From IMG/VR virus record IMGVR_UViG_3300032296_002019, positions 35,489 through 99,488 of that record: a stretch of DNA of 64,000 nt; one strand, written 5' to 3'. The stretch's first letter is position 1. Every line of letters starts with the position of its first letter. This document shows, piece after piece, positions 1-64,000 of the stretch. The position numbers and the translations under genes are program-made. The notes below the pieces were generated by a model. That model did not search any database. It had not been told where the DNA came from and saw nothing but the letters and a program-made list of their open reading frames with translations. The DNA comes from a virus.

Positions 1-351
1 AGATAGAGTCATGTAGTGCTGCCTGTCTCTATTCCACCACTCTTCGTGTCTTTTATATATCAGCTTATTTTGTTTGTACATGTACTTAAAGCTGTCTAAT
101 TCTGCTTTATACTTTAACGAAGATACAGTTAATTGGTTGTATTTATTTTCATTGTCAACTATGTACTTATTAAAATCAAATTTAGAAACTTCTAAAGATT
201 TGTTTAATGTTTTAATACTATCATTCAACAAAGTAAATTGTTTGTTAATATCATTACCCTGCTTTAAAGTAATTAATACTATAGAATCATTACCAATTTT
301 CTTTACCTGAGGATACTGGGAGTAAGTCGAATTTGATATCAACACTACCAT
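1..351 (-). CDS. Hypothetical charged protein, 3' end cut by window edge
   Basis: The frame is open from an ATG at 351 down to base 1 (117 codons) with no stop, so the C-terminus lies outside the window. It begins inside the preceding lipoprotein gene in another frame and overlaps it by 62 nt. The first residues (MVVLISNSTYSQYPQ) are followed by a lysine-, asparagine- and glutamate-rich, probably helical segment ending near HEEWWNRDRQHYM. I recognise no family. Out-of-frame overlap with a lipoprotein gene resembles spanin pairs, but here this is only a positional hint. The start is uncertain because the overlap is long. Confidence 0.5.
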   Translation of the reverse strand, partial: MVVLISNSTYSQYPQVKKIGNDSIVLITLKQGNDINKQFTLLNDSIKTLNKSLEVSKFDFNKYIVDNENKYNQLTVSSLKYKAELDSFKYMYKQNKLIYKRHEEWWNRDRQHYMTLS

Positions 352-631
352 TAGAAACAGAATCAAGTTTCTTATTAGCTTCATTTAATTCGGATTTTAA
401 TTGTTTAACTTCTTTTTTGAGAGAAACTATTTGTTTTGCTGTCTTAGTGATTATCTCACCAGTTTTTTTATCAGCCTGTTGAATAGCTACTTTATTGACT
501 TCCTGCGTCTGCTTTATCTTTTTCATTAGTTCTACAAACTCATTATCTTTCTTAGCCTCTTCACTTGGAGTTTGACCTATGATCAAACAGGCTGAAAAGA
601 ACATAATCAGTATAACTATAAAAACTTTCAT
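290..631 (-). CDS. Small putative lipoprotein with coiled coil
   Basis: 113 residues. The N-terminus is a hydrophobic signal (MKVFIVILIMFFSAC) with a cysteine at residue 15 in a lipobox-like setting (FSAC), so membrane anchoring by lipidation is plausible. Residues 30-95 are rich in K, E and Q with heptad spacing, as in a coiled coil. It lies in a run of small membrane/coiled-coil genes at the left end, and its start codon overlaps the stop of the gene before it. An outer-membrane spanin or other lysis accessory role fits the architecture, but sequence alone does not prove it. Confidence 0.7.
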   Translation of the reverse strand: MKVFIVILIMFFSACLIIGQTPSEEAKKDNEFVELMKKIKQTQEVNKVAIQQADKKTGEIITKTAKQIVSLKKEVKQLKSELNEANKKLDSVSNGSVDIKFDLLPVSSGKENW

Positions 632-939
632 TACTGTGGGATTTTATTTAATTTATTAACTACTTCGTTTTTAGCTTCTGCTGCTGCGGCTTGGCCTATG
701 AATATTCTTAATTGATCTTCTAAAGTATCTATTTTAGTTTCTAACTTCTCTATCTTAGCATCTTGCTTGGCAATGATATCTTTGTTAGTCATTTTACCGT
801 CTACATAAAGATATCCTATAGCTATTAGTACTATAAATAATAAACCTTTAACTGGGTCTTTAGAAAATTCTTTAAAGGATATAGGAGGCTTTATTGCGCC
901 TGCTACTGAATCTACTGCTGATGTTTTTTTTGGTGCCAT
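631..939 (-). CDS. Small membrane protein with C-terminal coiled coil
   Basis: 102 residues. One transmembrane segment (GLLFIVLIAIGYLYVDG, about residues 32-48) is followed by a heptad-patterned helix (AKIEKLETKIDTLEDQL, about residues 60-76) and an alanine-rich stretch. This is the layout of an inner-membrane spanin or pore accessory, but no specific family is recognised. It sits 3 nt after the preceding gene and overlaps the next by 1 nt, so the cluster is probably translated as one operon. Confidence 0.7.
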   Translation of the reverse strand: MAPKKTSAVDSVAGAIKPPISFKEFSKDPVKGLLFIVLIAIGYLYVDGKMTNKDIIAKQDAKIEKLETKIDTLEDQLRIFIGQAAAAEAKNEVVNKLNKIPQ

Positions 940-942
940 TTT

Positions 943-1215
943 TTATTTACTATTTTTTCCGTCTTCGAAAGATTTCCACTCTTCCAGATCATCTATACGC
1001 TGTTCTTGTTCCTCTAGCCAGTCAGCCTTTCTTTCTCTCTCGTCTATAATCTGTTGTATTTTTAATTCTAACTGCTTTTTATCTTCTTGATGTTCAGCTC
1101 TCATTAAACGAAACTCACTGAAGATACCTCCCGCAGCAAAAGCTACGGTGAGGATACCTCCAATGATACTCCAGTTTTGAGATATAAACTGGGATGTTTT
1201 AGATTCGTTTTGCAT
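943..1215 (-). CDS. Small membrane protein with acidic/basic coiled coil
   Basis: 90 residues. A hydrophobic segment (WSIIGGILTVAFAAGGIF, about residues 15-32) is followed by a highly charged helix (about residues 40-85) with heptad repeats. It has the same membrane-plus-coil plan as the neighbouring gene at 631-939. Its start overlaps the stop of the previous gene by 1 nt. The function is unknown; holin or spanin-like roles are possible from context. Confidence 0.7.
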   Translation of the reverse strand: MQNESKTSQFISQNWSIIGGILTVAFAAGGIFSEFRLMRAEHQEDKKQLELKIQQIIDERERKADWLEEQEQRIDDLEEWKSFEDGKNSK

Positions 1216-1448
1216 TATTTTACGCTGTCAACTATATCAACTACTACACTGTCAACTACTGGAACTTGTTTTGTTTCAAATAAATCACTTACGTGACTTA
1301 CTATCAACTTAATGTTCACTAACTCTTCTGGAATGTATCCATACTTAACTCCAGCTAAAGCGAGAGCTATTACTACTATAGAAATAACTACTACATGCTT
1401 AGCTTTTCCTTTCAATGCGTCTAATAATACTTTTAATTTTTCTAACAT
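1215..1448 (-). CDS. Small single-pass membrane protein
   Basis: 77 residues with one transmembrane helix (HVVVISIVVIALALAGVKYG, about residues 18-37) between a short basic N-terminal helix and a valine/aspartate-rich tail. It belongs to the same compact cluster of small membrane genes. No family is recognised. A pore-forming or lysis-regulating role is conjecture. Confidence 0.65.
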   Translation of the reverse strand: MLEKLKVLLDALKGKAKHVVVISIVVIALALAGVKYGYIPEELVNIKLIVSHVSDLFETKQVPVVDSVVVDIVDSVK

Positions 1449-1474
1449 TTAATTTAATTTTGGTTATGTAATGT

Positions 1475-1735
1475 TTATACAACAGAATCTTCGCTATCCT
1501 TATCTGCCTTCTTGTTAATGAATTTGTCTACTGAGGATATACCAAAGCAGCCTAGAGTCAACCAAAGAAAGGAATTGAAGATAAATTCTTGAATAACCAA
1601 TTCTTTTCCTAAACTACCTGTTATAATGTCAGCTACAGCGAACACTACCATCATAGTAAAAGCTAAAAAACCTATAAAAGATTTTTCATTAATGTCATTA
1701 CTGTCTTTAAATAGGGAACTAAAAAATTTTTTCAT
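1475..1735 (-). CDS. Small two-helix membrane protein, holin-like
   Basis: I chose the ATG at 1735 over an upstream TTG at 1780, because the TTG would add an unconvincing 15-residue extension. The 86-residue product starts MKKFFSSLFKD and has two hydrophobic segments (about residues 22-41 and 50-66), followed by a charged C-terminus (KKADKDSEDSVV). Two helices with a charged tail is a common holin plan. The variant motif TATTTATT lies upstream near 1801-1808. The role is inferred from topology and from the surrounding membrane genes. Confidence 0.65.
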   Translation of the reverse strand: MKKFFSSLFKDSNDINEKSFIGFLAFTMMVVFAVADIITGSLGKELVIQEFIFNSFLWLTLGCFGISSVDKFINKKADKDSEDSVV

Positions 1736-1810
1736 AATATTAAATAATTGTTTTATAATACAGAACCTAATATTATGCAACCAGAAAACCTATGTGTTAT
1801 AATAAATATA

Positions 1811-2722
1811 CTACTTCAACCCTAATTTAGATGTCAATATGGCATTGTCATCTTGAATAGTAGTGCAGCTTGTTGGTGTTGGTCCTACCCACCATAAAGG
1901 TAAGCAGCTACCTCCAATAGACCCCATAATAGGCCCTGAATTTGTTGAGTAATCGCAAGGCTTATAAGTGTACACAATATTGCAATTTGCATCCCATTGT
2001 GCCTGGTGGAATAGTCCAACCGTATGTCCTGATTCATGAGACACTGCTACTCTTATTCGGAGAGTATTAAATGACATAGTATTTGAAAACACGAAGCATT
2101 CAGGCGTTCCTCCGAACATAGAGCCAACATAAGCAATACCAGCCACACCAGGATATATTTCACTTGAAGTAGTAACAACTACTCTCATTCTTTTAGCTAC
2201 GCTTGCTGCTAAATAAACATTTTCATCTGTTGTAACAGTAATGTTATACTTAGCAAAATCTTTCTTAACACTATCGAGAATAGTTTGTATTTGTTCGGGT
2301 AATAATCCACTTGGTTGGCAATAGGTAGCAACACCATTATTCCAAGCACTACCAGCTGGTAGGTTATATCCATCAAAGTCAAGTAATAATACAGATGATA
2401 CAGAAGGTTCATTACCATATGGATATGGATCGCAAGCATCTCCTATACCATCTTTATCTGTATCCTTCTGATCAGAATTTCTAGTTCTAGGACAGTTGTC
2501 GTTTATATCCGGTACTCCGTCTTTATCGGAGTCTCTAAGCTTAGTAGATCCTCCTCCTGATCTAGCCATCTCGAATTCCTCAGCAGTTCTGAATGAATTA
2601 TTGCTTAATGGGCCAAAGTCACAAACTTCTGGTTTAGACGGTTTAGAAGGGGATATTTCTTTTGTGCAAGTTGCTACGAGTAAAGATGCAAATGCTAGGA
2701 TGAAAAGGATTTGTTTTTTCAT
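1811..2722 (-). CDS. Lipoprotein metzincin-type zinc protease with TSP3 repeats
   Basis: 303 residues. It starts with a lipoprotein signal (LLVATC, Cys19). Residues 64-98 carry two thrombospondin type 3 calcium repeats (DSDKDGVPDINDNCP and DTDKDGIGDACDP). About residues 228-238 hold HESGHTVGLFH, the HExxHxxGxxH zinc signature of metzincins, and a methionine turn follows (GPIMGS, about residue 265). Such enzymes cleave proteins outside the cytoplasm. TSP3 repeats are typical of secreted or surface Bacteroidota proteins, so the gene may be host-derived. It follows the tmRNA gene and precedes the small membrane cluster. A role in lysis, envelope degradation or superinfection control is possible. 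Confidence 0.85.
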   Translation of the reverse strand: MKKQILFILAFASLLVATCTKEISPSKPSKPEVCDFGPLSNNSFRTAEEFEMARSGGGSTKLRDSDKDGVPDINDNCPRTRNSDQKDTDKDGIGDACDPYPYGNEPSVSSVLLLDFDGYNLPAGSAWNNGVATYCQPSGLLPEQIQTILDSVKKDFAKYNITVTTDENVYLAASVAKRMRVVVTTSSEIYPGVAGIAYVGSMFGGTPECFVFSNTMSFNTLRIRVAVSHESGHTVGLFHQAQWDANCNIVYTYKPCDYSTNSGPIMGSIGGSCLPLWWVGPTPTSCTTIQDDNAILTSKLGLK

Positions 2723-2775
2723 GTTCTGTAATTATTATATAAATTATACATAACACAAAACAAAATTCTGCCTAC

Positions 2776-2783
2776 TATAAATA
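2776..2783 (-). promoter_or_regulatory. ATATTTATA-type motif before protease gene
   Basis: The sense strand reads TATTTATA 54 nt upstream of the protease start and just after the tmRNA terminator. It is one of a recurring set of such motifs near gene starts (see findings). A promoter role is inferred. Confidence 0.4.
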
Positions 2784-2784
2784 G

Positions 2785-2805
2785 AGAAAGGGAGTAGAAA
2801 CTCCC
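2785..2805 (-). terminator. Terminator after tmRNA
   Basis: Sense strand: gggagt, loop ttct, actccc, followed by tttct. The hairpin stem (2790-2795 with 2800-2805) lies 35 nt past the tmRNA 3' end, as expected for an intrinsic terminator, although the U-tract is short. The other strand has a T5 tract on its side, so it could work both ways. Confidence 0.6.
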
Positions 2806-2839
2806 CTTCGTTTTTCCTAACCTTAACCTACCTTTTGAG

Positions 2840-3349
2840 TGGAGATGGTGGGATTCGAACCCACGTCTCCGAAAGAGACAATAATACTAACGTCTCACAT
2901 GCTTAGTACTAATTAGTGTTCGTCTTACGTTAGCTCAACGAGTCATTTCGTAAGCTGGTACGATACTAATCTGCACCGTAAGAGGCCAACCGTATAGATC
3001 GGGGTCCACCACCTTGTTTTATGACTACAAGGAAAACTTTTGTTAGTGTTTCGCCCCCTATATCACTAACTAAGACGCTCAAAGTCGGCTTTGACCATTA
3101 AGGGAGCCCTCAATCCACAGTCCTTATTTAACGAGTCGATCGTGAATACTCAGAGTAGTTCTGTTCCTAGGTTACTCACCCGACGCGGACTAGGCTGCTA
3201 CAGCGTAGTCGGCACCAACGAAGTCCATAAGATCTTCGAAGGTCATTGTTGACATTTCGTCATTTACTGTTTGGTATCTTCTAAGGCAGTATACCCAAAT
3301 GCCTGCATGTAGTATTACCTCTGCATCCGGATCGATACCGGTCATCCCC
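2840..3349 (-). ncRNA. ssrA: tmRNA (ssrA) with unusually long tag
   Basis: The tRNA-like ends are clear. The 5' GGGGATG pairs with the 3' CATCTCC as a 7-bp acceptor stem, next to the T-arm GTGGGTTCGAATCCCAC. The 5' domain has the tmRNA-like GACCGGTATCGATCC and ACATGCAGG. The tag frame runs from about 3267 to TAG at 3190-3192. It starts (V)NDEMSTM, continues through TFEDLMDFVG and ends ADYAVAA, about 25 codons against roughly 10 in many bacteria. CCA is not encoded. The RNA rescues stalled ribosomes with SmpB, tagging nascent chains for proteolysis. At about 510 nt it is longer than the roughly 360-400 nt that is usual. The exact resume codon is inferred by comparison with the NDE start of the E. 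coli tag. Confidence 0.93.
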
Positions 3350-3352
3350 ATA

Positions 3353-3535
3353 TTACTTCAAACTAGAACTGTCCGGTGTGTTCTTACTGTCAGGATCCTC
3401 AGCAATTATAGAGGAACCTATAGTAGGCGTACCAGGTTCTTTTTTAGACTTCTTACCGCTAAAAGCGATATAAAGAACAGCAGCCCCTATAAGACAGAGA
3501 CCAACTACTAACAATACAAGATCTAATTTTTCCAT
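3353..3535 (-). CDS. Small single-pass membrane protein
   Basis: 60 residues. The N-terminal transmembrane helix (LVLLVVGLCLIGAAVLYIAF, residues 6-25) is followed by a basic patch (GKKSKKE) and a serine/proline-rich tail. The stop codon is only 3 nt before the tmRNA 5' end, and the start follows the terminator of the upstream structured RNA. It therefore sits between two RNA genes and is probably co-transcribed with the tmRNA. Function unknown. Confidence 0.6.
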   Translation of the reverse strand: MEKLDLVLLVVGLCLIGAAVLYIAFSGKKSKKEPGTPTIGSSIIAEDPDSKNTPDSSSLK

Positions 3536-3552
3536 TTTTTATAATTTTAAAT

Positions 3553-3584
3553 AAAAAAATCTGGCGGGAATACTGATTACCCGC
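3553..3584 (-). terminator. Terminator of the structured RNA
   Basis: Sense strand GCGGG (3584-3580) pairs with CCCGC (3568-3564) and is followed shortly by seven Ts (3559-3553). This is a standard intrinsic terminator and fixes the RNA 3' end. Confidence 0.8.
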
Positions 3585-3860
3585 AACCCCTGGACGGACC
3601 CCTTTTCACCCATAGTCCACAAAGATGATCAGTCCTTGTGTTGAGACTAGCTGGATTGACTACCAGCAACGCCTGCGGAGATCAGTTGCAATTTCTTCGG
3701 CGTATCCAGAGCACTGTTGGGTTGCGCATTCTACCCTTAGTGATGGTGGTTTTAACTCATCCGTCTGTGATACCCAACTCAACAGCTTTTCAGCTATCTC
3801 GCCAGTGCTTTAGCAGCTCTCAACCGCTTATTCAGCCACAGTTTTTCTTAAAAGAACTTC
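3553..3860 (-). ncRNA. Unidentified structured RNA gene
   Basis: About 300 nt on the minus strand with no credible reading frame and visibly higher GC than the flanks. Pairings I can see (plus coordinates): 3804-3809 with 3710-3715; 3773-3778 with 3716-3721, directly stacked on the previous helix; 3800-3803 (GGCG) with 3699-3702 (CGCC), which crosses the first helix and makes a pseudoknot; 3819-3824 with 3640-3645 long range; a hairpin at 3784-3795 with a GAAA tetraloop; 3663-3667 with 3650-3654. It ends in an intrinsic terminator. It lacks the RNase P CR-I and CR-V motifs, the SRP loop, a tRNA-like domain and a group I core. The 5' end is approximate. I cannot assign it to a known class. Confidence 0.7.
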
Positions 3861-3862
3861 TA

Positions 3863-3880
3863 CAAATGTATATATAAATA
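3863..3880 (-). promoter_or_regulatory. Candidate promoter of the structured RNA
   Basis: The sense strand carries the recurring TATTTATA (3880-3873) and, overlapping its 3' side, TACATTTG (3870-3863). The latter matches the Bacteroidota -7 consensus TAnnTTTG. No clear -33 TTTG lies at the right distance. The RNA would start near 3857. Confidence 0.5.
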
Positions 3881-3899
3881 TCTATAATTTATATTTTTT

Positions 3900-4211
3900 T
3901 TAAATATTTTTTTTGTTGTAGTTATCTAAATGTTTTTGAGCCCTAGCACATAGTTCGTAATTTTCGTATTTAATTAGGTTTTCCATGTTTGTATCTAGAG
4001 TTTCATAGAAATTGTAATAAGAAGCATGTAATGTTATTGTATGTATCTTAGTTATTATCTGGGCTATGGTTACTCTCTTTAAGTCATTCTCTATAGCATA
4101 GCATATCTTTTCTACAATAGCAGTAGACAATCCTTCTTCATGTTCTGCCATTATATTTGCAAAAGTCATATCATTATCTAGAACTTCTATTAAATACAAA
4201 TCAGAATCCAT
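3900..4211 (-). CDS. Hypothetical protein
   Basis: 103 residues, mainly helical and rich in isoleucine, asparagine and tyrosine. I recognise no family. Its start overlaps the end of the preceding gene by 11 nt, so it is the last gene of a six-gene run (6822 to 3900) before the RNA genes. The start MDSDLYLIEVLDND has no obvious ribosome binding site. Confidence 0.7.
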   Translation of the reverse strand: MDSDLYLIEVLDNDMTFANIMAEHEEGLSTAIVEKICYAIENDLKRVTIAQIITKIHTITLHASYYNFYETLDTNMENLIKYENYELCARAQKHLDNYNKKNI

Positions 4212-4566
4212 ATTTCTCCCAAATTTTATAGTACCAATCTAATATAAATTTAAGATCTTCAATACTAGTTTGACCTTTTAATGAGTCAATATATTGATCG
4301 CATTTATTTATTTCATTATTTAGATTTCTAATATTGTCGCTTTTTATTGTCTTTCTATCAAAGAAGTCCTTCTTTTCTTTTAACTTTTCTTTTAGTATAG
4401 GGATTTTTTTATCAGCCTCATTCTTTAAAATCTCCTCTTTAGATTTATTAACCATAAAAGCAGTGAGACCAGAAGCTCTTCCAGAAAATCTAAGCAGAGA
4501 ATCAGCTTTATCTTTTACTTTTAAAAGATCATCAGCCATTTTATCTATGCCTACTTTCCTTTTCAT
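4201..4566 (-). CDS. Hypothetical lysine-rich helical protein
   Basis: 121 residues, strongly basic in the middle (KEKLKEKKDFFDRKTIK), with coiled-coil-like spacing and a tyrosine/tryptophan-rich end (DWYYKIWEKYGF). It overlaps both neighbours by a few bases, which indicates translational coupling. No family recognised. Confidence 0.7.
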   Translation of the reverse strand: MKRKVGIDKMADDLLKVKDKADSLLRFSGRASGLTAFMVNKSKEEILKNEADKKIPILKEKLKEKKDFFDRKTIKSDNIRNLNNEINKCDQYIDSLKGQTSIEDLKFILDWYYKIWEKYGF

Positions 4567-5261
4567 TTTTTATAGCGGACTATTAGATCATCTCCAAAAT
4601 CATCTTTCTTATCACTCTGATCATAAATATAGTTATTTTCTAGGTCAATAGATTTTTTTATGTCCTCCTCATGCTTTACAGGAAGATCAAGATCTATTTT
4701 TACAGGTCTAACGTCCGTATAGTCTTCCATAACTGACAGTTGCTTTTGGGTGAATACTTCCCCTACGCAAAGGAAATAACAGTTATAGCATAGAAACTCT
4801 ACGTTCTCTAATCTCCAGTTTTTCTTATTGCCATCTTTAAAATTCAAGATCAGCGGAACTTTATAATCTATTAATCTTTTTTCTTTAAACCCACATCTAG
4901 AACATTGTTCTGGTAGTATGCAATGCTCTATCATTTGGGTTTTTAATATCTTTATAGACACAAAGGTTTTGGGAACCCTCTCTTCCATTATATCGATTAT
5001 AGAAGCTTTATCGTGTCTTCTCTTTCCAAATTTAGGAATACCTTTAGCTGCTTGATTTTTATGTACCTCAAAGAGAGTCTTTCCCTCTTCATTTCGATAC
5101 ATGTTAGCATATTTTTTATAGGTCTTAAAAGACACTCCCAGGAACTTTGCAGCTGCTTTATTTGAAAGAGTCTCTCTCATGGCCCTTTCTATTGTCTGTC
5201 TTTCTATATTTAAGTCCTGGCCTCTATTTGACTTCTGCTTTCTAAAAGACTTTATCTGCAT
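4563..5261 (-). CDS. Helix-turn-helix protein with degenerate HNH/zinc-knuckle domain
   Basis: 232 residues. Residues 24-55 look like a Fis/HTH_8-type helix-turn-helix (AMRETLSNKAAAKFLGVSFK). Residues 120-161 carry two cysteine pairs (CSRCG and CYNC) bracketing a segment laid out like an HNH nuclease (LILNFKDGNKKN, then RLENVEFLC). The histidines expected in an active HNH motif (L-D-H and PNCH) are replaced (LNF, YNCY), so it is more likely a DNA-binding zinc protein than a nuclease. The C-terminus is acidic and variable. A regulatory role in phage transcription or replication is a guess. Confidence 0.7.
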   Translation of the reverse strand: MQIKSFRKQKSNRGQDLNIERQTIERAMRETLSNKAAAKFLGVSFKTYKKYANMYRNEEGKTLFEVHKNQAAKGIPKFGKRRHDKASIIDIMEERVPKTFVSIKILKTQMIEHCILPEQCSRCGFKEKRLIDYKVPLILNFKDGNKKNWRLENVEFLCYNCYFLCVGEVFTQKQLSVMEDYTDVRPVKIDLDLPVKHEEDIKKSIDLENNYIYDQSDKKDDFGDDLIVRYKK

Positions 5262-5263
5262 AA

Positions 5264-5677
5264 CTAGAAGTTTTTATTTATCAGATACCACAAATCGTTT
5301 CCGTTATTTAGAGGTATGACATTCTTCTCATCGTCTACTAGATCCAATACAGATCCATCTGCACAATACCTATCATACAAATAAAAATTTATTAGATTAA
5401 GCTGTTGCTTATTAAAGTTGAAAGTTAAAAAATCTGTTATTATATTTAGAAAAAGCTCGTTGTACTTATTCATGTCTATCTGATAGGCCTCCTCTATCAT
5501 AACGGCCCTTTCTTCCGCTACTACTATAGATTCTATTATTCGATTGAATAGTATTCTTTTCTGATCTTCTAAAGTTTTTTTTGTCTTCCTTAAAGAAGTT
5601 TCTTGCCCTAGTATTTTATCTATGGCTATTTTAACATTTTGATCATGACTGTTTCTAGGATCGAATTCTTTCTTCAT
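5264..5677 (-). CDS. Hypothetical helical protein
   Basis: 137 residues, predicted mostly alpha-helical, with a charged N-terminal half and a hydrophobic/aromatic segment (FLTFNFNKQQLNLINFYLYD). It overlaps the preceding gene by 23 nt and is followed after 2 nt by the HTH/HNH gene, suggesting a co-translated unit. Not recognised. Confidence 0.7.
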   Translation of the reverse strand: MKKEFDPRNSHDQNVKIAIDKILGQETSLRKTKKTLEDQKRILFNRIIESIVVAEERAVMIEEAYQIDMNKYNELFLNIITDFLTFNFNKQQLNLINFYLYDRYCADGSVLDLVDDEKNVIPLNNGNDLWYLINKNF

Positions 5678-6017
5678 AACAAAGTTTTTCTATAATATCT
5701 GTACATTGTTTGCATTTCTCATAATCTTCCATCTCAGGACGGGAATAATATTCTATTGCTTTTTTTAAAGCTGGTTCCCATTTGTCTTTAGATAAAGATA
5801 CGTAAACATCTTCATTTAATTTGAAGATCTCAGCATTTGATTTATTCTTTTGCAAACTAAATTTTATGGCTTCTATTAGATTATCAAACACTATTTTTTG
5901 AGTTTCAGGCATATCCGATATCTCACTGTAATCTGAGAAGTCTCGTACTGTATAATTCAAGAAGGGCACCACTCTTTTTTTTGCCACTTTTCTATCTTTC
6001 TTCTTGTTCATATGCAT
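5655..6017 (-). CDS. Hypothetical protein with CxxC motif
   Basis: 120 residues with a very basic start (NKKKDRKVAKKR), a helical core and a late CKQC motif, plus another cysteine at EKLCYEE. A start at the second methionine (MNKKK, 6011) is equally possible. It follows the WYL-like gene after 4 nt. No family identified. Confidence 0.7.
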   Translation of the reverse strand: MHMNKKKDRKVAKKRVVPFLNYTVRDFSDYSEISDMPETQKIVFDNLIEAIKFSLQKNKSNAEIFKLNEDVYVSLSKDKWEPALKKAIEYYSRPEMEDYEKCKQCTDIIEKLCYEERIRS

Positions 6018-6021
6018 GATT

Positions 6022-6822
6022 TTAAAAGATTTTAATTGCGTCTTTTATCACTGACAGTATGCTACTCTCTTGTAGAAGAGAGCTTTTAGGAGAATCATCT
6101 TGTGAAAAGTCAGATATACAGAATATTGAATCCATTAATTTATCTCCCTTAGGATTAAAATCAGCCCTAGGTGGAGTTTTAAAAGTTTTTGTGGCATCAA
6201 CATCCCAAGTCTTTATCCTGTCTTCCCTAAAGAACCTCCAACCTGGGAGGGCTTTTTTCTGAGGATTTTTATCTGCACTGACTGATTTACCTGATCCAAC
6301 CCAGGCACGTACATACTTTATACCCTTTTTAGATCCATATGCTACAGGCTGTACGTCTGTACGCCATCCTGGAGCCTCTTCTTCGTCCCCTTGATAGTAA
6401 AGCTTTACGAATCTCTTATTTGTTATTGCATCGCATATATCGTCTCCTTTGCCTCCTAGATTTCTTTTCTTAACTGTAGGGGGAGTAGTTGGAGGTTCTT
6501 TTTTAGTTTTACTCTTGGCAGTTTTAGGACCTACGTCAATAGTTCTAGATTTCTTTCCTAGTATATTCCAGTTAACTATTTTATCTTGTTGATATCTTTT
6601 TATTTCAGCTTTCTTACCTGCCTCTTTAGGAATCTCATAGGCTACTAAATATTTCTTTCCTTTTGTGTCTTCTACCTTGATAGCTTCTATGGTTTTCCAG
6701 CCTCTAGGAGAATCACTGTCGCCTTGATAATATACGGATACTTGAGAGCCAGAATCCAGCATTTTCTTAGCTGTGGCGTCATCAAGAGGGGCTTCTAATA
6801 GTAGTCTTAATAAATTTCTCAC
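6022..6822 (-). CDS. Protein with two WYL-like repeats
   Basis: 266 residues, probably starting at GTG. Two related modules are visible, about residues 20-92 and 128-212. Each has YYQGD, then GW(K/R)T, a glycine turn with KGxKYL/V, and a late (Q/E)D(K/R)I-W. This pattern resembles the Sm-like WYL domain, which binds ligands or nucleic acid in many phage and defence regulators. The modules are joined by a basic, proline-rich linker. There is no DNA-binding winged helix as in typical WYL regulators. It heads a six-gene run. The WYL assignment rests on pattern recognition only. Confidence 0.6.
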   Translation of the reverse strand: MRNLLRLLLEAPLDDATAKKMLDSGSQVSVYYQGDSDSPRGWKTIEAIKVEDTKGKKYLVAYEIPKEAGKKAEIKRYQQDKIVNWNILGKKSRTIDVGPKTAKSKTKKEPPTTPPTVKKRNLGGKGDDICDAITNKRFVKLYYQGDEEEAPGWRTDVQPVAYGSKKGIKYVRAWVGSGKSVSADKNPQKKALPGWRFFREDRIKTWDVDATKTFKTPPRADFNPKGDKLMDSIFCISDFSQDDSPKSSLLQESSILSVIKDAIKIF

Positions 6823-6825
6823 GTA

Positions 6826-6833
6826 TATAAATA
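6826..6833 (-). promoter_or_regulatory. ATATTTATA-type motif at start of WYL-like gene
   Basis: Sense GATATTTATATA ends 3 nt before the GTG start. If this is a -10 element, the transcript would be leaderless or the true start lies further downstream. Confidence 0.4.
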
Positions 6834-6853
6834 TCTTAGTACAAAGATAATCA

Positions 6854-7684
6854 TTATACGTTATATATCAAATCTTTATAAAAATGGTAATGGCATACCC
6901 CTATCTTTTCAAAATATATATTCTTATGAGATGGGTCTCCTATCTTATGCATTTCTACCATATAGAGAAGATCTTCGAATTGGTCTTTTATTAAACAGTA
7001 TTTTTTTAGATCTTTAGTAGTTCTTCCTAGGTGGGTTTCGCAATCAAACTTAATATCAAAAGGCAGTTCCCAAGGCTTTATATTTTGATTCCGTGCCTTT
7101 TCTTGGTGATAAACAGAAGTTTTATACTCGATATCAGAACCGTAAATGCTATCAATATTAGTGATGTCAAGAATAAAAAAAGTAGTTTGAGGAGTGTAAA
7201 AGCCTGAATCAAACACTTCATAAGTTTTATGTAAATTCTTTTTTCCACCTGCTTTTAATATTGATTCATAACTAAATCCTGGTATATAATAAAACTCTGC
7301 CTCTTCTACTTCGGAATCTAGTATATCATCCGTAGATATAACATCATCCATGCTCTTCCATAAATATCTAACATCCGGTATATTATTCTTTACATAATTC
7401 AATATAGATTCCTCTAAGTCTATTGTACCGAACATATGTCCTTTATTTACATCTGACTCTAATATAATAGAGCTAGGGAATGATTTTAACCAGGTATTTT
7501 TAAAAGCATTTAATGCATGGTTAGATAGATCTGGGATTTTATTTACAGATAAAACTATATAGGGAAAATTTTTTATGAAGGATTCGTTGTATTGTAAAAA
7601 GAATTTAAGTTGTTCCCAACTATCTTCTTTTACTGTAGCTATTGTAGAAAAACAAGAAACGTTAACTAACGACCTCAGTTTCAT
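6854..7684 (-). CDS. Putative glycosyltransferase-like protein
   Basis: 276 residues. It starts with a beta-strand/turn pattern (SLVNVSCFSTIATVKEDSW) resembling GT-A enzymes and has a possible DxD-like element (WKSMDDVIS, about residue 110). It is the last gene of the glycosylation island and overlaps the GT17 gene before it by 23 nt. Similarity to known families is weak, so the assignment rests mostly on context. Confidence 0.5.
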   Translation of the reverse strand: MKLRSLVNVSCFSTIATVKEDSWEQLKFFLQYNESFIKNFPYIVLSVNKIPDLSNHALNAFKNTWLKSFPSSIILESDVNKGHMFGTIDLEESILNYVKNNIPDVRYLWKSMDDVISTDDILDSEVEEAEFYYIPGFSYESILKAGGKKNLHKTYEVFDSGFYTPQTTFFILDITNIDSIYGSDIEYKTSVYHQEKARNQNIKPWELPFDIKFDCETHLGRTTKDLKKYCLIKDQFEDLLYMVEMHKIGDPSHKNIYFEKIGVCHYHFYKDLIYNV

Positions 7685-8510
7685 TTTTTAAAAATTGTGG
7701 GTATTGAACCATAAGAGATTTTATTACTTCTGGATACCTATCTATGGAAACTGTCTTATAGTTTATACCTAATCTTTTCAACACATCTTTTCCCTCTTTT
7801 AAAGATGTATTTATGTTATCCATAGAAGTTATATCTGGTCTATTAAACTCTGTATGGGCGAATGATTCTATCTTAGTTTTTACTTTCTCGGAGCCTCCTA
7901 AATAAGAGAAGTGCCACCCAGCATTTGGTATTCTCATGAAGGTGTTCCTATTATCTCTTAGGTATTGAGGACCATTGCTTTTAAAGAAATCTCCTGTGCA
8001 CATTACAGTTCCGTTCCAATCCCTATCAAATCCCTCCATTTGGCAATTCATGTAGTAATAATGAAAAAGGAGAGTTAGAGAGATAGCTTTACTTTTATGT
8101 TTTAAAAAAACATTACCATTCCTAACATAAGTAATAACTTCTGGATTAGGTATTTCATCTAGGTCTCCTACTAAAATTACATCAGAATCTTCCATCAGAT
8201 CTTGTGCATAAGTTATCCCTAATCTCTGTTGATTTTCTAATGTCCAAGATCCATCAGTTGGGGTATACCCATTTACCTTCTCAAACTTTAAATCCTCTAT
8301 AGATTGTTCTATAGGAAGGTATACTATCTTATCAATCCACTTTTGATATCTTTCTTTGTTTTGTTCAAAGAAGTACGGTTTAGGCTTCCCACTATGAGTG
8401 TAGTTTGATTCACATATAACAAACTTATCAACTACATCATATAACAACTTTAATCTAAACTCTAATAAATCTAATTCATTAAAAAAAGTAAAACAATCAA
8501 AGATTTTCAT
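7662..8510 (-). CDS. Glycosyltransferase family 17
   Basis: 282 residues. The N-terminus (MKIFDCFTFFNELDLLEFRL), the segment FVICESNYTHSGKPKPYFF and VGDLDEIPNPEV (a D-x-D-E sugar-nucleotide/metal site) are hallmarks of GT17, whose eukaryotic relatives transfer bisecting N-acetylglucosamine. The protein is close to full length for bacterial and phage members. It probably decorates a phage or host surface glycan made with the neighbouring transferases. The acceptor cannot be told from sequence. Confidence 0.88.
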   Translation of the reverse strand: MKIFDCFTFFNELDLLEFRLKLLYDVVDKFVICESNYTHSGKPKPYFFEQNKERYQKWIDKIVYLPIEQSIEDLKFEKVNGYTPTDGSWTLENQQRLGITYAQDLMEDSDVILVGDLDEIPNPEVITYVRNGNVFLKHKSKAISLTLLFHYYYMNCQMEGFDRDWNGTVMCTGDFFKSNGPQYLRDNRNTFMRIPNAGWHFSYLGGSEKVKTKIESFAHTEFNRPDITSMDNINTSLKEGKDVLKRLGINYKTVSIDRYPEVIKSLMVQYPQFLKNETEVVS

Positions 8511-8514
8511 AACG

Positions 8515-9147
8515 TCACTTAAATTTAAAACCTGTATTTTTTTCTATAAAGGATTTATTTACTTCATGAGATTTCAATCCTGTTCTATCTATTTTTGAAT
8601 TATAAAAATGAAAGGCCATCCATTCTTTAGATTTTACTATGTAAATCACTTTCCAACAATCCGTAGGTACTGTCACTCCCCCTATTTTCTGTTTAGATCC
8701 CCATGAACCAGCCCACACTTTTACAGAATCATACTTCATAGACATTTCTCTAGTAAACTCTTCTAGATCCTTCCAATCTCCTCTATTCAAAGTAGGATGC
8801 TGTGGGGTCATGTTTGAAAAGAAAAAAGACTCCCTCATAGCTGTAGAATCACATCCTCCATCTGCTGCTGGAAAATTATGCCCTCTATCATACCCTGAGT
8901 TCAGGTAGTCCTTTTCCAAATTTGTATGTCGATACAATGTAGGATCTGGGACGAATTTATTGGTTCTAGGATACTTCTTTACGCAAGTTATATCTTTTTT
9001 TGTTACTACCCAATAAACTTTTTTAGGGTACTTTAAAACGGTATCAAAATCAGCTTGATACCTTTTATGTTTTATTAAAACAGTGTGTTGAGATGCTGCC
9101 TGTAATACTAAAAATACTGCTAGAAAAAATAAAGTAAAGCGTTTCAT
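8515..9147 (-). CDS. Secreted DNA/RNA non-specific endonuclease
   Basis: 210 residues. A clean signal peptide (FTLFFLAVFLVLQAASQ, to about residue 20) precedes a Serratia-nuclease-type domain with DRGH at residues 87-90 (His90 catalytic), then SNMTPQHPTLNRGDW (residues 111-125), which supplies the metal-binding asparagine. The family cleaves DNA and RNA with Mg2+. Export suggests action in the periplasm or outside the cell, for example on competing or host-released DNA. It sits inside the glycosyltransferase island and overlaps the following gene by 1 nt. Confidence 0.9.
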   Translation of the reverse strand: MKRFTLFFLAVFLVLQAASQHTVLIKHKRYQADFDTVLKYPKKVYWVVTKKDITCVKKYPRTNKFVPDPTLYRHTNLEKDYLNSGYDRGHNFPAADGGCDSTAMRESFFFSNMTPQHPTLNRGDWKDLEEFTREMSMKYDSVKVWAGSWGSKQKIGGVTVPTDCWKVIYIVKSKEWMAFHFYNSKIDRTGLKSHEVNKSFIEKNTGFKFK

Positions 9148-9881
9148 TATCTGTCTATTCTATAGTGGGTGAACAATCCTTCTCCGTGAGACACTACAAA
9201 GTTTTGTTCTTGCCACCATCCATCTATCTTTCCTTCCAAATCAACACCTTCCCCAGAGAAAGGGGATATCTTTTCTATGTAAAAATCCTTTTTATACATA
9301 CAAGGGTTGTTAGTTTGGTTGGCGTATCTAGAGTTGCAGTAAAACAATCCAGTGTAATCATCCTTAAATATATATTCAGGAAAATCTTTTTCTGGGGTTT
9401 CTCTCCAATGTACGCACTCAAATAAATGTTTGGGGCTGTCGAATTCGCGGTTCGCGAACTGCAAAGTGTATAGCGGCTCTCCTGGAACTCTTCTGCTTCT
9501 GTATTTTACTACATCCGCTTTATTAGATTCTATCATGTGCAGACCTCTAGTCAATTCGTCCAATACAGTAGGAAAGAAATCATCTATAATAATCCAATCA
9601 TTTTCTAGTAAAAGTATATTATCTGTTTTAGAGTTAGTAGCTAAGGTAGTCAAGGCTCTTCCTATACCAATATTAGTAGCGGAGAGTATATAGTCAACCC
9701 CATAATTTTCAGCTATCTCCCTATCAACATTACTACCCTCCTGTGCAAAAAGACATACGTCGTTAACTAAGTCAAGCAGTCCCGATCTCTTGTACGTATT
9801 TAAAGTGTTATTAAGTGTATTGTATGACTTCCAAGTCAGTATTCCTACTGACAGATTAAGCTTGTTCATTTTTATAATCAT
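9147..9881 (-). CDS. GT-A type glycosyltransferase
   Basis: 244 residues. The N-terminal Rossmann-like region (LSVGILTWKSYNTLNNTL) is followed by a nucleotide-sugar-binding pattern (NIGIGRALTTLA, then ILLLENDWIII, where END replaces DxD). This is typical of GT2-like enzymes. The start could be at 9881 or at the internal ATG at 9869; both overlap the preceding methyltransferase gene. Acceptor and donor unknown. Confidence 0.72.
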   Translation of the reverse strand: MIIKMNKLNLSVGILTWKSYNTLNNTLNTYKRSGLLDLVNDVCLFAQEGSNVDREIAENYGVDYILSATNIGIGRALTTLATNSKTDNILLLENDWIIIDDFFPTVLDELTRGLHMIESNKADVVKYRSRRVPGEPLYTLQFANREFDSPKHLFECVHWRETPEKDFPEYIFKDDYTGLFYCNSRYANQTNNPCMYKKDFYIEKISPFSGEGVDLEGKIDGWWQEQNFVVSHGEGLFTHYRIDR

Positions 9882-10455
9882 TTATAAAGTCTTCAAAGGA
9901 AATTACCCCCAACATGCCATTCCTATGAGAAACATATGTATTCCAATCTAAGCTATCGATATCTTTAAACTCTGTTAGAGTCTGGGCACCTTTCTTTACT
10001 ATTCCGCATCCCCAATCATGATCTACTACTTTTATGTCTAGATCCTCTCTTGTTCCTTTTAGTACAGCAATAGATTTCCATACATCACCAGTCCATGCTC
10101 CCCCATGATTATCTCTGACTTGATCTTTCTCTATTGTAGGTAAACAATCATGTACTACTATAACCCCTCCCTCATTTAGATGATTTAAGGAATTTTCTAT
10201 ATCTTTTAACACTTGTTCACTATGATGTAATCCATCTATAAAGATTATGTCAAACATTGTAGTATCATCTATAGACGCAAAATAAGAATCTGATGTGCCT
10301 ATATAATCACAGTATCCAGTTGGAGCTGGGTCCACAGCGTATTTATACTCAGCGTTAATTTTTGCACAGTTACTATTGTACTCCTGAACTCCTACTTCTA
10401 AATATCTTTTGTAATTATTTTGATCTACTAGATAATTTATTATATCCCATCTCAT
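9856..10455 (-). CDS. Class I SAM methyltransferase (Methyltransf_24-like)
   Basis: 199 residues. The SAM-binding loop (RYLEVGVQEY, residues 17-26), the strand with FDIIFIDGLHHSEQV (about residues 68-82) and GGVIVVHDCLP match the family often annotated as methyltransferase domain 24, commonly found in sugar and capsule clusters. It is embedded between glycosyltransferases, so O-methylation of a glycan is the most likely job. Confidence 0.85.
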   Translation of the reverse strand: MRWDIINYLVDQNNYKRYLEVGVQEYNSNCAKINAEYKYAVDPAPTGYCDYIGTSDSYFASIDDTTMFDIIFIDGLHHSEQVLKDIENSLNHLNEGGVIVVHDCLPTIEKDQVRDNHGGAWTGDVWKSIAVLKGTREDLDIKVVDHDWGCGIVKKGAQTLTEFKDIDSLDWNTYVSHRNGMLGVISFEDFINDYKNEQA

Positions 10456-10458
10456 AAA

Positions 10459-11121
10459 TTATATTTTATATTTTTGATTGTAAAATTGCACGTCTCTAAT
10501 TTTTATAGAATCAAATATTGAATCATCGGATGTTGCACTCATTTTAGTTTGTATAGAACATCCTAATCCGTAATTAACTCTACCTTTACTTACAGTTTGA
10601 TGAAATATATAATCATCTCCACACCATACCAACATATCCTCTGGTATTGGAATATAATTATTTTTATTCATTACCATTAAAATTCCAAACCCCCATGTTC
10701 TTTGATTTAAAATAAAAAGAGCTAGTTCATCTATAACGAACTTTTCTGGTTTTTCTACTTGAGATATATAAGGCTGGAAGGCTCCTACTATTCCCATATT
10801 ATCTAAATCAAGTTGTGCCAGTCCCCAGAACAAATTACTCGGTATAGTTATGTCATCATTTAGAATAGCTATATAATCTTGAGTAGCCATGCTAACTCCA
10901 AGATTCCATGATGGATTCACATATAGATTTTTATTTTCTTTGTGTACCCTAAGCTTTGGATTGTCTACAACAAAATCAGAATAAGTTTTACTTTTATCAG
11001 TGTTATCTATAAGAATAACTTCATGTATATGAATATCTTGATATAATATATCTAGAAGTGTATTTAGAATGTCGGGTCTTCTAAATAGAGTTGGGATAAT
11101 TATAGAGAATTTTCTTTCCAT
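10459..11121 (-). CDS. Glycosyltransferase family 2
   Basis: 220 residues. It opens with FSIIIPTLFRRPDIL, and has VILIDNTDKS and IAILNDDITIP (the DxD metal site NDD, about residue 93). This is classic GT2 GT-A architecture in a short single-domain form. It overlaps the preceding GT-B gene by 22 nt. Part of the glycosylation island; specificity unknown. Confidence 0.88.
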   Translation of the reverse strand: MERKFSIIIPTLFRRPDILNTLLDILYQDIHIHEVILIDNTDKSKTYSDFVVDNPKLRVHKENKNLYVNPSWNLGVSMATQDYIAILNDDITIPSNLFWGLAQLDLDNMGIVGAFQPYISQVEKPEKFVIDELALFILNQRTWGFGILMVMNKNNYIPIPEDMLVWCGDDYIFHQTVSKGRVNYGLGCSIQTKMSATSDDSIFDSIKIRDVQFYNQKYKI

Positions 11122-12044
11122 TCAATATATTTTTCTAATATTCTCCCTACTCTTTTAATTTGAGTGTGATGCTCCATAGTTTTGTTATAACCATTTAAAG
11201 CTATCCGTTCTCTTTCTTCAGAACCTTCAGGACTTAGGTAATAGTTTATCTTAGATATGCACTCCCCCAAATTATCATAATAAACTATATCTTCTCCTTC
11301 AATAAACAAATCATTTATTTTAGTATGTTCTGGTAACCTATCCGTAATCACTAATCTTCCGCAAGCCATTCCTTCAAACACTCTTCTAGTTATCTCCTTC
11401 CATCTACTGTTTTGAATAACTACTAATCCGCTATTTAAAAAATCTGAGTATTCGCTACCTACAAGTCCATTCTTGTTTATAAACTTGTGAGGCATTATGT
11501 TGCTTAGGTAGTCCATTAAATGAGACCCGCCATGTCCTCTAGTAGACCTGGCTTTAGGAAGATCATCAAATGGAGTAAACCCATCATAAGGCTTGTGTAT
11601 TTTAGTATCAGCAAAATGAGTCCACCATAATACGTTACACCCTTTCTCTTTGTACTTAAGATAAGAATCATGAGCTGGAGTCAATATCAAATCAAACTTA
11701 TGCGCTTTTACAGAGTTTCTTTCAAAGTTCTGAGGATCATCTCCGGACTCCATAACCCAAAAAGCATTTGGTATACTTTTTTTATCTAGAATTGGAGAAT
11801 CAAATCTACCCCAGTCCATATAAATAACCATCTCTGGACAGAAAGTTCCTGATTTATTTTCTTCTATTAAGAGATGTATTCCTGAGTCTGTGTAGTTGTC
11901 ATACATGTCAAATAGAGAATATATCTTAACCTCACAACCTATTTCTTTAAATTGTTCTACTATTGACAATGGAGTATTCCACACATCAGTAGGTCTGTGA
12001 GCAAATATAAAAGCTACTCTGTTTAATATATTAGTACTCCCCAT
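11100..12044 (-). CDS. GT-B glycosyltransferase (group 1, CgeB-like)
   Basis: About 314 residues, with the ATG at 12044 preferred over a GTG at 12050. The N-terminal half binds the acceptor (NRVAFIFAHRPTDVWNTP). The C-terminal half has EITRRVFEGMACGRLVITD, the EX7E-type nucleotide-sugar motif of group 1 transferases, followed by EGEDIVYYDNLGEC, as in CgeB-like proteins. It sits between a GT4 and a GT2 gene with tight overlaps, so the enzymes are produced together. Confidence 0.82.
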   Translation of the reverse strand: MGSTNILNRVAFIFAHRPTDVWNTPLSIVEQFKEIGCEVKIYSLFDMYDNYTDSGIHLLIEENKSGTFCPEMVIYMDWGRFDSPILDKKSIPNAFWVMESGDDPQNFERNSVKAHKFDLILTPAHDSYLKYKEKGCNVLWWTHFADTKIHKPYDGFTPFDDLPKARSTRGHGGSHLMDYLSNIMPHKFINKNGLVGSEYSDFLNSGLVVIQNSRWKEITRRVFEGMACGRLVITDRLPEHTKINDLFIEGEDIVYYDNLGECISKINYYLSPEGSEERERIALNGYNKTMEHHTQIKRVGRILEKYIEWKENSL

Positions 12045-12049
12045 TTGCA

Positions 12050-12964
12050 CTAAAGATTTAAAAAATAATTAAACTTCTGCATTACTGTCTCCGGTTTAAA
12101 CTTTTCTACCAATGGTTTTACATTGTAGTCCTTTTTTTCTATAGACAGTAATATATTGTACAATTCGTTTGGATTTTCATAATAAAACCCTTTATCTTTT
12201 AGAATGTACATTTGATTTTTATCTCTGCACTGTAAGTTAGTAACTACAGGTTTATTCTGATGCAGGAACTCAGACACAGCTAAACCAAAAGATTCTCCTT
12301 CTGATCTGCCATGAATCATGGCATCACATGTATTTATGAAAGCTGTCTTAGTGTGCAAATCAGTTGTAGGCTCTATATAGACAATTCTAGGATGTTGGCA
12401 TCTTAACATGTTAGTATTTAACAATAAGAACCAATATCCCTGTTCTGCCAACTTACAAAGTACATCTGCAAGATACGGTATATCAAATTGTGCGTTTCCT
12501 CCATGCCTTCCAAAAACTATAGCTTCTTTAGGGATTCCTATGTAATCTCTAAAATCTTCTTTTACATCAGGTAGAGTAACTATGTAAGGTAGAAAATCTA
12601 TATTATGTCTATTACCTAGCCACTCACTGATAGCTATGTATACGTCTCCATGTTTGTCAGATCCCTCAAACACAGCATGTACTATATTTTTTGAACGTGG
12701 AAATAATATGCCATCATAATGTCCGGCTTTTTCTAGAAATGCAACATCTATTTTATAGTTTCCTACTTCACTAAAAGAATTGTATAGTATAACTCTATCT
12801 TGAAATCTATTCCTAAATTTATCTAAAGCAGCTAGATCTGAATTGGCAGGAGCAAATACATAAGATGTGTTTCCTAGTATAGCTTCATTATAATGTGCAT
12901 AATCATACAAAGATACTTCTGTCCCTCTTATTCCAAGTTGATTGGAATGAAATCCTACGTTCAT
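12050..12964 (-). CDS. GT-B glycosyltransferase (GT4-like)
   Basis: 304 residues. It starts NVGFHSNQLGIRGTEVSLY, the N-terminal glycine-rich loop of GT4 enzymes. The donor-site segment HGRSEGESFGLAVSEFLHQ has the EX7E pair. Length is slightly short for the family. It overlaps the preceding GT2 gene by 4 nt (ATGA type). Confidence 0.85.
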   Translation of the reverse strand: MNVGFHSNQLGIRGTEVSLYDYAHYNEAILGNTSYVFAPANSDLAALDKFRNRFQDRVILYNSFSEVGNYKIDVAFLEKAGHYDGILFPRSKNIVHAVFEGSDKHGDVYIAISEWLGNRHNIDFLPYIVTLPDVKEDFRDYIGIPKEAIVFGRHGGNAQFDIPYLADVLCKLAEQGYWFLLLNTNMLRCQHPRIVYIEPTTDLHTKTAFINTCDAMIHGRSEGESFGLAVSEFLHQNKPVVTNLQCRDKNQMYILKDKGFYYENPNELYNILLSIEKKDYNVKPLVEKFKPETVMQKFNYFLNL

Positions 12965-13584
12965 ATAGTTTCGTATAAATTATTTTGAGCCTCCTGTCTT
13001 TTTATATCTTTAATATGCAACAAACAATAATCTTCAGTTTCAAAAGGTAATAAACTATATACGTTGTGCCCTACTAATATTTCATGCACTTTATTTTGCC
13101 AGTATATCTCTGGTTTGTTTATTACTATTCTAGTTTGCGGATCTGGGTAGTTAACATATCCTTTATCATTTACACTCCATCCCCACCTATCTATATGTTG
13201 TTGAGTTAATCCTTGAACAACATTTATTCTTGGGACCGCAAACATCTCCACATCTTGATTATTATATAAGATTTCTTTTATAGTAAGAAGAAGATTCTCA
13301 TGAACATTTTCATCTGCATCTATAAAGAATATGTACTCTTTTGTACATTTAGACTTAGCGAAGTTTTTGTGTTTAGAAAAATCTCCTTCTAAATGATTGT
13401 AGTGTAATGACACTCTATCTTTATACTCCTCAAGTATTTTTATTGTTGAAGGCTCATCAGAATAATCATCTACTATTACTATTTCATCTTCAGGTTGAAT
13501 ATGCTTTAACAACCTTTCTAGTAAAGGTTTTATATATACTGCTCCTTCATTGTGAGTAGTTATACAATAAGATATGCTAACCAT
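12961..13584 (-). CDS. Glycosyltransferase family 2
   Basis: 207 residues. ISYCITTHNEGAVYIKPLLE, then DEIVIVDDYSDEPS and YIFFIDADENVHE (DAD metal site, about residue 93) define a GT2 domain. It ends soon after the catalytic domain, with no membrane segments. Part of the glycosylation operon. Confidence 0.88.
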   Translation of the reverse strand: MVSISYCITTHNEGAVYIKPLLERLLKHIQPEDEIVIVDDYSDEPSTIKILEEYKDRVSLHYNHLEGDFSKHKNFAKSKCTKEYIFFIDADENVHENLLLTIKEILYNNQDVEMFAVPRINVVQGLTQQHIDRWGWSVNDKGYVNYPDPQTRIVINKPEIYWQNKVHEILVGHNVYSLLPFETEDYCLLHIKDIKRQEAQNNLYETI

Positions 13585-13585
13585 T

Positions 13586-14353
13586 TTATACTAATTTATA
13601 GAATTGTTTTAATTGTTCGTTTGTATCAAAGGTATTAATTAAAGAAACATGTTTTTCATTATCTTTATTAAAACATATGCAATCTTCTTTTGGAAGAGGA
13701 TTATCGTCCGATGGTCTGTATACAATATAATTAAGAGATTTTAAAAGCTCTATTACTTTTTGGTCTTTCTCGATTTCCCTGTAGTTCTCAAGCATCATCC
13801 AGGGCTTACACCTATTCAAAGTGTCTAACATCCCAGTTAGAGCTTCTAGTTCATAATTTTGAACATCCATCTTTATGACGTCAATATCAAGACCTAAAGA
13901 GTCAAAAGGTACTACTTTTATTTCCTCGTTACCTTCTTCTCCTTCTACAGCTATGCCTCTACCTCCATAGTTATCGGTACCATCTTTCTCTCTGTACTTG
14001 TCTAAGGAACACATTTTAACAGTAGAATTAGAATTGCCTAGTCCCAATCTGAACTGTTCTACCTTTCTTGTAGAATCGTTGTAAAGAATGTTAGTAGTTA
14101 GAATATTATATATAAGTGCCTGGGGCTCAAACGCATACACTTTTTTAGAAAACTTAGCCAGTCCAATAGTATGAAATCCTATGTTAGCTCCTGCATCTAA
14201 AACTACATCTGTTTCTTTTAATAGTTTTGAATAGAGTTGATACATGTGTATCTCCCAAAACCCTAAAGTATTTATGTATCTGCCAATTAAGTCTTCTAAA
14301 ATTACTACAAAAGATCCGTAACCTTTATCTGGAGTCTGCGCTAATGTTATCAT
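13586..14353 (-). CDS. FkbM-family methyltransferase
   Basis: 255 residues. The SAM motif VVLDAGANIGFHTIGLAK (about residues 50-67), VYAFEPQALIYNIL and DVIKMDVQNYELEAL are diagnostic of FkbM methyltransferases, which O-methylate sugars in antibiotics and surface polysaccharides. It lies among glycosyltransferases and overlaps the preceding gene by 4 nt, consistent with methyl capping of a glycan. Confidence 0.9.
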   Translation of the reverse strand: MITLAQTPDKGYGSFVVILEDLIGRYINTLGFWEIHMYQLYSKLLKETDVVLDAGANIGFHTIGLAKFSKKVYAFEPQALIYNILTTNILYNDSTRKVEQFRLGLGNSNSTVKMCSLDKYREKDGTDNYGGRGIAVEGEEGNEEIKVVPFDSLGLDIDVIKMDVQNYELEALTGMLDTLNRCKPWMMLENYREIEKDQKVIELLKSLNYIVYRPSDDNPLPKEDCICFNKDNEKHVSLINTFDTNEQLKQFYKLV

Positions 14354-14793
14354 ATTAGTTGTGCTGCTTCTAATGCTCTTGAGAAGTATTCTTTATCAAA
14401 ATGAAGAACGTTTTTCATATCAGTTTTGTATTTGTGATATGTACCGTCTGGTTTCCTAAACCTTTCTTTTTCTTCTTCTTTTACTGGTACCTGGGGTGCA
14501 AACGCCCATTTCCAATCATCTTTTGATGTTCCGTCTGGAAATATCATCCCTATGCCTTCTTTAGTTATGGTGGTAGGATACCAAGTGAACCCATCAGAAT
14601 CTACATACTTTATATCTCTAAATAAATTAGGAATCATAGATTCATAAGAAGCCACAGCCTCTGTGTTGGCTAATAAGAGAGTATTGGTAGTGAATCCACA
14701 TTGAAGACAATCCCAACTTATAATACCATCAGAATGTCTCTCATAACATAACGGGCTATTGCATTTTCTGCAACTTACTAATTGATCTTGCAT
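14350..14793 (-). CDS. Zinc-ribbon protein of unknown function
   Basis: 147 residues. The N-terminal CRKC ... CLQCG (about residues 8-37) forms a probable zinc ribbon. The remainder (DSDGFTWYPTTITKEGIGMI and later WKWAFAPQVPV) is unfamiliar. Its position inside the glycosylation island is the only functional hint. Confidence 0.7.
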   Translation of the reverse strand: MQDQLVSCRKCNSPLCYERHSDGIISWDCLQCGFTTNTLLLANTEAVASYESMIPNLFRDIKYVDSDGFTWYPTTITKEGIGMIFPDGTSKDDWKWAFAPQVPVKEEEKERFRKPDGTYHKYKTDMKNVLHFDKEYFSRALEAAQLI

Positions 14794-14794
14794 T

Positions 14795-15205
14795 TTAATC
14801 TAATAATTGTTTTTTTGTATTTTCTGGAGTTGTCTGAGTTAATGTGCTATTTGTAAAGTAATATCCAAATCCTTCTGGGTAGTTCGTATAGTGCCAACAT
14901 CCCATTTTATCATTCCATACAGTGGCATTTATATGCGTAGTATTAGATCCACTAGTAATAGTAATAATAGGATTGTTTGTTACAGTTATAGATCCTGATA
15001 AAGGGAATTGATCCTTAGCATTTTGTTGATACCAATCATCACAGTCATCTGGATCTTCTTCAAAATCAAGATCAAGATTAAGATCAGGGTCTTCCACTTC
15101 TTCCAGCACTTCCTTAAGTCTATCCCACTGTTTTGGAGTCGGATGAAATTCAGGACACGCTTCTGTAAAACCTTTTAACCATATTACAAAATCTCTTGGG
15201 CTCAT
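14795..15205 (-). CDS. Hypothetical acidic protein
   Basis: 136 residues. The N-terminus (FVIWLKGFTEACPEFHPTPK) resembles small phage proteins with a helical start. The middle is very acidic (DPDLNLDLDFEEDPDDCDDW), and the rest is threonine/asparagine-rich beta-type sequence. It overlaps the preceding glycosyltransferase gene by 4 nt. The two halves may be separate domains. Confidence 0.65.
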   Translation of the reverse strand: MSPRDFVIWLKGFTEACPEFHPTPKQWDRLKEVLEEVEDPDLNLDLDFEEDPDDCDDWYQQNAKDQFPLSGSITVTNNPIITITSGSNTTHINATVWNDKMGCWHYTNYPEGFGYYFTNSTLTQTTPENTKKQLLD

Positions 15206-16476
15206 CCAGTTATAGTTTTAAGTTTTGGGAGATTGAGAGTTTTAGGTAAGCTTATCTTTGGAACATTCTTTTCTAATATCTCAGACAACCTTTCTACCAT
15301 TTTATCAAAACTATATTGAGATCTTGATACATGTCCTTGTCTCTTTGCGTTATCTATGAACTTATTGTAGTTCTCATAAACATTCTTCAAAGTGTTTTCC
15401 ACTGACTTACCGTCTGCCTTAAACCAACTTGCTTCTTTTAAAAGAAACTGATTGCTTGCAGATTGATGCAGCTTATCTACTTTACCTTCTACAAATACGT
15501 TAAACTCTTCTCTTAAGAAGTCCGTATGTCCACTAAATGGAGAGGTTATTATAGGCTTACTAGAAGCTGCTGAAAACTCCAGGTAAGGTCTTCCAAATCC
15601 TTCATTACCTACTAAAGCAAATGCTTTTACTTTAGGATGGTTGTATAGCTCATTCATCTCTTCATCTGTAAGCTCTCCATATACTAAGTAAATGTTAGGA
15701 AGATCTCCATCAACAGTCCTTCTAATATTATCTATTGCATCTAGTATGTACTCTTCTTCTATTATACTAAAGCCAGCCAAACTTGTTTTTAACAACAAAG
15801 CAGGTCTCTTACTCTTATCTTTAAAAGCAGATAAGAAAGATTTTATAAGAGTAGTTAATTGTTTTCTATCTTCTCCTAACTCTCCGGTCAACCAATGACC
15901 GACTGATAAGAAACAGAACTCTTCTTTAACTTCTGATAGATCAAACTTTGAGGTCTCTAACCTTTTGTATTTGTTTGTATCAACTCCTTCGAACAAAACT
16001 TCTATAGGTTTCTCTAATTTTAGAAGACCTAAACTTTGTTTTGTTTGATTATCGGTTTTCTCAAAAGAAGTTTGCTCAGCTACTTTCTTTACGAAATCAG
16101 AAGATACAATATTGAAAGTCATTTTGTTCAAACCTTCCAAACACTCTGCTGGTAGAATGGTAGTTTCAACTAAAGCAGACACTCCTATATTGACTTTGCC
16201 TACTGGTTGAAATTCATTAGATACAGTTACTTGTATCCATACATCAGGCTGTCTATTCAACCCTTCTGCTAAAATCCTATCTAATAGATCTAAATCTTCT
16301 GGGATTTCTCTATCTAAGGCTCCGAAAGGACATTCTCCCCATTTCTGCGATAGGATTTTGATATCCCACTCTTCCCCTTTTAATTTAATTAAAGCTTTTA
16401 CAAAATCTCTGGACCTTGCTCCGTATCCGCTTACTGTGTCTATAGGACAAGAAACTACTGCTAATAATTTATTCAT
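15202..16476 (-). CDS. GT-B glycosyltransferase (GT4)
   Basis: 424 residues, full length for the family. The N-terminal GT4 loop (DTVSGYGARSRDFVKALIKL) and the C-terminal donor site (GNEGFGRPYLEFSAASSKP, with the EX7E spacing) are present. It is followed by a sugar-nucleotide-facing segment (ITSPFSGHTDFLREE). It is the second gene of the island. Confidence 0.88.
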   Translation of the reverse strand: MNKLLAVVSCPIDTVSGYGARSRDFVKALIKLKGEEWDIKILSQKWGECPFGALDREIPEDLDLLDRILAEGLNRQPDVWIQVTVSNEFQPVGKVNIGVSALVETTILPAECLEGLNKMTFNIVSSDFVKKVAEQTSFEKTDNQTKQSLGLLKLEKPIEVLFEGVDTNKYKRLETSKFDLSEVKEEFCFLSVGHWLTGELGEDRKQLTTLIKSFLSAFKDKSKRPALLLKTSLAGFSIIEEEYILDAIDNIRRTVDGDLPNIYLVYGELTDEEMNELYNHPKVKAFALVGNEGFGRPYLEFSAASSKPIITSPFSGHTDFLREEFNVFVEGKVDKLHQSASNQFLLKEASWFKADGKSVENTLKNVYENYNKFIDNAKRQGHVSRSQYSFDKMVERLSEILEKNVPKISLPKTLNLPKLKTITG

Positions 16477-16485
16477 AACGTATTA

Positions 16486-17916
16486 TTACAAAGATATATA
16501 ATGTTTTAATGTTTTTAAAGGCCTTTCTTCTATTTTTCTAATCTTGTATTTTTTCTTAGGTTTAAAAACTTCCAGAGTTTCATTTACTGTATCTATAAAA
16601 GTATTTGACATAGCTTCAGCTGTCATCATAGATTCTTTAGATGTAACCCACTCTCTTCCTAACCCACCTCTTCTATCTCTCTCATCTTGTCCTAAATTAT
16701 ACACATCTAAGATAGCTTTAGCGACATCTCTAAAATCAGCTCTGTCATCTGATATATAAGGGGTGGGAGGAGATCCTTGAATGCTTATACCAGATGGGAA
16801 TACAGGAATGGCCCAATCTCCACATTTCTTATGTCTTCCTAAATGGTTAGTGCAGAAAGACTCATCAAATTTAATCCACTCTCCATTCTCATCCTCAAAT
16901 CTCATTTGATCTTGCATACCCCCTGTTACAGTAGCTATGATCATTTTTCCACACATCATAGATTCTGTTAATGATAATCCCCATCCTTCGTTAGAAGATA
17001 CCAGAATTGTAGCATCAATAGAATTGTACAGCAGGTTCATCTTTTCCGCACTAAGACCTAAATTAGAAAATATAACCTGATTTTTTCTTTCTCCTAAGAA
17101 CAATTCTATTACTACTGGTAGATCTGTTCCGTTATCATCTACTTTATGAGTATGCAATACTAAACAGCATTTATCTGCTTTTTCTTTAGGGAGCTTATCT
17201 AAGAAGAACCTAAAAGCTAAAATAGTATCCGGTATAGATTTTCTTCTTATGTTCCTACTATTGAAAAATAAAACAAAATCATAATCTTTCTTTCCAAGAA
17301 GTTCAGATCTAAATTCTTTTACTCTATCGTCATTTTTATCTATAGGGAAAAAGATATTATGATTTATACCATGAGGAAAATACTTAATAATTTTCTCATC
17401 AGCATAATCTCCCAAAACTACCTTGTTAAGTATTTCTGTTTGTTTTGAGATAGCTAAAAGAGTATCACAAGATCTATAGAAATTTTTATTGTATAAAGGA
17501 GCTGGTTCACAATCCCAGATGTTTATATAAATCATTGGAATTTTTTGCCTTATCTCATGCTCTATTCTAAACAACCAATCATAATATCTTGGATCTGTTA
17601 TAAAAACTATAGCATCTGGATTCTCTAACTGTAGTAGGTACCTTATCATAGCTGGATTGCCATATCCGTTAGTTGGATACAATACTACGGAGGAATCAGG
17701 AATACCTGCTATTTCATTTGTCGATTGGGACAAATCCATCCTTGTATTCTTTTCTGGATGTTCTATAGCCCCTCCTATACAAACGTAGTTAAATACATGT
17801 GAAGTTCCTAATACTATCTCCCTAGATACTGTAGCAATCCCTGAAAAAAACCTGATGTCATCTCCTATGAAAAGGATCTTTTTTCTGTCTTCTCTTTTTA
17901 TATAACCTGGCTTCAT
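16486..17916 (-). CDS. GT-B glycosyltransferase (GT4)
   Basis: 476 residues. The acceptor-side start is KILFIGDDIRFFSGIATVSR. The donor domain has FFNSRNIRRKSIPDTI and SNEGWGLSLTESMMCGKMII (EX7E). It heads the run of glycosyltransferase and methyltransferase genes down to 6854. The C-terminal tail is basic (KPKKKYKIRKIEERP). Confidence 0.88.
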   Translation of the reverse strand: MKPGYIKREDRKKILFIGDDIRFFSGIATVSREIVLGTSHVFNYVCIGGAIEHPEKNTRMDLSQSTNEIAGIPDSSVVLYPTNGYGNPAMIRYLLQLENPDAIVFITDPRYYDWLFRIEHEIRQKIPMIYINIWDCEPAPLYNKNFYRSCDTLLAISKQTEILNKVVLGDYADEKIIKYFPHGINHNIFFPIDKNDDRVKEFRSELLGKKDYDFVLFFNSRNIRRKSIPDTILAFRFFLDKLPKEKADKCCLVLHTHKVDDNGTDLPVVIELFLGERKNQVIFSNLGLSAEKMNLLYNSIDATILVSSNEGWGLSLTESMMCGKMIIATVTGGMQDQMRFEDENGEWIKFDESFCTNHLGRHKKCGDWAIPVFPSGISIQGSPPTPYISDDRADFRDVAKAILDVYNLGQDERDRRGGLGREWVTSKESMMTAEAMSNTFIDTVNETLEVFKPKKKYKIRKIEERPLKTLKHYISL

Positions 17917-17939
17917 TGTAACGATTTGTTTTTTATTTT

Positions 17940-18134
17940 TTAAAGACTTCCGCTTGTTGCTAGTTTATTGTAAGTCAACATTTTAACTTGAAATTCCGGA
18001 TCCGTAAGATATAAGTGGATGGTTCTGTTTACAAATTTCTGTAATGATAACCCTGTCCTAGCACTTTCTACCTTGAAATTTTCAGATAGATCTTTGTGTA
18101 TTTTAACACTTGTCAATTTTAATTTATCTTTCAT
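17940..18134 (-). CDS. Small ribbon-helix-helix-like protein
   Basis: I take the ATG at 18134 (MKDKLKLTSVKIHKDLSENF); a longer frame to 18215 would add an implausible hydrophobic leader over the promoter motifs. The 64-residue product has a beta-strand start (LKLTSVKIHKDL) followed by two helices (FKVESARTGLSLQKFVNRTI), the layout of Arc/MetJ-type DNA-binding proteins. It sits just upstream of the glycosylation island and could regulate it. Confidence 0.65.
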   Translation of the reverse strand: MKDKLKLTSVKIHKDLSENFKVESARTGLSLQKFVNRTIHLYLTDPEFQVKMLTYNKLATSGSL

Positions 18135-18136
18135 AC

Positions 18137-18168
18137 TATAAATAATATATAATTTGTATATATAAATA
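18137..18168 (-). promoter_or_regulatory. Two ATATTTATA-type motifs before RHH-like gene
   Basis: Sense TATTTATA occurs twice, at 18168-18161 and 18144-18137. The second ends 2 nt before the ATG. A phage promoter is inferred here at the head of the RHH and glycosyltransferase run. Confidence 0.45.
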
Positions 18169-18192
18169 TACAGTATTTGGGAAAAAATAAGA

Positions 18193-19137
18193 TTAAATAG
18201 TATTTTTTTTATCACAAAGATCGGGTCTATCTTTAAAAGGACAGAACCTACAGTTATTATTTGAAAATACTTTTGTATGGATCTTTTCTTTGGCAGTACC
18301 GTCTACATTAAAACATTCTTTTATAAAGTTAATTAGACGTTGTTCTGCTTGATGCACCTTACTTTTTCCATTAGCAGGCTCATGAACTTGGATTCTAGAC
18401 TGAGGGAAGTCCGCATTTTCATACAGCTTTCTCTTCAATATCCTAAATCTAGGAACAATCTTGGACTCATCCACTCCAAACTGTTTAGAAAAAAACTTTT
18501 TATATAAGAGAATCTGAGATTGTTTAATCTCATCTTTCTTCTCGTAATCCTTCCAGCCTTTAGTAGATGTCTTAAAATCTTCTATAAAAATAGTCCCTTC
18601 AGTTTTATCTTTTAAAACTAAGTCCACATATCCCTGGAATAAAAATACATCTTCTGTATCTCTTATTTCTGTTAAAATAGGGATTTCCATGCCCAATAAC
18701 TCAAGATCTCTGGTAGAGAAGTATGCTACTCTTTTCTTCTTAAAATGATCTAGGATTTGAATTCCGTCTTCATAGAACTCTGCCATCTCTTCTTTAGTAG
18801 AAAAATGGTTTCCTCCATTATTAGAAACTTCTTTAACGTACTCATCTCTGAATACCTTCTCAAAATGTTTCTCCATATCAAAAGCATCTGAAGCTTTTAC
18901 AGATTCTTTGAATAGGATTTCCAGGTACTTCTGTAGGGTCTCATGTATGGCGGTTCCAAAAACAGTATTTATACTTGCTGTAAATAAGTAATTACCCTTA
19001 GCATAAGTCATATACCATCTATGAGGACAAGACTCATAAACAGAGTATTGAGAGAAGGATATTTGTTTTTGCCCTTCTCTCTTTTCTTTTCTTATCTTAG
19101 GAGATATACTTTCTGATAAAGCGATTGCTTCTTTCAT
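18193..19137 (-). CDS. PD-(D/E)XK nuclease, RecB/Cas4-like, with Fe-S cysteines
   Basis: 314 residues. ISFSQYSVYESCPHRWYM (Cys37), GTAIHETLQKYLE (about residues 61-73), GYVDLV (Asp172) and IEDFKTSTKGW (Lys189) form the RecB-type nuclease core. The end has CRFCPFKDRPDLC, giving four cysteines suited to an iron-sulfur cluster as in Cas4/AddB-type exonucleases. It likely processes DNA ends in phage recombination or degrades host DNA. It lies at the end of the replication block, overlapping the preceding gene by 4 nt. Confidence 0.85.
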   Translation of the reverse strand: MKEAIALSESISPKIRKEKREGQKQISFSQYSVYESCPHRWYMTYAKGNYLFTASINTVFGTAIHETLQKYLEILFKESVKASDAFDMEKHFEKVFRDEYVKEVSNNGGNHFSTKEEMAEFYEDGIQILDHFKKKRVAYFSTRDLELLGMEIPILTEIRDTEDVFLFQGYVDLVLKDKTEGTIFIEDFKTSTKGWKDYEKKDEIKQSQILLYKKFFSKQFGVDESKIVPRFRILKRKLYENADFPQSRIQVHEPANGKSKVHQAEQRLINFIKECFNVDGTAKEKIHTKVFSNNNCRFCPFKDRPDLCDKKNTI

Positions 19138-19331
19138 TTTATTTTAGATACTAGTACTTCTATTTCATCAATAGTTTCCGAGATTTTACGTAACAGGTAA
19201 TCAAATTGAGATTGAGAGTTTTCATTTTCCAAATCCCCCTGAATTGTGAGAGCCTCCATTTGAAGTTGGTAATCTTCTAATCTTTTTTGACACCTTTCAA
19301 TTTCTTCATTCAATTCTTTTTCTGAGCTCAT
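19134..19331 (-). CDS. Small coiled-coil protein
   Basis: 65 residues, almost entirely heptad-patterned charged helix (ELNEEIERCQKRLEDYQLQM). It overlaps both neighbours by 4 nt and is probably co-translated with the nuclease. No family recognised. Confidence 0.65.
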   Translation of the reverse strand: MSSEKELNEEIERCQKRLEDYQLQMEALTIQGDLENENSQSQFDYLLRKISETIDEIEVLVSKIK

Positions 19332-19579
19332 TCTGTATCAGTTTTTTCATCTGCTATTCCAAATGGAAGAAAATCTTTATTTACATGTTGACACTTTACA
19401 CAATAGAAAGTGGGGACCGGAATAACTTGATCTTTATCGCTAGAAGAAGCTACTAAAAACTTGGACACCCTCCTAAGGAGCAATCCTTCAGTAAAGATGT
19501 TACTTCCACAATTTTCACAGATAATACCTGTTGTCTGATCAAATCTTACGTTTGCTAATGGATTTTGTTGCTGTTGCAT
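19328..19579 (-). CDS. Small zinc-ribbon protein
   Basis: 83 residues. CENCGSNIF (about residues 20-28) and FYCVKCQHV (about residues 58-66) supply two CxxC pairs for one zinc. The hydrophobic centre carries FTEGLLLRRVSKFL. It sits immediately after groEL in the direction of transcription. Function unknown; such ribbons often mediate protein or nucleic-acid contacts. Confidence 0.7.
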   Translation of the reverse strand: MQQQQNPLANVRFDQTTGIICENCGSNIFTEGLLLRRVSKFLVASSSDKDQVIPVPTFYCVKCQHVNKDFLPFGIADEKTDTE

Positions 19580-19592
19580 ATTTTATTTTTTA

Positions 19593-21245
19593 TTACATGA
19601 ATTGACTATAATCTATATCTTCTTTTTTATCTTCTCCTACAAAGTAAACTGTAGATTCAGTAGTTAGGATAGTTCCTGCTACGCTTGCAGCATTCTCTAT
19701 GGCTGTCCTAGTAATTTTTGTAGGATCCAGAATACCGCTAACCAAGAAGTCTTCTACTTCACCATTCTTAGCATTATAACCAACCCACTCAGAATTTTCT
19801 TCTTCACTAGCTCTTTTATCTACCTTACCGAGAATCTCATAAACATTCTCTATACCAGCATTAGATAAAATCTTTTTGAATGGTGCAGACAATGCCTTCT
19901 CTACTATCTTAACTCCCAACTCTTGATCATCGTTATCACATTCAAGATATGCGTCTTTAACAAAATCCTTACAGTTAATTAAAGCCATACCACCACCAGG
20001 TACAATACCTTGATCTAAGGCTGCTTTAGTAGCGTGTAAAGCGTCATCAACTCTATCCTTCTTCTCCTTCATCTCTACTTCACTAAGGCCTCCTACATTG
20101 ATTATAGCCACCCCTCCTGTGAGTTTAGATAATCTCTCTTGTAATTTCTCTACTTCGAAGTTAGATTTAGCTATCTCAATCTGAGCTTTTAGATCAGACA
20201 ATCTTTGTTCTATCTTTTCTATATCTCCTTTTCCGTCAATGATAGTAGTGTCTTTACTTGTGATATTGGTAACACGGGCTTTTCCAAATGCAGCCTTAAA
20301 CTCATCAGCTTTCATTTTATCTACCTTGTGACCTTTAGTAGGAGATATGACAGTACCGCCAGTCAAGATAGCAATATCTTCTAGAATAGCTGTTCTTCTA
20401 TCTCCAAAGTCTGGTGCTTTTACCGCACATACTTTTATAGTATTGTTAGCTTTATTAACTACCAACAGTGCCAACGCTTCGTTCTCAATATCCTCTGCAA
20501 TGATCAATAGAGGCAAGTTTTCAGAATGTGCAGCTTGAAGCAGCGGAAGAACGTGTGCTGTAGTGCTGAGCCTTCCATCATATAAAAAGATAAGAGGCTT
20601 TTCAAAAACAGTTTGCATTGCTGTGTTGTCTGTTACAAAGTATGGGGACTTATACCCACGCTCAAACATCATACCCTCAACAACTTCTAAAGTAGTTTCC
20701 CCAGTCTTAGATTCTTCTATTGCCACTACACCGTCTGTTCCTACTTTATCTAAAGCAGTAGCAATCAAAGTACCAATCTCAGAATCATTGTTGGCTGATA
20801 TTGTTGCTACTTGTTTTATTTGATCTTCTGATGATATATCTTTTGATATTGACTTAAGACCTTCTACAACTTTAGCAACTCCTCTATCTATTCCCTTCTT
20901 TACTTCAACTGCATTGGAGCCTTGAGTAATTGCTTTCATTCCATCATTGATCATTACAGTTGCCAACAATGTAGAAGTGGTAGTACCGTCACCAGCTTTA
21001 TCGGCTGACTTTATAGATACCTGTTTTACCATTTGTGCGCCAATATCTTCTACAGGATCTTCTAATTTAGAGAAAGCCTTAGCCACTGTTACACCATCTT
21101 TAGTAACCTTAATTGAACCGTCAGCATCTCTGATTATAACATTTCTACCAGCAGGTCCAAGTGTGGATGATACACTATCATTAATCTTATTGATTCCGCC
21201 TAATAACTTTTTCTTTAACTCTGTTCCGAACTCTGTCTTTATCAT
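19593..21245 (-). CDS. groL: Phage chaperonin GroEL
   Basis: 550 residues, full length. It has the N-terminal ATP-site sequences (STLGPAGRNVII, then DGVTVAKAF and AGDGTTTSTLLA with the catalytic Asp) and the family signature near the C-terminus (ALDQGIVPGGGMALI). The usual GGM-rich tail is absent; the protein ends EDIDYSQFM. GroEL folds proteins with GroES in an ATP-driven cage. The co-factor gene lies 3 nt upstream, so the phage carries a complete chaperonin pair, presumably for its own capsid, tail or enzyme proteins. Confidence 0.97.
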   Translation of the reverse strand: MIKTEFGTELKKKLLGGINKINDSVSSTLGPAGRNVIIRDADGSIKVTKDGVTVAKAFSKLEDPVEDIGAQMVKQVSIKSADKAGDGTTTSTLLATVMINDGMKAITQGSNAVEVKKGIDRGVAKVVEGLKSISKDISSEDQIKQVATISANNDSEIGTLIATALDKVGTDGVVAIEESKTGETTLEVVEGMMFERGYKSPYFVTDNTAMQTVFEKPLIFLYDGRLSTTAHVLPLLQAAHSENLPLLIIAEDIENEALALLVVNKANNTIKVCAVKAPDFGDRRTAILEDIAILTGGTVISPTKGHKVDKMKADEFKAAFGKARVTNITSKDTTIIDGKGDIEKIEQRLSDLKAQIEIAKSNFEVEKLQERLSKLTGGVAIINVGGLSEVEMKEKKDRVDDALHATKAALDQGIVPGGGMALINCKDFVKDAYLECDNDDQELGVKIVEKALSAPFKKILSNAGIENVYEILGKVDKRASEEENSEWVGYNAKNGEVEDFLVSGILDPTKITRTAIENAASVAGTILTTESTVYFVGEDKKEDIDYSQFM

Positions 21246-21248
21246 ATA

Positions 21249-21545
21249 TTAACCTTTTACAATTGAAAGAATCTCTACTTCTCTACAAACATAATACTCT
21301 TCCTCATCAACGATGATTTGAGTTACTACGGCTTTAGGTACAATTACCACATCTCCTACTTCTACTTTCATAGGATAGTAATTTCCCATGTGTGGATTGA
21401 ACATACCTTCTCCACGATCTACTACTTCAAAATAATTTGATTTTTCTCTACCAGTGTCAGGGACTATAATCCCCCCTACCATTTTGTCTTCTGCGTCTAT
21501 CTTTTTTAAGATGACTTTGTCATGTAATGCAACTAATGTACTCAT
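21249..21545 (-). CDS. groS: Phage co-chaperonin GroES
   Basis: 98 residues, normal GroES length. It has the N-terminal strand (ALHDKVILKKID), the mobile loop with the GroEL-binding tripeptide region (GGIIVPDTG) and the C-terminal barrel strand (EYYVCREVEILSIV). It pairs with groEL 3 nt downstream. Its ATG overlaps the TGA of the homing endonuclease gene. Confidence 0.95.
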   Translation of the reverse strand: MSTLVALHDKVILKKIDAEDKMVGGIIVPDTGREKSNYFEVVDRGEGMFNPHMGNYYPMKVEVGDVVIVPKAVVTQIIVDEEEYYVCREVEILSIVKG

Positions 21546-22195
21546 AATTTATTTTTGTTATTTTTACAGTTATTAAAATGGTACTTTATCATACCAGATG
21601 CTCCCCCTATTAATAAACAGTGCGGGCATTGTATTTTTCTTTGAGGCGAATGTACTCTATTTTTATGAGACTCTTTCATTTTTTTTATGGATTCCTCAGA
21701 ATGTTTTTTTCCGTACAAAGGATGCTTTTCTCCAGCTTGAACACCTTTAGTAGCTTTGGAAGCTTTTATTTTACTATCTGGTTTTTTCCAATATTCTTTT
21801 AGGCTATTAGACAATTTTTTTAAAACCTCAGGATTACCCATCGCTTTTCTAGTTTTTTCACTTATCTCTTTTATTTTCTCCTTTGTGTGTTTATAACCAC
21901 TTTCAACCCCTCTAGTACCAGATAACCTTTCATTTACTAGATTCCCAGTTCCATGTTTTATGGTTCCGTATTTCTTTATATACACTTCTTCTAGTCGCAG
22001 TGATTCTTCTCTTGTCAAATTTTGTGCCAAAATATCCACTTCAAAACCTCCACACTTTTTTACTATGTCTAACCAATTGGTATTTCTCCTATTATTAATA
22101 CTTTCATAGGCTCTTTTTAGAGTACCTTGTCCCACATAAAATACTTCGTTAGTATCTTTTCTTCTATGTTGATACACCACATAATCGTTATTCAT
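21542..22195 (-). CDS. GIY-YIG homing endonuclease with NUMOD3 motifs
   Basis: I choose the ATG at 22195 (MNNDYVVYQHRRKD), giving 217 residues. The catalytic domain has YVVYQ ... VFYVGQG (the GIY-YIG strands), a downstream arginine helix and a metal-binding glutamate region (EESLRLEEVYIKKYG). Residues about 100-180 hold NUMOD3-type DNA-binding repeats (KHPLYGKKHSEESIKKM, for example). A C-terminal zinc finger (CPHC ... HFNNC) completes it. It is a free-standing selfish gene inserted between DNA polymerase and groES. Neither neighbour is interrupted, so it is not inside an intron here. Confidence 0.9.
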   Translation of the reverse strand: MNNDYVVYQHRRKDTNEVFYVGQGTLKRAYESINNRRNTNWLDIVKKCGGFEVDILAQNLTREESLRLEEVYIKKYGTIKHGTGNLVNERLSGTRGVESGYKHTKEKIKEISEKTRKAMGNPEVLKKLSNSLKEYWKKPDSKIKASKATKGVQAGEKHPLYGKKHSEESIKKMKESHKNRVHSPQRKIQCPHCLLIGGASGMIKYHFNNCKNNKNKL

Positions 22196-22206
22196 AATAT
22201 TTTTAT

Positions 22207-22214
22207 TATAAATA
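22207..22214 (-). promoter_or_regulatory. ATATTTATA-type motif before homing endonuclease
   Basis: Sense CTATTTATAATA ends about 12 nt before the ATG at 22195, consistent with a private promoter for the endonuclease. Confidence 0.4.
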
Positions 22215-22255
22215 GTGAAAATTTGTGCATGCCCTTCTATCAAATATTGTGTTTT

Positions 22256-24562
22256 CTAATGGCCGTCCCTTAGGTTATGTGCCAAAGCAGGAGGAGCTAC
22301 TAAATCTAATGACAACTTGGTAGTATTTTCCATTTTGTCTTGAACAATCTTAGAAGCTTCTTCCACTATACCCTCTTCCACTTCTATAACCAATTGGTCA
22401 TGAATCTGCGCCACCACCTGTCCTTTCATTCCTCTTTTTTTAAATTCCCTGTTTATTTCAATAGCGGCACGATTTACTATAGAAGCTGCTAAACTCTGGA
22501 TTTGATAGTTCATTCCGTTGTTTAATCCATTCTTGTAATCTCTCACCATATTTAACACAGTATCTTTATCTAGCTGATCTTCTAGTTTCTTCTGAAACTT
22601 CCACTCTAATAGCTTGTCTCCAAACTTTTCATAAAGATATGAAACTTTTGGCAAATGGCGAATTCTTCCTACTTGTGTTTTTATATATCCATTTTTTTTA
22701 ACAAATTCTTTAGATGTTTCCATCCACTTTTTAAGATTAGGGAATCCATCTAAGTATCCATCTATAAGCTTCTCTGCATCTTCTGTAGACACGTCTATGC
22801 TCTTTCCTAGTGCGTAAGCTCCCATCCCATATGGAATACCTAAAGAATATGCTTTAGCCTTCTGTCTAACGTTATTAGCCATCTTCTTTAGATAATTGGG
22901 GGCTTTTTTATCTGGAGAATACTGGTCTAGCTTTTCTGTTTTTATTGCAATGGTAGAATAGAAATCCCATCCATTTCTAAAAATATCTTTCAATCCCTCA
23001 TCATCTGCCACATGAGAAAATACTTTTGGCTCTAGAGACTCATAATCACAATCTATAAAAATATTACCTGGTTTAGATATAAAGAATCCTCTAATCATGT
23101 TGGTATACTTTATGACTATAGGATCATCTTCGCCATCTTCTTTAGGCCTCGGTAACTGTTGTGCATCTGACCCATACCTGCCTGATACGGTAGCATGTTG
23201 CTTATAATAGAAATAATATAACCCATCCTCTACTTTATCTAAAAATCTATCCATATAGGTAGATTTTATCTTAAGAAGTTTATTGTAGATTCTTAGATTC
23301 TTAGCCCACTCGTGTTTGTCAGATATAGATTGAATAAACTCATCATCAAACTTATCTTTCCCCTTATCTGTGGTAGATATCGGCTTCATCCCTAGTACTT
23401 CAAAAGCAATACTACCCATGTGATCTTTTGACTGTATATTGAAGTATTCTGATTCCTGACTCTCTTTCCACAATCCCATGCTAATTTTTATAGCCGCTTT
23501 CTCATCTAGTTGATCTATATTTCCAGTTGTCAAGTATTCCTTGACAGTTGAATCCGGTAACTCACTTATATTTTTAGCAGTTATAGAGTATTTACCAGAT
23601 TTCTCAGAAACAGGTAGCGGTAAATTATAATACTCTACTAATCTTTGAGCATAGGTACCTTTATTGCTAGGCGGGAACTTCTCTAAAGACTTATCAACAA
23701 TCCACTCTTTTACTGCTGGATTTTTTAATAGTTCTGATATAACTAGCTTTTTATATGATTCTAGATCAGCTATTATCTCTTCTCTGGCCTTATTCATTAA
23801 ATCTACGTCTACCATAACTCCATTACTCTCCATTGGGATAGTAACTTCTTTATATAGAGGCATTACTTCGTCTTCGAAGAAGAATTTTTCCAGTCCCTCC
23901 CTTACAAGCTTTTCATAGTAATAGTTGTATACTCTAAGAGTTAAATCAGTATCCGCACAAGCATACTTAGATAGTATTGGGAGATCGGCTTTCCATATCT
24001 CATAGTTCTCTTTTGTAGTAGTGCCTCCATTAGATTTTATAGATTCTTTTAGGAGAACCTGTTCTTCGTTAGCCTCCTTCTCCATATCCAAACCTAATTC
24101 AGCTTGAATAGCTATCGCTATGTCCTTCAATCCAAATGATCCTCCGAATCCTTCCCCAGCGCCTTCTTCAGATACAGTGTGAACAAGCAATATAGTATCT
24201 GCATGTATGTGTGGAGTTATGTCTATTCCGTAAAAACACTTAACGAATCTAGAATCAAACGATAAGTTGTGGCCTATTATCTTTTTACTACAGAGAAGAG
24301 ATATAACTTTCTTAGCCAATTCATGACAGCTTTCTCCGTATATATTACTTTCAACAAGCTCTCCGTCTTTGTATATCATTGTGGGCATGTAGTACCCTAC
24401 CCCTACTTCTCCTGAAACTGATAGCCCTATTACACTTCCCTTTCTAGGATTTAAAGATGTGGTTTCAGTATCAAAAGCAATTATATCGTTTGCTTTTATA
24501 TGCCTAACCATCTCCCTCAAAGTATCCGGAGTGTCTACCGTTATGTACTTTTTGTCTTGCAT
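22256..24562 (-). CDS. Family A DNA polymerase (Pol I-like) with 3'-5' exonuclease
   Basis: 768 residues. The proofreading domain has IIAFDTETTSLNP (Asp31, Glu33), IGHNLSFDSRF (Asn99, Asp103) and KYACADTDLTL (Tyr200, Asp204). The polymerase domain has motif A IDCDYESLEPKVF (near residue 504), motif B around RQKAKAYSLGIPYG and motif C QIHDQLVIEVEE (near 721), where HDQ replaces the usual HDE. No 5' nuclease domain is present; that function is encoded at 29001-30041. This is the probable replicative enzyme of the phage. Confidence 0.96.
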   Translation of the reverse strand: MQDKKYITVDTPDTLREMVRHIKANDIIAFDTETTSLNPRKGSVIGLSVSGEVGVGYYMPTMIYKDGELVESNIYGESCHELAKKVISLLCSKKIIGHNLSFDSRFVKCFYGIDITPHIHADTILLVHTVSEEGAGEGFGGSFGLKDIAIAIQAELGLDMEKEANEEQVLLKESIKSNGGTTTKENYEIWKADLPILSKYACADTDLTLRVYNYYYEKLVREGLEKFFFEDEVMPLYKEVTIPMESNGVMVDVDLMNKAREEIIADLESYKKLVISELLKNPAVKEWIVDKSLEKFPPSNKGTYAQRLVEYYNLPLPVSEKSGKYSITAKNISELPDSTVKEYLTTGNIDQLDEKAAIKISMGLWKESQESEYFNIQSKDHMGSIAFEVLGMKPISTTDKGKDKFDDEFIQSISDKHEWAKNLRIYNKLLKIKSTYMDRFLDKVEDGLYYFYYKQHATVSGRYGSDAQQLPRPKEDGEDDPIVIKYTNMIRGFFISKPGNIFIDCDYESLEPKVFSHVADDEGLKDIFRNGWDFYSTIAIKTEKLDQYSPDKKAPNYLKKMANNVRQKAKAYSLGIPYGMGAYALGKSIDVSTEDAEKLIDGYLDGFPNLKKWMETSKEFVKKNGYIKTQVGRIRHLPKVSYLYEKFGDKLLEWKFQKKLEDQLDKDTVLNMVRDYKNGLNNGMNYQIQSLAASIVNRAAIEINREFKKRGMKGQVVAQIHDQLVIEVEEGIVEEASKIVQDKMENTTKLSLDLVAPPALAHNLRDGH

Positions 24563-24583
24563 TTCATAACCTTTATTTTAATT

Positions 24584-25030
24584 TTACAATCCAGTACTAC
24601 CGAAACCGCCCAGACCTCTATCAGTTTCGGACAGCTCTTGCGTCTCATAGAATATAGGCCTTTGAGGCAGTTTCATTAGTACTCCTTGGGCTATCCTCTG
24701 CCCTGTTGTATAAGTAAAAACATAATTTCCATGATTAATAAGTACAACTTTTATCTCTCCTCTATAATCTGAATCTACTGTACCTGGAGAATTTAAAACT
24801 GTTATACCGTTTTTTAAAGCTAGTCCACTTCTAGGCCTTATCTGTAACTCATATCCTTCCGGGATTTCCATAGCCAACCCAGTACTAATACATTGTATTT
24901 GTCCTGGCTGAACAGATCCACCATGACAAGATCTCAAATCAAATCCAGCAGATCCTGATGTTTCATAAGAAGGAACTGTTGCGTTTTCATTTAATCTCTT
25001 TATGCGGACTGTTGTAATCTTTGTATCCAT
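24584..25030 (-). CDS. dut: dUTP diphosphatase
   Basis: 148 residues, typical trimeric dUTPase size. The five motifs are present: [46 protein letters not shown] and the C-terminal [11 protein letters not shown]. It hydrolyses dUTP to dUMP, keeping uracil out of DNA and feeding dTMP synthesis. It sits in the nucleotide-metabolism part of the replication block. Confidence 0.96.
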
Positions 25031-25033
25031 AAA

Positions 25034-25261
25034 TTAGTTTTGAATTTCACAATCACACAACAGCTCTAGCATCAAATCTTCAAATACATCAGGTTCTTGT
25101 ACTTCACGAAATCTTTCTTTCATAAAAGATGTATAAGGATGGGGAGGTTCCACTTCATATAAGAATATTCCATTTTTAATATCCCTAATTGTGTAATACT
25201 GTCCTTGTTCTATAACCCCAGGATGTCCTACTATGCACTCAACAATAGATCCTATTTTCAT
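25034..25261 (-). CDS. Hypothetical small protein
   Basis: 75 residues, beginning MKIGSIVECIVGHPGVIEQG, followed by short beta-type strands (YYTIRDIKNGIFLYEVEPP) and an acidic end (EDLMLELLCDCEIQN). The pattern resembles small SH3-like barrel proteins common in phages. Family not identified. It overlaps the preceding gene by 4 nt. Confidence 0.7.
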   Translation of the reverse strand: MKIGSIVECIVGHPGVIEQGQYYTIRDIKNGIFLYEVEPPHPYTSFMKERFREVQEPDVFEDLMLELLCDCEIQN

Positions 25262-25482
25262 ACTTTCTCAATTTTTTCTTTTAATTCTTTTAGTTCTTCT
25301 TTTAACTTACCAGATAAAATAGTCAACTCTTCAATCTCCTGTCTCTGAACTTCAACAACTGCATTTATAATTACAGCATTTTTAAGAAACTCTGTGTTGA
25401 CTTGCATCTGTTTTTCTCTGGAATAAAATAAGTACCCCATCCCTAATAGATTCAGTACCAGAAAGATTATGTATACGGTCAT
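25258..25482 (-). CDS. Small membrane-anchored coiled-coil protein
   Basis: 74 residues. The N-terminal transmembrane helix (VYIIFLVLNLLGMGYLFYS) is followed by a heptad-patterned charged helix (EELTILSGKLKEELKELKEK). Embedded in the nucleotide-metabolism genes. Function unknown. Confidence 0.65.
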   Translation of the reverse strand: MTVYIIFLVLNLLGMGYLFYSREKQMQVNTEFLKNAVIINAVVEVQRQEIEELTILSGKLKEELKELKEKIEKV

Positions 25483-25508
25483 TTTTGTTATTTGAACAAA
25501 TATACAAA

Positions 25509-25682
25509 TTATTGTTTTACTTCCAAATTTTTATTTCCTTTTACCCATTTTGGAATATAAGGACATTCTTTGCATTTAGCACCGCAACAAACCATTCTTC
25601 GAGAAAGGTAGAGAGCGGTGAATACTATGTACCCAGTCCGCTCATCTATGTAGTAATCTTTACCTTCCTCTAAGTTCTTCAT
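25509..25682 (-). CDS. DUF5522-like cysteine-rich protein
   Basis: The ATG at 25682 overlaps the stop of the ribonucleotide reductase gene (TAATG). The 57-residue product (MKNLEEGKDYYIDERTGYIV) carries VFTALYLSRRMVCCGAKCKE and CPYIPKW, the CCGxxCxxCPY pattern of DUF5522, small proteins known mostly from Bacteroidota. The cysteines probably bind a metal. Its coupling to the reductase suggests a linked role, perhaps metal or redox related, which is inference. Confidence 0.75.
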   Translation of the reverse strand: MKNLEEGKDYYIDERTGYIVFTALYLSRRMVCCGAKCKECPYIPKWVKGNKNLEVKQ

Positions 25683-27532
25683 TATTCCACAGCACAGGCA
25701 CCTCCAGCACAAGCTGCTATGGCACCAAAATTAACAGTGTCATCTTCTTCTACAACATTAGTCAAATCAATAGAAGTAAGATGTTTTACTTTCTCTTCGT
25801 ATTGTTCTTTTGTAATGTCTTCAAAAGGAGCTTGAACATATGTGCCTCCCCAATAAGGAAGTACTGATAGTCCGTTATAGTGAGCCCTGTTTTCCCACAT
25901 CCACTTTCCTACTTCTTCCCATTCATCTTGTTTTATAGATACGGTGGCAGAAACATTGTGAGTATTATACCCGTTTCTATGACCATTTTTTATCCAATTA
26001 ACAGAGAAGTGCTTAACTCTTTCTAAAAGTTCAATAGGAGTTTCTGATCTCAGGATTGAGTTTTCTGGGGATTTGATAGGAATCCTAACACACAAAGTAT
26101 CATGAGATCTCAATTGATCATCTTCACAAATCTCTGGATGGTTCTGCATAAGATACTTTGCAACATCTTCTGATTTGTTGAATCTAACAGTTCTAAGATA
26201 GTAGTCATTATGCCAAGCATGGATGCCTGAAGAGGTTCCTAATACGCAAGAAGTTGTTCCTGAAGGCTTAATACAAGTTACACGAGCTGCCTTATTCACA
26301 CCAATCTCTTCAGCATAGAACGCATTTACCTCTTTAGCTAAATCTGCTGCCTTTTTAAGATCATACTTCAAGATCTCACCACTTCCTATTCCAGTCATTC
26401 CAATTCCTAACAAAGCATCTTTTTCTGTAGTTTTCTGCCAGATAGAACGGAGATAGTGAAAATCAGTGAATGAAGCCTGTAGAGTTCCGAAGAATGAAGC
26501 CACTCTTACACGCTCCATAAGATCATCTTCATCTACTACATCGGACACATTTACCTCACAAAGATTACAGAATTGGTAAGGCTTAAGGGCGATTTCACAG
26601 CAAGGGTTAGTTCCCCACTCAGCATTCTTAGTCCAATAGAAACCAGGTTCTCCAGAATTACTAAGTTCTACTTTCTTCCACAAAGCTTTAAACTCTTCTT
26701 CACTTATTTGACCTCTTTCCAATACTGCAGAGTTATTAGCCCTTCCCCTTTGTTCATTAAGTTCCCACCAATTACCAAACTTACAAGTAAGCATGTCTTC
26801 ATCATCATGGCTAAACAAAGCAATCATAGCAGCTCTTCTGATACCACCTGATAGTACGCTATTAGCAATGTGACACATAATATCGTGTACTTCTAGGGTT
26901 GAAAGCTTTTCTCCGTTGTGTTTACGTTCAAGAATAGATTCTATATGAAATAAACAAACCTTAAGTGGTTCGGGACCAGGCGCTTTACCTCCAGCTGTAA
27001 TAAGTCTAGCTCCCTTAGGACGAATATCTCTAAAATCAAAAATAGGTTTAGGACCTTTTCCAAAATAGGATTTCATTAAAACTTTTACTGCATCAGCCCA
27101 TCCTATAATGCTATCTTGGATAAGAAATCTTTTTTGCTTTGTTGGTTTGATTATCTCAGGTAGCTTCTCAACATGTTGAAACTGAACGGAATATCCAACT
27201 CCTGTTCCTCCTAACAAAAGAAACATAGATTCAGAAAAACAATGAATGCTATCCATTGGAAGGTAGCAACAGTTGTATATCCTGGCATTGTTTACTTCTG
27301 CAGCTGCACCTGCAAACTGCAAGGCTCTCATAGAAGGAAGAACCTTTTTTTGCCTTATAAATTCGGCATTTTCAATTATTTCCTTTCTCAGTTTAGGAAA
27401 TTTCTGCATCATCATTACTTCGTATCTAGTAACAATTTCATCCCACGTTTCCCTTCTTTTTACTTCTGGTAAATACTTTGAATACTTAGAGAAAATGGTA
27501 ATCTGACTTAAGATTTCTGATCCTAATTCCAT
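25682..27532 (-). CDS. nrdJ: Adenosylcobalamin-dependent (class II) ribonucleotide reductase
   Basis: 616 residues. VLPSMRALQFAGAAAE, ARIYNCCYLPMDS, LLGGTGVGYSVQF, the active-site segment NPCCEIALKPYQFCNLCEVN (near residue 311), VTCIKPSGTTSCVLG and a C-terminal cysteine pair (ACAGGACAVE) match monomeric class II reductases of the RTPR type. The enzyme makes deoxyribonucleotides with vitamin B12 coenzyme, independently of oxygen. It is shorter than many bacterial NrdJ proteins. It has its own host-like promoter. Confidence 0.95.
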   Translation of the reverse strand: MELGSEILSQITIFSKYSKYLPEVKRRETWDEIVTRYEVMMMQKFPKLRKEIIENAEFIRQKKVLPSMRALQFAGAAAEVNNARIYNCCYLPMDSIHCFSESMFLLLGGTGVGYSVQFQHVEKLPEIIKPTKQKRFLIQDSIIGWADAVKVLMKSYFGKGPKPIFDFRDIRPKGARLITAGGKAPGPEPLKVCLFHIESILERKHNGEKLSTLEVHDIMCHIANSVLSGGIRRAAMIALFSHDDEDMLTCKFGNWWELNEQRGRANNSAVLERGQISEEEFKALWKKVELSNSGEPGFYWTKNAEWGTNPCCEIALKPYQFCNLCEVNVSDVVDEDDLMERVRVASFFGTLQASFTDFHYLRSIWQKTTEKDALLGIGMTGIGSGEILKYDLKKAADLAKEVNAFYAEEIGVNKAARVTCIKPSGTTSCVLGTSSGIHAWHNDYYLRTVRFNKSEDVAKYLMQNHPEICEDDQLRSHDTLCVRIPIKSPENSILRSETPIELLERVKHFSVNWIKNGHRNGYNTHNVSATVSIKQDEWEEVGKWMWENRAHYNGLSVLPYWGGTYVQAPFEDITKEQYEEKVKHLTSIDLTNVVEEDDTVNFGAIAACAGGACAVE

Positions 27533-27560
27533 GGCTTTTTTAATTAAATTTTTAAGAAGA

Positions 27561-27589
27561 CAAAAATAAATACTGTATATATAACCAAA
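27561..27589 (-). promoter_or_regulatory. Bacteroidota-type -33/-7 promoter for nrdJ
   Basis: Sense strand: TTTG (27589-27586), 17-nt spacer, TATTTTTG (27568-27561), matching the TTTG / TAnnTTTG consensus read by the Bacteroidota primary sigma factor. The predicted start near 27555 leaves a leader of about 20 nt. This suggests early transcription by host RNA polymerase. Confidence 0.7.
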
Positions 27590-27641
27590 AAAAAGTTTAA
27601 TTGCTCTGCTTTTTTTTAGTTAGGACTCTATGCTTATAAAA

Positions 27642-28994
27642 TTAATTCCTGCTGAACTTTTTCTTAAGCATTGATATATCATCCGAACTAAAATCTCCCT
27701 TCCCTCCATCTTCTTGACTTTCAGATTCTTCGTCATAAAGATCTTCTGATACATCGATAAAGCCTTTGTTTAGGTCTATTTTTGCAGAATATGTCATGCC
27801 GTCTGGGCCTAGCCTAGATTTCATTATATGGAAACGACCTGTACCGTTTATTTTATCTTTACGTCTCCTAGATAAGGAAACGCTAAAGTCTGCTATCATC
27901 ATTTTTTGAAAGCTTCCGGCTACCTTGTCTCCCTCAATAATCTCATCCTTGGCTCCCATCCTGTTAATCTGGGAAGGACAAACAAAAGGAATCTTTAGAT
28001 CCTTCGCCATACCTTTCAGATCTGTATAGATGTCATCGAGTTCCTCCTTAGCCTCTTTTCTTATCTTTCTAGGCTTTAAAAGATCCGGGTAATCTATTAT
28101 TATCAAATCTGGGATGAAGTCGCTATTGGCTTCTAATTGCTTTATATGCGATTCTATAGTATCCAAAGAAGCCCTACCTGGGGAGTATTCCTTGATTATT
28201 ATTCTGCCTTTTAGGTTTTTTACTGCCGTTTCCACTTCTTTCCTGTGAAACTTCAGCATCTTAACCTCTACTCCGGTAAGTATAGAATCTATTTTTTTAC
28301 CTACATACTTCTCATCCAACTCTAAAGTATAGTATACAACATTGTATCCATTCTTAATACAATGGGAAGCTATGTTACAAACAACAGTAGATTTACCGAT
28401 ACCAGGAGGTGCAAACAATAGCATAAGATTACTTCCACCAATTCCACCATCTGTTATATCATTAAAGACTTTCCAAGGAAAAGGAATCTTCCTATCCTCT
28501 TCTTCCCTAAACCTACTCTCTACATCCTTATGATACTCGTGTCCTATATTCTTTTCATTCCCTGCTTTCAATGCCTCATCGATCATTTTCCTGATTCCCT
28601 CAAACTCTCCGCCATTTAAAAGATCTACGGAAGCCAGAAGTGCTTCTTTTAGTTTCTGGTTTTTACAGAAATTAAAAAACTCTTCTTTTACATACTCCAC
28701 ATCATCCTGGGTAGCAGTATATGCCTGTTTTAACTCTTCTTTGATGGATAGCTGCAACACTTCGTTCTTCTCTTTCTTAAGTTCTATTTTTAGAACTTCC
28801 ATAGTAGGATACGTATGGTACTTGCCATAATAATCTAATATGGTTTTTATAATCCACTTATGTGCAGGAGACTCAAAATAATCTGCAGTTATAACGTCTG
28901 CTATATTCTGTAGAAAAATTTTATCATTAAGTAAAGAGTATAAAACTTTTATCTGGAACCCATGTCCATACTGATTCAATCTGTTAGCTGTCAT
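27642..28994 (-). CDS. DnaB-like replicative helicase
   Basis: 450 residues. A short N-terminal helical domain (residues 10-140) precedes a RecA-fold ATPase with Walker A APPGIGKST (residues 195-203), the Walker B strand LIIIDYPDLL (Asp301) and VPFVCPSQINRMGAK-type helicase motif H3. T4 gp41/DnaB-family helicases unwind the fork 5' to 3'. It follows the exonuclease gene by 6 nt. No primase is visible nearby. Confidence 0.92.
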   Translation of the reverse strand: MTANRLNQYGHGFQIKVLYSLLNDKIFLQNIADVITADYFESPAHKWIIKTILDYYGKYHTYPTMEVLKIELKKEKNEVLQLSIKEELKQAYTATQDDVEYVKEEFFNFCKNQKLKEALLASVDLLNGGEFEGIRKMIDEALKAGNEKNIGHEYHKDVESRFREEEDRKIPFPWKVFNDITDGGIGGSNLMLLFAPPGIGKSTVVCNIASHCIKNGYNVVYYTLELDEKYVGKKIDSILTGVEVKMLKFHRKEVETAVKNLKGRIIIKEYSPGRASLDTIESHIKQLEANSDFIPDLIIIDYPDLLKPRKIRKEAKEELDDIYTDLKGMAKDLKIPFVCPSQINRMGAKDEIIEGDKVAGSFQKMMIADFSVSLSRRRKDKINGTGRFHIMKSRLGPDGMTYSAKIDLNKGFIDVSEDLYDEESESQEDGGKGDFSSDDISMLKKKFSRN

Positions 28995-29000
28995 AACTTA

Positions 29001-30041
29001 TTAATAATTGTTCAATGTTGAAAATATATTAGTCCACATATCAAGATTTGGAATAGAGTCTCCCATTTTATCTTGATGATATAACTTCATAAAATCAAAC
29101 TTTTTAAGAATAGGCGGCTTCGTATGATAACTGTTTAGGATATCCAAAGATAACTCTTCTGATATATTAGGTTCTTTAATGTTCATTATTTTGTAAAAAA
29201 TTTCTACTTGCTTTTGAACATTCAAAATCCTTTGATATAAAACAGATTTCTTGGGCGGATTAGAGCAGACCTCATAAATGTCCTCTAATGTTTTCCTTTC
29301 CGGCTTAGATAAAAATTCAAAGAGTTTCACAGCAGTCTTATCTCCTACACCATTAACTCCAGGAACATTATCTGAGGTGTCTCCTACTAAAGCTTTATAC
29401 AGAAGAAAATTATCTGGGTGTATTCCGAAATCATCCACGACGTTTTGTATTCCATATATTTTTTTCTTAGTAGGACTAAAAACATTTACTCTATCATTTA
29501 CAAGCTGCATAAAATCATTGTCAGACGACATTACAAAAACTTTAGAATCATCATAAGTTTTGTAGATCTGACCGCATAAATACCCAATTACATCATCAGC
29601 TTCCAATTTATCAAAGGACATTAAAGTAACAGGCAGATACTGAAGATAATCTATTAACCTTGTTATTTGGTTATATTGAGCATCTTCTTCTTCATTTTTA
29701 TTTTGGAAGGACTTATAGTTCATGATCCTTCCTGTATCTCTGTTTGCTTTATACTGACTGTAAAGATATTTCCTGTTTACCGACCCGCCTTCACCGTCAA
29801 AGACAATTACTACGCGAGTCGGTGTTAACAGTTTGATTGCATGCCCAAGAGACTTAAGAAACCCCACCAAACCTCCTATGTCCACTCCCACTATGTTAAC
29901 TCTGTTAACAACAGCAAAGCTTCTAAGGAATGTGTTCATTCCATCTATAATAAGAACTTTGCTATTCCAGTGTAGGTTAGGTGTTTTTTCTTCTTTGTTT
30001 ATTTTAGAAAAAATATCTAATAGCCTATCTTTATTCATCAC
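29001..30041 (-). CDS. 5'-3' exonuclease / flap nuclease (T4 RNase H-like)
   Basis: 346 residues. The PIN/FEN-type acidic residues lie in LIIDGMNTFLR (Asp33), IVFDGEGGSVNRK (Asp82), KLEADDVIGYL (residues 147-150), MSSDNDFMQLV (Asp174, Asp176) and GDTSDNVPGVNGVGDKTA (Asp221, Asp224, with the helix-hairpin-helix). It removes RNA primers and flaps during replication, supplying the domain missing from the phage polymerase. It overlaps the uvsX-like gene by 11 nt. Confidence 0.93.
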   Translation of the reverse strand: MMNKDRLLDIFSKINKEEKTPNLHWNSKVLIIDGMNTFLRSFAVVNRVNIVGVDIGGLVGFLKSLGHAIKLLTPTRVVIVFDGEGGSVNRKYLYSQYKANRDTGRIMNYKSFQNKNEEEDAQYNQITRLIDYLQYLPVTLMSFDKLEADDVIGYLCGQIYKTYDDSKVFVMSSDNDFMQLVNDRVNVFSPTKKKIYGIQNVVDDFGIHPDNFLLYKALVGDTSDNVPGVNGVGDKTAVKLFEFLSKPERKTLEDIYEVCSNPPKKSVLYQRILNVQKQVEIFYKIMNIKEPNISEELSLDILNSYHTKPPILKKFDFMKLYHQDKMGDSIPNLDMWTNIFSTLNNY

Positions 30042-31107
30042 CAGATGTGTTATCTACTACGCTGCCATTATCTTCTTCCTCAATCACGTCATAATCATCA
30101 CTGCCTAAGATCTTCAACCACTCTGCTGAGTGTTCTTTCTTATAGGCATCAATGTACTTTTTATCATCAACGATAAATCCATGAGGAGTAGCAATAATTT
30201 TACCTGTAGTAGTTACACCATTAATATGATTCTTATCTACTGAGATTTTTGTTCTCTTTGCAAACTCAACGTCTTTGCCATTCTTGGTAGCTTTGATTTT
30301 ATTCGTACCAGCTCCGGTAGCATTACCAAAAGTTACAACTAGGGTAGAATCTAGAAACATAGTATTTCCTCCTTTGTTTTTCAACTTGGGCAGCTCTCCG
30401 TATACAGAAGGTTTTTCTACCCACACTTTATTTACTACAATAAGAGTGTTTGTATACTGAGAATTTTCTTTCCTAGACCTGGTTATTCTTTGGTTTACAA
30501 AGTTACCAAACTGAACAGACATTGCTCCTGCATTCCATTCATTGTTGTTCTTATTAGATTCAACAGACATTTTACATGGGATAGATCCTACTGAATCCCA
30601 TAGAAATACTAGATCTACTGGTAGATTTCCTTTCTCTTGTTCATCTAGCAAATCCATTATAAACCCAGCAACATCTTCAATAGTAGACAAATGATCTCTA
30701 TCCACATAGATAAAATTGCCTCCGTAAGAAACTTCCCCTGTCTCCTTATCAACTGTCTCGTTCACTTGGAATCCCATAATCTTTGCGTGATTCCAATCCC
30801 ATTTCATCTCTGTGATAATGAATACAGGAAGCTTTCCTAACTTTTGAACATTAATAGCTGCTTCAATCATAGCAGTAGTCTTTCCGGTATCACTATGGCC
30901 ACGGAATGTAATTACATGTCCATGAGGAATGCCAGGTAAACTAATAGCTTCTTGGAAAGCATCGGACAAAGGAATCCATTCTTGCTTTTTGAAAGCTACG
31001 TTCTGCGTAAGGTTCTTAGATTTTTTAAAGTTCTCTAAGTTAAAAGACGCATTTCTACTAAGGGCATCTCCAACAGCGCCCTTTATATTTTTCTTTTTTT
31101 CCGACAT
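30031..31107 (-). CDS. RecA/UvsX-family recombinase
   Basis: 358 residues. Walker A GHSDTGKTT (residues 70-78), the strand VDLVFLWDSVGSIP (Asp171) and the later VNQRITRSRKENSQYTNTLI loop are RecA-like. The size and divergent Walker A resemble T4 UvsX. It promotes strand exchange for recombination-dependent replication. It lies between SSB and the exonuclease. The acidic C-terminus (DDYDVIEEEDNG) is common in such proteins. Confidence 0.93.
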   Translation of the reverse strand: MSEKKKNIKGAVGDALSRNASFNLENFKKSKNLTQNVAFKKQEWIPLSDAFQEAISLPGIPHGHVITFRGHSDTGKTTAMIEAAINVQKLGKLPVFIITEMKWDWNHAKIMGFQVNETVDKETGEVSYGGNFIYVDRDHLSTIEDVAGFIMDLLDEQEKGNLPVDLVFLWDSVGSIPCKMSVESNKNNNEWNAGAMSVQFGNFVNQRITRSRKENSQYTNTLIVVNKVWVEKPSVYGELPKLKNKGGNTMFLDSTLVVTFGNATGAGTNKIKATKNGKDVEFAKRTKISVDKNHINGVTTTGKIIATPHGFIVDDKKYIDAYKKEHSAEWLKILGSDDYDVIEEEDNGSVVDNTSGDE

Positions 31108-31116
31108 AGATTAAGT

Positions 31117-31977
31117 TTAATTTTCGTCTCCGAAAAGATCATCAAATTTAGAAGCTACCGTACTTGTTTTATTTCCTACTACAGGAGTTGCTTGTTGATA
31201 AGGTCCTTCAAATGGAGGAGTATCATCATCTTCTGTTGCGGTAGCGGTATCTGCTGTAGGGGCAGATACTTCCTCAGTTGTGCTTTCTTGAGGATTGATA
31301 TAATCGTGAAGCATCTTCTTAATCTCATCATAAGAATACTTCTTATAGATCTCAGTAATTTCTTTTTGATTTTCCAGAACTTTTTTAACTAGTTCAGCAT
31401 CTTCAGAAATAGCAGAGATGTTTCTTTTAGGAGTAACGTTTACTGCAATGTAGTTTACGTCTCTTTTACCGATTTTAATAACATCATTGTATCCTTCTAC
31501 AGTAATATCGGTACCTTGAGTTACATCATCGATAGATCCAAAATCTTCGTCAGCCATAATGCTAAGAAGCTTTTCGTATGTGGTTTTATTAAACTCCCAC
31601 AATCTAGCTCCCATACCTTCTTCGCCACGAACTAGAACTTGAGCAAAGTACTTAGTACGGGGTCTGAGTTTACGAGCCAACTCTTTGCTTTCTTCTGTAT
31701 TCTCATCATACAGTTCTTTCATAAGTTGAACTACTGGATCTTTCTCTCCAAAGTTTTCAAGACTGTAAACATTCTTTTTGAAGATGTTGTACTGATGGAA
31801 ACTTACTTCTGCGAATGGGAAGTCCTTGTTTGTTTTCCTGGGGAGAATTCTGACTACTTGTTTTCCCAATTTTGGTTTCCAGAAAATTGTAGTGTAGTCG
31901 ATCTTTTCAAATGCAGAGCTTGAGTTTTTAGACTGCAGCTTATTCAGTCTTTCTTTGATCAAATCAATCTTGGACAT
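31117..31977 (-). CDS. Single-stranded DNA-binding protein (T4 gp32-like)
   Basis: 286 residues. The core (IFWKPKLGKQVVRILPRK, FAEVSFHQYNI, KYFAQVLVRGEEGMGARLWE) matches the gp32 OB-fold family, and the C-terminus is acidic and ends DDLFGDEN, as needed for recruiting replication partners. The zinc-knuckle cysteines of T4 gp32 are not apparent. It is followed by the recombinase gene. Confidence 0.92.
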   Translation of the reverse strand: MSKIDLIKERLNKLQSKNSSSAFEKIDYTTIFWKPKLGKQVVRILPRKTNKDFPFAEVSFHQYNIFKKNVYSLENFGEKDPVVQLMKELYDENTEESKELARKLRPRTKYFAQVLVRGEEGMGARLWEFNKTTYEKLLSIMADEDFGSIDDVTQGTDITVEGYNDVIKIGKRDVNYIAVNVTPKRNISAISEDAELVKKVLENQKEITEIYKKYSYDEIKKMLHDYINPQESTTEEVSAPTADTATATEDDDTPPFEGPYQQATPVVGNKTSTVASKFDDLFGDEN

Positions 31978-32010
31978 AACTTGTTTTTTTTAAGTGAATA
32001 ACAAAGATAA

Positions 32011-32030
32011 AAATTGCAGGTTATCCTGCA
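32011..32030 (-). terminator. Terminator between hypothetical gene and SSB
   Basis: Sense TGCAGG, loop ATAA, CCTGCA, then ATTTTT (32030-32011). It ends transcription of the gene at 32040-32480 just before the SSB gene, so SSB should have its own start site between 32010 and 31977 or rely on readthrough. Confidence 0.7.
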
Positions 32031-32039
32031 AAATATTTT

Positions 32040-32480
32040 TTAACTATTTTTTTCAACATTTACAATGTTGTGGATTTTTGTTTTGAGCTGGACAAACTGA
32101 TTGTTCTGAGTAAGTAGTATACTGTTTTCGTAATCTTTCCAATTAACTTTGTAATTGGTATCCCTTACTCCGTTGTTTAGAGATTCTATAAGTTTGTTTA
32201 GAGAGTTGATAGTATACAGAACATTGCATTCCTTCCTTCTGTGCATTAGGATTGTATTTGGTAGGATATTGTTCTTATTTATATTTTCACTATCAATATT
32301 GTATGTGCATACGTATTCGTTTTCATTATTAGTCTCTAATATGAAAATTTTTGAATAGATTATATCATATCTGCTTTTTATATCAGATATGGTGACTTGC
32401 AAGTCTTCTTTTTTCGTAAACGTGCAAAATAGCTTATTCAAGTAATCGTATGTTAAATCAAAAAAGGTTTTATTATTCAT
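32040..32480 (-). CDS. Hypothetical protein
   Basis: 146 residues, rich in asparagine and isoleucine. A helical N-terminus (FDLTYDYLNKLFCTFTKK) precedes a beta-type middle (DIIYSKIFILETNNENEYVC) and a helical end. Not recognised. It lies between the polymerase-like gene and SSB and has its own terminator. Confidence 0.65.
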   Translation of the reverse strand: MNNKTFFDLTYDYLNKLFCTFTKKEDLQVTISDIKSRYDIIYSKIFILETNNENEYVCTYNIDSENINKNNILPNTILMHRRKECNVLYTINSLNKLIESLNNGVRDTNYKVNWKDYENSILLTQNNQFVQLKTKIHNIVNVEKNS

Positions 32481-32481
32481 A

Positions 32482-32489
32482 TATAAATA
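32482..32489 (-). promoter_or_regulatory. ATATTTATA-type motif adjoining start codon
   Basis: Sense GATATTTATAT is directly followed by ATG (1-nt gap after TATTTATA). As a -10 element it would give a leaderless transcript. Confidence 0.4.
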
Positions 32490-32510
32490 TCTAATAAAAG
32501 TGCTAAAATT

Positions 32511-33848
32511 TTACAAATTTTTCATTTCTTTATAGTTCTTACCGTATTTACAAGAGGTTTTGTATCCATCTTGTTCTAAGATATTCTGTAAGTTACATAA
32601 AATACTCTTACCATCAATCTTGTCATAATCAAAAAGAAAAGAATCATAGTTGTATAAAACTAGTCTTGACTTCTTATCTTTTAAGTACTCTATTATATCC
32701 CGTAAAATTACGATATTTCTCTCTGTCTCGTAGCTTTGAAGTATAAAAGGAAGTATCTGCGTTTTAGAAATAATTCCTTTTATTTGCTTTTTAGATAGAA
32801 GACTTTCAATGTATCCTTGTTTTTTGTATAAATTCCACAGATAATCTTTAAATTCTTTTACTTTAGCAAAAAAAGGAATGTCTTTTATCTCTTCTTTTAT
32901 AGAATCTGTGTATAAAAGTTTGAAAGTCAAGCCTTTACTCTCTTCATACTGGGCTCTTGTGATATCCTTAGTTCCGAAATAGTACTTTGCTAAGTGGGTG
33001 TGAATATCATCATCCTCAAAACTATATCCGATATGATACGATAATATACGAATATGGTACGAATTGTAGTCAAATTCTATCAGAACCCCTTTGTCTGAAA
33101 CAAAAGATTGCCTACTGCCATCATTCTTATTCATAGCACTAAAATTAATGCCATTAAAGGAATTAGAAGGCCTTCCTGTAGACGTAAATAAGTTATAATT
33201 AGTGTATACTTTGTCTGATTTAACACTCATTAAAGCCTCTTTAGGGGTATAATGACTGAAAAATACGTCATTATTTATCTTTATTCCTTCTAATTCTATG
33301 TCGTGGAATACTTGTGTGGCCAAGTTTCCATACAGTTTATATCCCCTGGTTTTAAACCAGGACATGTCTATCTTAATATCAGAAACTAATTTCTCATATT
33401 TTTCGAAATGCTTACAGATAGGGACAATTTTGTTAAGATCTTCTCTGTATTCATACTTCTGATATAAAAATCTTTGAACTATTGTATTATAGGAAGACTC
33501 ATCTAATATAGTTCCTGTATGTAAAAACTTAGCTGTTTTTACGCAGTATACTCTATCTCTTCTACTTGTGAAGAAAAAAAATCTTTTAGAATCTACAGCA
33601 TATACGTTTCCCAATCTGTTGAGAATAAAGCTCTCTACGGATTCTTTAGATAAAGAAAAAGCTTCAGTATGGTCTACTGATAGTATAAATCCCATTCTTG
33701 ATCTGAATGGCTTTATATAAACTAAGGAAAGGCTTGCTATTTTGGGATGGCAGTTATCATTTGAAGGTATGACATCCACAAAACAATTTGTAAAATCGTA
33801 TTTAGAAAACTTTTCGAGCTGATCTTCAGTCTCTATGATATAGTACAT
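32511..33848 (-). CDS. Divergent family A polymerase-like protein
   Basis: 445 residues, a second Pol I-like protein. STGRPSNSFNGINFSAMNK resembles the TGR(x)SS...N segment. EFDYNSYHIRILSY (near residue 260) matches motif A, keeping Asp and Arg. KGLTFKLLY (near 308) keeps the Lys, Phe and Tyr spacing of motif B. NYDSFLFDY (near 401) has the motif C aspartate but not the usual His and Glu. The N-terminal 200 residues are too divergent to call an exonuclease. It may be a specialised polymerase or a regulatory or structural relic. It lies between tail and replication genes. Confidence 0.8.
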   Translation of the reverse strand: MYYIIETEDQLEKFSKYDFTNCFVDVIPSNDNCHPKIASLSLVYIKPFRSRMGFILSVDHTEAFSLSKESVESFILNRLGNVYAVDSKRFFFFTSRRDRVYCVKTAKFLHTGTILDESSYNTIVQRFLYQKYEYREDLNKIVPICKHFEKYEKLVSDIKIDMSWFKTRGYKLYGNLATQVFHDIELEGIKINNDVFFSHYTPKEALMSVKSDKVYTNYNLFTSTGRPSNSFNGINFSAMNKNDGSRQSFVSDKGVLIEFDYNSYHIRILSYHIGYSFEDDDIHTHLAKYYFGTKDITRAQYEESKGLTFKLLYTDSIKEEIKDIPFFAKVKEFKDYLWNLYKKQGYIESLLSKKQIKGIISKTQILPFILQSYETERNIVILRDIIEYLKDKKSRLVLYNYDSFLFDYDKIDGKSILCNLQNILEQDGYKTSCKYGKNYKEMKNL

Positions 33849-33874
33849 TTACAAAACCTTTAGACAAAAGTAGT

Positions 33875-34402
33875 CTATTTTAGGTATTGTGCAAAATTTG
33901 TAAAATAATTTTTTACGCCAGGTATTTTTGGTTCCATGGCTTCTACAGTTTTTTGATTAGTATTGACTACTCCAGGTATTGTAAAATCTTTGCTAATTTC
34001 TACATCATATAGAGGACCTGTTATTTTCCAAGAGAAAGATTCTACTACGTATAACGGATTTAACTTTGCTTTATTATAGTCATTTTTATCCACTTCCAAT
34101 ATAGTTTCAAAACCGCTATTAACTCTTTTTATCACATATCTTGTAAAAACCCCCTTTTCGTAGTCTTTATCATCTGGAGTTGGGTAATGGAACTCGTATG
34201 ACTTAGAATCTTGGGGAAGGGATTTAAAATCATATTCGGGAACCAACTCTTGTGTAGAAGCGCTATACTCTTTACCAGAAAAATATTTACCATCATTAGT
34301 AAAATAGTAATACCCTGTATAAGAAGCTTTTGTAGATTTTACAAAAAGTATTCCTCCATTTGTGTAACTTACTTCTAATATTTCTGATTTAGGATAATAC
34401 AT
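33875..34402 (-). CDS. Probable virion-associated protein
   Basis: 175 residues. Beta-rich, tyrosine-rich sequence (YYPKSEILEVSYTNGGILFV, then GYYYFTNDGKYFSGKEY). Similar small proteins with this opening occur in tail clusters of large phages, from my general knowledge. It follows the baseplate genes by 14 nt. The specific role is unknown. Confidence 0.6.
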   Translation of the reverse strand: MYYPKSEILEVSYTNGGILFVKSTKASYTGYYYFTNDGKYFSGKEYSASTQELVPEYDFKSLPQDSKSYEFHYPTPDDKDYEKGVFTRYVIKRVNSGFETILEVDKNDYNKAKLNPLYVVESFSWKITGPLYDVEISKDFTIPGVVNTNQKTVEAMEPKIPGVKNYFTNFAQYLK

Positions 34403-34416
34403 TTAATTAGATATTT

Positions 34417-37400
34417 TTATTTTTTATTATATTCTTTTATATCTATTTTATATCCATTGTATAGTTGTATTGGAGTTATTATTCTACCAGTAGTTTCTGA
34501 AACAGACTTAGGGTCTAATATTCTAAATTCAAGAAATTCCTGAGTTGTATTTACTACTGCTCCAGAACCTACTCCTGCTGTAGCCGATTGCTGTACTTGG
34601 GTATTTATTTTTTCAAAATTAGAACTTAGTACTTTATTCAATTCTTGATCAAAAACAGATCTTACTTCTGGTATCATGTAATTGTAATAAGTAAAATTTT
34701 TTATCAAATTGGATAAAACTTCTTTGTTTTTTAAATTTACATATACCTCTTTTTTTATATAAGAAGACTTATCATCACTTTTAGGTAGTTCTCCACTAAT
34801 AATTTTATTTCCTTTACCTACAAAAGATGTTTTAGCTCCTCCTATTGACTTTATAGAAGTTATATACTCATCTCCATAATACATATTATTAACAAGATTT
34901 CTATTCCCTCTTAAACCTTGAAAATCAGATTCTGAGATAGGTCCTTCTTTTGCTGGATACAATCTCAAATAGTTATTTGAAAATTGAACTACCATATCAT
35001 CAGAATTAACTATACCAGGAGTATAAGTTCTTGTAGCAGCTACAATATAGAAATTTATATTTTGTTTTTCTATTTCACCTTCTATATTAATAACTTTAAA
35101 TCCTCCTCTAAGAACGTCTGCAGTAAATGCTGCAAGTATGTTGTAATACCTAATAGAATTTAAACTGTTATATCTATTTTCATCCTTAGCTTCTCTAAGT
35201 TGAGATAATAAAGAATCGGCTGCATCTTTACTTGTAAGCTGTAAATCTTCTTGGTCTAGCAAACACATTTGCGTAGTTAGAGTAGTTAACCAAGAAGTGG
35301 TAGACACTTCATTACTTATTCCTGTTAATATAAATCCTACGGCTTTACTTTCGTAATCTTTAGGCAAGACTTTCTTATCTAAAGTAAATATCTCACCTAT
35401 AGTTAATCCAGATATTCCATCTAAAGTTAAATCTGCAGCTATTGGAACTACTGCTTTATAATCTGTTCCTTTCTCTAGTTCTACTAACAAAGTATTTAAA
35501 TATCCATTCATAGAAGTAACACTAGACATATAGTACTGCTCTTGAATCCTATTTTTCATTATATACTCATTAACAAAATCTATTAAGGATATTATAGCTT
35601 GCAGTTTAGATTTTCTTGCCTCTTGTTGATCAGCAGATTGATCATCACTGTCATTAGTTATATTTCCAAATAGTCTATCTTTTAAACCTTTATTAAGGTA
35701 CGTATATGTAGAAGTTTGTACAGCTGCTATATTCTCTCTATCTTGAGCAGCTATAGCTATCATACTAGCTTGAGACGGAAATATCTTAGATTGAATCTTA
35801 TGACTTCTTACTGTGGTATTATTCCCAGCAATTTTTAGCATAAATTTAGAAGTATAACTGCTATCTTCTGGTAATTCAGTGTAGTGTTTGTCTATTATTA
35901 CTATTTTATTGTCCTTTATAAATTTATCAAAATCATTTAGAGATCCTAAAGAATACGCTATTTTAGATAAAATATCTGATATTAGTTTTCCTACATATAC
36001 ATACCCCGCATTTGATAGCGACTGTTGTTTGTATAAAGAAACTATCTCATGTATGTTTATATATATGTTACCTATAGTTCCAAAATTAGTATTAGGATAC
36101 AAATACTCTTTCATGTTTGGATCCACATTAACAAATCTTCTACCAGAAGGATTTGCTATTTGAGCAGTAGTTTCAGTTTTAAATACTTGCGGCCTAAACC
36201 CTGGGTTCCCTTCCGGGTCTTTGAATAAAGTAGCTTGTCCGTTTCTTATAATAGCTACACCAGGGTCTATTGATATTGAATTATAAGATGCTTGACATAG
36301 ACCATTTGCTATGGAATCTGGGTCTAAGGGACTGGATGGAATCTCTATGTCTACAACTTTTTTATCAGTACCTTTTACGAATAAGTTTTTATACGTATTT
36401 AAAACATGTAAAAAATAAGCAAATTGGATATAGTGGTGTGCTCTTTTATCTACCTGTCCGTTTTTAGACAAAGCTATAGGAGGTTCTGACAACCTTGATA
36501 AATATTCTCTGGCTTTATCTACTCCTAAAGCAACTTGTTGAGTATCAAAAGATAAACCTTCGTAAGAACCTAAAAAACCTTCTTTATATTTGTATATAAA
36601 TGGATCTACGTAATCTACTTTATTTAAAGGTATTTTAGAATCTATTGCTTTTATTATTTTTGAATTACTTCTAGGATAGGAGTCTCCTAATTTGCAATAC
36701 TCGTCCATAAGAAGCTCAAACTGACTTTTAATTTCTTCTTCAGGTTTTACTTCTTCTGTATTAGTATTATCTGATATCTCTGTAGTCTGTTGACTTTCTG
36801 AAAACTTTGACCCTATTGTATCATTCATTCTTATGGTATCTATCACATCTCCCATACTTATAAGAACAGTAGTACATTCAAAAGATCCGTTAGGCATTAA
36901 AGTAAAATCAAAGTTCTTTATAGATCCAAGATTAGCATCATAATTACCACAAAATCTATATCTAAGTTCATCTATTTTTTCATATATAGCATCTTGATCA
37001 AGCCCTGTATCGAAGCAATTAATAGTGTTATATATGCTTGGGATTACTTCGTATTTTTTAGCTGCATCATATCTGTTCTTAGAATCGGTTCTAGATCTAT
37101 AAGAATCATTTACTACATATCTATTAGTTTCTAGATAAGCAGACCATCCCCACTCTACTAGAACTTTGTATCCTGGTCTTAGAAATAATACACTGAGATC
37201 TTCCATTTGTTTCTTATCCCAAGCAATAAACTTAATTGTAGTTTCAGTTAAAGATCCATAAGCACCTAAAGATTTAGTCCTCAGTCCTGTTATACCGGGC
37301 ATCGGTCTTATGCCGTATTGCATATTTCCTAGATCACTTGCGTATGCTCCTCCTCTACCCCCTATTCCTGCTCTAGTGTAATATGCATCTATTATTTCAT

Positions 37401-37647
37401 CAGTATCTGGGTCAGTTATTTTTTTATTGTATAAAGTACCTCCCATCAAGATATATTTCTTGGCAAGATCAGGAGTTTCTTTCCCTTCTTCTCCAGTATC
37501 CACAAAAGATGTCATTCTTATCCAAGGAACTTTACTGGAGACGTAGTAATTAAAATCTACGGGCCTTTTTTCTTCGGCTAGTAAATTCTGCCTTGTATTA
37601 ATCTGGCGTACTACAAAGGGTTTGAAAGTACTTTTAAATATAGACAT
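34417..37647 (-). CDS. Large baseplate/tail structural protein
   Basis: 1076 residues. The opening region (VPWIRMTSFVDTGEEG, LMGGTLY, QYGIRPMPGITGLRTKSLG, LFLRPGYKVLVEWGWSA) is a pattern found in large virion proteins of T4-like and related myophages. The remainder is long, soluble and lacks membrane segments or enzymatic motifs. It sits next to the LysM/gp53-like gene and downstream of the tape measure, so it most likely belongs to the baseplate. Confidence 0.75.
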   Translation of the reverse strand: MSIFKSTFKPFVVRQINTRQNLLAEEKRPVDFNYYVSSKVPWIRMTSFVDTGEEGKETPDLAKKYILMGGTLYNKKITDPDTDEIIDAYYTRAGIGGRGGAYASDLGNMQYGIRPMPGITGLRTKSLGAYGSLTETTIKFIAWDKKQMEDLSVLFLRPGYKVLVEWGWSAYLETNRYVVNDSYRSRTDSKNRYDAAKKYEVIPSIYNTINCFDTGLDQDAIYEKIDELRYRFCGNYDANLGSIKNFDFTLMPNGSFECTTVLISMGDVIDTIRMNDTIGSKFSESQQTTEISDNTNTEEVKPEEEIKSQFELLMDEYCKLGDSYPRSNSKIIKAIDSKIPLNKVDYVDPFIYKYKEGFLGSYEGLSFDTQQVALGVDKAREYLSRLSEPPIALSKNGQVDKRAHHYIQFAYFLHVLNTYKNLFVKGTDKKVVDIEIPSSPLDPDSIANGLCQASYNSISIDPGVAIIRNGQATLFKDPEGNPGFRPQVFKTETTAQIANPSGRRFVNVDPNMKEYLYPNTNFGTIGNIYINIHEIVSLYKQQSLSNAGYVYVGKLISDILSKIAYSLGSLNDFDKFIKDNKIVIIDKHYTELPEDSSYTSKFMLKIAGNNTTVRSHKIQSKIFPSQASMIAIAAQDRENIAAVQTSTYTYLNKGLKDRLFGNITNDSDDQSADQQEARKSKLQAIISLIDFVNEYIMKNRIQEQYYMSSVTSMNGYLNTLLVELEKGTDYKAVVPIAADLTLDGISGLTIGEIFTLDKKVLPKDYESKAVGFILTGISNEVSTTSWLTTLTTQMCLLDQEDLQLTSKDAADSLLSQLREAKDENRYNSLNSIRYYNILAAFTADVLRGGFKVINIEGEIEKQNINFYIVAATRTYTPGIVNSDDMVVQFSNNYLRLYPAKEGPISESDFQGLRGNRNLVNNMYYGDEYITSIKSIGGAKTSFVGKGNKIISGELPKSDDKSSYIKKEVYVNLKNKEVLSNLIKNFTYYNYMIPEVRSVFDQELNKVLSSNFEKINTQVQQSATAGVGSGAVVNTTQEFLEFRILDPKSVSETTGRIITPIQLYNGYKIDIKEYNKK

Positions 37648-37653
37648 AACTTT

Positions 37654-37956
37654 TTATATTCCGTTTAGTGTGTCATAATCTTGCAATATTCTGTCTAAGC
37701 TGCCAGGAATTCTTAATTGTGTTCCTGGAGGGACAAATATACTATCTCCTGGTAAATTATTCGCTACAATAAGTACCCAATAATAATCTACAGATTTATA
37801 ATAATCATATGAGATAATGTCCAATCTATCTCCATAAGCCGTTTCTATGTATATATCAGAGTCACTAAACAACACTTCCGGGTATTTAACCGATCTTAAA
37901 TACCTTTTTGTGTTTATGCTATCTTTAAGTACTTTTATATCTCTGTATCTGTTCAT
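37654..37956 (-). CDS. LysM-like baseplate protein (gp53/gpX type)
   Basis: 100 residues. YIETAYGDRLDIISYDYYK, DYYWVLIVANNLP and IFVPPGTQLRIPG follow the LysM-like pattern of small baseplate or tail proteins such as T4 gp53, in which a short strand is followed by 'stay-in-place' residues and a final LRIP. It links central hub and wedge parts. The neighbours are large structural genes separated by 4-6 nt. Confidence 0.82.
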   Translation of the reverse strand: MNRYRDIKVLKDSINTKRYLRSVKYPEVLFSDSDIYIETAYGDRLDIISYDYYKSVDYYWVLIVANNLPGDSIFVPPGTQLRIPGSLDRILQDYDTLNGI

Positions 37957-37960
37957 GTTA

Positions 37961-39820
37961 TTACTTATTTACAAAAGCGTCAGGGTCTTGTAAATTATTT
38001 ACCTTCTGCGGCTCTGGTACAGAAACTGTGCCCGCTTTTTTTACTTTAGTAGGATTAGGAGATGTTTCTTTGAGTGTATTACTACTATCTTTTAGCCATT
38101 GTTTTAAAGGTTTATTAGGCTCTCTCAATCCATCTATTCCTATAAATGGAGCCTCAGATGATTTTCTTACTAAGAAGTTGTAGATAGGTATAAATGTCAT
38201 GGTACATTTTATAAGCTGAGGAAGCTCATGCATGTCCACATCTGATCCCTGTTCTAATTCATTTATTGCTATTTCCCAGTTAGAGTCCTCATCTATTATC
38301 ATATCTAGATTAGTTATTATTCCTGGCTGGAATAATATAAAATCTCCTACTGTAAGTTCTGATATATTGCCTCTCATCAAATTATCCTTATAATCTGGGG
38401 CTAATGAAGATATAAGGTAGTTTAGTTTTTGATATAGAGGTTTCATTTCCATCCTAGATGAAGCGGCTATGGTAAATGAAATAGTTATAGTTTCTGTAAC
38501 TCCATCATATGCATAGAAGGATTCCCCTCTTCCTACGTATTTATACGGATCCCACTTAGAAATAACACCTCTTCTTATGTTGTTTATATAAGCTCTGAAA
38601 ATAATATATACCCCAGCGCTATTACCTGCTGGGTCAGGTCTTACATTATTATCTAATACTTTTATTCTAAATTTTATAATGTCTCTTATTGATGTACTAG
38701 GATCATCTGCTACATTTATTTGTTTCCCATTTATGTCCACACCAGTTGCTGTTTTCGAATAAAAAAGACTTATGGCATTTATTCTATCAGCAGTGTCGGC
38801 ATTAGTATTATAATTTGACCTTTCTTCAGGTTTTCTTACCCTGGCTATACCTATTCTTCTTTCCAAATTAAAATACTCATAATTTGTTTCAGGAAGTGTA
38901 TACCCCTTTATATCAGATTTACTATTTAGAGCATTCTTATATTTTCTAAAGTCTTGATTGCTTTTTAACTGATAAGAATTATTTGTATAATCTTTAACAT
39001 CATTTGGACCTATTACTGGTCTATTATAGTTTTCTCCTTCAAATTCTACAGGTCTTGACGGATCTAGTAGTATATCCCTAGATACAGGATTTAAAGTTTC
39101 TAAATTCCATACTGGTATGGAAATAAATCCGCTTTCATCCTGAACTCCATTATAGTTAGTAGTAGATTTTTGTAATAAAGAATATGAACTTCTAGGTATT
39201 GTAGTATTGCCTATTCCATAAAAAGATTTAGGGCCCCCAGCATATCTAAGTATAAAATTCTGCCTTTGTTTAGGATTGCTTAATTTTTGAACTAATATAG
39301 CTAACCTATTTACATTATCCGCATCTCTTTTTAATACAAGTTTTTCATAAGAATTTTGCTCACTAAATGTTGGATATAATCCGTGTTTTACAAAATGCAA
39401 ACCAAATGCATTAACTCCAACTTGAGCTAGAGTATTTATACCTAAAGGATTATAAGTTCTAAGTGGCCCGAATCTTTTACTCTCATCTTCCTTCTCTATA
39501 TCAGGATTCATTCTTTGTAATCCTGCTTGCTTTAGTAGAAATAAAGGACCTTGTATAGTAGTGTATAAAAACTTAGATATTCTTTCTACGTCAGCAGCAG
39601 CTCTTGATACTGTAGTTACAATTCCAAATCTAGTAAGCCCATCATTAAAATTAGAAGGAGACCATCTTTGATCTATAGCTCTTACCACAAATGGTTGATT
39701 GCTAGATCCATTACCAGGCTTATCATTTCCAAACTTTAATTTATTTTGAGTAAAATTACCTACCCCACTATAGTATTTATAGTTTGGAAGATTATTAGCT
39801 AGTTCTTGTAATGATGGCAC
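37961..39820 (-). CDS. Large tail/baseplate structural protein
   Basis: 619 residues, probably starting at GTG (MPSLQELANNLPNYKYYSGV). Beta-rich sequence with LNRLAILVQKL-like helices, and a recognisable late segment (DPYKYVGRGESFYAYDGVTE, followed by ISFTIAASSRMEMKPLYQKL) similar to structural proteins that contact the tail tube terminus. Lies between tape measure and gp53-like genes. The exact role is unresolved. Confidence 0.7.
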   Translation of the reverse strand: MPSLQELANNLPNYKYYSGVGNFTQNKLKFGNDKPGNGSSNQPFVVRAIDQRWSPSNFNDGLTRFGIVTTVSRAAADVERISKFLYTTIQGPLFLLKQAGLQRMNPDIEKEDESKRFGPLRTYNPLGINTLAQVGVNAFGLHFVKHGLYPTFSEQNSYEKLVLKRDADNVNRLAILVQKLSNPKQRQNFILRYAGGPKSFYGIGNTTIPRSSYSLLQKSTTNYNGVQDESGFISIPVWNLETLNPVSRDILLDPSRPVEFEGENYNRPVIGPNDVKDYTNNSYQLKSNQDFRKYKNALNSKSDIKGYTLPETNYEYFNLERRIGIARVRKPEERSNYNTNADTADRINAISLFYSKTATGVDINGKQINVADDPSTSIRDIIKFRIKVLDNNVRPDPAGNSAGVYIIFRAYINNIRRGVISKWDPYKYVGRGESFYAYDGVTETITISFTIAASSRMEMKPLYQKLNYLISSLAPDYKDNLMRGNISELTVGDFILFQPGIITNLDMIIDEDSNWEIAINELEQGSDVDMHELPQLIKCTMTFIPIYNFLVRKSSEAPFIGIDGLREPNKPLKQWLKDSSNTLKETSPNPTKVKKAGTVSVPEPQKVNNLQDPDAFVNK

Positions 39821-39852
39821 TTCTTGTTATTTAAAATAAATATAATTTAGTT

Positions 39853-42117
39853 TTATTCCCTAGACCCCATTCCTAAAGCTGTATTTACTTTAGTTGTATC
39901 AAAGTATATATTTCTGTCTTTTTCTATGGCTGTAGCTAATCTATCTAGTTTTTCTTCTAATTTTTGAGAAGATGCTGCATTATCTGTTGCTCCTGCAGCG
40001 GTTCTTGTTGTAGTTGATACTGCTGGTGCTGGTGGTTGTCCGGAAGGAGTTTCTCCTCCGCCAGATAATGCCATAGCTGTTAAACCTCCTGCTAGCAATC
40101 CTGTTCCTACTATAGCACCAGCGGCCACTAAATTAGATCCTCCAGATGCTATAGTAGCTGCTACAGCAGCAGTAACTAGAGAAGCTGCTATAACTCCAGC
40201 TATTGTTGATATAGCTATCAATGTTACTTTCAACGCAGTTGTATTTTGTAAAAAGGTAGCAATACTTTCTAACATACGTGTAAGTGGGCCTGCTGCTATT
40301 TCAGTAAATACTTGCTTTACTCTTTCCATAGATTCTTCAAATCTAGTTTGCAAGTTTGCTTTAGCTATGTCTTGTAATAAAGCTTTTCCCCCTTCTATTC
40401 TAGCAGCTTCTTCTTGTAACTTAGCTAGACCTGCCAAGTCCCCACTTCTCCTTAGCATTTCATACCTCTCTTCTAATCCCTCTTTATTTTTTTCTCCTAA
40501 TTTATTTAGGACTTCTTGTCTTTTAGCAGAAGTAAGAAGTTCTTCAGAAGATAAATTAATTGAAGCAGCAAGTCTATCTCTCTGAATTACATTCATATTA
40601 GTAAGAGCATTTAGTCCTCCTACCTGGCTCATTAACTCAGCTGCTGCCTCTGCTGATTTGCCATCTAAGGCTAAAGCTCTGGCTTTTTCAAAATTTAACT
40701 GTCTTCCTAATAAAAGTTCAGATTCTAATTCTCCTGATATAGAAGTTTCGAAATCTAACAATCCTTTACTTATCTTTTCAGTTTGTTCTAAAGATAACCC
40801 TAATTTATTAGCTTGAATAACAGCTTGCCTTATTAACTCAGGATTGTTTTTATATGCTACAGATATGCTAGCACTTACTTTAGCTATATCTGATATTATT
40901 TTTTTGTAAGAGAGGGCTATTCCATTTTGTTTATTGGACAGATCTACTTGTCTTCTTGTATCCAATAACATTTTTTCTACGCTTTGTCCACTTAACAGGA
41001 ACATTTCTTGAAGTCCTTTAGATTCCTCACCAGTCAGTCCCATCTGCTTGGTTAAGAATATCTGGCTTTGTACCATCTCATTTGTAACCATTGCATTTGT
41101 TTCAAGGAGATCTTGAATTTCTCCCATAGCAACTGCTTGATTTTTTATAGATAAAAATGATTTATCTAGAGAGGAAACAACATTATTAGCTCCATTAGAA
41201 ACTAATCTAAAAGTATCCATCAACTCGACTGATGCGTCTCTAGATATTCCTAGATTATTTCCTACTTTAGTAAGTAATTTATCAAATTCAAAAGTAGCCT
41301 TTATTATAGACTTAAAAATAGATACAATTGCTAGTAATCCGGCTGCTAATAAAAATAAAGGGCTTTTTACTATGAGCAGTATTTCAGATCCTATGCTTCT
41401 CATACCAGCCCCAAACCCTTCTTTAAAAGAATCAGAAATCTTTTTAAAGTTCATAAATTCTTTTAAGAATGGTATACCAGAAAAAGTCCCAAATATTTTT
41501 GATAGAGCTTGCGCTCTTATTTGTGTTTCTGCTACTTTCTTATTTCCTTCCTCTAATTTTTCATTAACTTGATCTAAAGACAACGCTATTTTTTCTCTCT
41601 GCCTCAATTGTTCTACAAGAAGAACTATTGCTTTCTCTTCTTCCGTAACGCTTTTTCTTTCGGCTTTTACTTTACTTTCCAACCTACTAATTATATTGTC
41701 ATAAACAGCTGATTGTCCTTCTAACATTTTTTGCATTTCGGCTTCTCTAGTAGCCTCATCTGCATACTTAGATTTTAAGTTTTCTGAAAGCTCTGTCTGT
41801 AAAAGTTTTTGTTGTTGTTGATTCTCAAGAACTCTTTTTTGAATTTGTTCATGGTTTATATATTCAGTTCCTAGCTTAGCAGCTAAAGATACTACATCGT
41901 ATATATCATTTTTTACATCTGTACTATATTCATAGATACTTCTTAATCCAGCGGAACTCTTTTTGAACTCTTGAGATAGATCACGTACAGAATCAGTTAT
42001 ACCTAAAACCTGTCCTTTAGCTTTAGCCAATGTCTCAGCTACTAAGTTAGCTGCTTTCTGTAACTCAGTTAAGTTATCTTGAGGATTTGATTGATTATTT
42101 GAGGGCGTTGTAGCCAT
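39853..42117 (-). CDS. Tape measure protein
   Basis: 754 residues. Long helical N-terminus with coiled-coil repeats (QKRVLENQQQQKLLQTELSE and others), several hydrophobic segments (SPLFLLAAGLLAIVSIF near residue 255 and AISTIAGVIAASLVTAAVAA near residue 645) and a C-terminal coil (SSQKLEEKLDRLATAIEKD). It sits directly after the chaperone pair, the usual tape measure position. It sets tail length and is ejected with the DNA. A weak SD-like TAAGGA precedes the ATG. Confidence 0.87.
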   Translation of the reverse strand: MATTPSNNQSNPQDNLTELQKAANLVAETLAKAKGQVLGITDSVRDLSQEFKKSSAGLRSIYEYSTDVKNDIYDVVSLAAKLGTEYINHEQIQKRVLENQQQQKLLQTELSENLKSKYADEATREAEMQKMLEGQSAVYDNIISRLESKVKAERKSVTEEEKAIVLLVEQLRQREKIALSLDQVNEKLEEGNKKVAETQIRAQALSKIFGTFSGIPFLKEFMNFKKISDSFKEGFGAGMRSIGSEILLIVKSPLFLLAAGLLAIVSIFKSIIKATFEFDKLLTKVGNNLGISRDASVELMDTFRLVSNGANNVVSSLDKSFLSIKNQAVAMGEIQDLLETNAMVTNEMVQSQIFLTKQMGLTGEESKGLQEMFLLSGQSVEKMLLDTRRQVDLSNKQNGIALSYKKIISDIAKVSASISVAYKNNPELIRQAVIQANKLGLSLEQTEKISKGLLDFETSISGELESELLLGRQLNFEKARALALDGKSAEAAAELMSQVGGLNALTNMNVIQRDRLAASINLSSEELLTSAKRQEVLNKLGEKNKEGLEERYEMLRRSGDLAGLAKLQEEAARIEGGKALLQDIAKANLQTRFEESMERVKQVFTEIAAGPLTRMLESIATFLQNTTALKVTLIAISTIAGVIAASLVTAAVAATIASGGSNLVAAGAIVGTGLLAGGLTAMALSGGGETPSGQPPAPAVSTTTRTAAGATDNAASSQKLEEKLDRLATAIEKDRNIYFDTTKVNTALGMGSRE

Positions 42118-42131
42118 TCCTTAGCTTTATA

Positions 42132-42139
42132 TATAAATA
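42132..42139 (-). promoter_or_regulatory. ATATTTATA-type motif before tape measure gene
   Basis: Sense CATATTTATATATA ends about 14 nt before the ATG at 42117, in the only gap between the chaperone frame and the tape measure gene. Confidence 0.4.
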
Positions 42140-42148
42140 TGAAAGCCG

Positions 42149-42430
42149 CTATTTTTTACTAGCGGCTCTCGGAGATACAAAATCTGGCATTTGTTCTCTT
42201 CTCTTTGTTAAATCTTCCATTGAGAGGCTATTTCCTCTCCTAGATTTCTCCATTTCCTCATTTTGTTTCTTTATTATATCAGATATCTTTTTTATATTAA
42301 CAAATCTATATGCTATAGGCATATTATACGCGGTAGAATATGAAATTCCTCCATTACTATTCATGGAAAGCCAAAGGATTTCATCAAATACTTGGCTTCT
42401 ATACTGAGAGGTCAGGCCAAAAAAAGTCAA
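42149..42430 (-). CDS. Downstream frame of tail-assembly chaperone, probably by +1/-2 frameshift
   Basis: 93 codons with no ATG near their start. The frame opens with a TTG just after an in-frame TGA and immediately meets seven Ts (42425-42419). It lies in the +1 frame relative to the 42399-43163 gene, overlapping its last 32 nt. Read as a frameshift product, the upstream protein would continue from DFF into GLTSQYRSQVFDEILWLSMN, giving a fusion of about 337 residues. Pairs of this kind, directly upstream of the tape measure, are the tail-assembly chaperones of many tailed phages. The frameshift itself is inferred. Confidence 0.72.
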   Translation of the reverse strand: MTFFGLTSQYRSQVFDEILWLSMNSNGGISYSTAYNMPIAYRFVNIKKISDIIKKQNEEMEKSRRGNSLSMEDLTKRREQMPDFVSPRAASKK

Positions 42431-43163
42431 CCGTCATAGGTATGCTAAGGCCCTCCACTACCTCACCATTTTTCCTAGTAAAATCAAATTTCATTACGAT
42501 ATCTGGAGTAGATTCTATAATCTTTCTTCTAAGATCTTGAGAATCCCTCATAGGAATAGTCTTCACAAAATCTCTGACAATCTTCCTATCCCTGTCTCCG
42601 TTAACAGCTACTATGGATTGAGCCAGTCTTATAGTGGTCTCTGCAGACATATTCTTATTTACCTTCTGCAATCCCTTTATTTCGGCTTCTATAGCCATCT
42701 CATCTTTATGAGAAAGGATCTTAAATGTTACAAGTTGCTTTGACAAAGGCAGTTGATACTCAAATTCGTTAGTTCCTTTCTTTATAGAACTCCAATCTAG
42801 TTCTTTTTCTTGTAGTTCTGAAAGGTCTACAGCTACTTCTTCTGCCTCTCTTGTCACAGGATCTGTGTATTTAAAAGCATACTTACTGCCATAAGCTAAG
42901 ATCCTAGCTCCTATCATGATAGCATTCTTATCTCCTACTAAAAGATCATTATAATCGATCTTAGAAGCTATAATAGCTTGTAGGAACTTGTCAAGAACTA
43001 CACCCTGCTGTATGAAGTTTTTATTAGTTAAAATATCTTCATGCATAGCAGTAGGCATGTACAAATCTACTTTTCCTGAACTTAGGGGGTTTCCTTCTGG
43101 ATACATCATCCCTTTAGAAGGAAGATCAAGGGTTTGAGTTGGAACATTCATTAAATCGGACAT
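42399..43163 (-). CDS. Tail-assembly chaperone / gp26-like baseplate-hub family protein
   Basis: 254 residues. TLDLPSKGMMYPEGNPLSSG at the N-terminus is the LPSKGxxY opening seen in the T4 baseplate-hub (gp26/gp51) family of myophages. SHKDEMAIEAEIKGLQKVNK and the terminal VDFFWPDLSV follow. It precedes the tape measure gene and overlaps the frame at 42149-42430 at a T7 run, so it may give both a short and an extended form, as tail-assembly chaperones do. Confidence 0.78.
   Translation of the reverse strand: MSDLMNVPTQTLDLPSKGMMYPEGNPLSSGKVDLYMPTAMHEDILTNKNFIQQGVVLDKFLQAIIASKIDYNDLLVGDKNAIMIGARILAYGSKYAFKYTDPVTREAEEVAVDLSELQEKELDWSSIKKGTNEFEYQLPLSKQLVTFKILSHKDEMAIEAEIKGLQKVNKNMSAETTIRLAQSIVAVNGDRDRKIVRDFVKTIPMRDSQDLRRKIIESTPDIVMKFDFTRKNGEVVEGLSIPMTVDFFWPDLSV
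42419..42425 (-). promoter_or_regulatory. Candidate slippery site for ribosomal frameshift
   Basis: Seven consecutive Ts on the sense strand within GAC-TTT-TTT-TGG, 20 nt before the stop of the upstream frame. Slipping forward one base (or back two) puts the ribosome in the frame that runs to 42149. Confidence 0.6.
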
Positions 43164-43180
43164 AAACTATATTTTATATA

Positions 43181-43188
43181 TATAAATA
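43181..43188 (-). promoter_or_regulatory. ATATTTATA-type motif before chaperone gene
   Basis: Sense GTATATTTATATATATA lies about 18 nt before the ATG at 43163 and just after the terminator of the preceding gene, a good position for a promoter. Confidence 0.5.
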
Positions 43189-43206
43189 TACGATTTTTAT
43201 TTTTTA

Positions 43207-43236
43207 TAAAAAAGAAACCCACCTTTTATTGGTGGG
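43207..43236 (-). terminator. Terminator after coiled-coil protein gene
   Basis: Sense CCCACC, loop AATAAAA, GGTGGG, then TTTCTTTTTT (43236 downward). Strong intrinsic terminator 27 nt after the stop at 43263. Confidence 0.85.
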
Positions 43237-43262
43237 CCTTTTGTATGGGATTTATACAGGGG

Positions 43263-43922
43263 TTACTTAATCCAACCTTCTTTTAACGAATGCTGGAGCA
43301 TTACTTTTGCAAGTTTCTCTTCATCTAATTCACCACTCTTTATTTTCTTTTTAAGTTCTGCCATCTTTTTAGCATCCATTTTTGCAGAGATCTTTTCTAC
43401 AGCAGCGGGTTCTTTAACAAGTTTAGTTAAAGCCTTCTTAAACTTACCTACGTGCTTTTCTGCCTCTTTTTCTTCTTCTGCCTGCTGCTTCTCTTCAAGC
43501 ATCACTTCATGCGCTGCAAGGGTATGTAATGCGGCTTTAGCGGACTCCATTTGTTTCATTGCCTTAACAGCAAGCTTTTGTTTCTTAACGTCGTCTCCGC
43601 CTTCTGACATGGTCTTTAATTTGTCTATCATCTCTGATACCTGACCAGCTAGATCAGATGCTTTTACTTCGTTTTCCATAATTTCTGTATCTGCTATTTT
43701 TTCTTCTTCTGATTCTTTTTCTTTTAGACTTGGTATTTCTTCTGGTTTTACTAATTGTACGGATTTGCCTGTTCTAAGATCAGTTTTTGCCTGTTCTCTA
43801 TCTTTAGTATCTACTATACCTCCTATACTCCCTGTCTTGCTTGGGTATATTGTCTTTCTTTCTTCAAGCTCCTCTTTAATTATTTTCTTAATAAGACTAT
43901 CAAGTTTTTCAGTTTGCTTCAT
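43263..43922 (-). CDS. Charged coiled-coil structural/assembly protein
   Basis: 219 residues from the ATG at 43922 (a TTG two codons earlier is also possible). It is extremely rich in K and E with long helical segments (LHTLAAHEVMLEEKQQAEEE, then FKKALTKLVKEPAAVEKI). There are no membrane or enzymatic motifs. It lies between the HExxH gene and the chaperone, in its own transcription unit bounded by a motif and a terminator. Scaffold or tail assembly factor is possible. Confidence 0.7.
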   Translation of the reverse strand: MKQTEKLDSLIKKIIKEELEERKTIYPSKTGSIGGIVDTKDREQAKTDLRTGKSVQLVKPEEIPSLKEKESEEEKIADTEIMENEVKASDLAGQVSEMIDKLKTMSEGGDDVKKQKLAVKAMKQMESAKAALHTLAAHEVMLEEKQQAEEEKEAEKHVGKFKKALTKLVKEPAAVEKISAKMDAKKMAELKKKIKSGELDEEKLAKVMLQHSLKEGWIK

Positions 43923-43941
43923 TTTCAATGCAATTTGTGTA

Positions 43942-43949
43942 TATAAATA
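43942..43949 (-). promoter_or_regulatory. ATATTTATA-type motif before coiled-coil gene
   Basis: Sense GATATTTATATAC ends about 19 nt before the ATG at 43922. A near copy (ATATTTATG) lies at 43970-43962. Confidence 0.45.
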
Positions 43950-43974
43950 TCAAATTTAAGACATAAATATCAAA

Positions 43975-44565
43975 CTATATACCCTCCTCAATAAAAATCT
44001 TCTCTATCTTTTTAGAGAGCTTTTTATATCCCATATTAAACTTTGGAGACATTATTTCCATTATCCTTTTATTACTGTAAGGACTGTTCTTAGAGTTTGA
44101 CCACTTTCTAGATATCAATAGGTAGTTATAAAAATGAATATAAGAGTTTGCTTTCTTTATGTAATTTTCTACGTTTATAGGCAGTTCAAATTCTTTTATA
44201 AGCTTAGCAGATCTTTTTTCGTTATCTAGTTCTAGGTCCCTGGCATTTGCTATATGCTTCTCTATATTTCTAATATTCTTACCTCCTAACCATTCATCTA
44301 TAGCAAGATTTGCATCATTTGCTTTTTTCCATAATGGAATATTCTCTCTCCACTGAGTTAGATGACCGTATTCATGTACTAAGATTTCTATAGAATCCTT
44401 ACGATTCATAGAACAAACTAAGATTGGAACTGATTCATCAAAGTATCCTGAGGCTTGTATGGAGTCCGAAACCTTTACATAATATGTATTTCTTAAGTCG
44501 CATTTAACGCCTTCTTTTCGGCATTCTGCCTTCACAAAAGCGATAAAGTACTTAATTTTATTCAT
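43975..44565 (-). CDS. HExxH zinc-metallopeptidase-like protein
   Basis: 196 residues from the ATG at 44565. ILVHEYGHLTQW at residues 62-73 contains HEYGH, a zinc-peptidase motif, with ELDNEKRSAKLI downstream as a possible third ligand region. There is no signal peptide. It lies between the tail tube and assembly genes, so a role as a virion-maturation or assembly protease is conceivable. It could also be an inactive structural relative. Confidence 0.68.
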   Translation of the reverse strand: MNKIKYFIAFVKAECRKEGVKCDLRNTYYVKVSDSIQASGYFDESVPILVCSMNRKDSIEILVHEYGHLTQWRENIPLWKKANDANLAIDEWLGGKNIRNIEKHIANARDLELDNEKRSAKLIKEFELPINVENYIKKANSYIHFYNYLLISRKWSNSKNSPYSNKRIMEIMSPKFNMGYKKLSKKIEKIFIEEGI

Positions 44566-44591
44566 TTTGGAGACTTTGTATGGCAATATAA

Positions 44592-44623
44592 CAAAAAACC
44601 CGCCATAAATAAATATGACGGGT
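44592..44623 (-). terminator. Terminator after tail tube gene
   Basis: Sense ACCCGTCATA (44623-44614) pairs with TATGGCGGGT (44607-44598) with one mismatch, followed by a T run (to 44593). It separates the tube gene from the HExxH gene. Confidence 0.85.
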
Positions 44624-44645
44624 CTTTCATTTTTAAGGATTTTTA

Positions 44646-45134
44646 TTAGAAATTCAAAATCATACCGGAATTTCCTAAAGTCATTTCAATTGTGGTGTAT
44701 GCATCCAATGACCAGTCCCAGTCACCGAAGGAAGACACACTTTTAATGAAAGCCTTCTTAATTACCCACTCATTTACTACGTTACCGACAGGATCGATGG
44801 CATTGAAAGTGATGTCTTTCCAGTAGAAGTCACCATAGCCAGCACGACCTGTTACAGTCTCGTATCCTAAACGAGCCCATTCCATTACTGCTTGGGCACC
44901 GGAAGGTGTTACTGGGTTGTACAAACTAAGAGTTACGTCATTCCACCTGCGCTTTGCACGGAATTTAACATAGCTGTTAATATTGTCAATGATTACTTCT
45001 CCATCGTCGTATCCAATTCCACCTACTTTTTTGATCAAGTAGGAAGGAATTCCGTCAATGTACATAATAAACCTGTGTTGGAGGATGGGTTCAAATAATG
45101 TACCCAACATTTCATCTGTACTAAGCAATGCCAT
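44646..45134 (-). CDS. Tail tube protein
   Basis: 162 residues, right after the sheath gene. FEPILQHRFIMYIDGIPSYL, then VKFRAKRRWNDVTLSLYNPV and WSLDAYTTIEMTLGNSGMIL form a beta-rich tube fold comparable in size and placement to T4 gp19. Subunits stack into hexameric rings around which the sheath contracts. It has its own upstream motif and strong terminator, as expected for a high-copy late protein. Confidence 0.9.
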   Translation of the reverse strand: MALLSTDEMLGTLFEPILQHRFIMYIDGIPSYLIKKVGGIGYDDGEVIIDNINSYVKFRAKRRWNDVTLSLYNPVTPSGAQAVMEWARLGYETVTGRAGYGDFYWKDITFNAIDPVGNVVNEWVIKKAFIKSVSSFGDWDWSLDAYTTIEMTLGNSGMILNF

Positions 45135-45154
45135 TTTGTATTATTTTACTTTAT

Positions 45155-45162
45155 TATAAATA
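45155..45162 (-). promoter_or_regulatory. ATATTTATA-type motif before tail tube gene
   Basis: Sense AAATATTTATAATAAAG ends about 20 nt before the tube ATG. A late promoter is inferred. Confidence 0.5.
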
Positions 45163-45167
45163 TTTGA

Positions 45168-47414
45168 TTATTGGAAACTTACTCCAGTTCCGGTGATGTT
45201 GAATTCCAACAAGATAAATTCGATGGACTTAACAGGAGATACGTAGATCTTACCTATAAGTTGGTTACGATCGATTACATCATTGGTATTTAAAGCATCA
45301 CTAATGTCTACTCTGAAGGCATACAGACCTTGACGGGACTGTACGTTCTCCATGTAAGGAGTTATGGCACTGATGAGTTTATTTCTGGTTGCTATTGTAT
45401 TGTTCTCGAACACATAGTTAACAGCTACTCCACTGATATACTCACGAAGATTGATTAACAACCTACGTACATTGATACGGTTAAGAGCTGTGTCCCTAAC
45501 TTGAAGAGTTTTTTGACCCCAGATTACTACTCCAGTGTTCTGGAATTTAGCGATTGGGTTTACCCTACCGTTGTAAAGAGCGTCCCTATCAGCCTTAGTA
45601 AGACGGATACGAGTGTCGATTGCACCTCCGAGACCGCCACGATTCAGACCAGCAGGAGCAAACCATTCAGCAGCTACTTTATCATTATAAGCATATGCCT
45701 GTGGTACTACAACTGTTGGAGGAACGTAGATATCTTTAGAGCTGTTGAGATCTCTTACTTTAACCCATGGGAAGTAAGTAGCACTGTAGCTAGAGTCTAG
45801 ACCAGCAGCGGTGGTTATAGCGGTAACAACTGATGCATTTAAACCAGTCAGGTCACGCAAGTATACACAATCGGTACGCTCTTCTGCAATGTTTTGAGCT
45901 ATTGCAGTTACTGCACCATGATACTCTTCTATAACACCAGGAAGAGCAAGAAGATCAAAATTGTACTGTTCTGTATTAGAAAGTATATTCAAAGCTTTTA
46001 TGTAAGAAGCGGCTCCACCTGCAGTAGCACTTGATAAGTCTAAACCAAACAAGTTAGATGCAGCTATTTTATCTCCTTTCTTCTTGATTACGGTATAGTT
46101 CATACCATCAGTACCCCCTTGGAAAGGAAGAATAAACTTGTTATCACCAGTTGGCTTAGTAAACGCTGCATTCAAACCTAATCCAGCTCCAGAAGGAATT
46201 GGGTTCAGGTAGTTCCAGTTATCAGAATTTGTGTAATCAAATCCAGAATAAGTTGCGCTAGAAGCACTGCTACTTAACAATATTGCAGGAGGCAGATTCT
46301 TACTGGTAAACCCTGTTATTGTTTCATACAAAGCAGCGTGCCCATTAGGATACAACTGAGGATGTGTTGCTTTATCTGCAACACCTTCAGCTACTTGTAC
46401 TCTAATATAGTTAGAATTATTTACAAAATCTCCGTATTCGATAACTCTTTGGAGAGTCTCATTGTATTCAGAGTATTTGTCACCAACTATCTTTCCAATA
46501 TATCTTGGAGAATCTGGATCTAAGTTTACTCCTACGAATTGTTCTAATATAGAAGGAATCCTATCAGTGTCATTCCACTGACGTACATATACGTCAAAGC
46601 TAGAATAATCTTCTGCTGTGGCTCCTTGACTAATGTTAGCTATAGCTACTTTTACGTCTTTATTTGTTTTGAAGCCATCAGACCTATGATGTAATTTGAA
46701 GAGCTGAACTCCACTATCAGAAAGAACCCATGGAGTGGCAGCATGATCATATCCACCAGCATTTGAACTAGTGAACACACAGTTACCACCACTAAATACT
46801 AAAGAACCGGAAATATCCACAGTACTATTAAGAACTCCACTAGAAGTGATAAAGTTGCTAAAAAGTAAATAAGGGAATATTGATCCAGTTTGATAGTTTT
46901 CGTCAGTTCCTATTACTTTAGAAATAAAGTTAGTAGCAGTAGGATTCAAAGAAGCACTAAAGGATGCTGACATGATTCCAGATCCAGATGTAGCAAAAAG
47001 TGTTGCACTGAATGAAGAAGACACTGGGCCTTTCATGGAACCTGAGATTCCTACGGTAGGAGTGTCGTTCTTAGTAGGATACAGTACAGAAATAATATAA
47101 GATCCGCTACAAATAGCTGCTAAAGGTCTAGAGGAACCGTAAAGAAATCCTCCGTTACCCAACACTCTTGTTACTTTTACATTATTTCCTGCCTGTAAAT
47201 AACTAAAGGCAGTTTGTGGGACATATGAGTTAGAGCTGTCTCCACCAAAAATGGAAGTAAACTGTCCATAGCTAGTTACATCAGTAGGAACAAAAGCAGG
47301 TCCTTTTTCGGTAGGGCCTACTAATGACAATCCAGTTTGAATAGTACCTTGGCTGTAATAACTCTGATCATTTTCGGAGGTATAGACTCCAGCAGAGAGA
47401 ATTTGTTCTGTCAT
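45168..47414 (-). CDS. Contractile tail sheath protein
   Basis: 748 residues. The N-terminus SAGVYTSENDQSYYSQGTIQ, then GLSLVGPTEKGPAFVPTDVT, and the C-terminal NRINVRRLLINLREYISGVA with SAITPYMENVQSRQGLYAFR, are typical of T4 gp18-like sheaths. The central region is a variable beta domain. It is followed by the tube gene after 33 nt. The gene proves that the phage has a contractile tail. Confidence 0.96.
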   Translation of the reverse strand: MTEQILSAGVYTSENDQSYYSQGTIQTGLSLVGPTEKGPAFVPTDVTSYGQFTSIFGGDSSNSYVPQTAFSYLQAGNNVKVTRVLGNGGFLYGSSRPLAAICSGSYIISVLYPTKNDTPTVGISGSMKGPVSSSFSATLFATSGSGIMSASFSASLNPTATNFISKVIGTDENYQTGSIFPYLLFSNFITSSGVLNSTVDISGSLVFSGGNCVFTSSNAGGYDHAATPWVLSDSGVQLFKLHHRSDGFKTNKDVKVAIANISQGATAEDYSSFDVYVRQWNDTDRIPSILEQFVGVNLDPDSPRYIGKIVGDKYSEYNETLQRVIEYGDFVNNSNYIRVQVAEGVADKATHPQLYPNGHAALYETITGFTSKNLPPAILLSSSASSATYSGFDYTNSDNWNYLNPIPSGAGLGLNAAFTKPTGDNKFILPFQGGTDGMNYTVIKKKGDKIAASNLFGLDLSSATAGGAASYIKALNILSNTEQYNFDLLALPGVIEEYHGAVTAIAQNIAEERTDCVYLRDLTGLNASVVTAITTAAGLDSSYSATYFPWVKVRDLNSSKDIYVPPTVVVPQAYAYNDKVAAEWFAPAGLNRGGLGGAIDTRIRLTKADRDALYNGRVNPIAKFQNTGVVIWGQKTLQVRDTALNRINVRRLLINLREYISGVAVNYVFENNTIATRNKLISAITPYMENVQSRQGLYAFRVDISDALNTNDVIDRNQLIGKIYVSPVKSIEFILLEFNITGTGVSFQ

Positions 47415-47451
47415 TTTCTATTAAGTTTGAAAATATTATGTATTGATACGT

Positions 47452-47460
47452 TAATAAATA
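47452..47460 (-). promoter_or_regulatory. ATATTTATT motif variant before sheath gene
   Basis: Sense GATATTTATTAACG lies about 38 nt upstream of the sheath ATG, between two arms of a 9-bp inverted repeat (47429-47437 and 47463-47471). Confidence 0.4.
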
Positions 47461-47494
47461 TCAATATTTTCTAGCAAAAATGACAAAAACAATT

Positions 47495-47764
47495 CTAGAG
47501 TAGTTCTATTTTTCCGGATTCTATGTCTATTTTACCTTCTCCGTACTTTTCTAGAAGTCTATTGGTAATTTCTGTTTCTTTTGTGTTTAACTTTTCGTAG
47601 TCAGAGAGTAAAAATTCTTTCTCTTTTAGCAATTCAACCTTCTTTTTATCTAAAAGTCCAATTTTTACTTCTGTCTCTCCTATTGAAGATATAACACTAT
47701 TAAAACTTTTGTTTAAATCTTTTAATTCGTTAATTTCCTGTGCGGTAAGCATTTTTTCTGCCAT
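47495..47764 (-). CDS. Small coiled-coil protein
   Basis: 89 residues, helical and charged (EINELKDLNKSFNSVISSIG, then KKKVELLKEKEFLLSDYEKL). It lies between zinc-ribbon and sheath genes in the tail block. Role unknown, perhaps assembly related. Confidence 0.65.
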   Translation of the reverse strand: MAEKMLTAQEINELKDLNKSFNSVISSIGETEVKIGLLDKKKVELLKEKEFLLSDYEKLNTKETEITNRLLEKYGEGKIDIESGKIELL

Positions 47765-47774
47765 ATATAACTTT

Positions 47775-48008
47775 TTATACTTCCCATTTAGCTAATGGAC
47801 AAGCTTCTTTCCCTGGTAGGGGGGAGAATATTTTCTTTTCTAAAGGACATCCACACTTGCCACAATAGTGATAATTTAAAATTTCACTTATTTTATTCTC
47901 TTCACAAGTGTCACAAATCTTTATTCTACTCTCAGCCCTTTCTTTCTCATCTGCAGAAGGGTTGGCAGCAGAAATCCAAGCCGTAGCTATTTCTACTAAC
48001 TTATTCAC
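47775..48008 (-). CDS. Small zinc-ribbon protein
   Basis: 77 residues. CDTC (about residues 32-35) and CGKCGCPLEKK (about residues 48-58) bind zinc, with a further cysteine at KEACPLAKW. This resembles small phage proteins of the DUF6171 kind. It overlaps nothing and lies 10 nt before the coiled-coil gene. Role unknown. Confidence 0.7.
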   Translation of the reverse strand: MNKLVEIATAWISAANPSADEKERAESRIKICDTCEENKISEILNYHYCGKCGCPLEKKIFSPLPGKEACPLAKWEV

Positions 48009-48017
48009 CCTTTATTC

Positions 48018-48299
48018 TTATTTAGATTTTTTAGCGTCAGATTTCTTAGCGGAAGTTTTTGCTTTTGGTTTTGACTTCTTAACCACTTCTTTTTGTACTA
48101 CTTCTTCTTTTGGTTCTTCTACCTTAGCTGGCTCAGTCGCTAATTGAGTTCCTTCTTTAATTCCCTCTGGGAACTCTACGTCAATTCTTAAATCTGGTTT
48201 AGATTGAACCTCTGGTTCTACGTTCTTAGACTTTTTAACTGATAAATAAACTACGACAGCTACAGCTGCTGCTAAAAGAAGAATAACTACTAAATTCAT
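48018..48299 (-). CDS. Small membrane protein with basic tail
   Basis: 93 residues. The N-terminal transmembrane helix (VVILLLAAAVAVVVYLSV) is followed by an acidic stretch and a lysine-rich end (KKSKPKAKTSAKKSDAKKSK). It lies between the 1490-residue adhesin and the zinc-ribbon gene. Function unknown. Confidence 0.68.
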   Translation of the reverse strand: MNLVVILLLAAAVAVVVYLSVKKSKNVEPEVQSKPDLRIDVEFPEGIKEGTQLATEPAKVEEPKEEVVQKEVVKKSKPKAKTSAKKSDAKKSK

Positions 48300-48319
48300 A
48301 ATTTAAATTTTTGTTCTAT

Positions 48320-48327
48320 TATAAATA
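48320..48327 (-). promoter_or_regulatory. ATATTTATA-type motif before small membrane gene
   Basis: Sense CATATATTTATAATAG lies about 20 nt before the ATG at 48299. Confidence 0.4.
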
Positions 48328-48368
48328 TATGCAAATATATACTTTTGTATATAAATTTTATATTTTTT

Positions 48369-51300
48369 TTATTCTATTCTGGATTTTACTCCTAAAATAG
48401 CATCAAATTTTACGAATATACCATTTACTGGTTCTTCAAAAGAAGCATCTGTATACCCAGCTACTCCTATTTGTCCTCCCCCTAAATAGAATACAGTAGT
48501 TCCATTTTCATTACCTGCGGTACCTATTTGATATTTTTTATAGGTTCCATCAGATAAATCTAAAATACCTAAAAACATATCTGTATTTCCGTAAGATTGT
48601 CCACCATCTGAGAAAGGACCTAAAGTCTTTCCTGTTATAACTATCCTTCCGTCTGGTAATAGGCAGGATGGTTTCCCGTCTTGAGACAGAAACTCATCTT
48701 CATCGCTACCTGCTTGAAAAGAAGCAGTGGCCCATGTATTTGTGTTGTAGTTAAATTTTATTACTCCTATATCAAATCCTCCAGCAGAAGTAGATGTTCC
48801 AACTGAATCTGCTGTTTCATACACAATAGCTAATTCGTTATTTCCCAGATCGTGAACATTAACTCCTCTATCATTTAAAATAGAACCATAACTAAAGTAT
48901 CTCCTATTATCATTTATTGGATTATATATCCCAAGAAATATATCGTATCCCCCAAAACTAGAAGTAGCAAAAGTTCCTATACTCCTTCCGACGAAAGCTA
49001 TACTACCACTTCCATCATTTAATTCTGTACAAGCGTATATTTCTTCATCTTGAGATGATCCAGATTGGTAGAATTCAAAACTTTCTGTCTCAGGATCAAA
49101 AACAGCTAAGCAATAGTCATATATACCAGAACCTCCTAAGTTATAAAAAGCAATATCTCCAGAAGATTGTCCTGCGACAAATACTTTATTGCTACCTGTC
49201 ATGAGTAAAAGATCGTATCCAAAATAGTTTCCATCATCAGCAGTCCCATCTCCAGAAGTTCCTACTTGGTAAAAAGTAAAATTGTCGTCTACATATTCAG
49301 GTCCTGCATTACACACAGAATTATGAGCTTTGTGTTCTTCTGTGTTTTTGTGTGTTTGTAGAGTATCTAAATCTAGTTTAGCTATAAACATATCATAGGA
49401 TACTCCTCCATCATATATTTCTTCAGAATATTGGAGATTTTGACTTGTATAACTTTGAGAAGCTCTTGTTACTGATCCAACAACATCAGAAAGGGCACTT
49501 ATGGTAGATAGAGACCCGCTACTAAACAATACTGAAATAGAACTGCTTTTATATTGCATTTCAAGTCCGGCATATCCTTCCAAATGGTAATTACCAGTAC
49601 CGAATCCAGTATTTGAACTTCTGAATAAAAAAGTCCTTCTTCCATTAGTATGGGATTCTGACCATCCTACACTTAAAAGATTGTCTTGAGTAACATCATT
49701 TACTGTGGATAACAATCTATCATTCCCCATGTGCCCTAAAGTATTAGACCACAATCTATCTCCATTATAATCAAATTTAGCTATAATAGCATCATCTAAT
49801 CCCTCTCCTTCTGCTGAAGCAGATGTATATCCTATTACATAGGTTGATAAGCTAGAAGTAGGAGAAGTTGTATATAAAGTATTAGTAAGAGACGCTATAG
49901 AAGAAGAAGCGATAGTTCTTGCCCATAATCTAGAGGCTTGAAATGTCCCTATTCCATCATCATCTACTACTATCTTAGTTATAAAACCATCAGCACCGTT
50001 ATTACCAACTATATGGTATTTGGGGCCTAATCCAGAACCCAAAGTGTTTCCCACTCCAGCCTCTGTATTTTTTATATCAAAGGCCTCGAAAGCCTTAGTT
50101 GTAGAACTAACTACATTAATAGTTCCAGACATCCCTGAATGGATTTGACAAATGTAGTATAAAGTACTTGGAGCTGTATCAGATACCTCCCAGATTATAG
50201 ATCCGCTACTTGTACCGTTGTTTGTAACTCCAACATTATAAGCACTTCCAGTACCTGTTACTTGAGCAGTTTTTATCCAAAAAGGATGCCCAGTAGCATT
50301 TACATTAAATACATATGTAGCTCCTCTTACAACAGTTAGAGTGGGATCTGTTTGATCAACAAAACCTCCGCCATTAAATACATAGTTGTTGAGACCTTGA
50401 TTGGTTACAGTATATGTGGATCCAGTAGGAATACTTCCACTAGAAAAGGTATACATCCACTTTAACATGTCACCAGTAGCTAAAACTTCTGCTTTAGCAA
50501 ATTTAGCTTGAGATATAGATCCAGAAGTTTTTCCTGCTAACAGGAAATATCCTTGTTCGGAATCAGATTTTCTTACTTTATTTACTATAAAATTAGATAT
50601 AAAATTTTGTTCAACAATGCTTCCTGTAGTATCTAAAATTGTTATAGTAGTTGAAGATCCGCTTACTATAGGAACAACAATATATTCTTGAGAAGATTTA
50701 GCTACTGTAGCTATAGAAGTGGCATAGTTTTCACTATTACTACTGCTATATAAATTAGAAAATAGTAAACTTCCTGTTGAATCAAATTTTATAACTAAAG
50801 CCTTCCCTCCACTTTTACCAGCTATGTAAGAATTATTATTAGAATCTACTGTAATTCCATACATAGAATTTGTCGCAAAAGAATTATTAGATATGTCTCT
50901 TTGCCATACTAAATCTAAATTAGCGTCATATTTGGCAGCTACTACTCTATCCCCTGTTATATGATTTCCTACTATGTATTGACTACCGCTGATGTCTGTT
51001 GACACATCTCTCCATTCCAGAAAGTTATCACCGTCAATTAATCCTCTACCAAAAGCATGTATTTTAATATCTTTTTTACTTGCTAGATATCCTCTTGTAT
51101 ACCCAGTCATCCATAAACACCTTCTCTGTGTATCTTCCACTATCCCTGTAAAATAATCAATATCGGAAGTTCCGGCTGCATAGTATTCTACATCTCCTCC
51201 ATCTTCCGGGTATACAGCCAATAACAAATCCGCTCCTCCTTTATTATCTTCGTTACTTTCTATGTTTCCAACTAAAATAGTTCTTCCATCTTGTAGTTTA

Positions 51301-52841
51301 GTTCCAGCATAAAAATACTCTTTTCCCCCTATATGAGTTTCATGTTGGTCAAAAAACTTAGGAGATGCTATATCGTATTTAAGTACCTGATAAGCTTCAT
51401 CTACACTTTGAGGCTCTGACCCAGTTTGAAATACCAAAGACCCATCTAACTTAGTATATTTTAAATACCCAGGAGATAGTGCATTTTTTAATTGAAATCC
51501 ATAACTTGAAGTAATATAGCTTATATGTTCATATCCTGTAAAAACGGCTCCATCAGAAAAGCTATATATACCAGATCCGGAATAAGTTCCTGATCCCGTT
51601 ATATTACCTGATATTAAAGTATAGAATAAATTATCTTGTGGATTATAATTAAATCCGTGTATTCTTAAAACTTCCTGAGTTCCATTAGTTACTATATCAC
51701 CTTGTTTAACCCACGCACTGCTGGACAATTTATAGTAACCAACACACCCAGCATTTACGTCACTAACTACAGCATTTAATTCATTATTAGCGGTTGTCAA
51801 ATGACAATCTGGTTGAAAATTAGATCCTGTTAAAAGAGTTGTTACAACTATGTCTCCTGTAGAAACACTAGTTGCTGAAGGAAAGCTCCAAATATTTAAA
51901 TTAAATTTAGATCCTGAAGTGTATATTACAGGTACATATACATTAGATCCTAACAGAGCTCCTACACTTGCTCTTAAAGGAGGCTTTTCATATCTAGCAG
52001 AGGCCACACTAAAAGTAGGAGCTGCTAAATCATAAGCTCCGTGATTAATCTCAGAAGTAAAAGAACCGTTAGCCAGTACATAAGTTCTGCTAAACACTTC
52101 CCATTTAGAAGAACTAGCAGCTATATAAAAAGCATGAAACTTATCAGAAGTACCAGGTATAATTCCAGCTATTTGATAATTTTTTGTTGTGCTACTACCT
52201 AATTCTATATCATTATGAGAGTTGTGCGCACCTCCTACAGAAGGTTGGTGTATTCTAGCTAATACTTGTAAATAGTTTGTGCCCATGTTGGACACCTGTA
52301 TCGGTTGTAAATATGCAAATCTCTTGTCAGATTCGTTAATATATGTATAACCTGCTTGTGCTATCCTAGCGCTATCATAGCTGGCATATACGTTAGGAGA
52401 GTGTTGATGGTATTGATAATAGTCCCACTCTCCTCCCCCTACAGATAATTTAAAAGCTCTATCCCAATATCCTGGAGTATCTCCTGCAGACAATGCGCCT
52501 ATATGATAGAAGTAAAAAGCATCTTCCTCTTGAGCTAGTGTAATATCATTAATTCCAGGACCTATTCTTGTGATAGTAGATCCGTGAAATATCCTTTGCC
52601 TATTTAAACTTTCAGTAGCTAAAGGTATAGTACCTTCCATAGTTAGAGTTTCCCCTTCTACTGTAGTAAGTTGGGTGCCCCAACGATATGGAACTATCTT
52701 TCCTGGTATAGTACTATTAGCAGAGCTAGCTGAATAATAAAACCAATAGCCAGAACTTAATCCCGCATTAGAAGGCAAGTTTAGATAATAATTTGATTTA
52801 TTATTTAAATTAACGCTTTGAGATATATTAGTTATTGGCAT
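48369..52841 (-). CDS. Giant tail adhesin with beta-propeller-like repeats and cupredoxin domain
   Basis: 1490 residues. The N-terminus (MPITNISQSVNLNNKSNYYL) is followed by an extended beta-sheet region. Repeats such as YIAGKSGGKALVIKFDSTGS resemble SBBP-type beta-propeller blades and recur in the second half. About residues 810-910 form a cupredoxin-like module: ATGHPFWIKT supplies a histidine, and LYYICQIHSGMSG has the C-x2-H-x2-M pattern of a type 1 copper site. The protein is probably a distal tail fibre or tail decoration. It is the longest complete gene in the window. Confidence 0.82.
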   Translation of the reverse strand: MPITNISQSVNLNNKSNYYLNLPSNAGLSSGYWFYYSASSANSTIPGKIVPYRWGTQLTTVEGETLTMEGTIPLATESLNRQRIFHGSTITRIGPGINDITLAQEEDAFYFYHIGALSAGDTPGYWDRAFKLSVGGGEWDYYQYHQHSPNVYASYDSARIAQAGYTYINESDKRFAYLQPIQVSNMGTNYLQVLARIHQPSVGGAHNSHNDIELGSSTTKNYQIAGIIPGTSDKFHAFYIAASSSKWEVFSRTYVLANGSFTSEINHGAYDLAAPTFSVASARYEKPPLRASVGALLGSNVYVPVIYTSGSKFNLNIWSFPSATSVSTGDIVVTTLLTGSNFQPDCHLTTANNELNAVVSDVNAGCVGYYKLSSSAWVKQGDIVTNGTQEVLRIHGFNYNPQDNLFYTLISGNITGSGTYSGSGIYSFSDGAVFTGYEHISYITSSYGFQLKNALSPGYLKYTKLDGSLVFQTGSEPQSVDEAYQVLKYDIASPKFFDQHETHIGGKEYFYAGTKLQDGRTILVGNIESNEDNKGGADLLLAVYPEDGGDVEYYAAGTSDIDYFTGIVEDTQRRCLWMTGYTRGYLASKKDIKIHAFGRGLIDGDNFLEWRDVSTDISGSQYIVGNHITGDRVVAAKYDANLDLVWQRDISNNSFATNSMYGITVDSNNNSYIAGKSGGKALVIKFDSTGSLLFSNLYSSSNSENYATSIATVAKSSQEYIVVPIVSGSSTTITILDTTGSIVEQNFISNFIVNKVRKSDSEQGYFLLAGKTSGSISQAKFAKAEVLATGDMLKWMYTFSSGSIPTGSTYTVTNQGLNNYVFNGGGFVDQTDPTLTVVRGATYVFNVNATGHPFWIKTAQVTGTGSAYNVGVTNNGTSSGSIIWEVSDTAPSTLYYICQIHSGMSGTINVVSSTTKAFEAFDIKNTEAGVGNTLGSGLGPKYHIVGNNGADGFITKIVVDDDGIGTFQASRLWARTIASSSIASLTNTLYTTSPTSSLSTYVIGYTSASAEGEGLDDAIIAKFDYNGDRLWSNTLGHMGNDRLLSTVNDVTQDNLLSVGWSESHTNGRRTFLFRSSNTGFGTGNYHLEGYAGLEMQYKSSSISVLFSSGSLSTISALSDVVGSVTRASQSYTSQNLQYSEEIYDGGVSYDMFIAKLDLDTLQTHKNTEEHKAHNSVCNAGPEYVDDNFTFYQVGTSGDGTADDGNYFGYDLLLMTGSNKVFVAGQSSGDIAFYNLGGSGIYDYCLAVFDPETESFEFYQSGSSQDEEIYACTELNDGSGSIAFVGRSIGTFATSSFGGYDIFLGIYNPINDNRRYFSYGSILNDRGVNVHDLGNNELAIVYETADSVGTSTSAGGFDIGVIKFNYNTNTWATASFQAGSDEDEFLSQDGKPSCLLPDGRIVITGKTLGPFSDGGQSYGNTDMFLGILDLSDGTYKKYQIGTAGNENGTTVFYLGGGQIGVAGYTDASFEEPVNGIFVKFDAILGVKSRIE

Positions 52842-52989
52842 CTTCTCTACATTTACATTTATTACATTTCTTACCAGACCATTGATAATATTTAAATTTT
52901 ATCCATTTTGCTGCTTTGGTAAAACCAAATATTCCGATAGCCCATGCTAAAAAATAAACTACAGTTGATATTATACAAATAGGACACAT
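52828..52989 (-). CDS. Short membrane protein with cysteine cluster
   Basis: 53 residues, ATG at 52989 and TAA at 52828-52830, overlapping the start of the giant adhesin gene by 14 nt. One hydrophobic helix (CIISTVVYFLAWAIGIFGF) follows MCPI. The tail carries KKCNKCKC, with a CPIC-type pair at the start. The cysteine pairs could bind a metal. The previous gene's stop is next to its ATG, so it is tightly packed and likely real despite its length. Confidence 0.55.
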   Translation of the reverse strand: MCPICIISTVVYFLAWAIGIFGFTKAAKWIKFKYYQWSGKKCNKCKCREDANN

Positions 52990-52990
52990 T

Positions 52991-53680
52991 TTAGTATGAT
53001 ATAGCTTGTGAATCTAACCATGTGTGATCTTCATTTACTGTGCTCCACTGAGATAGTTCTTTTTGAATAAACATAGGGCCGCAATTAGTGTCTACTATGT
53101 GTATTATATTTTTTTTTGATTTATTAGGATTTAAAATGCCTTCTAAATTATTAAAGAAATTAATATAAGATTCCTCACTATACGATGTTAAAACATCTTC
53201 AGTTATAACATAGTCAAAGTAATATACCCCTGTTTCTTGTCTGATTAAATCTACAAAATTAGAATCTAATAAATCAATATTATGAATAGGATAAGAAGCT
53301 TCTGTATCTATGTTTAGTTGTATATATGGAGAATTGTCACATCCCCAAACATTCATTCTTTTATCAGCTAGATGTTCCATTAAATAACCAAATCCACACC
53401 CACCAACAAATATCTTACTGCCTACTGGTATATTTAAAGTATTAATTAAATTTTCTGCCCTGTGTTTGAAAATAGGATCTTTTTCAAAAAATAATTTTGA
53501 ATAAGTAATCATCTCATCCTCAAAAGCACAAATACAAGAAGCCCTCCCACATTCATGCTGAGTGTCGTGAAAATGGCCGTGTTCATCAATGCCATCTTCA
53601 CAATCACTCAAATGCGGCATATAGTGGTATTTACTATACGCTTTTTCAAATCCTTCTAAATCCCAATTATATATCTTCAT
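52991..53680 (-). CDS. Methyltransferase-like protein in tail-fibre cluster
   Basis: 229 residues. The SAM-type loop KIFVGGCGFGYLMEHL (about residues 88-103), NVWGCDNSPYIQ and FDYVITEDVLTSY form a class I methyltransferase fold. The N-terminal region is His/Cys-rich (CEDGIDEHGHFHDTQHECG), possibly metal binding. It is unusual among structural genes. It may modify a tail component or a glycan made by the phage. Its ATG overlaps the previous gene's stop. Confidence 0.72.
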   Translation of the reverse strand: MKIYNWDLEGFEKAYSKYHYMPHLSDCEDGIDEHGHFHDTQHECGRASCICAFEDEMITYSKLFFEKDPIFKHRAENLINTLNIPVGSKIFVGGCGFGYLMEHLADKRMNVWGCDNSPYIQLNIDTEASYPIHNIDLLDSNFVDLIRQETGVYYFDYVITEDVLTSYSEESYINFFNNLEGILNPNKSKKNIIHIVDTNCGPMFIQKELSQWSTVNEDHTWLDSQAISY

Positions 53681-54045
53681 TATCCTGATATTGGTATACC
53701 TGGTCTAAAAACTAAATCTGTACTATTAATAGCAAATCCTACATATAAAGATCTTACTGTAGATGTTGGAAATGGAGGAGTAGATACCAAACTACCATCA
53801 GACCCTAAGAAATAAGGAGATCCGGCAGCTAGAGAAGTCAGTCCTGTAACAACACCTTCGGCATAATATATGCCTCCTACTTTTAGTAGGACAGCATTTA
53901 GTTGAGACACACTATCTGTATTTGCAGCATTTGTTACAGTATTTTCTCCATTCACTCTAACCAACTTTCCATTGGTACCTCCAGTTAGTCCCGGAACTGT
54001 TATAGCAGTGCTTGTTATTGTACTTGTTGATTTTATAAAAGGCAT
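53680..54045 (-). CDS. Small virion protein
   Basis: 121 residues. Low-complexity, threonine- and glycine-rich beta sequence (FIKSTSTITSTAITVPGLTG, YYAEGVVTGLTSLAAGSPYF) typical of tail or fibre decoration proteins. Lies between the duplicated adhesin and the methyltransferase. Not assignable to a family. Confidence 0.65.
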   Translation of the reverse strand: MPFIKSTSTITSTAITVPGLTGGTNGKLVRVNGENTVTNAANTDSVSQLNAVLLKVGGIYYAEGVVTGLTSLAAGSPYFLGSDGSLVSTPPFPTSTVRSLYVGFAINSTDLVFRPGIPISG

Positions 54046-54057
54046 ATCTTATATTTT

Positions 54058-55014
54058 TTATACTCCTAATCTAATTAACTCAAAAAAACTATCGGTTGTT
54101 ATAGTGCCTATTCCCCCACTTTCTTTAGCAAAAACTTGTATGTAACTTCCAGAAGCTAAGCTGTAAACATTATCAAAATCTAAAGAATCATTCGGACTTA
54201 AGGAAGAACTAGCATATGAAGTATTGTCTATTCTTAAATCTATAGTATAAGAATTATTGCTTCCTAATGTACTCGCTTTAAAATAACTTTTTAATCTATA
54301 ATAACCATTAGTATATATTTTTGCTTTGGATGAGTCACTTATACTCCAATACGAGTTTCCGTTTATATCTGCGTTTGTATTGAATTGTGCGCTATCCCAT
54401 GTTATGGCAGAAAAAGAGGCTAATAAAGATTCTTCAGACGTTAAATTTAATTTTAGACCGCTAAATTTAGTAGCAGTAGATTGTGCTGATCCTATAGTAT
54501 CTCCTATGTTTTGAATTTCAAAAAAAGATCCAGCTACTATATCCCCTACTCCATCTGTTTCGGAAGCATATAATTCTACATAATCTCCAGATACTAATTC
54601 TAAAATTTCATCATATGTTACCGATTGATTGGCTCCCGCAATTGTAGTAGTTATTGTTGTACTACCGTTTTTCTTAACTGTAAAAGTATAGGAAGCGCCG
54701 CTACCCAAAGACCCTGCTAATACCAATAAATTAATTCTATAAAACCCTGGTCTACTGATATTAAGTTTGGTAGGGCTTACCAAATTAAAATACTCTCCTA
54801 TATCAAAGGCTTCCGAATCAAAAGCAACAGCGGTTAGAGTAGATATTAAAGATTTGTTTGTATCTAATACTATTTTAGCCCCTAAAAATTCTTTTAAAGC
54901 ATCATCTCTATACACATTCCATATCCCTTTTGTAGAAATATATTGCCATACAATACCGTTATCGTCCGTGTATTGCTGCAAATTAGCGGGGTTTGATGGA
55001 AAGTTTAGTGCCAT
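54058..55014 (-). CDS. Tail protein with duplicated C1q/TNF-like domain
   Basis: 318 residues. The frame contains two similar halves: SLISTLTAVAFDSEAFDI ... SFFEIQNIG and SLLASFSAITWDSAQFNT ... SFFELIRLG. Each has a central GFYRI or GYYRL segment followed by a series of beta strands, like C1q/TNF-fold adhesins. The duplication suggests a head-to-tail trimeric decoration or receptor-binding module. A GATATTTATC-like variant of the motif abuts its ATG. Confidence 0.72.
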   Translation of the reverse strand: MALNFPSNPANLQQYTDDNGIVWQYISTKGIWNVYRDDALKEFLGAKIVLDTNKSLISTLTAVAFDSEAFDIGEYFNLVSPTKLNISRPGFYRINLLVLAGSLGSGASYTFTVKKNGSTTITTTIAGANQSVTYDEILELVSGDYVELYASETDGVGDIVAGSFFEIQNIGDTIGSAQSTATKFSGLKLNLTSEESLLASFSAITWDSAQFNTNADINGNSYWSISDSSKAKIYTNGYYRLKSYFKASTLGSNNSYTIDLRIDNTSYASSSLSPNDSLDFDNVYSLASGSYIQVFAKESGGIGTITTDSFFELIRLGV

Positions 55015-55025
55015 ATAGATAAATA

Positions 55026-55718
55026 TTAATCAGAGGTTATATTATAGGATCGTTTTCTAAAATTAGGGGAGACCATACTAGCTCCTGTACCATATCTTAA
55101 TACTACGTCACTAGCATTATTATTAGTTGCACCTGTAATCTCCCAAGCCATTTTTATTATAAGAAATTCATAATTTAATCTAACAATAGGAGCTGTCCAC
55201 GTTACTGTACTAGTTTGTGCAACTGTTGTTGCTAAGTTAGATACAGTAGTTCCAACTAATCTAGCTGCAGTTAATTGTGTTGTTCCGGAAAATGCAGTTC
55301 CAGACCTAGACGCTTTAAAAACTCTTATACCCATTCTACCATCCTGCTGACCCCCTGCACCTACTGCAATAACAGGAAAGTTAAATGTCCAATCTCCTGC
55401 TGGAAAATACCCATTGTATTCATATAAGGTAGATATACTTTCAATATCACTTAATAAATCTGGTGGTGTATAAATTGCGGTAGCATTATATGAGTTATCT
55501 ACAACAGGTGCTGTAGCCGTAGGTTGAATGGTTGTTGAAAAACCTGCTACTTCGGCTCCTTGAGATAATAAGCGGTAATTACCAAGTGCTGTTTTAGCTA
55601 CAGTCCATCCTGTTACTGATGTTGCTGCTGCAACAGCGGCTGCTTCATCCCACCATAATCTATTTGGGTTTGTACCGCCAACGTTAATTTGATTTAAATT
55701 CCATGTTTTTATAGGCAT
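55026..55718 (-). CDS. Structural protein, tail fibre region
   Basis: 230 residues. It starts IKTWNLNQINVGGTNPNRLW and continues with aromatic and beta-rich sequence (YEYNGYFPAGDWTFNFPVIA). It lies in the fibre cluster, 8 nt after the CxxCxxCC gene. No family recognised. Confidence 0.65.
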   Translation of the reverse strand: MPIKTWNLNQINVGGTNPNRLWWDEAAAVAAATSVTGWTVAKTALGNYRLLSQGAEVAGFSTTIQPTATAPVVDNSYNATAIYTPPDLLSDIESISTLYEYNGYFPAGDWTFNFPVIAVGAGGQQDGRMGIRVFKASRSGTAFSGTTQLTAARLVGTTVSNLATTVAQTSTVTWTAPIVRLNYEFLIIKMAWEITGATNNNASDVVLRYGTGASMVSPNFRKRSYNITSD

Positions 55719-55725
55719 ACATAAC

Positions 55726-56070
55726 TTAATTTATTTTAGTAAATTTATAGGTACAATTAGGCCAATCTGTTATATGATTAGGTTTTGAAGGTTGAAATTT
55801 ACATCCATTTAAATAATAATGTGTATCCCTCCCTGTGCAAAATCCTTTATTATCTTCTGTTAGTCTAAAGTAAGCACATTTACCATGTATTACAGGATCT
55901 AATCCCTGTCCTTGAACCCAATTTCCATCTTGGTTTTTAAATAGGTGATCTACAGGATCATCATCACAACAATCCCCACATTGGGAACACCCGCCTGTTC
56001 TTTCCCAAACATCCCCATTTGAAGGATCTATCCAATATATTGTTTCGTCTTCTATGTAGTCTAAAGGCAT
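55726..56070 (-). CDS. CxxCxxCC (YkgJ-like) metal-binding protein
   Basis: 114 residues. GGCSQCGDCCDDD shows the CxxCxxCC pattern of the YkgJ family, with later cysteines (HGKCAYFRL, KGFCTGRD, LNGCKFQP) that complete the metal site. These proteins are presumed to bind zinc or iron. It lies in the tail-fibre cluster between structural genes, which is unexpected. No signal peptide is present. Confidence 0.8.
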   Translation of the reverse strand: MPLDYIEDETIYWIDPSNGDVWERTGGCSQCGDCCDDDPVDHLFKNQDGNWVQGQGLDPVIHGKCAYFRLTEDNKGFCTGRDTHYYLNGCKFQPSKPNHITDWPNCTYKFTKIN

Positions 56071-56079
56071 AAACTAAAT

Positions 56080-56883
56080 TTAATATATTAATCCGATAAA
56101 TAATTCATTGACAGTTCCAGCTAAAGCTGTTGTTTCTAGCCATACAAAGTTATTAGCAGGTACGGTAGTATTTGCTGTCAAAGCTAAGTTAACACTACTT
56201 GTGGTACTAGTAACAGTCTGTGCACTTACTATAGCAGTTCCAGCAGCGTTTCTATCAGCATCATATCTCAAAGTCACAGTAACGGAAGGGTTAGCAGATC
56301 CTCTTATAACTCCTCTTACAGATCTAATAACAGTACTTCCAGAAGTGAATAATAGTGTGACGTCTTCCGCAGAAGTAGGGTCAGCTATAGATATACCTGT
56401 AGCTGTTACTAAAAAAGTACCCGCTGCTATTCCAGTAAGGCCGCTACCATCCCCTCTAAAAGATCCTGTAAAAGCAGACCCTGTGAAAAAAGATCCTGTT
56501 ATAGAAGTAGCCCTAGAAAAATCAACAAACGATTGGGTTACTAATAAACTACCAGTTATTACAGCTGATCCTGAAAAAGGAAATCCAGCCCCAGAACCCC
56601 CTGCCGATCCTGATAAGGAACCAGTTATTCCGCTAGTTACTACCAAAGACCCTGATATTACGACTCTTGTGCTAGGTTCTATATAAAACACATCCACACT
56701 ACCAGAAGTAAGTGTAAATATATTATTTCCTGCCTTTAAATCAGATAACTCCAATAAAGGTCCTGATGAGCCGGAAACAACTAAAATTGCGGATCCGCTA
56801 CCTCTTACGGTAAGTACTTTCTCTGCACTAGCGGATACTTCTAGCAGTCCTAAACTTCCGGTATCTGTGTAAAATATTGACAT
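56080..56883 (-). CDS. Tail fibre protein with serine/glycine repeats
   Basis: 267 residues, beginning SIFYTDTGSLGLLEVSASAE. Short beta repeats of the type TGSLLVT, FSGSAVI, ISGSLVV are spread through it, followed by a C-terminal beta domain (VTLRYDADRNAAGTAIVSAQ). This is typical of phage fibre shafts. It is probably part of the same appendage set as the large fibre upstream. Confidence 0.72.
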   Translation of the reverse strand: MSIFYTDTGSLGLLEVSASAEKVLTVRGSGSAILVVSGSSGPLLELSDLKAGNNIFTLTSGSVDVFYIEPSTRVVISGSLVVTSGITGSLSGSAGGSGAGFPFSGSAVITGSLLVTQSFVDFSRATSITGSFFTGSAFTGSFRGDGSGLTGIAAGTFLVTATGISIADPTSAEDVTLLFTSGSTVIRSVRGVIRGSANPSVTVTLRYDADRNAAGTAIVSAQTVTSTTSSVNLALTANTTVPANNFVWLETTALAGTVNELFIGLIY

Positions 56884-56887
56884 TTAT

Positions 56888-56895
56888 TATAAATA
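56888..56895 (-). promoter_or_regulatory. ATATTTATA-type motif adjoining fibre gene start
   Basis: Sense AAATATTTATAATAA runs directly into ATG at 56883 (4-nt gap). Confidence 0.4.
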
Positions 56896-56921
56896 TTTTA
56901 TCTGTATGTTATTCTACAAAG

Positions 56922-57113
56922 TTAATTATTAAATGTGGGGGGATATGTCTTTATCCACCACTCTTCTGGAGTAATGTATGTAGTGTCTTCATTAATGTAA
57001 TTATATATCTGATATTCTTCAACAGGCCTATAGTTATAGTAATATAAAAAGAAAAAAAATGATAAAAGAATAATACCTAGTATTTTAAAATTTACAGTTA
57101 TTGTGTTTTTCAT
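56922..57113 (-). CDS. Small membrane protein
   Basis: 63 residues from the ATG at 57113. An earlier ATG at 57149 would overlap the fibre gene stop. One transmembrane helix (ILGIILLSFFFFLYYYN) is followed by an aromatic tail (PEEWWIKTYPPTF). It sits between two fibre genes. Function unknown. Confidence 0.6.
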   Translation of the reverse strand: MKNTITVNFKILGIILLSFFFFLYYYNYRPVEEYQIYNYINEDTTYITPEEWWIKTYPPTFNN

Positions 57114-57126
57114 ATTCAATTTTTTA

Positions 57127-58734
57127 TTACACATATCTATTAAGCTCATTATTATAAAGACGAATTATTTGTTGTTCAGTTAAAGCGTCAGAATATACTT
57201 TAAAATTCCCTATGGACATGTCAAAAAACCCAATTGTTGATAAACTAGCTACAGCTATACCTTCTGTAGAACTCCTTAAACTAGTTCCAGTATTATTACC
57301 AGATGTCTCTAATACACTATTAACATACAGGGCTTGAGAAACCCCACCTGTCCATACCCCTACTAAAAAATACCATTCATTTGTAATTATTGCTGAACTT
57401 CCTGAAATTATAGAAGATACTGTACTAGGAGCTGTAGTAACTACTCCGAATACTGGCTTGGTGTTTGAATCCGTACCTAAATATAAACTCCATCCGTCCC
57501 CAGAAAAGTCTCTTCCTCTAGATAAAAACGATCTACCACCAGTTGTTGGAATTTTTACCCAAGCTGTTAATGTAAAATTGGATGTTGCAGACCCAGAATA
57601 TGGAAATATAGCATATTGATTTGTTCCATTAAAACTAAAATTAGCTGGAGGTGTACTAGTATAAGTGGGAGAATTGAATAGTGATCCTGTAAAATTATTA
57701 AATGATAAATCATACCAAGAAGTACCTGATCCTGGGTAACTTAGAGAATTTTGCGGGTCTACTGATAGTTGGGGGACAACTGGATATATTAATCTAATTA
57801 GACCTTGAGCTCCACTGCCTCCTGAACGGTTTGCGCCTGAAACTTTTACAGCTCCGCCACCTCCCCCTCCATAATTTTCTCCTGGATTTCCATTTGCAGA
57901 AGAATTAGCAGCTCCTATTCCACCAATTCCCCCATACTCCTTAAAATCAGATAACTCAACTGTTTTTCCTCCTGATCCTGCTCCTGCTCCTCCATCTCCT
58001 CCGAATGGAACGAAATCTGGAAAAGTGGCTGACCCAGCAGTCCCATCTGCTCCGAAATAAATCACATCCCCTATGGAACCGCTTCTATTTCCTATTCCCC
58101 CTGGTGCGGGTTGATCAACTGTTCCTCCTACATCGCCTCCCGTTCCTCCTACGGCAATAACTACGTTTGTTTCCCAAGTAGTACTGCTACCAGTAGCGCC
58201 AATACCCGTTCCTCCTGCTGTAGAACTTCCTACTGAATAGGATTTACTACTTTGAGATAAATCATATGTTACTAATTTTCTCGAATACTGTCCTCCACCT
58301 CCTCCTCCACCTGTAGTACCGTTTATAGTAGATCCTCCACCAGCACCACCGCCGCCCCAACATTCAACTATAACTTGAGTTACTCCAACTGGTTTTGTCC
58401 AAGTTCCAGATCCTACAGTTGTTATTAACTGTTCTGTAAACACAAAATCATCAACGCTAGAAGTTATAAGCAAGTTTGTTACAGTTACTGTACTAAATGC
58501 GCCTGCTTGTGTATTATCTGGTATAGATCCGGATACTGCCAATATATATTGAGGTACATCTTGAGCTAAATTTACTGTTTCTAATGTTCCATCCACTTTT
58601 TGATACTCTAACGCATCCAAAGTGTTAACAGTTACTGCTCTATAGACTTGTCCAACTATTGGAGCAGACAAACTTAGGTTTCCTACTTTAAAAATAGAAT
58701 TTGTTAATCTAAAAGATGTGTTTATTAGTCGCAT
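57127..58734 (-). CDS. Tail fibre/adhesin with glycine-rich and LamG-like domains
   Basis: 535 residues from the ATG at 58734; a TTG at 58776 would overlap the large fibre gene. Residues about 110-330 contain a glycine-rich part (WGGGGAGGGSTINGTTGGGG and others). About residues 340-535 form a LamG/concanavalin-like lectin domain (GTNQYAIFPYSGSATSNFTL, LTAWVKIP, NEWYFLVGVWTGG). Such domains bind sugars, so this is a likely receptor-binding protein. It follows the giant collagen-like fibre gene by 12 nt. Confidence 0.78.
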   Translation of the reverse strand: MRLINTSFRLTNSIFKVGNLSLSAPIVGQVYRAVTVNTLDALEYQKVDGTLETVNLAQDVPQYILAVSGSIPDNTQAGAFSTVTVTNLLITSSVDDFVFTEQLITTVGSGTWTKPVGVTQVIVECWGGGGAGGGSTINGTTGGGGGGGQYSRKLVTYDLSQSSKSYSVGSSTAGGTGIGATGSSTTWETNVVIAVGGTGGDVGGTVDQPAPGGIGNRSGSIGDVIYFGADGTAGSATFPDFVPFGGDGGAGAGSGGKTVELSDFKEYGGIGGIGAANSSANGNPGENYGGGGGGAVKVSGANRSGGSGAQGLIRLIYPVVPQLSVDPQNSLSYPGSGTSWYDLSFNNFTGSLFNSPTYTSTPPANFSFNGTNQYAIFPYSGSATSNFTLTAWVKIPTTGGRSFLSRGRDFSGDGWSLYLGTDSNTKPVFGVVTTAPSTVSSIISGSSAIITNEWYFLVGVWTGGVSQALYVNSVLETSGNNTGTSLRSSTEGIAVASLSTIGFFDMSIGNFKVYSDALTEQQIIRLYNNELNRYV

Positions 58735-58745
58735 ATCCGTAACTA

Positions 58746-61700
58746 TTAACTTTCTCCATAAGCTGTGGCTACCCAATATGTTGTTCCTGTTAAACTTACA
58801 TTACTATTTGAGTCTATTACAAAACTACCTGTTAATTTACTTTCTATAGTCCAAGTTCTTGAGTCCTCACCTGTTACTACTATTGCGTAGTTTGTATTTC
58901 CAAAAGCTGTAGTGAATGTTACAGTAGCTTTCCTAGGATTGCCAGTGAAAGATGTATTAGCTATAGATCCTGCTTTAGTGGTAAGACCTCCACCTCCTAT
59001 AGTTATAGATCCAGTACTATTAGATACTGTAGCACTAACACCTGCACCTATAAAGTTTAAGAACGTAGCAGTACCTTGAGCCGTACCTTCATCAGCAATT
59101 GTAAGAGATATAGAAGATCCGCTACTTCCTGAGCTACCTGATGAGCCTGCAGTGCCTGAAGACCCAGTTGAGCCGCTACTTCCTGAACTGCCTGTGCTAC
59201 CAGATGATCCACTAGAACCTCTACTACCAGAAGATCCAGAAGAGCCAGATGTTCCGGAAGAGCCACTAGACCCAGAAGTACCTGAAGAACCGCTTGTACC
59301 TGTGCTACCAGATGAACCAGTAGAACCACTAGAACCTGAAGTTCCAGTAGATCCAGAACTACCGGAAGTACCTGAGGAACCATCTCTACCTGATGATCCG
59401 CTAGATCCACTAGTACCAGAACTACCGGAAGTACCTGTAGAGCCAGAGGAACCAGTAGAACCACTAGAACCTGAAGTTCCGGTACTACCAGATGAACCAG
59501 ATGTTCCTGAGGAACCACTAGAACCAGTAGACCCACTAGACCCAGATGAGCCAGAGGTTCCTGAAGAACCATCTCTACCTGAGGAACCAGAAGATCCACT
59601 AGAACCTGAAGTTCCAGAAGAACCAGAACTTCCTGAGGTTCCTGTAGATCCGGAACTACCACTAGTTCCAGTAGAACCTGAGGAGCCTGCGCTTCCTGAG
59701 GATCCACTTGTACCCGAAGTAGCTGCTGTATATGAGGTTCCATTTATTATTAAAGAACCGCTAATGCTAACACTTCCAGTAAACTGGTGGGTATTTTGTA
59801 TAGTAGTACCGAATTGAGTAGATCCAGTAATATAACTTACAGAGGAAGTAACGGTTTGTACTACTAATGTAGTAGCGTTTATAGTATTGGTTACAGTTAA
59901 AGATCCTGTTATAATTGTACTTCCAGATACACTGAACGCTGTTCCATTGTATACTAAAGCTGCAGAAGCTGTAGCCGCATTTGTACTATTATCAGCAAGT
60001 AATACTCGGCCTATAGCTGGACTATTGATAGTATTAAATCCTGTTCCAGAAGAACCGCTGCTACCAGAAGAGCCTGATGATCCAGTAGAACCACTGCTTC
60101 CTGTGCTTCCTGATGAACCGGATGAGCCTGTGCTTCCTGATGAACCTGAGCTTCCTCTGGTACCAGAAGAGCCGCTAGAACCGCTAGTTCCTGTTGATCC
60201 AGAAGACCCAGACGTTCCAGTAGAACCAGAAGATCCAGAAGTTCCTGATGAACCATCTCTACCTGAGGAACCAGATGAACCAGAAGATCCACTAGTTCCT
60301 GTACTACCACTAGACCCAGAACTACCTGTTGAACCAGAGGATCCTGTAGACCCAGAACTGCCAGAGGAACCTGATGTACCTGAGGATCCTGAAGTACCAG
60401 ATGATCCTACAGATACCAAGTTAGTACCAACTCCTGCTGCGCCTGTAGTAATGTCTATATAATATCCACGAGCGTCACCACCCTGTTCAAAAAATCTAAG
60501 TCTATTTTGCCAAATATCTATTGTTACACCGCTACCAGTTATTGATGTGTTAGTTTGAGCTTTTCCTAATAAAAGTTCTCCACCTTCATCTCCACCAACA
60601 GTACCTAAAATTAATTTTGGACTAGCACTACCAGTAATAGTAAGTATAGATCCATCAAATATTAAATTAGCTTCTGCATTTGCTGCATTTGCAGTACCGT
60701 CTGATGTTAATAATCTATTATCAGCTGCATTAGCTATTGTAGTAAATCCTGTACCACTAGTCCCTGAACTTCCTGAAGAACCTGAGGTTCCAGAAGATCC
60801 TGATGAACCAGATGTTCCGGAAGATCCGCTAGTACCTGTTGATCCGGAGGATCCGGTAGATCCTGATGAACCAGATGAACCAGTAGAGCCAGAAGAACCT
60901 GAAGATCCTCTAGTTCCTGAAGAACCTGAAGAACCGCTAGTACCTGTGCTTCCGCTAGTTCCAGTACTTCCTGAACTACCGGAAGAACCGGATGATCCAC
61001 TTGTTCCAGCACTACCACTAGTTCCTGTAGAGCCAGATGAACCAGTAGAGCCGCTAGATCCAGAAGTACCTGTGCTACCACTAGTTCCAGTGCTTCCTGA
61101 ACTACCGGAAGAACCAGATGAACCTCTAGTACCAGACGAACCGGAAGAGCCACTAGTTCCAGAAGATCCAGATGTTCCGGAAGTTCCTGAACTAGCTGCT
61201 GTATAAGAAGTACCGTTTATGGTTAAAGTACCTTGTACTACAAAATTTGTTGAATAAGAAGAGGTTGCTGCGTATGAAGCTGATAACGGACTTCCATTAA
61301 CCCATAAACCAGCATTGTAAACAAGTGCTTGTCCAGTACTTGGAGTTGTAATTGTTACATCCCCTAGATCATCTAAGTTTTGTGCAGCAGCTCCACCTCC
61401 ACCTCCAGAGGATCCAGCAGTATTTCTAAATAGACCTGCTTGTATAATCCTATTATCTGTAGTATTATTTAAATCGGTTGTATTTCCTTTAGCAATTATA
61501 TAGCCAATAAACGGTAAAGCTATTATACTAGTTTCTGATTCTACGAAAGAATCTGTTGATATAGCTTGTAATGCTAAAGCAAGGCTAGCATATGTGTTTT
61601 GACCATAGTAAACATAGCTTATCCCGTTTACTACTCCTTGGAAAACCCTTTGAATAGTCCATTCATCAGTTCCAACACTAGCTAAGGTACCAGATCCATT

Positions 61701-64000
61701 ATCATATTTAGTAGGATCTATAGTAGTGTAAGGAACTCCAGCATTTGTTGCAGCCCTAAATCCTCCAATTGCTGATGGGTCTCTGTATACCCTTACCAAA
61801 CTACCAGTAGCTATAGCTGCTGAATCATATATTGAAGGTTCATCCGGACTTTGTGAGTAGAAACCTCCATATCTATAGGATTTACCGCTTGCTATACTAA
61901 TTCTTAAACTTCCTGATTGAGGGCTTATATCAAATCCGTTTAATTTTAACGGACCAAACGCCCTAACAAATTGACTATGTTGCTCAGATATACCATAAGT
62001 AGTTACACGAGAATCTGCAAATGAGCTAATACTTGAAGTGCTTAAAGAAAATATATATCCTAATGGAAATTTCTCATTGTATTGCTGAGGGGTGAATGGA
62101 GTAGTTTGCTGAATTAAACTGCCATCACTATCTATCAACAAATAAGTTACTTGTGAGGATGTTATGTATGTGGCACTAGCTGTTATTGGTCCAAAAGAAA
62201 CATAAGTAGGTACTGTATCTCCGTGTGATCCAGTAGAAGAGTTATGGTTTATAATTAAACCTGCTCCTTTAGTTACATATATAGTAGACCCACTAAATGT
62301 AGTAACGCCTCCCCACACTATACCAGTATCAGTTCTTTCCTCTAACCAGTGAGTTTCCCACAATTTACCATGATTTCTATACTGTAAATTAGGTACAGTA
62401 TCATCTGTGGAAGAGGTTGTAAAGAAGTAGGAAGATGTTGTATTTGAAGTTCCTGGATCCTTTCCTAAAGCTAATTCTAACCAATTATTGATAGACAAAC
62501 TTCCAGTTATTCCATATGAACCAGTTAATTGTTTGGAATTAATCCAAACACTTCCACTCTTAACCAGTAAATCTCCATAAGAAGATGTAGTGGTAAAATC
62601 TAATATGTCGTGTAATTCTGTTAATTCGTATCCATTATCAACCTTAATATATATTTTACCTTGAGTAGGATCTGCATTTAAAACATATCCCAATCTTACT
62701 GCATGTAATGGAGCATCTGGTTCTGTTTGTGTGTATTGTCCTGCTGAACTACTTACGAATATTAAATTACCTGGAATATACCCCGATGTGTTTAATCCTT
62801 TAAGAACACCTTCGGTTATTACCCAACCTTCGCTTCCTGCTGTTATTGTTTCCGCAACTAGTCCCAGAGTGCCTGCTGATCCTCTTTCTCTGTCAGCAGA
62901 AGCTAATCTAACAGCAGCTCTTCCGCCTTGAGAACCTGAAACATATACTACTTGTCCTTTTGATAAAGATGAGGTTTCTGAATTATAAACATACAAGTAT
63001 AGGTCCTCTCCTATGTTTAAGTCTACATTTCCTCCTCCTAATCCCATCTGTAGGGTTCCTTCCCCACTGTCCCATACCATTCTAGCCTCTTGTATATTGG
63101 AGGTAGAATTTGTATTAAAATCAATGTGAGATATGTTCTCTAAAGATCCAGATGTAGATATTATAGAACCTGAAATATAAACAGAACCTGTTATATATAA
63201 AGCACTTCCTGAATAAACCAAATTAGCGGATGCTGTTGCTGCATTAGTAGATCCATCTGATAATAAAACTCTTCCTATTGCTGGGCTATTGATAGTATTG
63301 AACCCTGTTCCACTAGATCCTGATGATCCACTAGACCCCGTAGAACCGCTACTTCCTGAAGAACCAGAACTTCCTGATGTGCCGCTAGAACCACTTGTAC
63401 CAGTAGAACCAGAACTTCCTGCAGTTCCTGAAGAACCTGAAGTACCCGTAGATCCGCTAGTACCAGTAGAGCCACTGCTTCCTGCAGTTCCTGAAGAACC
63501 AGCACTTCCGCTTGATCCTGAAGTTCCTGTAGAACCGCTACTTCCTGTACTACCGCTAGAACCACTAGTACCAGTAGAGCCGCTAGTACCTGTACTACCG
63601 CTAGAACCTGAGGTACCTGTGCTTCCGCTAGACCCAGTAGAACCGGAACTACCACTAGATCCGGATGTACCAGTACTGCCTGAAGATCCAGATGTTCCTG
63701 TGCTACCACTAGAACCAGATGTCCCAGTAGACCCAGAAGAACCACTAGTACCTGTACTACCAGAAGATCCAGAAGTACCTGTAGATCCGCTAGATCCAGA
63801 AGTACCTGTGCTTCCAGATGATCCACTTGTACCAGAACTGCCTGAGGAACCAGAACTACCTGAAGTTCCTGTAGAGCCAGATGTCCCAGTAGACCCAGAA
63901 CTACCTGAAGTTCCGGAAGATCCGCTACTACCAGCAGTACCAGAACTACCTGTTGATCCTGATGATCCACTAGAACCTGAAGTGCCGCTAGTACCTGAAG
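58746..64000 (-). CDS. Giant collagen-like tail fibre, 5' end beyond window
   Basis: The frame runs open from base 64000 to the stop at 58746, more than 1750 codons; a TTG at 63221 is not a true start because the frame continues upstream of it. It alternates long Gly-x-y tracts (GSSGTSGSSGST type, including GRDG) with short modules starting GTGFNTINSPAIGR and similar. Between 63220 and 61250 is a non-repetitive region (FNTNSTSNIQEARMVWDSGE and onward), and the C-terminus has a beta domain (NTSFTGNPRKATVTFTTAFG). Trimeric collagen-like fibres extend phage adhesins. The amount of Ser/Thr is very high. Confidence 0.88.
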   Translation of the reverse strand, partial: SGTSGTSGSSGSSGSTGSSGTAGSSGSSGTSGSSGSTGTSGSTGTSGSSGSSGSSGTSGSSGSTGTSGSSGSTGTSGSSGSTGTSGSSGSTGTSGSSGSTGTSGSSGSTGTSGSSGSSGSTGSSGSTGTSGSSGSTGTSGSTGTSGSSGSTGSSGSTGTSGSSGSAGSSGTAGSSGSTGTSGSTGTSGSSGTAGSSGSTGTSGSSGTSGSSGSSGSSGSTGSSGSSGSSGTGFNTINSPAIGRVLLSDGSTNAATASANLVYSGSALYITGSVYISGSIISTSGSLENISHIDFNTNSTSNIQEARMVWDSGEGTLQMGLGGGNVDLNIGEDLYLYVYNSETSSLSKGQVVYVSGSQGGRAAVRLASADRERGSAGTLGLVAETITAGSEGWVITEGVLKGLNTSGYIPGNLIFVSSSAGQYTQTEPDAPLHAVRLGYVLNADPTQGKIYIKVDNGYELTELHDILDFTTTSSYGDLLVKSGSVWINSKQLTGSYGITGSLSINNWLELALGKDPGTSNTTSSYFFTTSSTDDTVPNLQYRNHGKLWETHWLEERTDTGIVWGGVTTFSGSTIYVTKGAGLIINHNSSTGSHGDTVPTYVSFGPITASATYITSSQVTYLLIDSDGSLIQQTTPFTPQQYNEKFPLGYIFSLSTSSISSFADSRVTTYGISEQHSQFVRAFGPLKLNGFDISPQSGSLRISIASGKSYRYGGFYSQSPDEPSIYDSAAIATGSLVRVYRDPSAIGGFRAATNAGVPYTTIDPTKYDNGSGTLASVGTDEWTIQRVFQGVVNGISYVYYGQNTYASLALALQAISTDSFVESETSIIALPFIGYIIAKGNTTDLNNTTDNRIIQAGLFRNTAGSSGGGGGAAAQNLDDLGDVTITTPSTGQALVYNAGLWVNGSPLSASYAATSSYSTNFVVQGTLTINGTSYTAASSGTSGTSGSSGTSGSSGSSGTRGSSGSSGSSGSTGTSGSTGTSGSSGSTGSSGSTGTSGSAGTSGSSGSSGSSGSTGTSGSTGTSGSSGSSGTRGSSGSSGSTGSSGSSGSTGSSGSTGTSGSSGTSGSSGSSGTSGSSGSSGTSGTGFTTIANAADNRLLTSDGTANAANAEANLIFDGSILTITGSASPKLILGTVGGDEGGELLLGKAQTNTSITGSGVTIDIWQNRLRFFEQGGDARGYYIDITTGAAGVGTNLVSVGSSGTSGSSGTSGSSGSSGSTGSSGSTGSSGSSGSTGTSGSSGSSGSSGRDGSSGTSGSSGSTGTSGSSGSTGTSGSSGSSGTRGSSGSSGSTGSSGSSGSTGSSGSTGSSGSSGSSGSSGTGFNTINSPAIGRVLLADNSTNAATASAALVYNGTAFSVSGSTIITGSLTVTNTINATTLVVQTVTSSVSYITGSTQFGTTIQNTHQFTGSVSISGSLIINGTSYTAATSGTSGSSGSAGSSGSTGTSGSSGSTGTSGSSGSSGTSGSSGSSGSSGRDGSSGTSGSSGSSGSTGSSGSSGTSGSSGSTGTSGSSGSTGSSGSTGTSGSSGTSGSSGSSGRDGSSGTSGSSGSTGTSGSSGSTGSSGSTGTSGSSGTSGSSGSSGTSGSSGSSGSRGSSGSSGSTGSSGSSGSTGSSGTAGSSGSSGSSGSSISLTIADEGTAQGTATFLNFIGAGVSATVSNSTGSITIGGGGLTTKAGSIANTSFTGNPRKATVTFTTAFGNTNYAIVVTGEDSRTWTIESKLTGSFVIDSNSNVSLTGTTYWVATAYGES
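59120..59715 (-). repeat. Collagen-like Gly-Ser-Ser/Thr repeat tract 1
   Basis: Nearly uninterrupted Gly-x-y codons of the GSSGSTGTSG type, with GRDG imperfections. Synonymous codons for Gly and Ser change from unit to unit, so the DNA is less repetitive than the protein. Confidence 0.85.
60050..60415 (-). repeat. Collagen-like repeat tract 2
   Basis: Gly-x-y tract directly after a GTGFNTINSPAIGR module, with the same GSSG composition and one GRDG. Codon usage is again varied. Confidence 0.85.
60765..61195 (-). repeat. Collagen-like repeat tract 3
   Basis: Gly-x-y tract before a module with FTTIANAADNRLLTSDGTAN; same composition as the other tracts. Bounded by the adjoining beta module and by TAASSGTSG. 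Confidence 0.85.
63310..64000 (-). repeat. Collagen-like repeat tract 4, continues past window edge
   Basis: Long Gly-x-y tract to the right edge, following the GTGFNTINSPAIGRVLLSDG module. It shows that the fibre gene extends beyond the window. Confidence 0.85.

Follow-up and report, generated by a model that had tools for sequence, protein, structure and literature searches.

Across the 97,179 sequences of one database, tmRNA tags are most commonly 10 amino acids long (PMC11915505). Among Bacteroidota, tags (of the type GENNYALAA) measured 9-10 amino acids in 36 of 37 ARAGORN calls. Extended tags of about 25 residues or more occur in Mollicutes. These extended ssrA tags, in which the extra residues lie upstream of a short conserved end, are recognized through both end and extension by Lon, in cellular genomes lacking ClpXP (Gur and Sauer 2008; Ge and Karzai 2009; cited in PMC9382460 and PMC3985003). 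Phage-encoded tmRNAs are already known as well (PMC4131195; PMC7162821); some of the huge phages that carry them also encode SmpB, and the accessible part of that report describes no long tag (PMC7162821). A precedent for a long phage tag is the cultured mycobacteriophage ET08/Bixzunavirus, whose tmRNA, similar to the one described here, lies inside a tRNA cluster and encodes the 25-residue tag ATDTDATVTDAEIEAFFAEEAAALV; the present tmRNA is thus not the first of its sort. The ET08 tag is unrelated by alignment (10% identity), ends in ALV and belongs to a phage of an actinobacterial host. Searches of the open-licence literature yielded no description of the tag families reported below, of phage tmRNAs having long tags as a rule, or of tags being exchanged.

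The locus analysed here, from a virus of aquatic bacteria, lies in a 64,000-base window (positions 35489-99488 of a virus record 99,488 bases long) and is a complete tmRNA gene of 513 nt, which bears out an earlier, sequence-only reading of a phage tmRNA of about 510 nt. Its features are as follows:

2837..3349, minus strand: tmRNA gene; Rfam RF00023, 59.6 bits against a cut-off of 47, model positions 1-374 matched in full; minimum free energy (MFE) below that of 100 of 100 shuffles (z-score -2.96)
3343..3349, minus strand: 5' strand of the acceptor stem, GGGGAUG; G3-U70 present in 65 of 71 family tmRNAs
3273..3303, minus strand: pseudoknot 1, H-type, GGCA/UGCC crossing GGUAU/AUACC, read from the sequence
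3262..3267, minus strand: GUAAAU directly 5' of the resume codon, with the frame-setting U at -5 and A at -4
3190..3261, minus strand: tag reading frame, 23 codons, DEMSTMTFEDLMDFVGADYAVAA; resume codon GAC at 3261-3259, stop codon UAG at 3192-3190
3208..3252, minus strand: STMTFEDLMDFVGAD, the conserved insert module (residues 4-18 of the tag); found in over 100 viral contigs, with a tag-frame pN/pS of 0.23
3193..3207, minus strand: C-terminal YAVAA of the tag, a ClpX-type end
2971..3013, minus strand: conserved tmRNA body block (GUGGUGGACCCCGAUCUAUACGG...), 97.7% identical to a related contig (L012)
2840..2864, minus strand: T-arm GUGGG UUCGAAU CCCAC, 3' strand of the acceptor stem CAUCUCC and discriminator A, from the Rfam match and the sequence

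The alanine-type acceptor stem (GGGGAUG/CAUCUCC) with its G3-U70 wobble, the T-arm with its UUCGAAU loop and a D-loop-like 5' segment can all be read directly. Since the gene ends in ACUC and does not encode CCA, the latter must be added, and the mature RNA is probably 3349-2840 plus CCA. At 510-513 nt, the RNA is long yet inside the range of 71 family tmRNAs (337-573 nt, most of them 370-450 nt, the longest and shortest being uncertain end calls), and the surplus sits in the pseudoknot region rather than in the tag. By its landmarks this is a real tmRNA gene, whose RNA would be charged with alanine, bind SmpB and act in trans-translation. It resembles the tmRNAs of Bacteroidota hosts in its one-piece form, G3-U70, pseudoknot 1, a resume codon starting with G and an AA end, whereas the host tags lack the insert and are exceeded about 2.5-fold in length by the tag of the window.

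The exact limits of the tag follow from the resume signal. Pseudoknot 1 is followed by AAACAGUAAAU and then by GAC (3261-3259), which lies 11 nt past the pseudoknot and is preceded by the equivalents of U85 and A86; in E. coli, the conserved A86 fixes the frame at a point four nt downstream of itself, and pseudoknot 1 and the resume codon are 12 nt apart (PMC2481249). Across 52 distinct relatives, A occupies -4 and -3 in all 52 and T occupies -5 in 49, with GAC (32 of 52) or GCA (14 of 52) as the main resume codons, and ARAGORN calls on relatives give the identical position. The sequence-only reading had begun the tag two codons too early, at the (V)N of 3267, for about 25 codons. Resumption at that GUA is ruled out by a TGA at the 'V' codon in three relatives (L038, L066, L075), by a spacing of 5 nt past pseudoknot 1 and by the -5/-4 signal; moreover, 'VN' is variable among relatives ('IT' in L012) and is not translated as tag. 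The insert TMTFEDLMDFVG and the ADYAVAA end that the same reading had named are both present in its frame. Thus, the resume codon does lie later than first supposed, but the tag does not shrink to a normal short one: 23 amino acids remain, encoded by 3261-3193, far more than the usual 10, with a YAVAA-type end, a hydrophobic AA C-terminus and a UAG stop.

The insert recurs widely among viruses. Tags matching its degenerate pattern T[FY][ED]D.M.FVGA were found in at least 119 viral contigs, and each complete match goes on to a brief ending closed by a stop codon, in the manner of a tmRNA tag. When a DNA pattern from outside the tag was used instead, 21 viral contigs were retrieved, all with the same kind of tag (one, L035, being cut by the contig end). 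A nearly identical but slightly stricter insert pattern had no match among 84,980 genomes of bacteria and archaea, and a search of 395 genomes from the phylum of a Flavobacterium with the shorter motif FVGA[DE]YA gave two hits, neither of them called as tmRNA. Within the phage itself, six-frame translation gave the tmRNA as the sole match to the tag motif. Against named phages, blastn with the tmRNA region gave no match and neither did tblastn with the tag, a search in which a control with the ET08 tag was equally blank although ET08 encodes that tag, so that negatives with such short queries carry no information.

Long tags extend beyond this family. A tag-blind scan of a metagenomic virus collection gave 74 matches to the tmRNA 3' core, comprising 54 phage-type tags, 6 short tags (including ANDETFALAA and that of contig L283) and 14 unreadable cases, mostly cut at a contig end and some perhaps attachment-site remnants. 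Of the 60 readable viral tmRNAs, about 52 have a tag of at least 20 amino acids, a hand tally in which frames missed by ARAGORN were read by hand. These tags fall into several classes:

class A: T[FYW][ED]D.M.FVGA[DE]
class B: R[VI]AEGEAILAS[IL]F..VA[VI]AA
class B2: [IV]INMAFANAPVA[VL]AA
class C: VELS.YT.[ED]SLLAEL
class D: [DE][DE]LALVA
singleton: the tag of contig L289

Class A, to which the tag of the window belongs, measures 23-26 residues in full-length ARAGORN calls. Nearly all long viral tags end in A or AA; the family ends are AVAA, ALAA or AIAA, rarely AYAA, AVSA or ATFA. Classes A and C both start with ELSx[hydrophobic]T and could be related, and a core motif in common with class A is absent from the remaining classes. 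Two tags stand apart. In L283 (tmRNA 3' core 2436-2487, minus strand), AEYDYSFEDAVAEV, one of the six short tags, is similar to the core of class A (SFEDAVAEV against TFEDAMAFV) and has no AVAA end. In L315 (tmRNA 3' core 4384-4440, plus strand), a class A tag is shortened to DEMSTMTFDDLMAFVGADYE, again without AVAA, possibly through natural loss of the degradation end or through a sequencing error.

We give about even chances to an overall reading in which a functional tmRNA carries the insert as a second recognition element, for a protease or adaptor, ahead of a ClpX-type AVAA end. The tmRNA would belong to a contractile-tailed phage, probably of a Bacteroidota host, and would work with the SmpB and the alanyl-tRNA synthetase of that host, so that proteins from stalled ribosomes would receive alanine followed by DEMSTMTFEDLMDFVGADYAVAA. 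The terminal AVAA would retain an ordinary ClpX-type end; it is plausible by analogy with known ssrA tags that the protease signal is kept, and because AVAA and ALAA are the usual ends of this type, degradation remains the likeliest fate. The 15-residue insert would then be a sequence-specific segment, most likely a degron or adaptor-binding element, read by a host protease (Lon, FtsH or ClpX) or adaptor, and the clearance of products tagged during infection could follow a route, or reach a rate, that the 9-10-residue host tag does not provide, to the presumed benefit of the phage. By analogy, the Lon-directed tags of Mollicutes make an extra degron or adaptor element the most likely role. With 23 amino acids in the window and 23-28 in the phage classes, the tags are of Mollicute-type length (about 25 or more), although Mollicute tags have no class A module, and their NYAFA C-terminal motif is absent from the window tag, which ends in DYAVAA. 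As for partners, searches of the virus records, many of which are fragments, found SmpB in 0 of 45, Lon in 0 of 45 and SspB in 0 of 37, and ClpP in only 7 of 50; with SspB, Lon and SmpB absent from the records searched, the recognizer would be a host protein or a phage protein not yet known. A model of the insert as an amphipathic helix was dropped, its hydrophobic moment not exceeding that of shuffles in any class. The missing partner genes (weak evidence, in records that are often fragments), this negative hydrophobic moment, the lack of NYAFA and the lack of a core motif common to class A and the classes other than C argue against the two-element reading.

Comparison of the classes further suggests that tags are exchanged as cassettes. 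The tmRNA of the window and that of L303 are 90% identical across a 60-base stretch that ends at the resume codon, and the two tags belong to classes A and B2, respectively; likewise, pseudoknot 1 is common to L039, L271 and L306 (78-90% identity), and their tags are of classes A, B and C. Thus, either tags were swapped between scaffolds or scaffolds between tags, and the added residues are probably a label that is functional and can be exchanged. It is conceivable, as a tentative extension, that phage tmRNAs serve as carriers of interchangeable peptide 'address labels' that replace the generic degradation tag of the host, one of several long cassettes sending the products of stalled ribosomes to another protease or adaptor, or protecting them, during infection, and cassettes being swapped between scaffolds to match or evade the host. 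The swapping of unrelated classes on near-identical pseudoknot-1 scaffolds, together with the absence of the module from the bacterial genomes searched, also favors a rival account, namely that the tag re-routes proteins away from, or evades, a host adaptor, protease or defence sensor, with classes exchanged in an arms race. This account is rather unlikely: most tags keep the AVAA or ALAA end and are still expected to be degraded, no host factor was identified, and one class may merely mark one phage lineage or host group.

The substitution pattern of the insert supports the view that the residues themselves count. For the 15 insert codons in the tag-unbiased set (13 distinct tags), pN/pS is 0.23 when read in the tag frame but 2.6 and 2.3 when read in the two alternative frames, and differences at the three codon positions are 0.14, 0.06 and 0.41. 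For insert and ending together, the tag-frame value is 0.27. These values describe a pattern among related sequences rather than a tree-based test. The strong contrast between frames indicates that the peptide is what is kept; selection acts on the insert peptide, and such codon-level conservation in relatives excludes a chance tag frame. Collectively, conservation confined to the tag frame, recurrence across over 100 viral contigs and the variety of long cassettes carried by common scaffolds indicate that the extra residues matter as peptide. The same data weigh on the possibility that the insert is a spacer which merely lengthens an unstructured tail for protease engagement, its sequence being of little weight. 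The fairly constant length across unrelated classes (23-28 amino acids) would fit such a role, but a spacer sequence would drift, and the strong residue conservation alongside free third codon positions makes this quite improbable. It is very improbable, too, that the insert is kept as part of the tmRNA fold, or is a single sequence recently spread by mosaic recombination: conservation in close relatives is partly nucleotide identity (e.g., ATGTCAACAATGACCTTCGA) and the tmRNA bodies are mosaic, but the tag exists in 81 distinct nucleotide versions, and both the codon-position differences and the contrast between frames point to the peptide. Least probable of all is a decaying pseudogene, which the modest Rfam score, the failure of ARAGORN to call the window copy (most relatives were found), the unencoded CCA and the lack of a canonical boxA 5' of the gene might suggest, but which is contradicted by the intact acceptor stem, G3-U70, T-arm, pseudoknot 1, resume site and open tag frame, and by RF00023 scores of 53-105 bits in the relatives above the cut-off.

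The host is probably a Bacteroidota bacterium, as three lines of evidence support. Along its full length, the DNA polymerase shares 56% identity with that of Flavobacterium phage immuto, the nearest named phage by this protein, in which no tmRNA match was found. The GroEL of the phage shares about 50% identity with those of bacteria, the closest being mostly from Bacteroidota and relatives. Finally, a TAnnTTTG-like sequence, which we take to be a Bacteroidota-type promoter, lies just 5' of the gene in 22 of 71 family tmRNAs. The GroEL gene (window 19593-21245, minus strand) is an observation in its own right: a hand tally puts it in 22 of 43 class A records, 3 of 5 of class B2 and 1 of 21 others, an association with tag class that may reflect a proteostasis package or shared descent.

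Several other elements were noted around the tmRNA genes. Just upstream of a 60-aa membrane-type ORF (3353-3535) and of the tmRNA lies a manA-like structured RNA (window 3554-3856, minus strand), which scores 29.4 bits with RF01745 (below the cut-off of 55.2; E 2e-5) and has both conserved ends. Its 3' hairpin pattern occurs in 19 viral contigs, where in many cases a terminator or a tRNA, rather than an ORF, comes next; this would be more in keeping with a stand-alone RNA than with a cis-regulator. As a recurrent tmRNA partner it was rejected: it was not found in 13 relatives above the cut-off, and no tmRNA was found near 19 other manA-like sites. In 37 of 71 family tmRNAs (relatives such as L064, L022 and L084), against a background of 0.9%, a boxA-like antitermination element, AGTTCTTTAACATAT, precedes the gene at a fixed distance, its CTTT[AGT] starting 11-12 nt ahead of the RNA; the window copy has only AGTTCTAGTTTGAAG in its place. 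GOLLD giant RNAs (more than 300 bits) lie near tRNA clusters in related phages (L010:855-1264 and L047:2810-3221, both minus strand), in L047 about 2.6 kb from the tmRNA. The next gene downstream of the tmRNA (window 1811-2722, minus strand) encodes a probable exported protein of 303 aa with repeats like calcium-binding ones and a zinc-metalloprotease-like motif, SHESGHTVGLFHQ; relatives of this protein occur in 9 viral contigs.

tmRNA tags are usually treated as short, near-uniform degrons, whereas most readable phage tmRNAs in this collection carry long, peptide-conserved tags. Long tags of this kind could yield new degrons and reveal host recognition factors. The reason why phages encode tmRNA is poorly understood, and a conserved, transplantable peptide makes this question testable with reporters.

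What the first reader, a model, noticed from the sequence alone, without database searches (positions are those of the whole stretch)
3553..3880. Unclassified structured RNA gene with pseudoknot beside a phage tmRNA
Seen in sequence: about 300 nt with no good reading frame, higher GC than the surroundings, a -7-like promoter upstream and an intrinsic terminator downstream. It also has several mutually consistent helices, including two stacked 6-bp helices, a crossing GGCG/CGCC helix (pseudoknot) and a GAAA-capped hairpin. The RNA lacks the signature motifs of RNase P, SRP RNA, tmRNA and group I introns as far as I can tell. Together with the tmRNA it suggests a phage RNA module dedicated to translation or ribosome control.
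Basis: partly seen in the sequence, partly recalled or inferred. Interest (0 to 1): 0.85.

Follow-up and report, generated by a model that had tools for sequence, protein, structure and literature searches.

The report
Long-form manA RNA beside phage tmRNA
The stretch encodes a real ~300-nucleotide structured RNA, on the minus strand: an enlarged, previously unlisted form of the orphan 'manA' RNA family that uncultured phages carry inside their clusters of tRNA and tmRNA genes, which suggests a stand-alone RNA working alongside translation RNAs rather than the gene switch manA is filed as.

Summary
In detail: window ~3554-3860, minus strand, encodes a structured RNA. It is not unrelated to known classes. 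Rfam's manA model (RF01745) covers it full-length at 29.4 bits, below its 55.2 cut-off. It is a long form of manA, with a ~150-nt extra domain. I found 33 further viral contigs with it. A 25-sequence alignment gives 96.1% standard pairs and 41 of 58 pairs with changes on both sides, against 33-46% paired for slid controls. Ten sequences left out of the model score 243-268 bits. The reverse model finds Rfam-recognised manA RNAs full-length. The GAAA hairpin is real. In all five sequence clusters the RNA lies on the same strand as tRNA or tmRNA genes, usually within 30 nt, sandwiched between them or last before a terminator. A shorter manA RNA sits likewise in a Bifidobacterium megaplasmid tRNA array. 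Best reading: a processed, stand-alone RNA of a phage tRNA/tmRNA operon. Its biochemical activity is unknown; cis-regulation of the operon remains possible.

The parts
3554..3860 (-). Long-form manA RNA (approximate limits; CM match 3547-3865)
   Evidence: RF01745 29.4 bits over 3554-3856; own model R1 matches 3547-3865; covariation
3828..3839 (-). Conserved unpaired/P2 motif GUGGCUGAAUAA (manA 5' signature)
   Evidence: alignment; coordinates
3839..3845 (-). P1 closing helix, 5' strand (pairs with 3557-3563)
   Evidence: 6 of 7 pairs with double changes in A1; coordinates
3557..3563 (-). P1 closing helix, 3' strand (window pairing imperfect)
3812..3828 (-). P3 hairpin AGCGGUU-GAG-AGCUGCU
   Evidence: 99% paired, 5 of 7 pairs with double changes
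3783..3796 (-). P5 GAAA-capped hairpin
3760..3764 (-). P6 long-range helix, 5' strand (pairs with 3594-3598), encloses the extra domain
   Evidence: All 5 pairs with double changes
3594..3598 (-). P6 long-range helix, 3' strand
3608..3750 (-). Long-form-specific domain: P7 (3748-3750/3608-3610), P8 (3699-3703/3669-3673), P9 (3663-3667/3650-3654), P10 (3645-3649/3613-3617), P11 (3635-3640/3618-3623)
3681..3686 (-). Pseudoknot strand 1, ACUGAU in the P8 loop
   Evidence: Pairs with P12 loop 3572-3577; two pairs with double changes in 8-9 of 24 rows
3572..3577 (-). Pseudoknot strand 2, AUCAGU in the P12 loop
3564..3584 (-). P12 3' hairpin GCGGG-UAAUCAGUAUU-CCCGC (manA 3' signature); with the following U-run possibly a terminator
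   Evidence: 100% paired in 24 rows
2837..3349 (-). tmRNA, same strand, 205 nt downstream; frame at 3190-3351 ends ...NDEMSTMTFEDLMDFVGADYAVAA*
   Evidence: RF00023 59.6 bits; ORF; ARAGORN missed it
3353..3535 (-). 60-aa ORF with a hydrophobic N-terminus between the RNA and the tmRNA; no family match

Best explanation
The locus encodes a stand-alone, stable structured RNA (~300 nt): a long form of the manA RNA superfamily. Its 5' and 3' ends pair (P1), enclosing the manA core (P2/P3, the GAAA hairpin arm, the 3' P12 hairpin) and a long-form-specific ~150-nt domain held by P6, with a P12-loop/P8-loop pseudoknot. It is transcribed as one more member of a phage tRNA/tmRNA operon. Where it abuts tRNA or tmRNA it is freed by the enzymes that trim those neighbours; elsewhere its 3' end is set by a terminator. 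It acts in trans during infection alongside the phage's translation RNAs, most plausibly by binding a ribosome-, tRNA- or tmRNA-associated partner. Shown here: existence, strand, fold, homology to manA, and operon position. Inferred: processing and action in trans. Unknown: the partner.
For: Homology to manA: Rfam model on long forms; reverse. Fold; held-out sequences. Context in all five clusters: tRNA 4-9 nt downstream (L029, L004, L155, L157 and relatives) or 4 nt (L074); tRNA 6-11 nt upstream with tmRNA 7 nt downstream (L162, L166); RNA match beginning within about 17 nt of the tmRNA 3' end (L163, L182, L184, L185, L187) and then a terminator (L181-L190); tmRNA just upstream (5766-6233) with a 22-tRNA array downstream in L183; tRNAs 202-294 nt away on both sides in L154. 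In the directly abutting cases no terminator separates the RNA from the tRNA. Independent parallel: a manA RNA (41.5 bits) 18 nt after tRNA-Phe in the pMP7017 tRNA/tmRNA region, which the authors report from that plasmid's transcriptome analysis (PMC10832533).
Against: No transcript data exist for any long form. Short manA RNAs in cyanophage-like contigs mostly sit 20-170 nt upstream of ORFs, as a 5'-UTR element would. In the window a 60-aa ORF starts ~20 nt after the RNA, and in several relatives the order RNA - terminator - ORF would also suit an attenuator. No catalytic or binding activity is known to me for any manA RNA.
Confidence: 0.6

Rival explanations
1. Cis-regulatory element: the long form is a riboswitch or attenuator leader that controls expression of the tRNA/tmRNA operon (in the window, the 60-aa ORF plus tmRNA), as manA is classed in Rfam.
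For: Rfam class and Weinberg 2010 place manA in 5' UTRs. Short forms lie upstream of ORFs. The U-run after P12 in the window and terminators soon after P1 in L181-L190 resemble an aptamer-terminator layout.
Against: In L163, L182, L184, L185 and L187 the RNA follows the tmRNA directly, so it cannot lead it. The terminator stems begin after the P1 3' strand, so I see no mutually exclusive pairing. In L029, L004, L157, L074, L162 and others the next gene is a tRNA or tmRNA 4-9 nt away with no terminator.
Confidence: 0.25
2. An unrelated phage RNA class that resembles manA only in two short motifs (GUGRCYGAAUAA and the 3' hairpin) by convergence.
For: The long form never reaches RF01745's gathering score. 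R1 does not find the pMP7017 manA. The P6-P11 domain is not shared, and many short loci were fetched with the shared motifs.
Against: Rfam's model, built by others, matches the window full-length at E 1.1e-5. R1 matches Rfam-recognised manA RNAs full-length at up to 55.5 bits, with noise at or below 8.5. P1, P2, P3 and P12 sit in the same order and pair in short forms (80-100% of cells).
Confidence: 0.08
3. Degenerate or chance structure, no functional RNA.
For: Single-sequence folding energy is average (z -0.17).
Against: 41 of 58 pairs with double changes and 96.1% pairing against 33-46% for slid partners; ten held-out sequences at 243-268 bits.
Confidence: 0.01

Closest known systems
manA RNA (Rfam RF01745; Weinberg et al. 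2010)
   Same: GUGRCYGAAUAA and GGGUAnnCAGUAnUCCC motifs, P1 closing helix, P2/P3, GAAA hairpin, 3' hairpin, and a loop-loop pseudoknot perhaps comparable to the published 'pseudoknot?'
   Different: ~300 nt against ~200 nt; an extra P6-P11 domain; score below the family cut-off; tRNA/tmRNA operon context instead of the 5' UTR of a metabolic, gp32-like or transaldolase-like gene
manA RNA in the tRNA/tmRNA region of Bifidobacterium megaplasmid pMP7017 (PMC10832533)
   Same: manA-type RNA inside a tRNA array near a tmRNA, on a mobile element
   Different: Short form of 175 nt, 41.5 bits to RF01745, not matched by R1
GOLLD and ROOL RNAs
   Same: Large non-coding RNAs of phages and prophages, often near tRNA islands, function unknown (PMC12286853)
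   Different: Unrelated sequence and fold: no GOLLD or ROOL match; about half the length or less
tmRNA (RF00023)
   Same: Neighbour on the same strand in the same operon
   Different: No tRNA-like domain or tag frame in the RNA; no RF00023 match to it

Membership tests
manA RNA (RF01745) | Rfam gathering score of 55.2 bits reached | tested here: not met
   29.4 bits in the window; at most 32 bits in other long forms; none over the cut-off
manA RNA (RF01745) | Full-length match to the family model above noise | tested here: met
   Model positions 1-192, E 1.1e-5; L074 29.4 bits; L004 31.7 bits
manA RNA (RF01745) | Conserved core: closing helix, GUGaCUGAAUAA, P2/P3, 3' hairpin with CAGUA loop | tested here: met
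   Alignment; shared helices paired in both forms
manA RNA (RF01745) | Multistem central domain as in the Rfam consensus (extra hairpins inside the central helix) | tested here: not met
   Central helix encloses only the GAAA hairpin; P6-P11 is a separate domain
manA RNA (RF01745) | Location in the 5' UTR of a protein gene | tested here: inconclusive
   A 60-aa ORF starts ~20 nt downstream in the window, but relatives have tRNA, tmRNA or a terminator next
Riboswitch | Ligand-dependent change in gene expression | not testable with these tools
   Needs binding and reporter assays; no ligand is reported for manA in the papers read
GOLLD / ROOL | Match to the Rfam model | tested here: not met
   No match up to E 10 over 3350-4000
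RNase P, SRP, tmRNA, group I intron | Match to the Rfam model | tested here: not met
   Only manA and two chance-level hits up to E 10

The most novel reading that the evidence does not exclude
manA RNAs as a whole are not metabolite riboswitches. They are a superfamily of mobile-element RNAs, comparable in genomic habit to GOLLD and ROOL, that act in trans with phage or plasmid tRNAs and tmRNA during translation takeover; the 5'-UTR placements in cyanophages would be secondary.
Probability: 0.3. Interest if true: 0.82.

Novelty: new variant of a known kind. Interest (0 to 1): 0.6.

Why it matters
manA has been a riboswitch candidate without a known ligand since 2010. Finding an enlarged form, invisible at Rfam's cut-off, as a regular resident of phage tRNA/tmRNA operons in five divergent clusters, with a short form in a plasmid tRNA array, gives the orphan family a new and testable context: translation support by mobile elements. 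It also adds a ~300-nt RNA to the short list of large structured phage RNAs found at tRNA islands.

Tried and rejected
BLAST for relatives in cultured phages and plasmids: none. Bacterial genomes: one pattern match, L169, unrelated in alignment and not found by R1. Phages related through the tail sheath (Microcystis phage Mel-JY01, Flavobacterium phage immuto_3-5A, LR756508, RM378, S-H38): no long form (a 10.3-bit hit in RM378 is noise). Promoter motif TAnnTTTG: at chance level. A boxA-like element TGTTCTTTGACA 26-28 nt before the 5' motif: 11-12 of 12 matches in two related groups and L154, but not better than shuffles in the window and absent in L163, so kept only as a lead. L180: matched the pattern by chance, no R1 hit. 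Coding potential: ORFs across the RNA differ in frame between the window and L163.

Full report
WHAT IS THERE. The window is bases 35489-99488 of a 99,488-base uncultured virus record. The phage has a contractile tail: its tail sheath is closest to Microcystis phage Mel-JY01 (40%) and Flavobacterium phages (45% over half). Its host is not settled. Around the finding the clear genes run on the minus strand: ORF 4211-3900, the RNA 3860-3554, a 60-aa ORF 3535-3353, the tmRNA 3349-2837, then a metalloprotease-like ORF. Two tRNAs lie about 5 kb further downstream on the same strand.

IDENTITY. At gathering thresholds Rfam reports only the tmRNA. With permissive thresholds the manA model RF01745 matches 3856-3554 minus full-length, 29.4 bits, E 1.1e-5, with both family signatures intact: GUGGCUGAAUAA and the hairpin GCGGGUAAUCAGUAUUCCCGC. 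The family cut-off is 55.2 bits, so this is a divergent relative and not a listed member.

RELATIVES. Pattern scans of IMG/VR gave 33 further contigs with the long form; ones with the short form came. Searches of cultured phages, plasmids and 84,980 bacterial species gave no long form. Long-form relatives are 47-89% identical to the window and fall into five clusters at 80% identity.

STRUCTURE. On 16 sequences RNAalifold predicts 62 pairs, 45 of them with compensatory double changes. Counting gives 94.5% standard pairs against 38-44% when partners are slid, with covariation above all 500 shuffles. A model from these 16 (R1) recognised ten further full-length sequences at 243-268 bits and one truncated one at 181; these pair at 92.1%. 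With 25 sequences and the pseudoknot included: 96.1% paired, 41 of 58 pairs with double changes. The counts measure sequences, not independent events, but changes occur in parallel in several clusters. Helices: P1 closes the RNA; P2/P3; a central arm ending in a GAAA hairpin; P6 encloses P7-P11; P12 is the 3' hairpin. P1 is drawn from A1; it is less well aligned and imperfect in the window. A pseudoknot joins the P12 loop (AUCAGU) to the P8 loop (ACUGAU). It changes together to AUCGUU with an ACGAU-bearing loop in nine fetched loci and to AUCAU/AUGAU in L186, with two pairs showing double changes.

RELATION TO manA. The reverse test also works. R1 matches short manA RNAs full-length at 19.9-55.5 bits while the best unrelated hits in 557 kb reach 8.5 bits; of 30 contigs scanned with RF01745, 17 carry a manA RNA above Rfam's own cut-off. 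Many short loci were fetched by their shared motifs, so this test alone is partly circular; the Rfam hit on the window is not. In 30 short forms aligned to R1 the shared helices P2, P3 and P12 pair in 94-100% of cells and P1 in 80%, while P4 and P6 are weaker (66-70%). So the core is shared and the P6-P11 domain is specific to the long form.

CONTEXT. Of the 33 contigs, 29 have a tRNA or tmRNA on the same strand in the DNA held; the other four (L161, L179, L189, L190) are end-truncated or have little DNA held on one side, and L179 starts inside what reads as a tmRNA 3' end. The arrangement varies. The RNA is followed by tRNA-Arg or tRNA-Thr (L029, L032, L045, L004, L155-L158, L164) or tRNA-Met (L074) within 4-9 nt of the trimmed match. 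It lies between a tRNA and a tmRNA (L162, L166). It follows a tmRNA directly (L163, L182, L184, L185, L187), often with its own terminator and sometimes another tRNA after that. In L183 a tmRNA precedes it and a 22-tRNA array follows. L007 is looser (tRNA 983 nt away), and L154 has tRNAs at 202 and 294 nt. An RNA that follows a tmRNA cannot be its leader, and a tRNA or tmRNA a few bases away calls for processing at that end. In contrast, most short manA elements in cyanophage-like contigs lie 20-170 nt upstream of an ORF, among them gp32-like and transaldolase-like proteins as I read them from sequence. A short manA in a Bifidobacterium megaplasmid lies 18 nt after tRNA-Phe, inside a tRNA array with a tmRNA, and 96-99% identical copies lie in five B. 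longum plasmid records. The published account reports it from transcriptome analysis and calls it a cis-regulatory motif (PMC10832533).

MECHANISM. I commit to a stand-alone RNA transcribed in the tRNA/tmRNA operon, released by neighbour processing or terminated on its own, acting in trans beside the translation RNAs (0.6). Shown: existence, strand, fold, homology, operon position. Inferred: processing, stability, trans action. Unknown: partner and phenotype. The main rival is a cis-acting regulator of that operon (0.25).

NOVELTY. Known: manA and its core (PMC2864571, PMC7779021), one instance inside a tRNA array (PMC10832533), and other large RNAs at tRNA islands (PMC12286853). I found no description, in the open-access papers searched, of the long form, its domain, its pseudoknot or its regular place beside phage tmRNA. 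Subscription papers and supplements could not be searched. I rate it a new variant of a known kind.

Noticed in passing
L074:1728-1875: A second, compact (~140 nt) manA-like RNA lies between tRNA-Met and tRNA-Leu, with a 7-bp closing helix GCCAGAG/CUCUGGC and GUGGCGGAAUAA (23.5 bits to RF01745, 19.5 bits to R1).
   Followed up: partly
L029, L032, L045, L004, L155, L157, L158, L160, L162, L166, L154: 26-28 nt before the 5' motif: A boxA-like sequence (TGTTCTTTGACA / CGTTCTTTGAAA, 11-12 of 12) precedes the RNA, as in antiterminated stable-RNA operons; absent or at chance level in the window, L163 and L007.
   Followed up: partly
L007:1700-1800 (minus): About 20 nt after the long RNA is a short tRNA-like element (CACTGAG...GGGTTCGAATCCC...CTCAGTG) that ARAGORN and Rfam do not call as a tRNA.
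   Followed up: no
L160, L162, L165, L166, L168: The tRNA just upstream of the long RNA has an unassigned two-base anticodon call ('ct'), an unusual anticodon loop in several related phages.
   Followed up: no
L074:690-1330: An ORF that I read as a GIY-YIG homing endonuclease (MAKQTYGTRKKYHYIYKTTNLLSGRYYVGMHS...) lies between tmRNA and long RNA; the same C-terminal reading (EGWYRGRVL) precedes the RNA in L189.
   Followed up: no
L110, L120, L125, L131, L103 and others: Short manA elements in cyanophage-like contigs lie upstream of gp32-like (MSFASLKK...) and transaldolase-like ORFs, and of an uncharacterised 84-aa ORF in L016/L107/L073/L140.
   Followed up: partly
window 2837-3349 (minus): ARAGORN misses this tmRNA and Rfam finds it at 59.6 bits; its apparent tag is long (NDEMSTMTFEDLMDFVGADYAVAA), as in related phages.
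   Followed up: partly
window 1811-2722 (minus): Metalloprotease-like protein with a thrombospondin type 3 repeat next to the tmRNA.
   Followed up: no
window 19593-21245 and 4563-5261 (minus): The phage carries its own GroEL chaperonin (E 8e-144) and an HNH endonuclease with a Fis-type HTH near the RNA.
   Followed up: no
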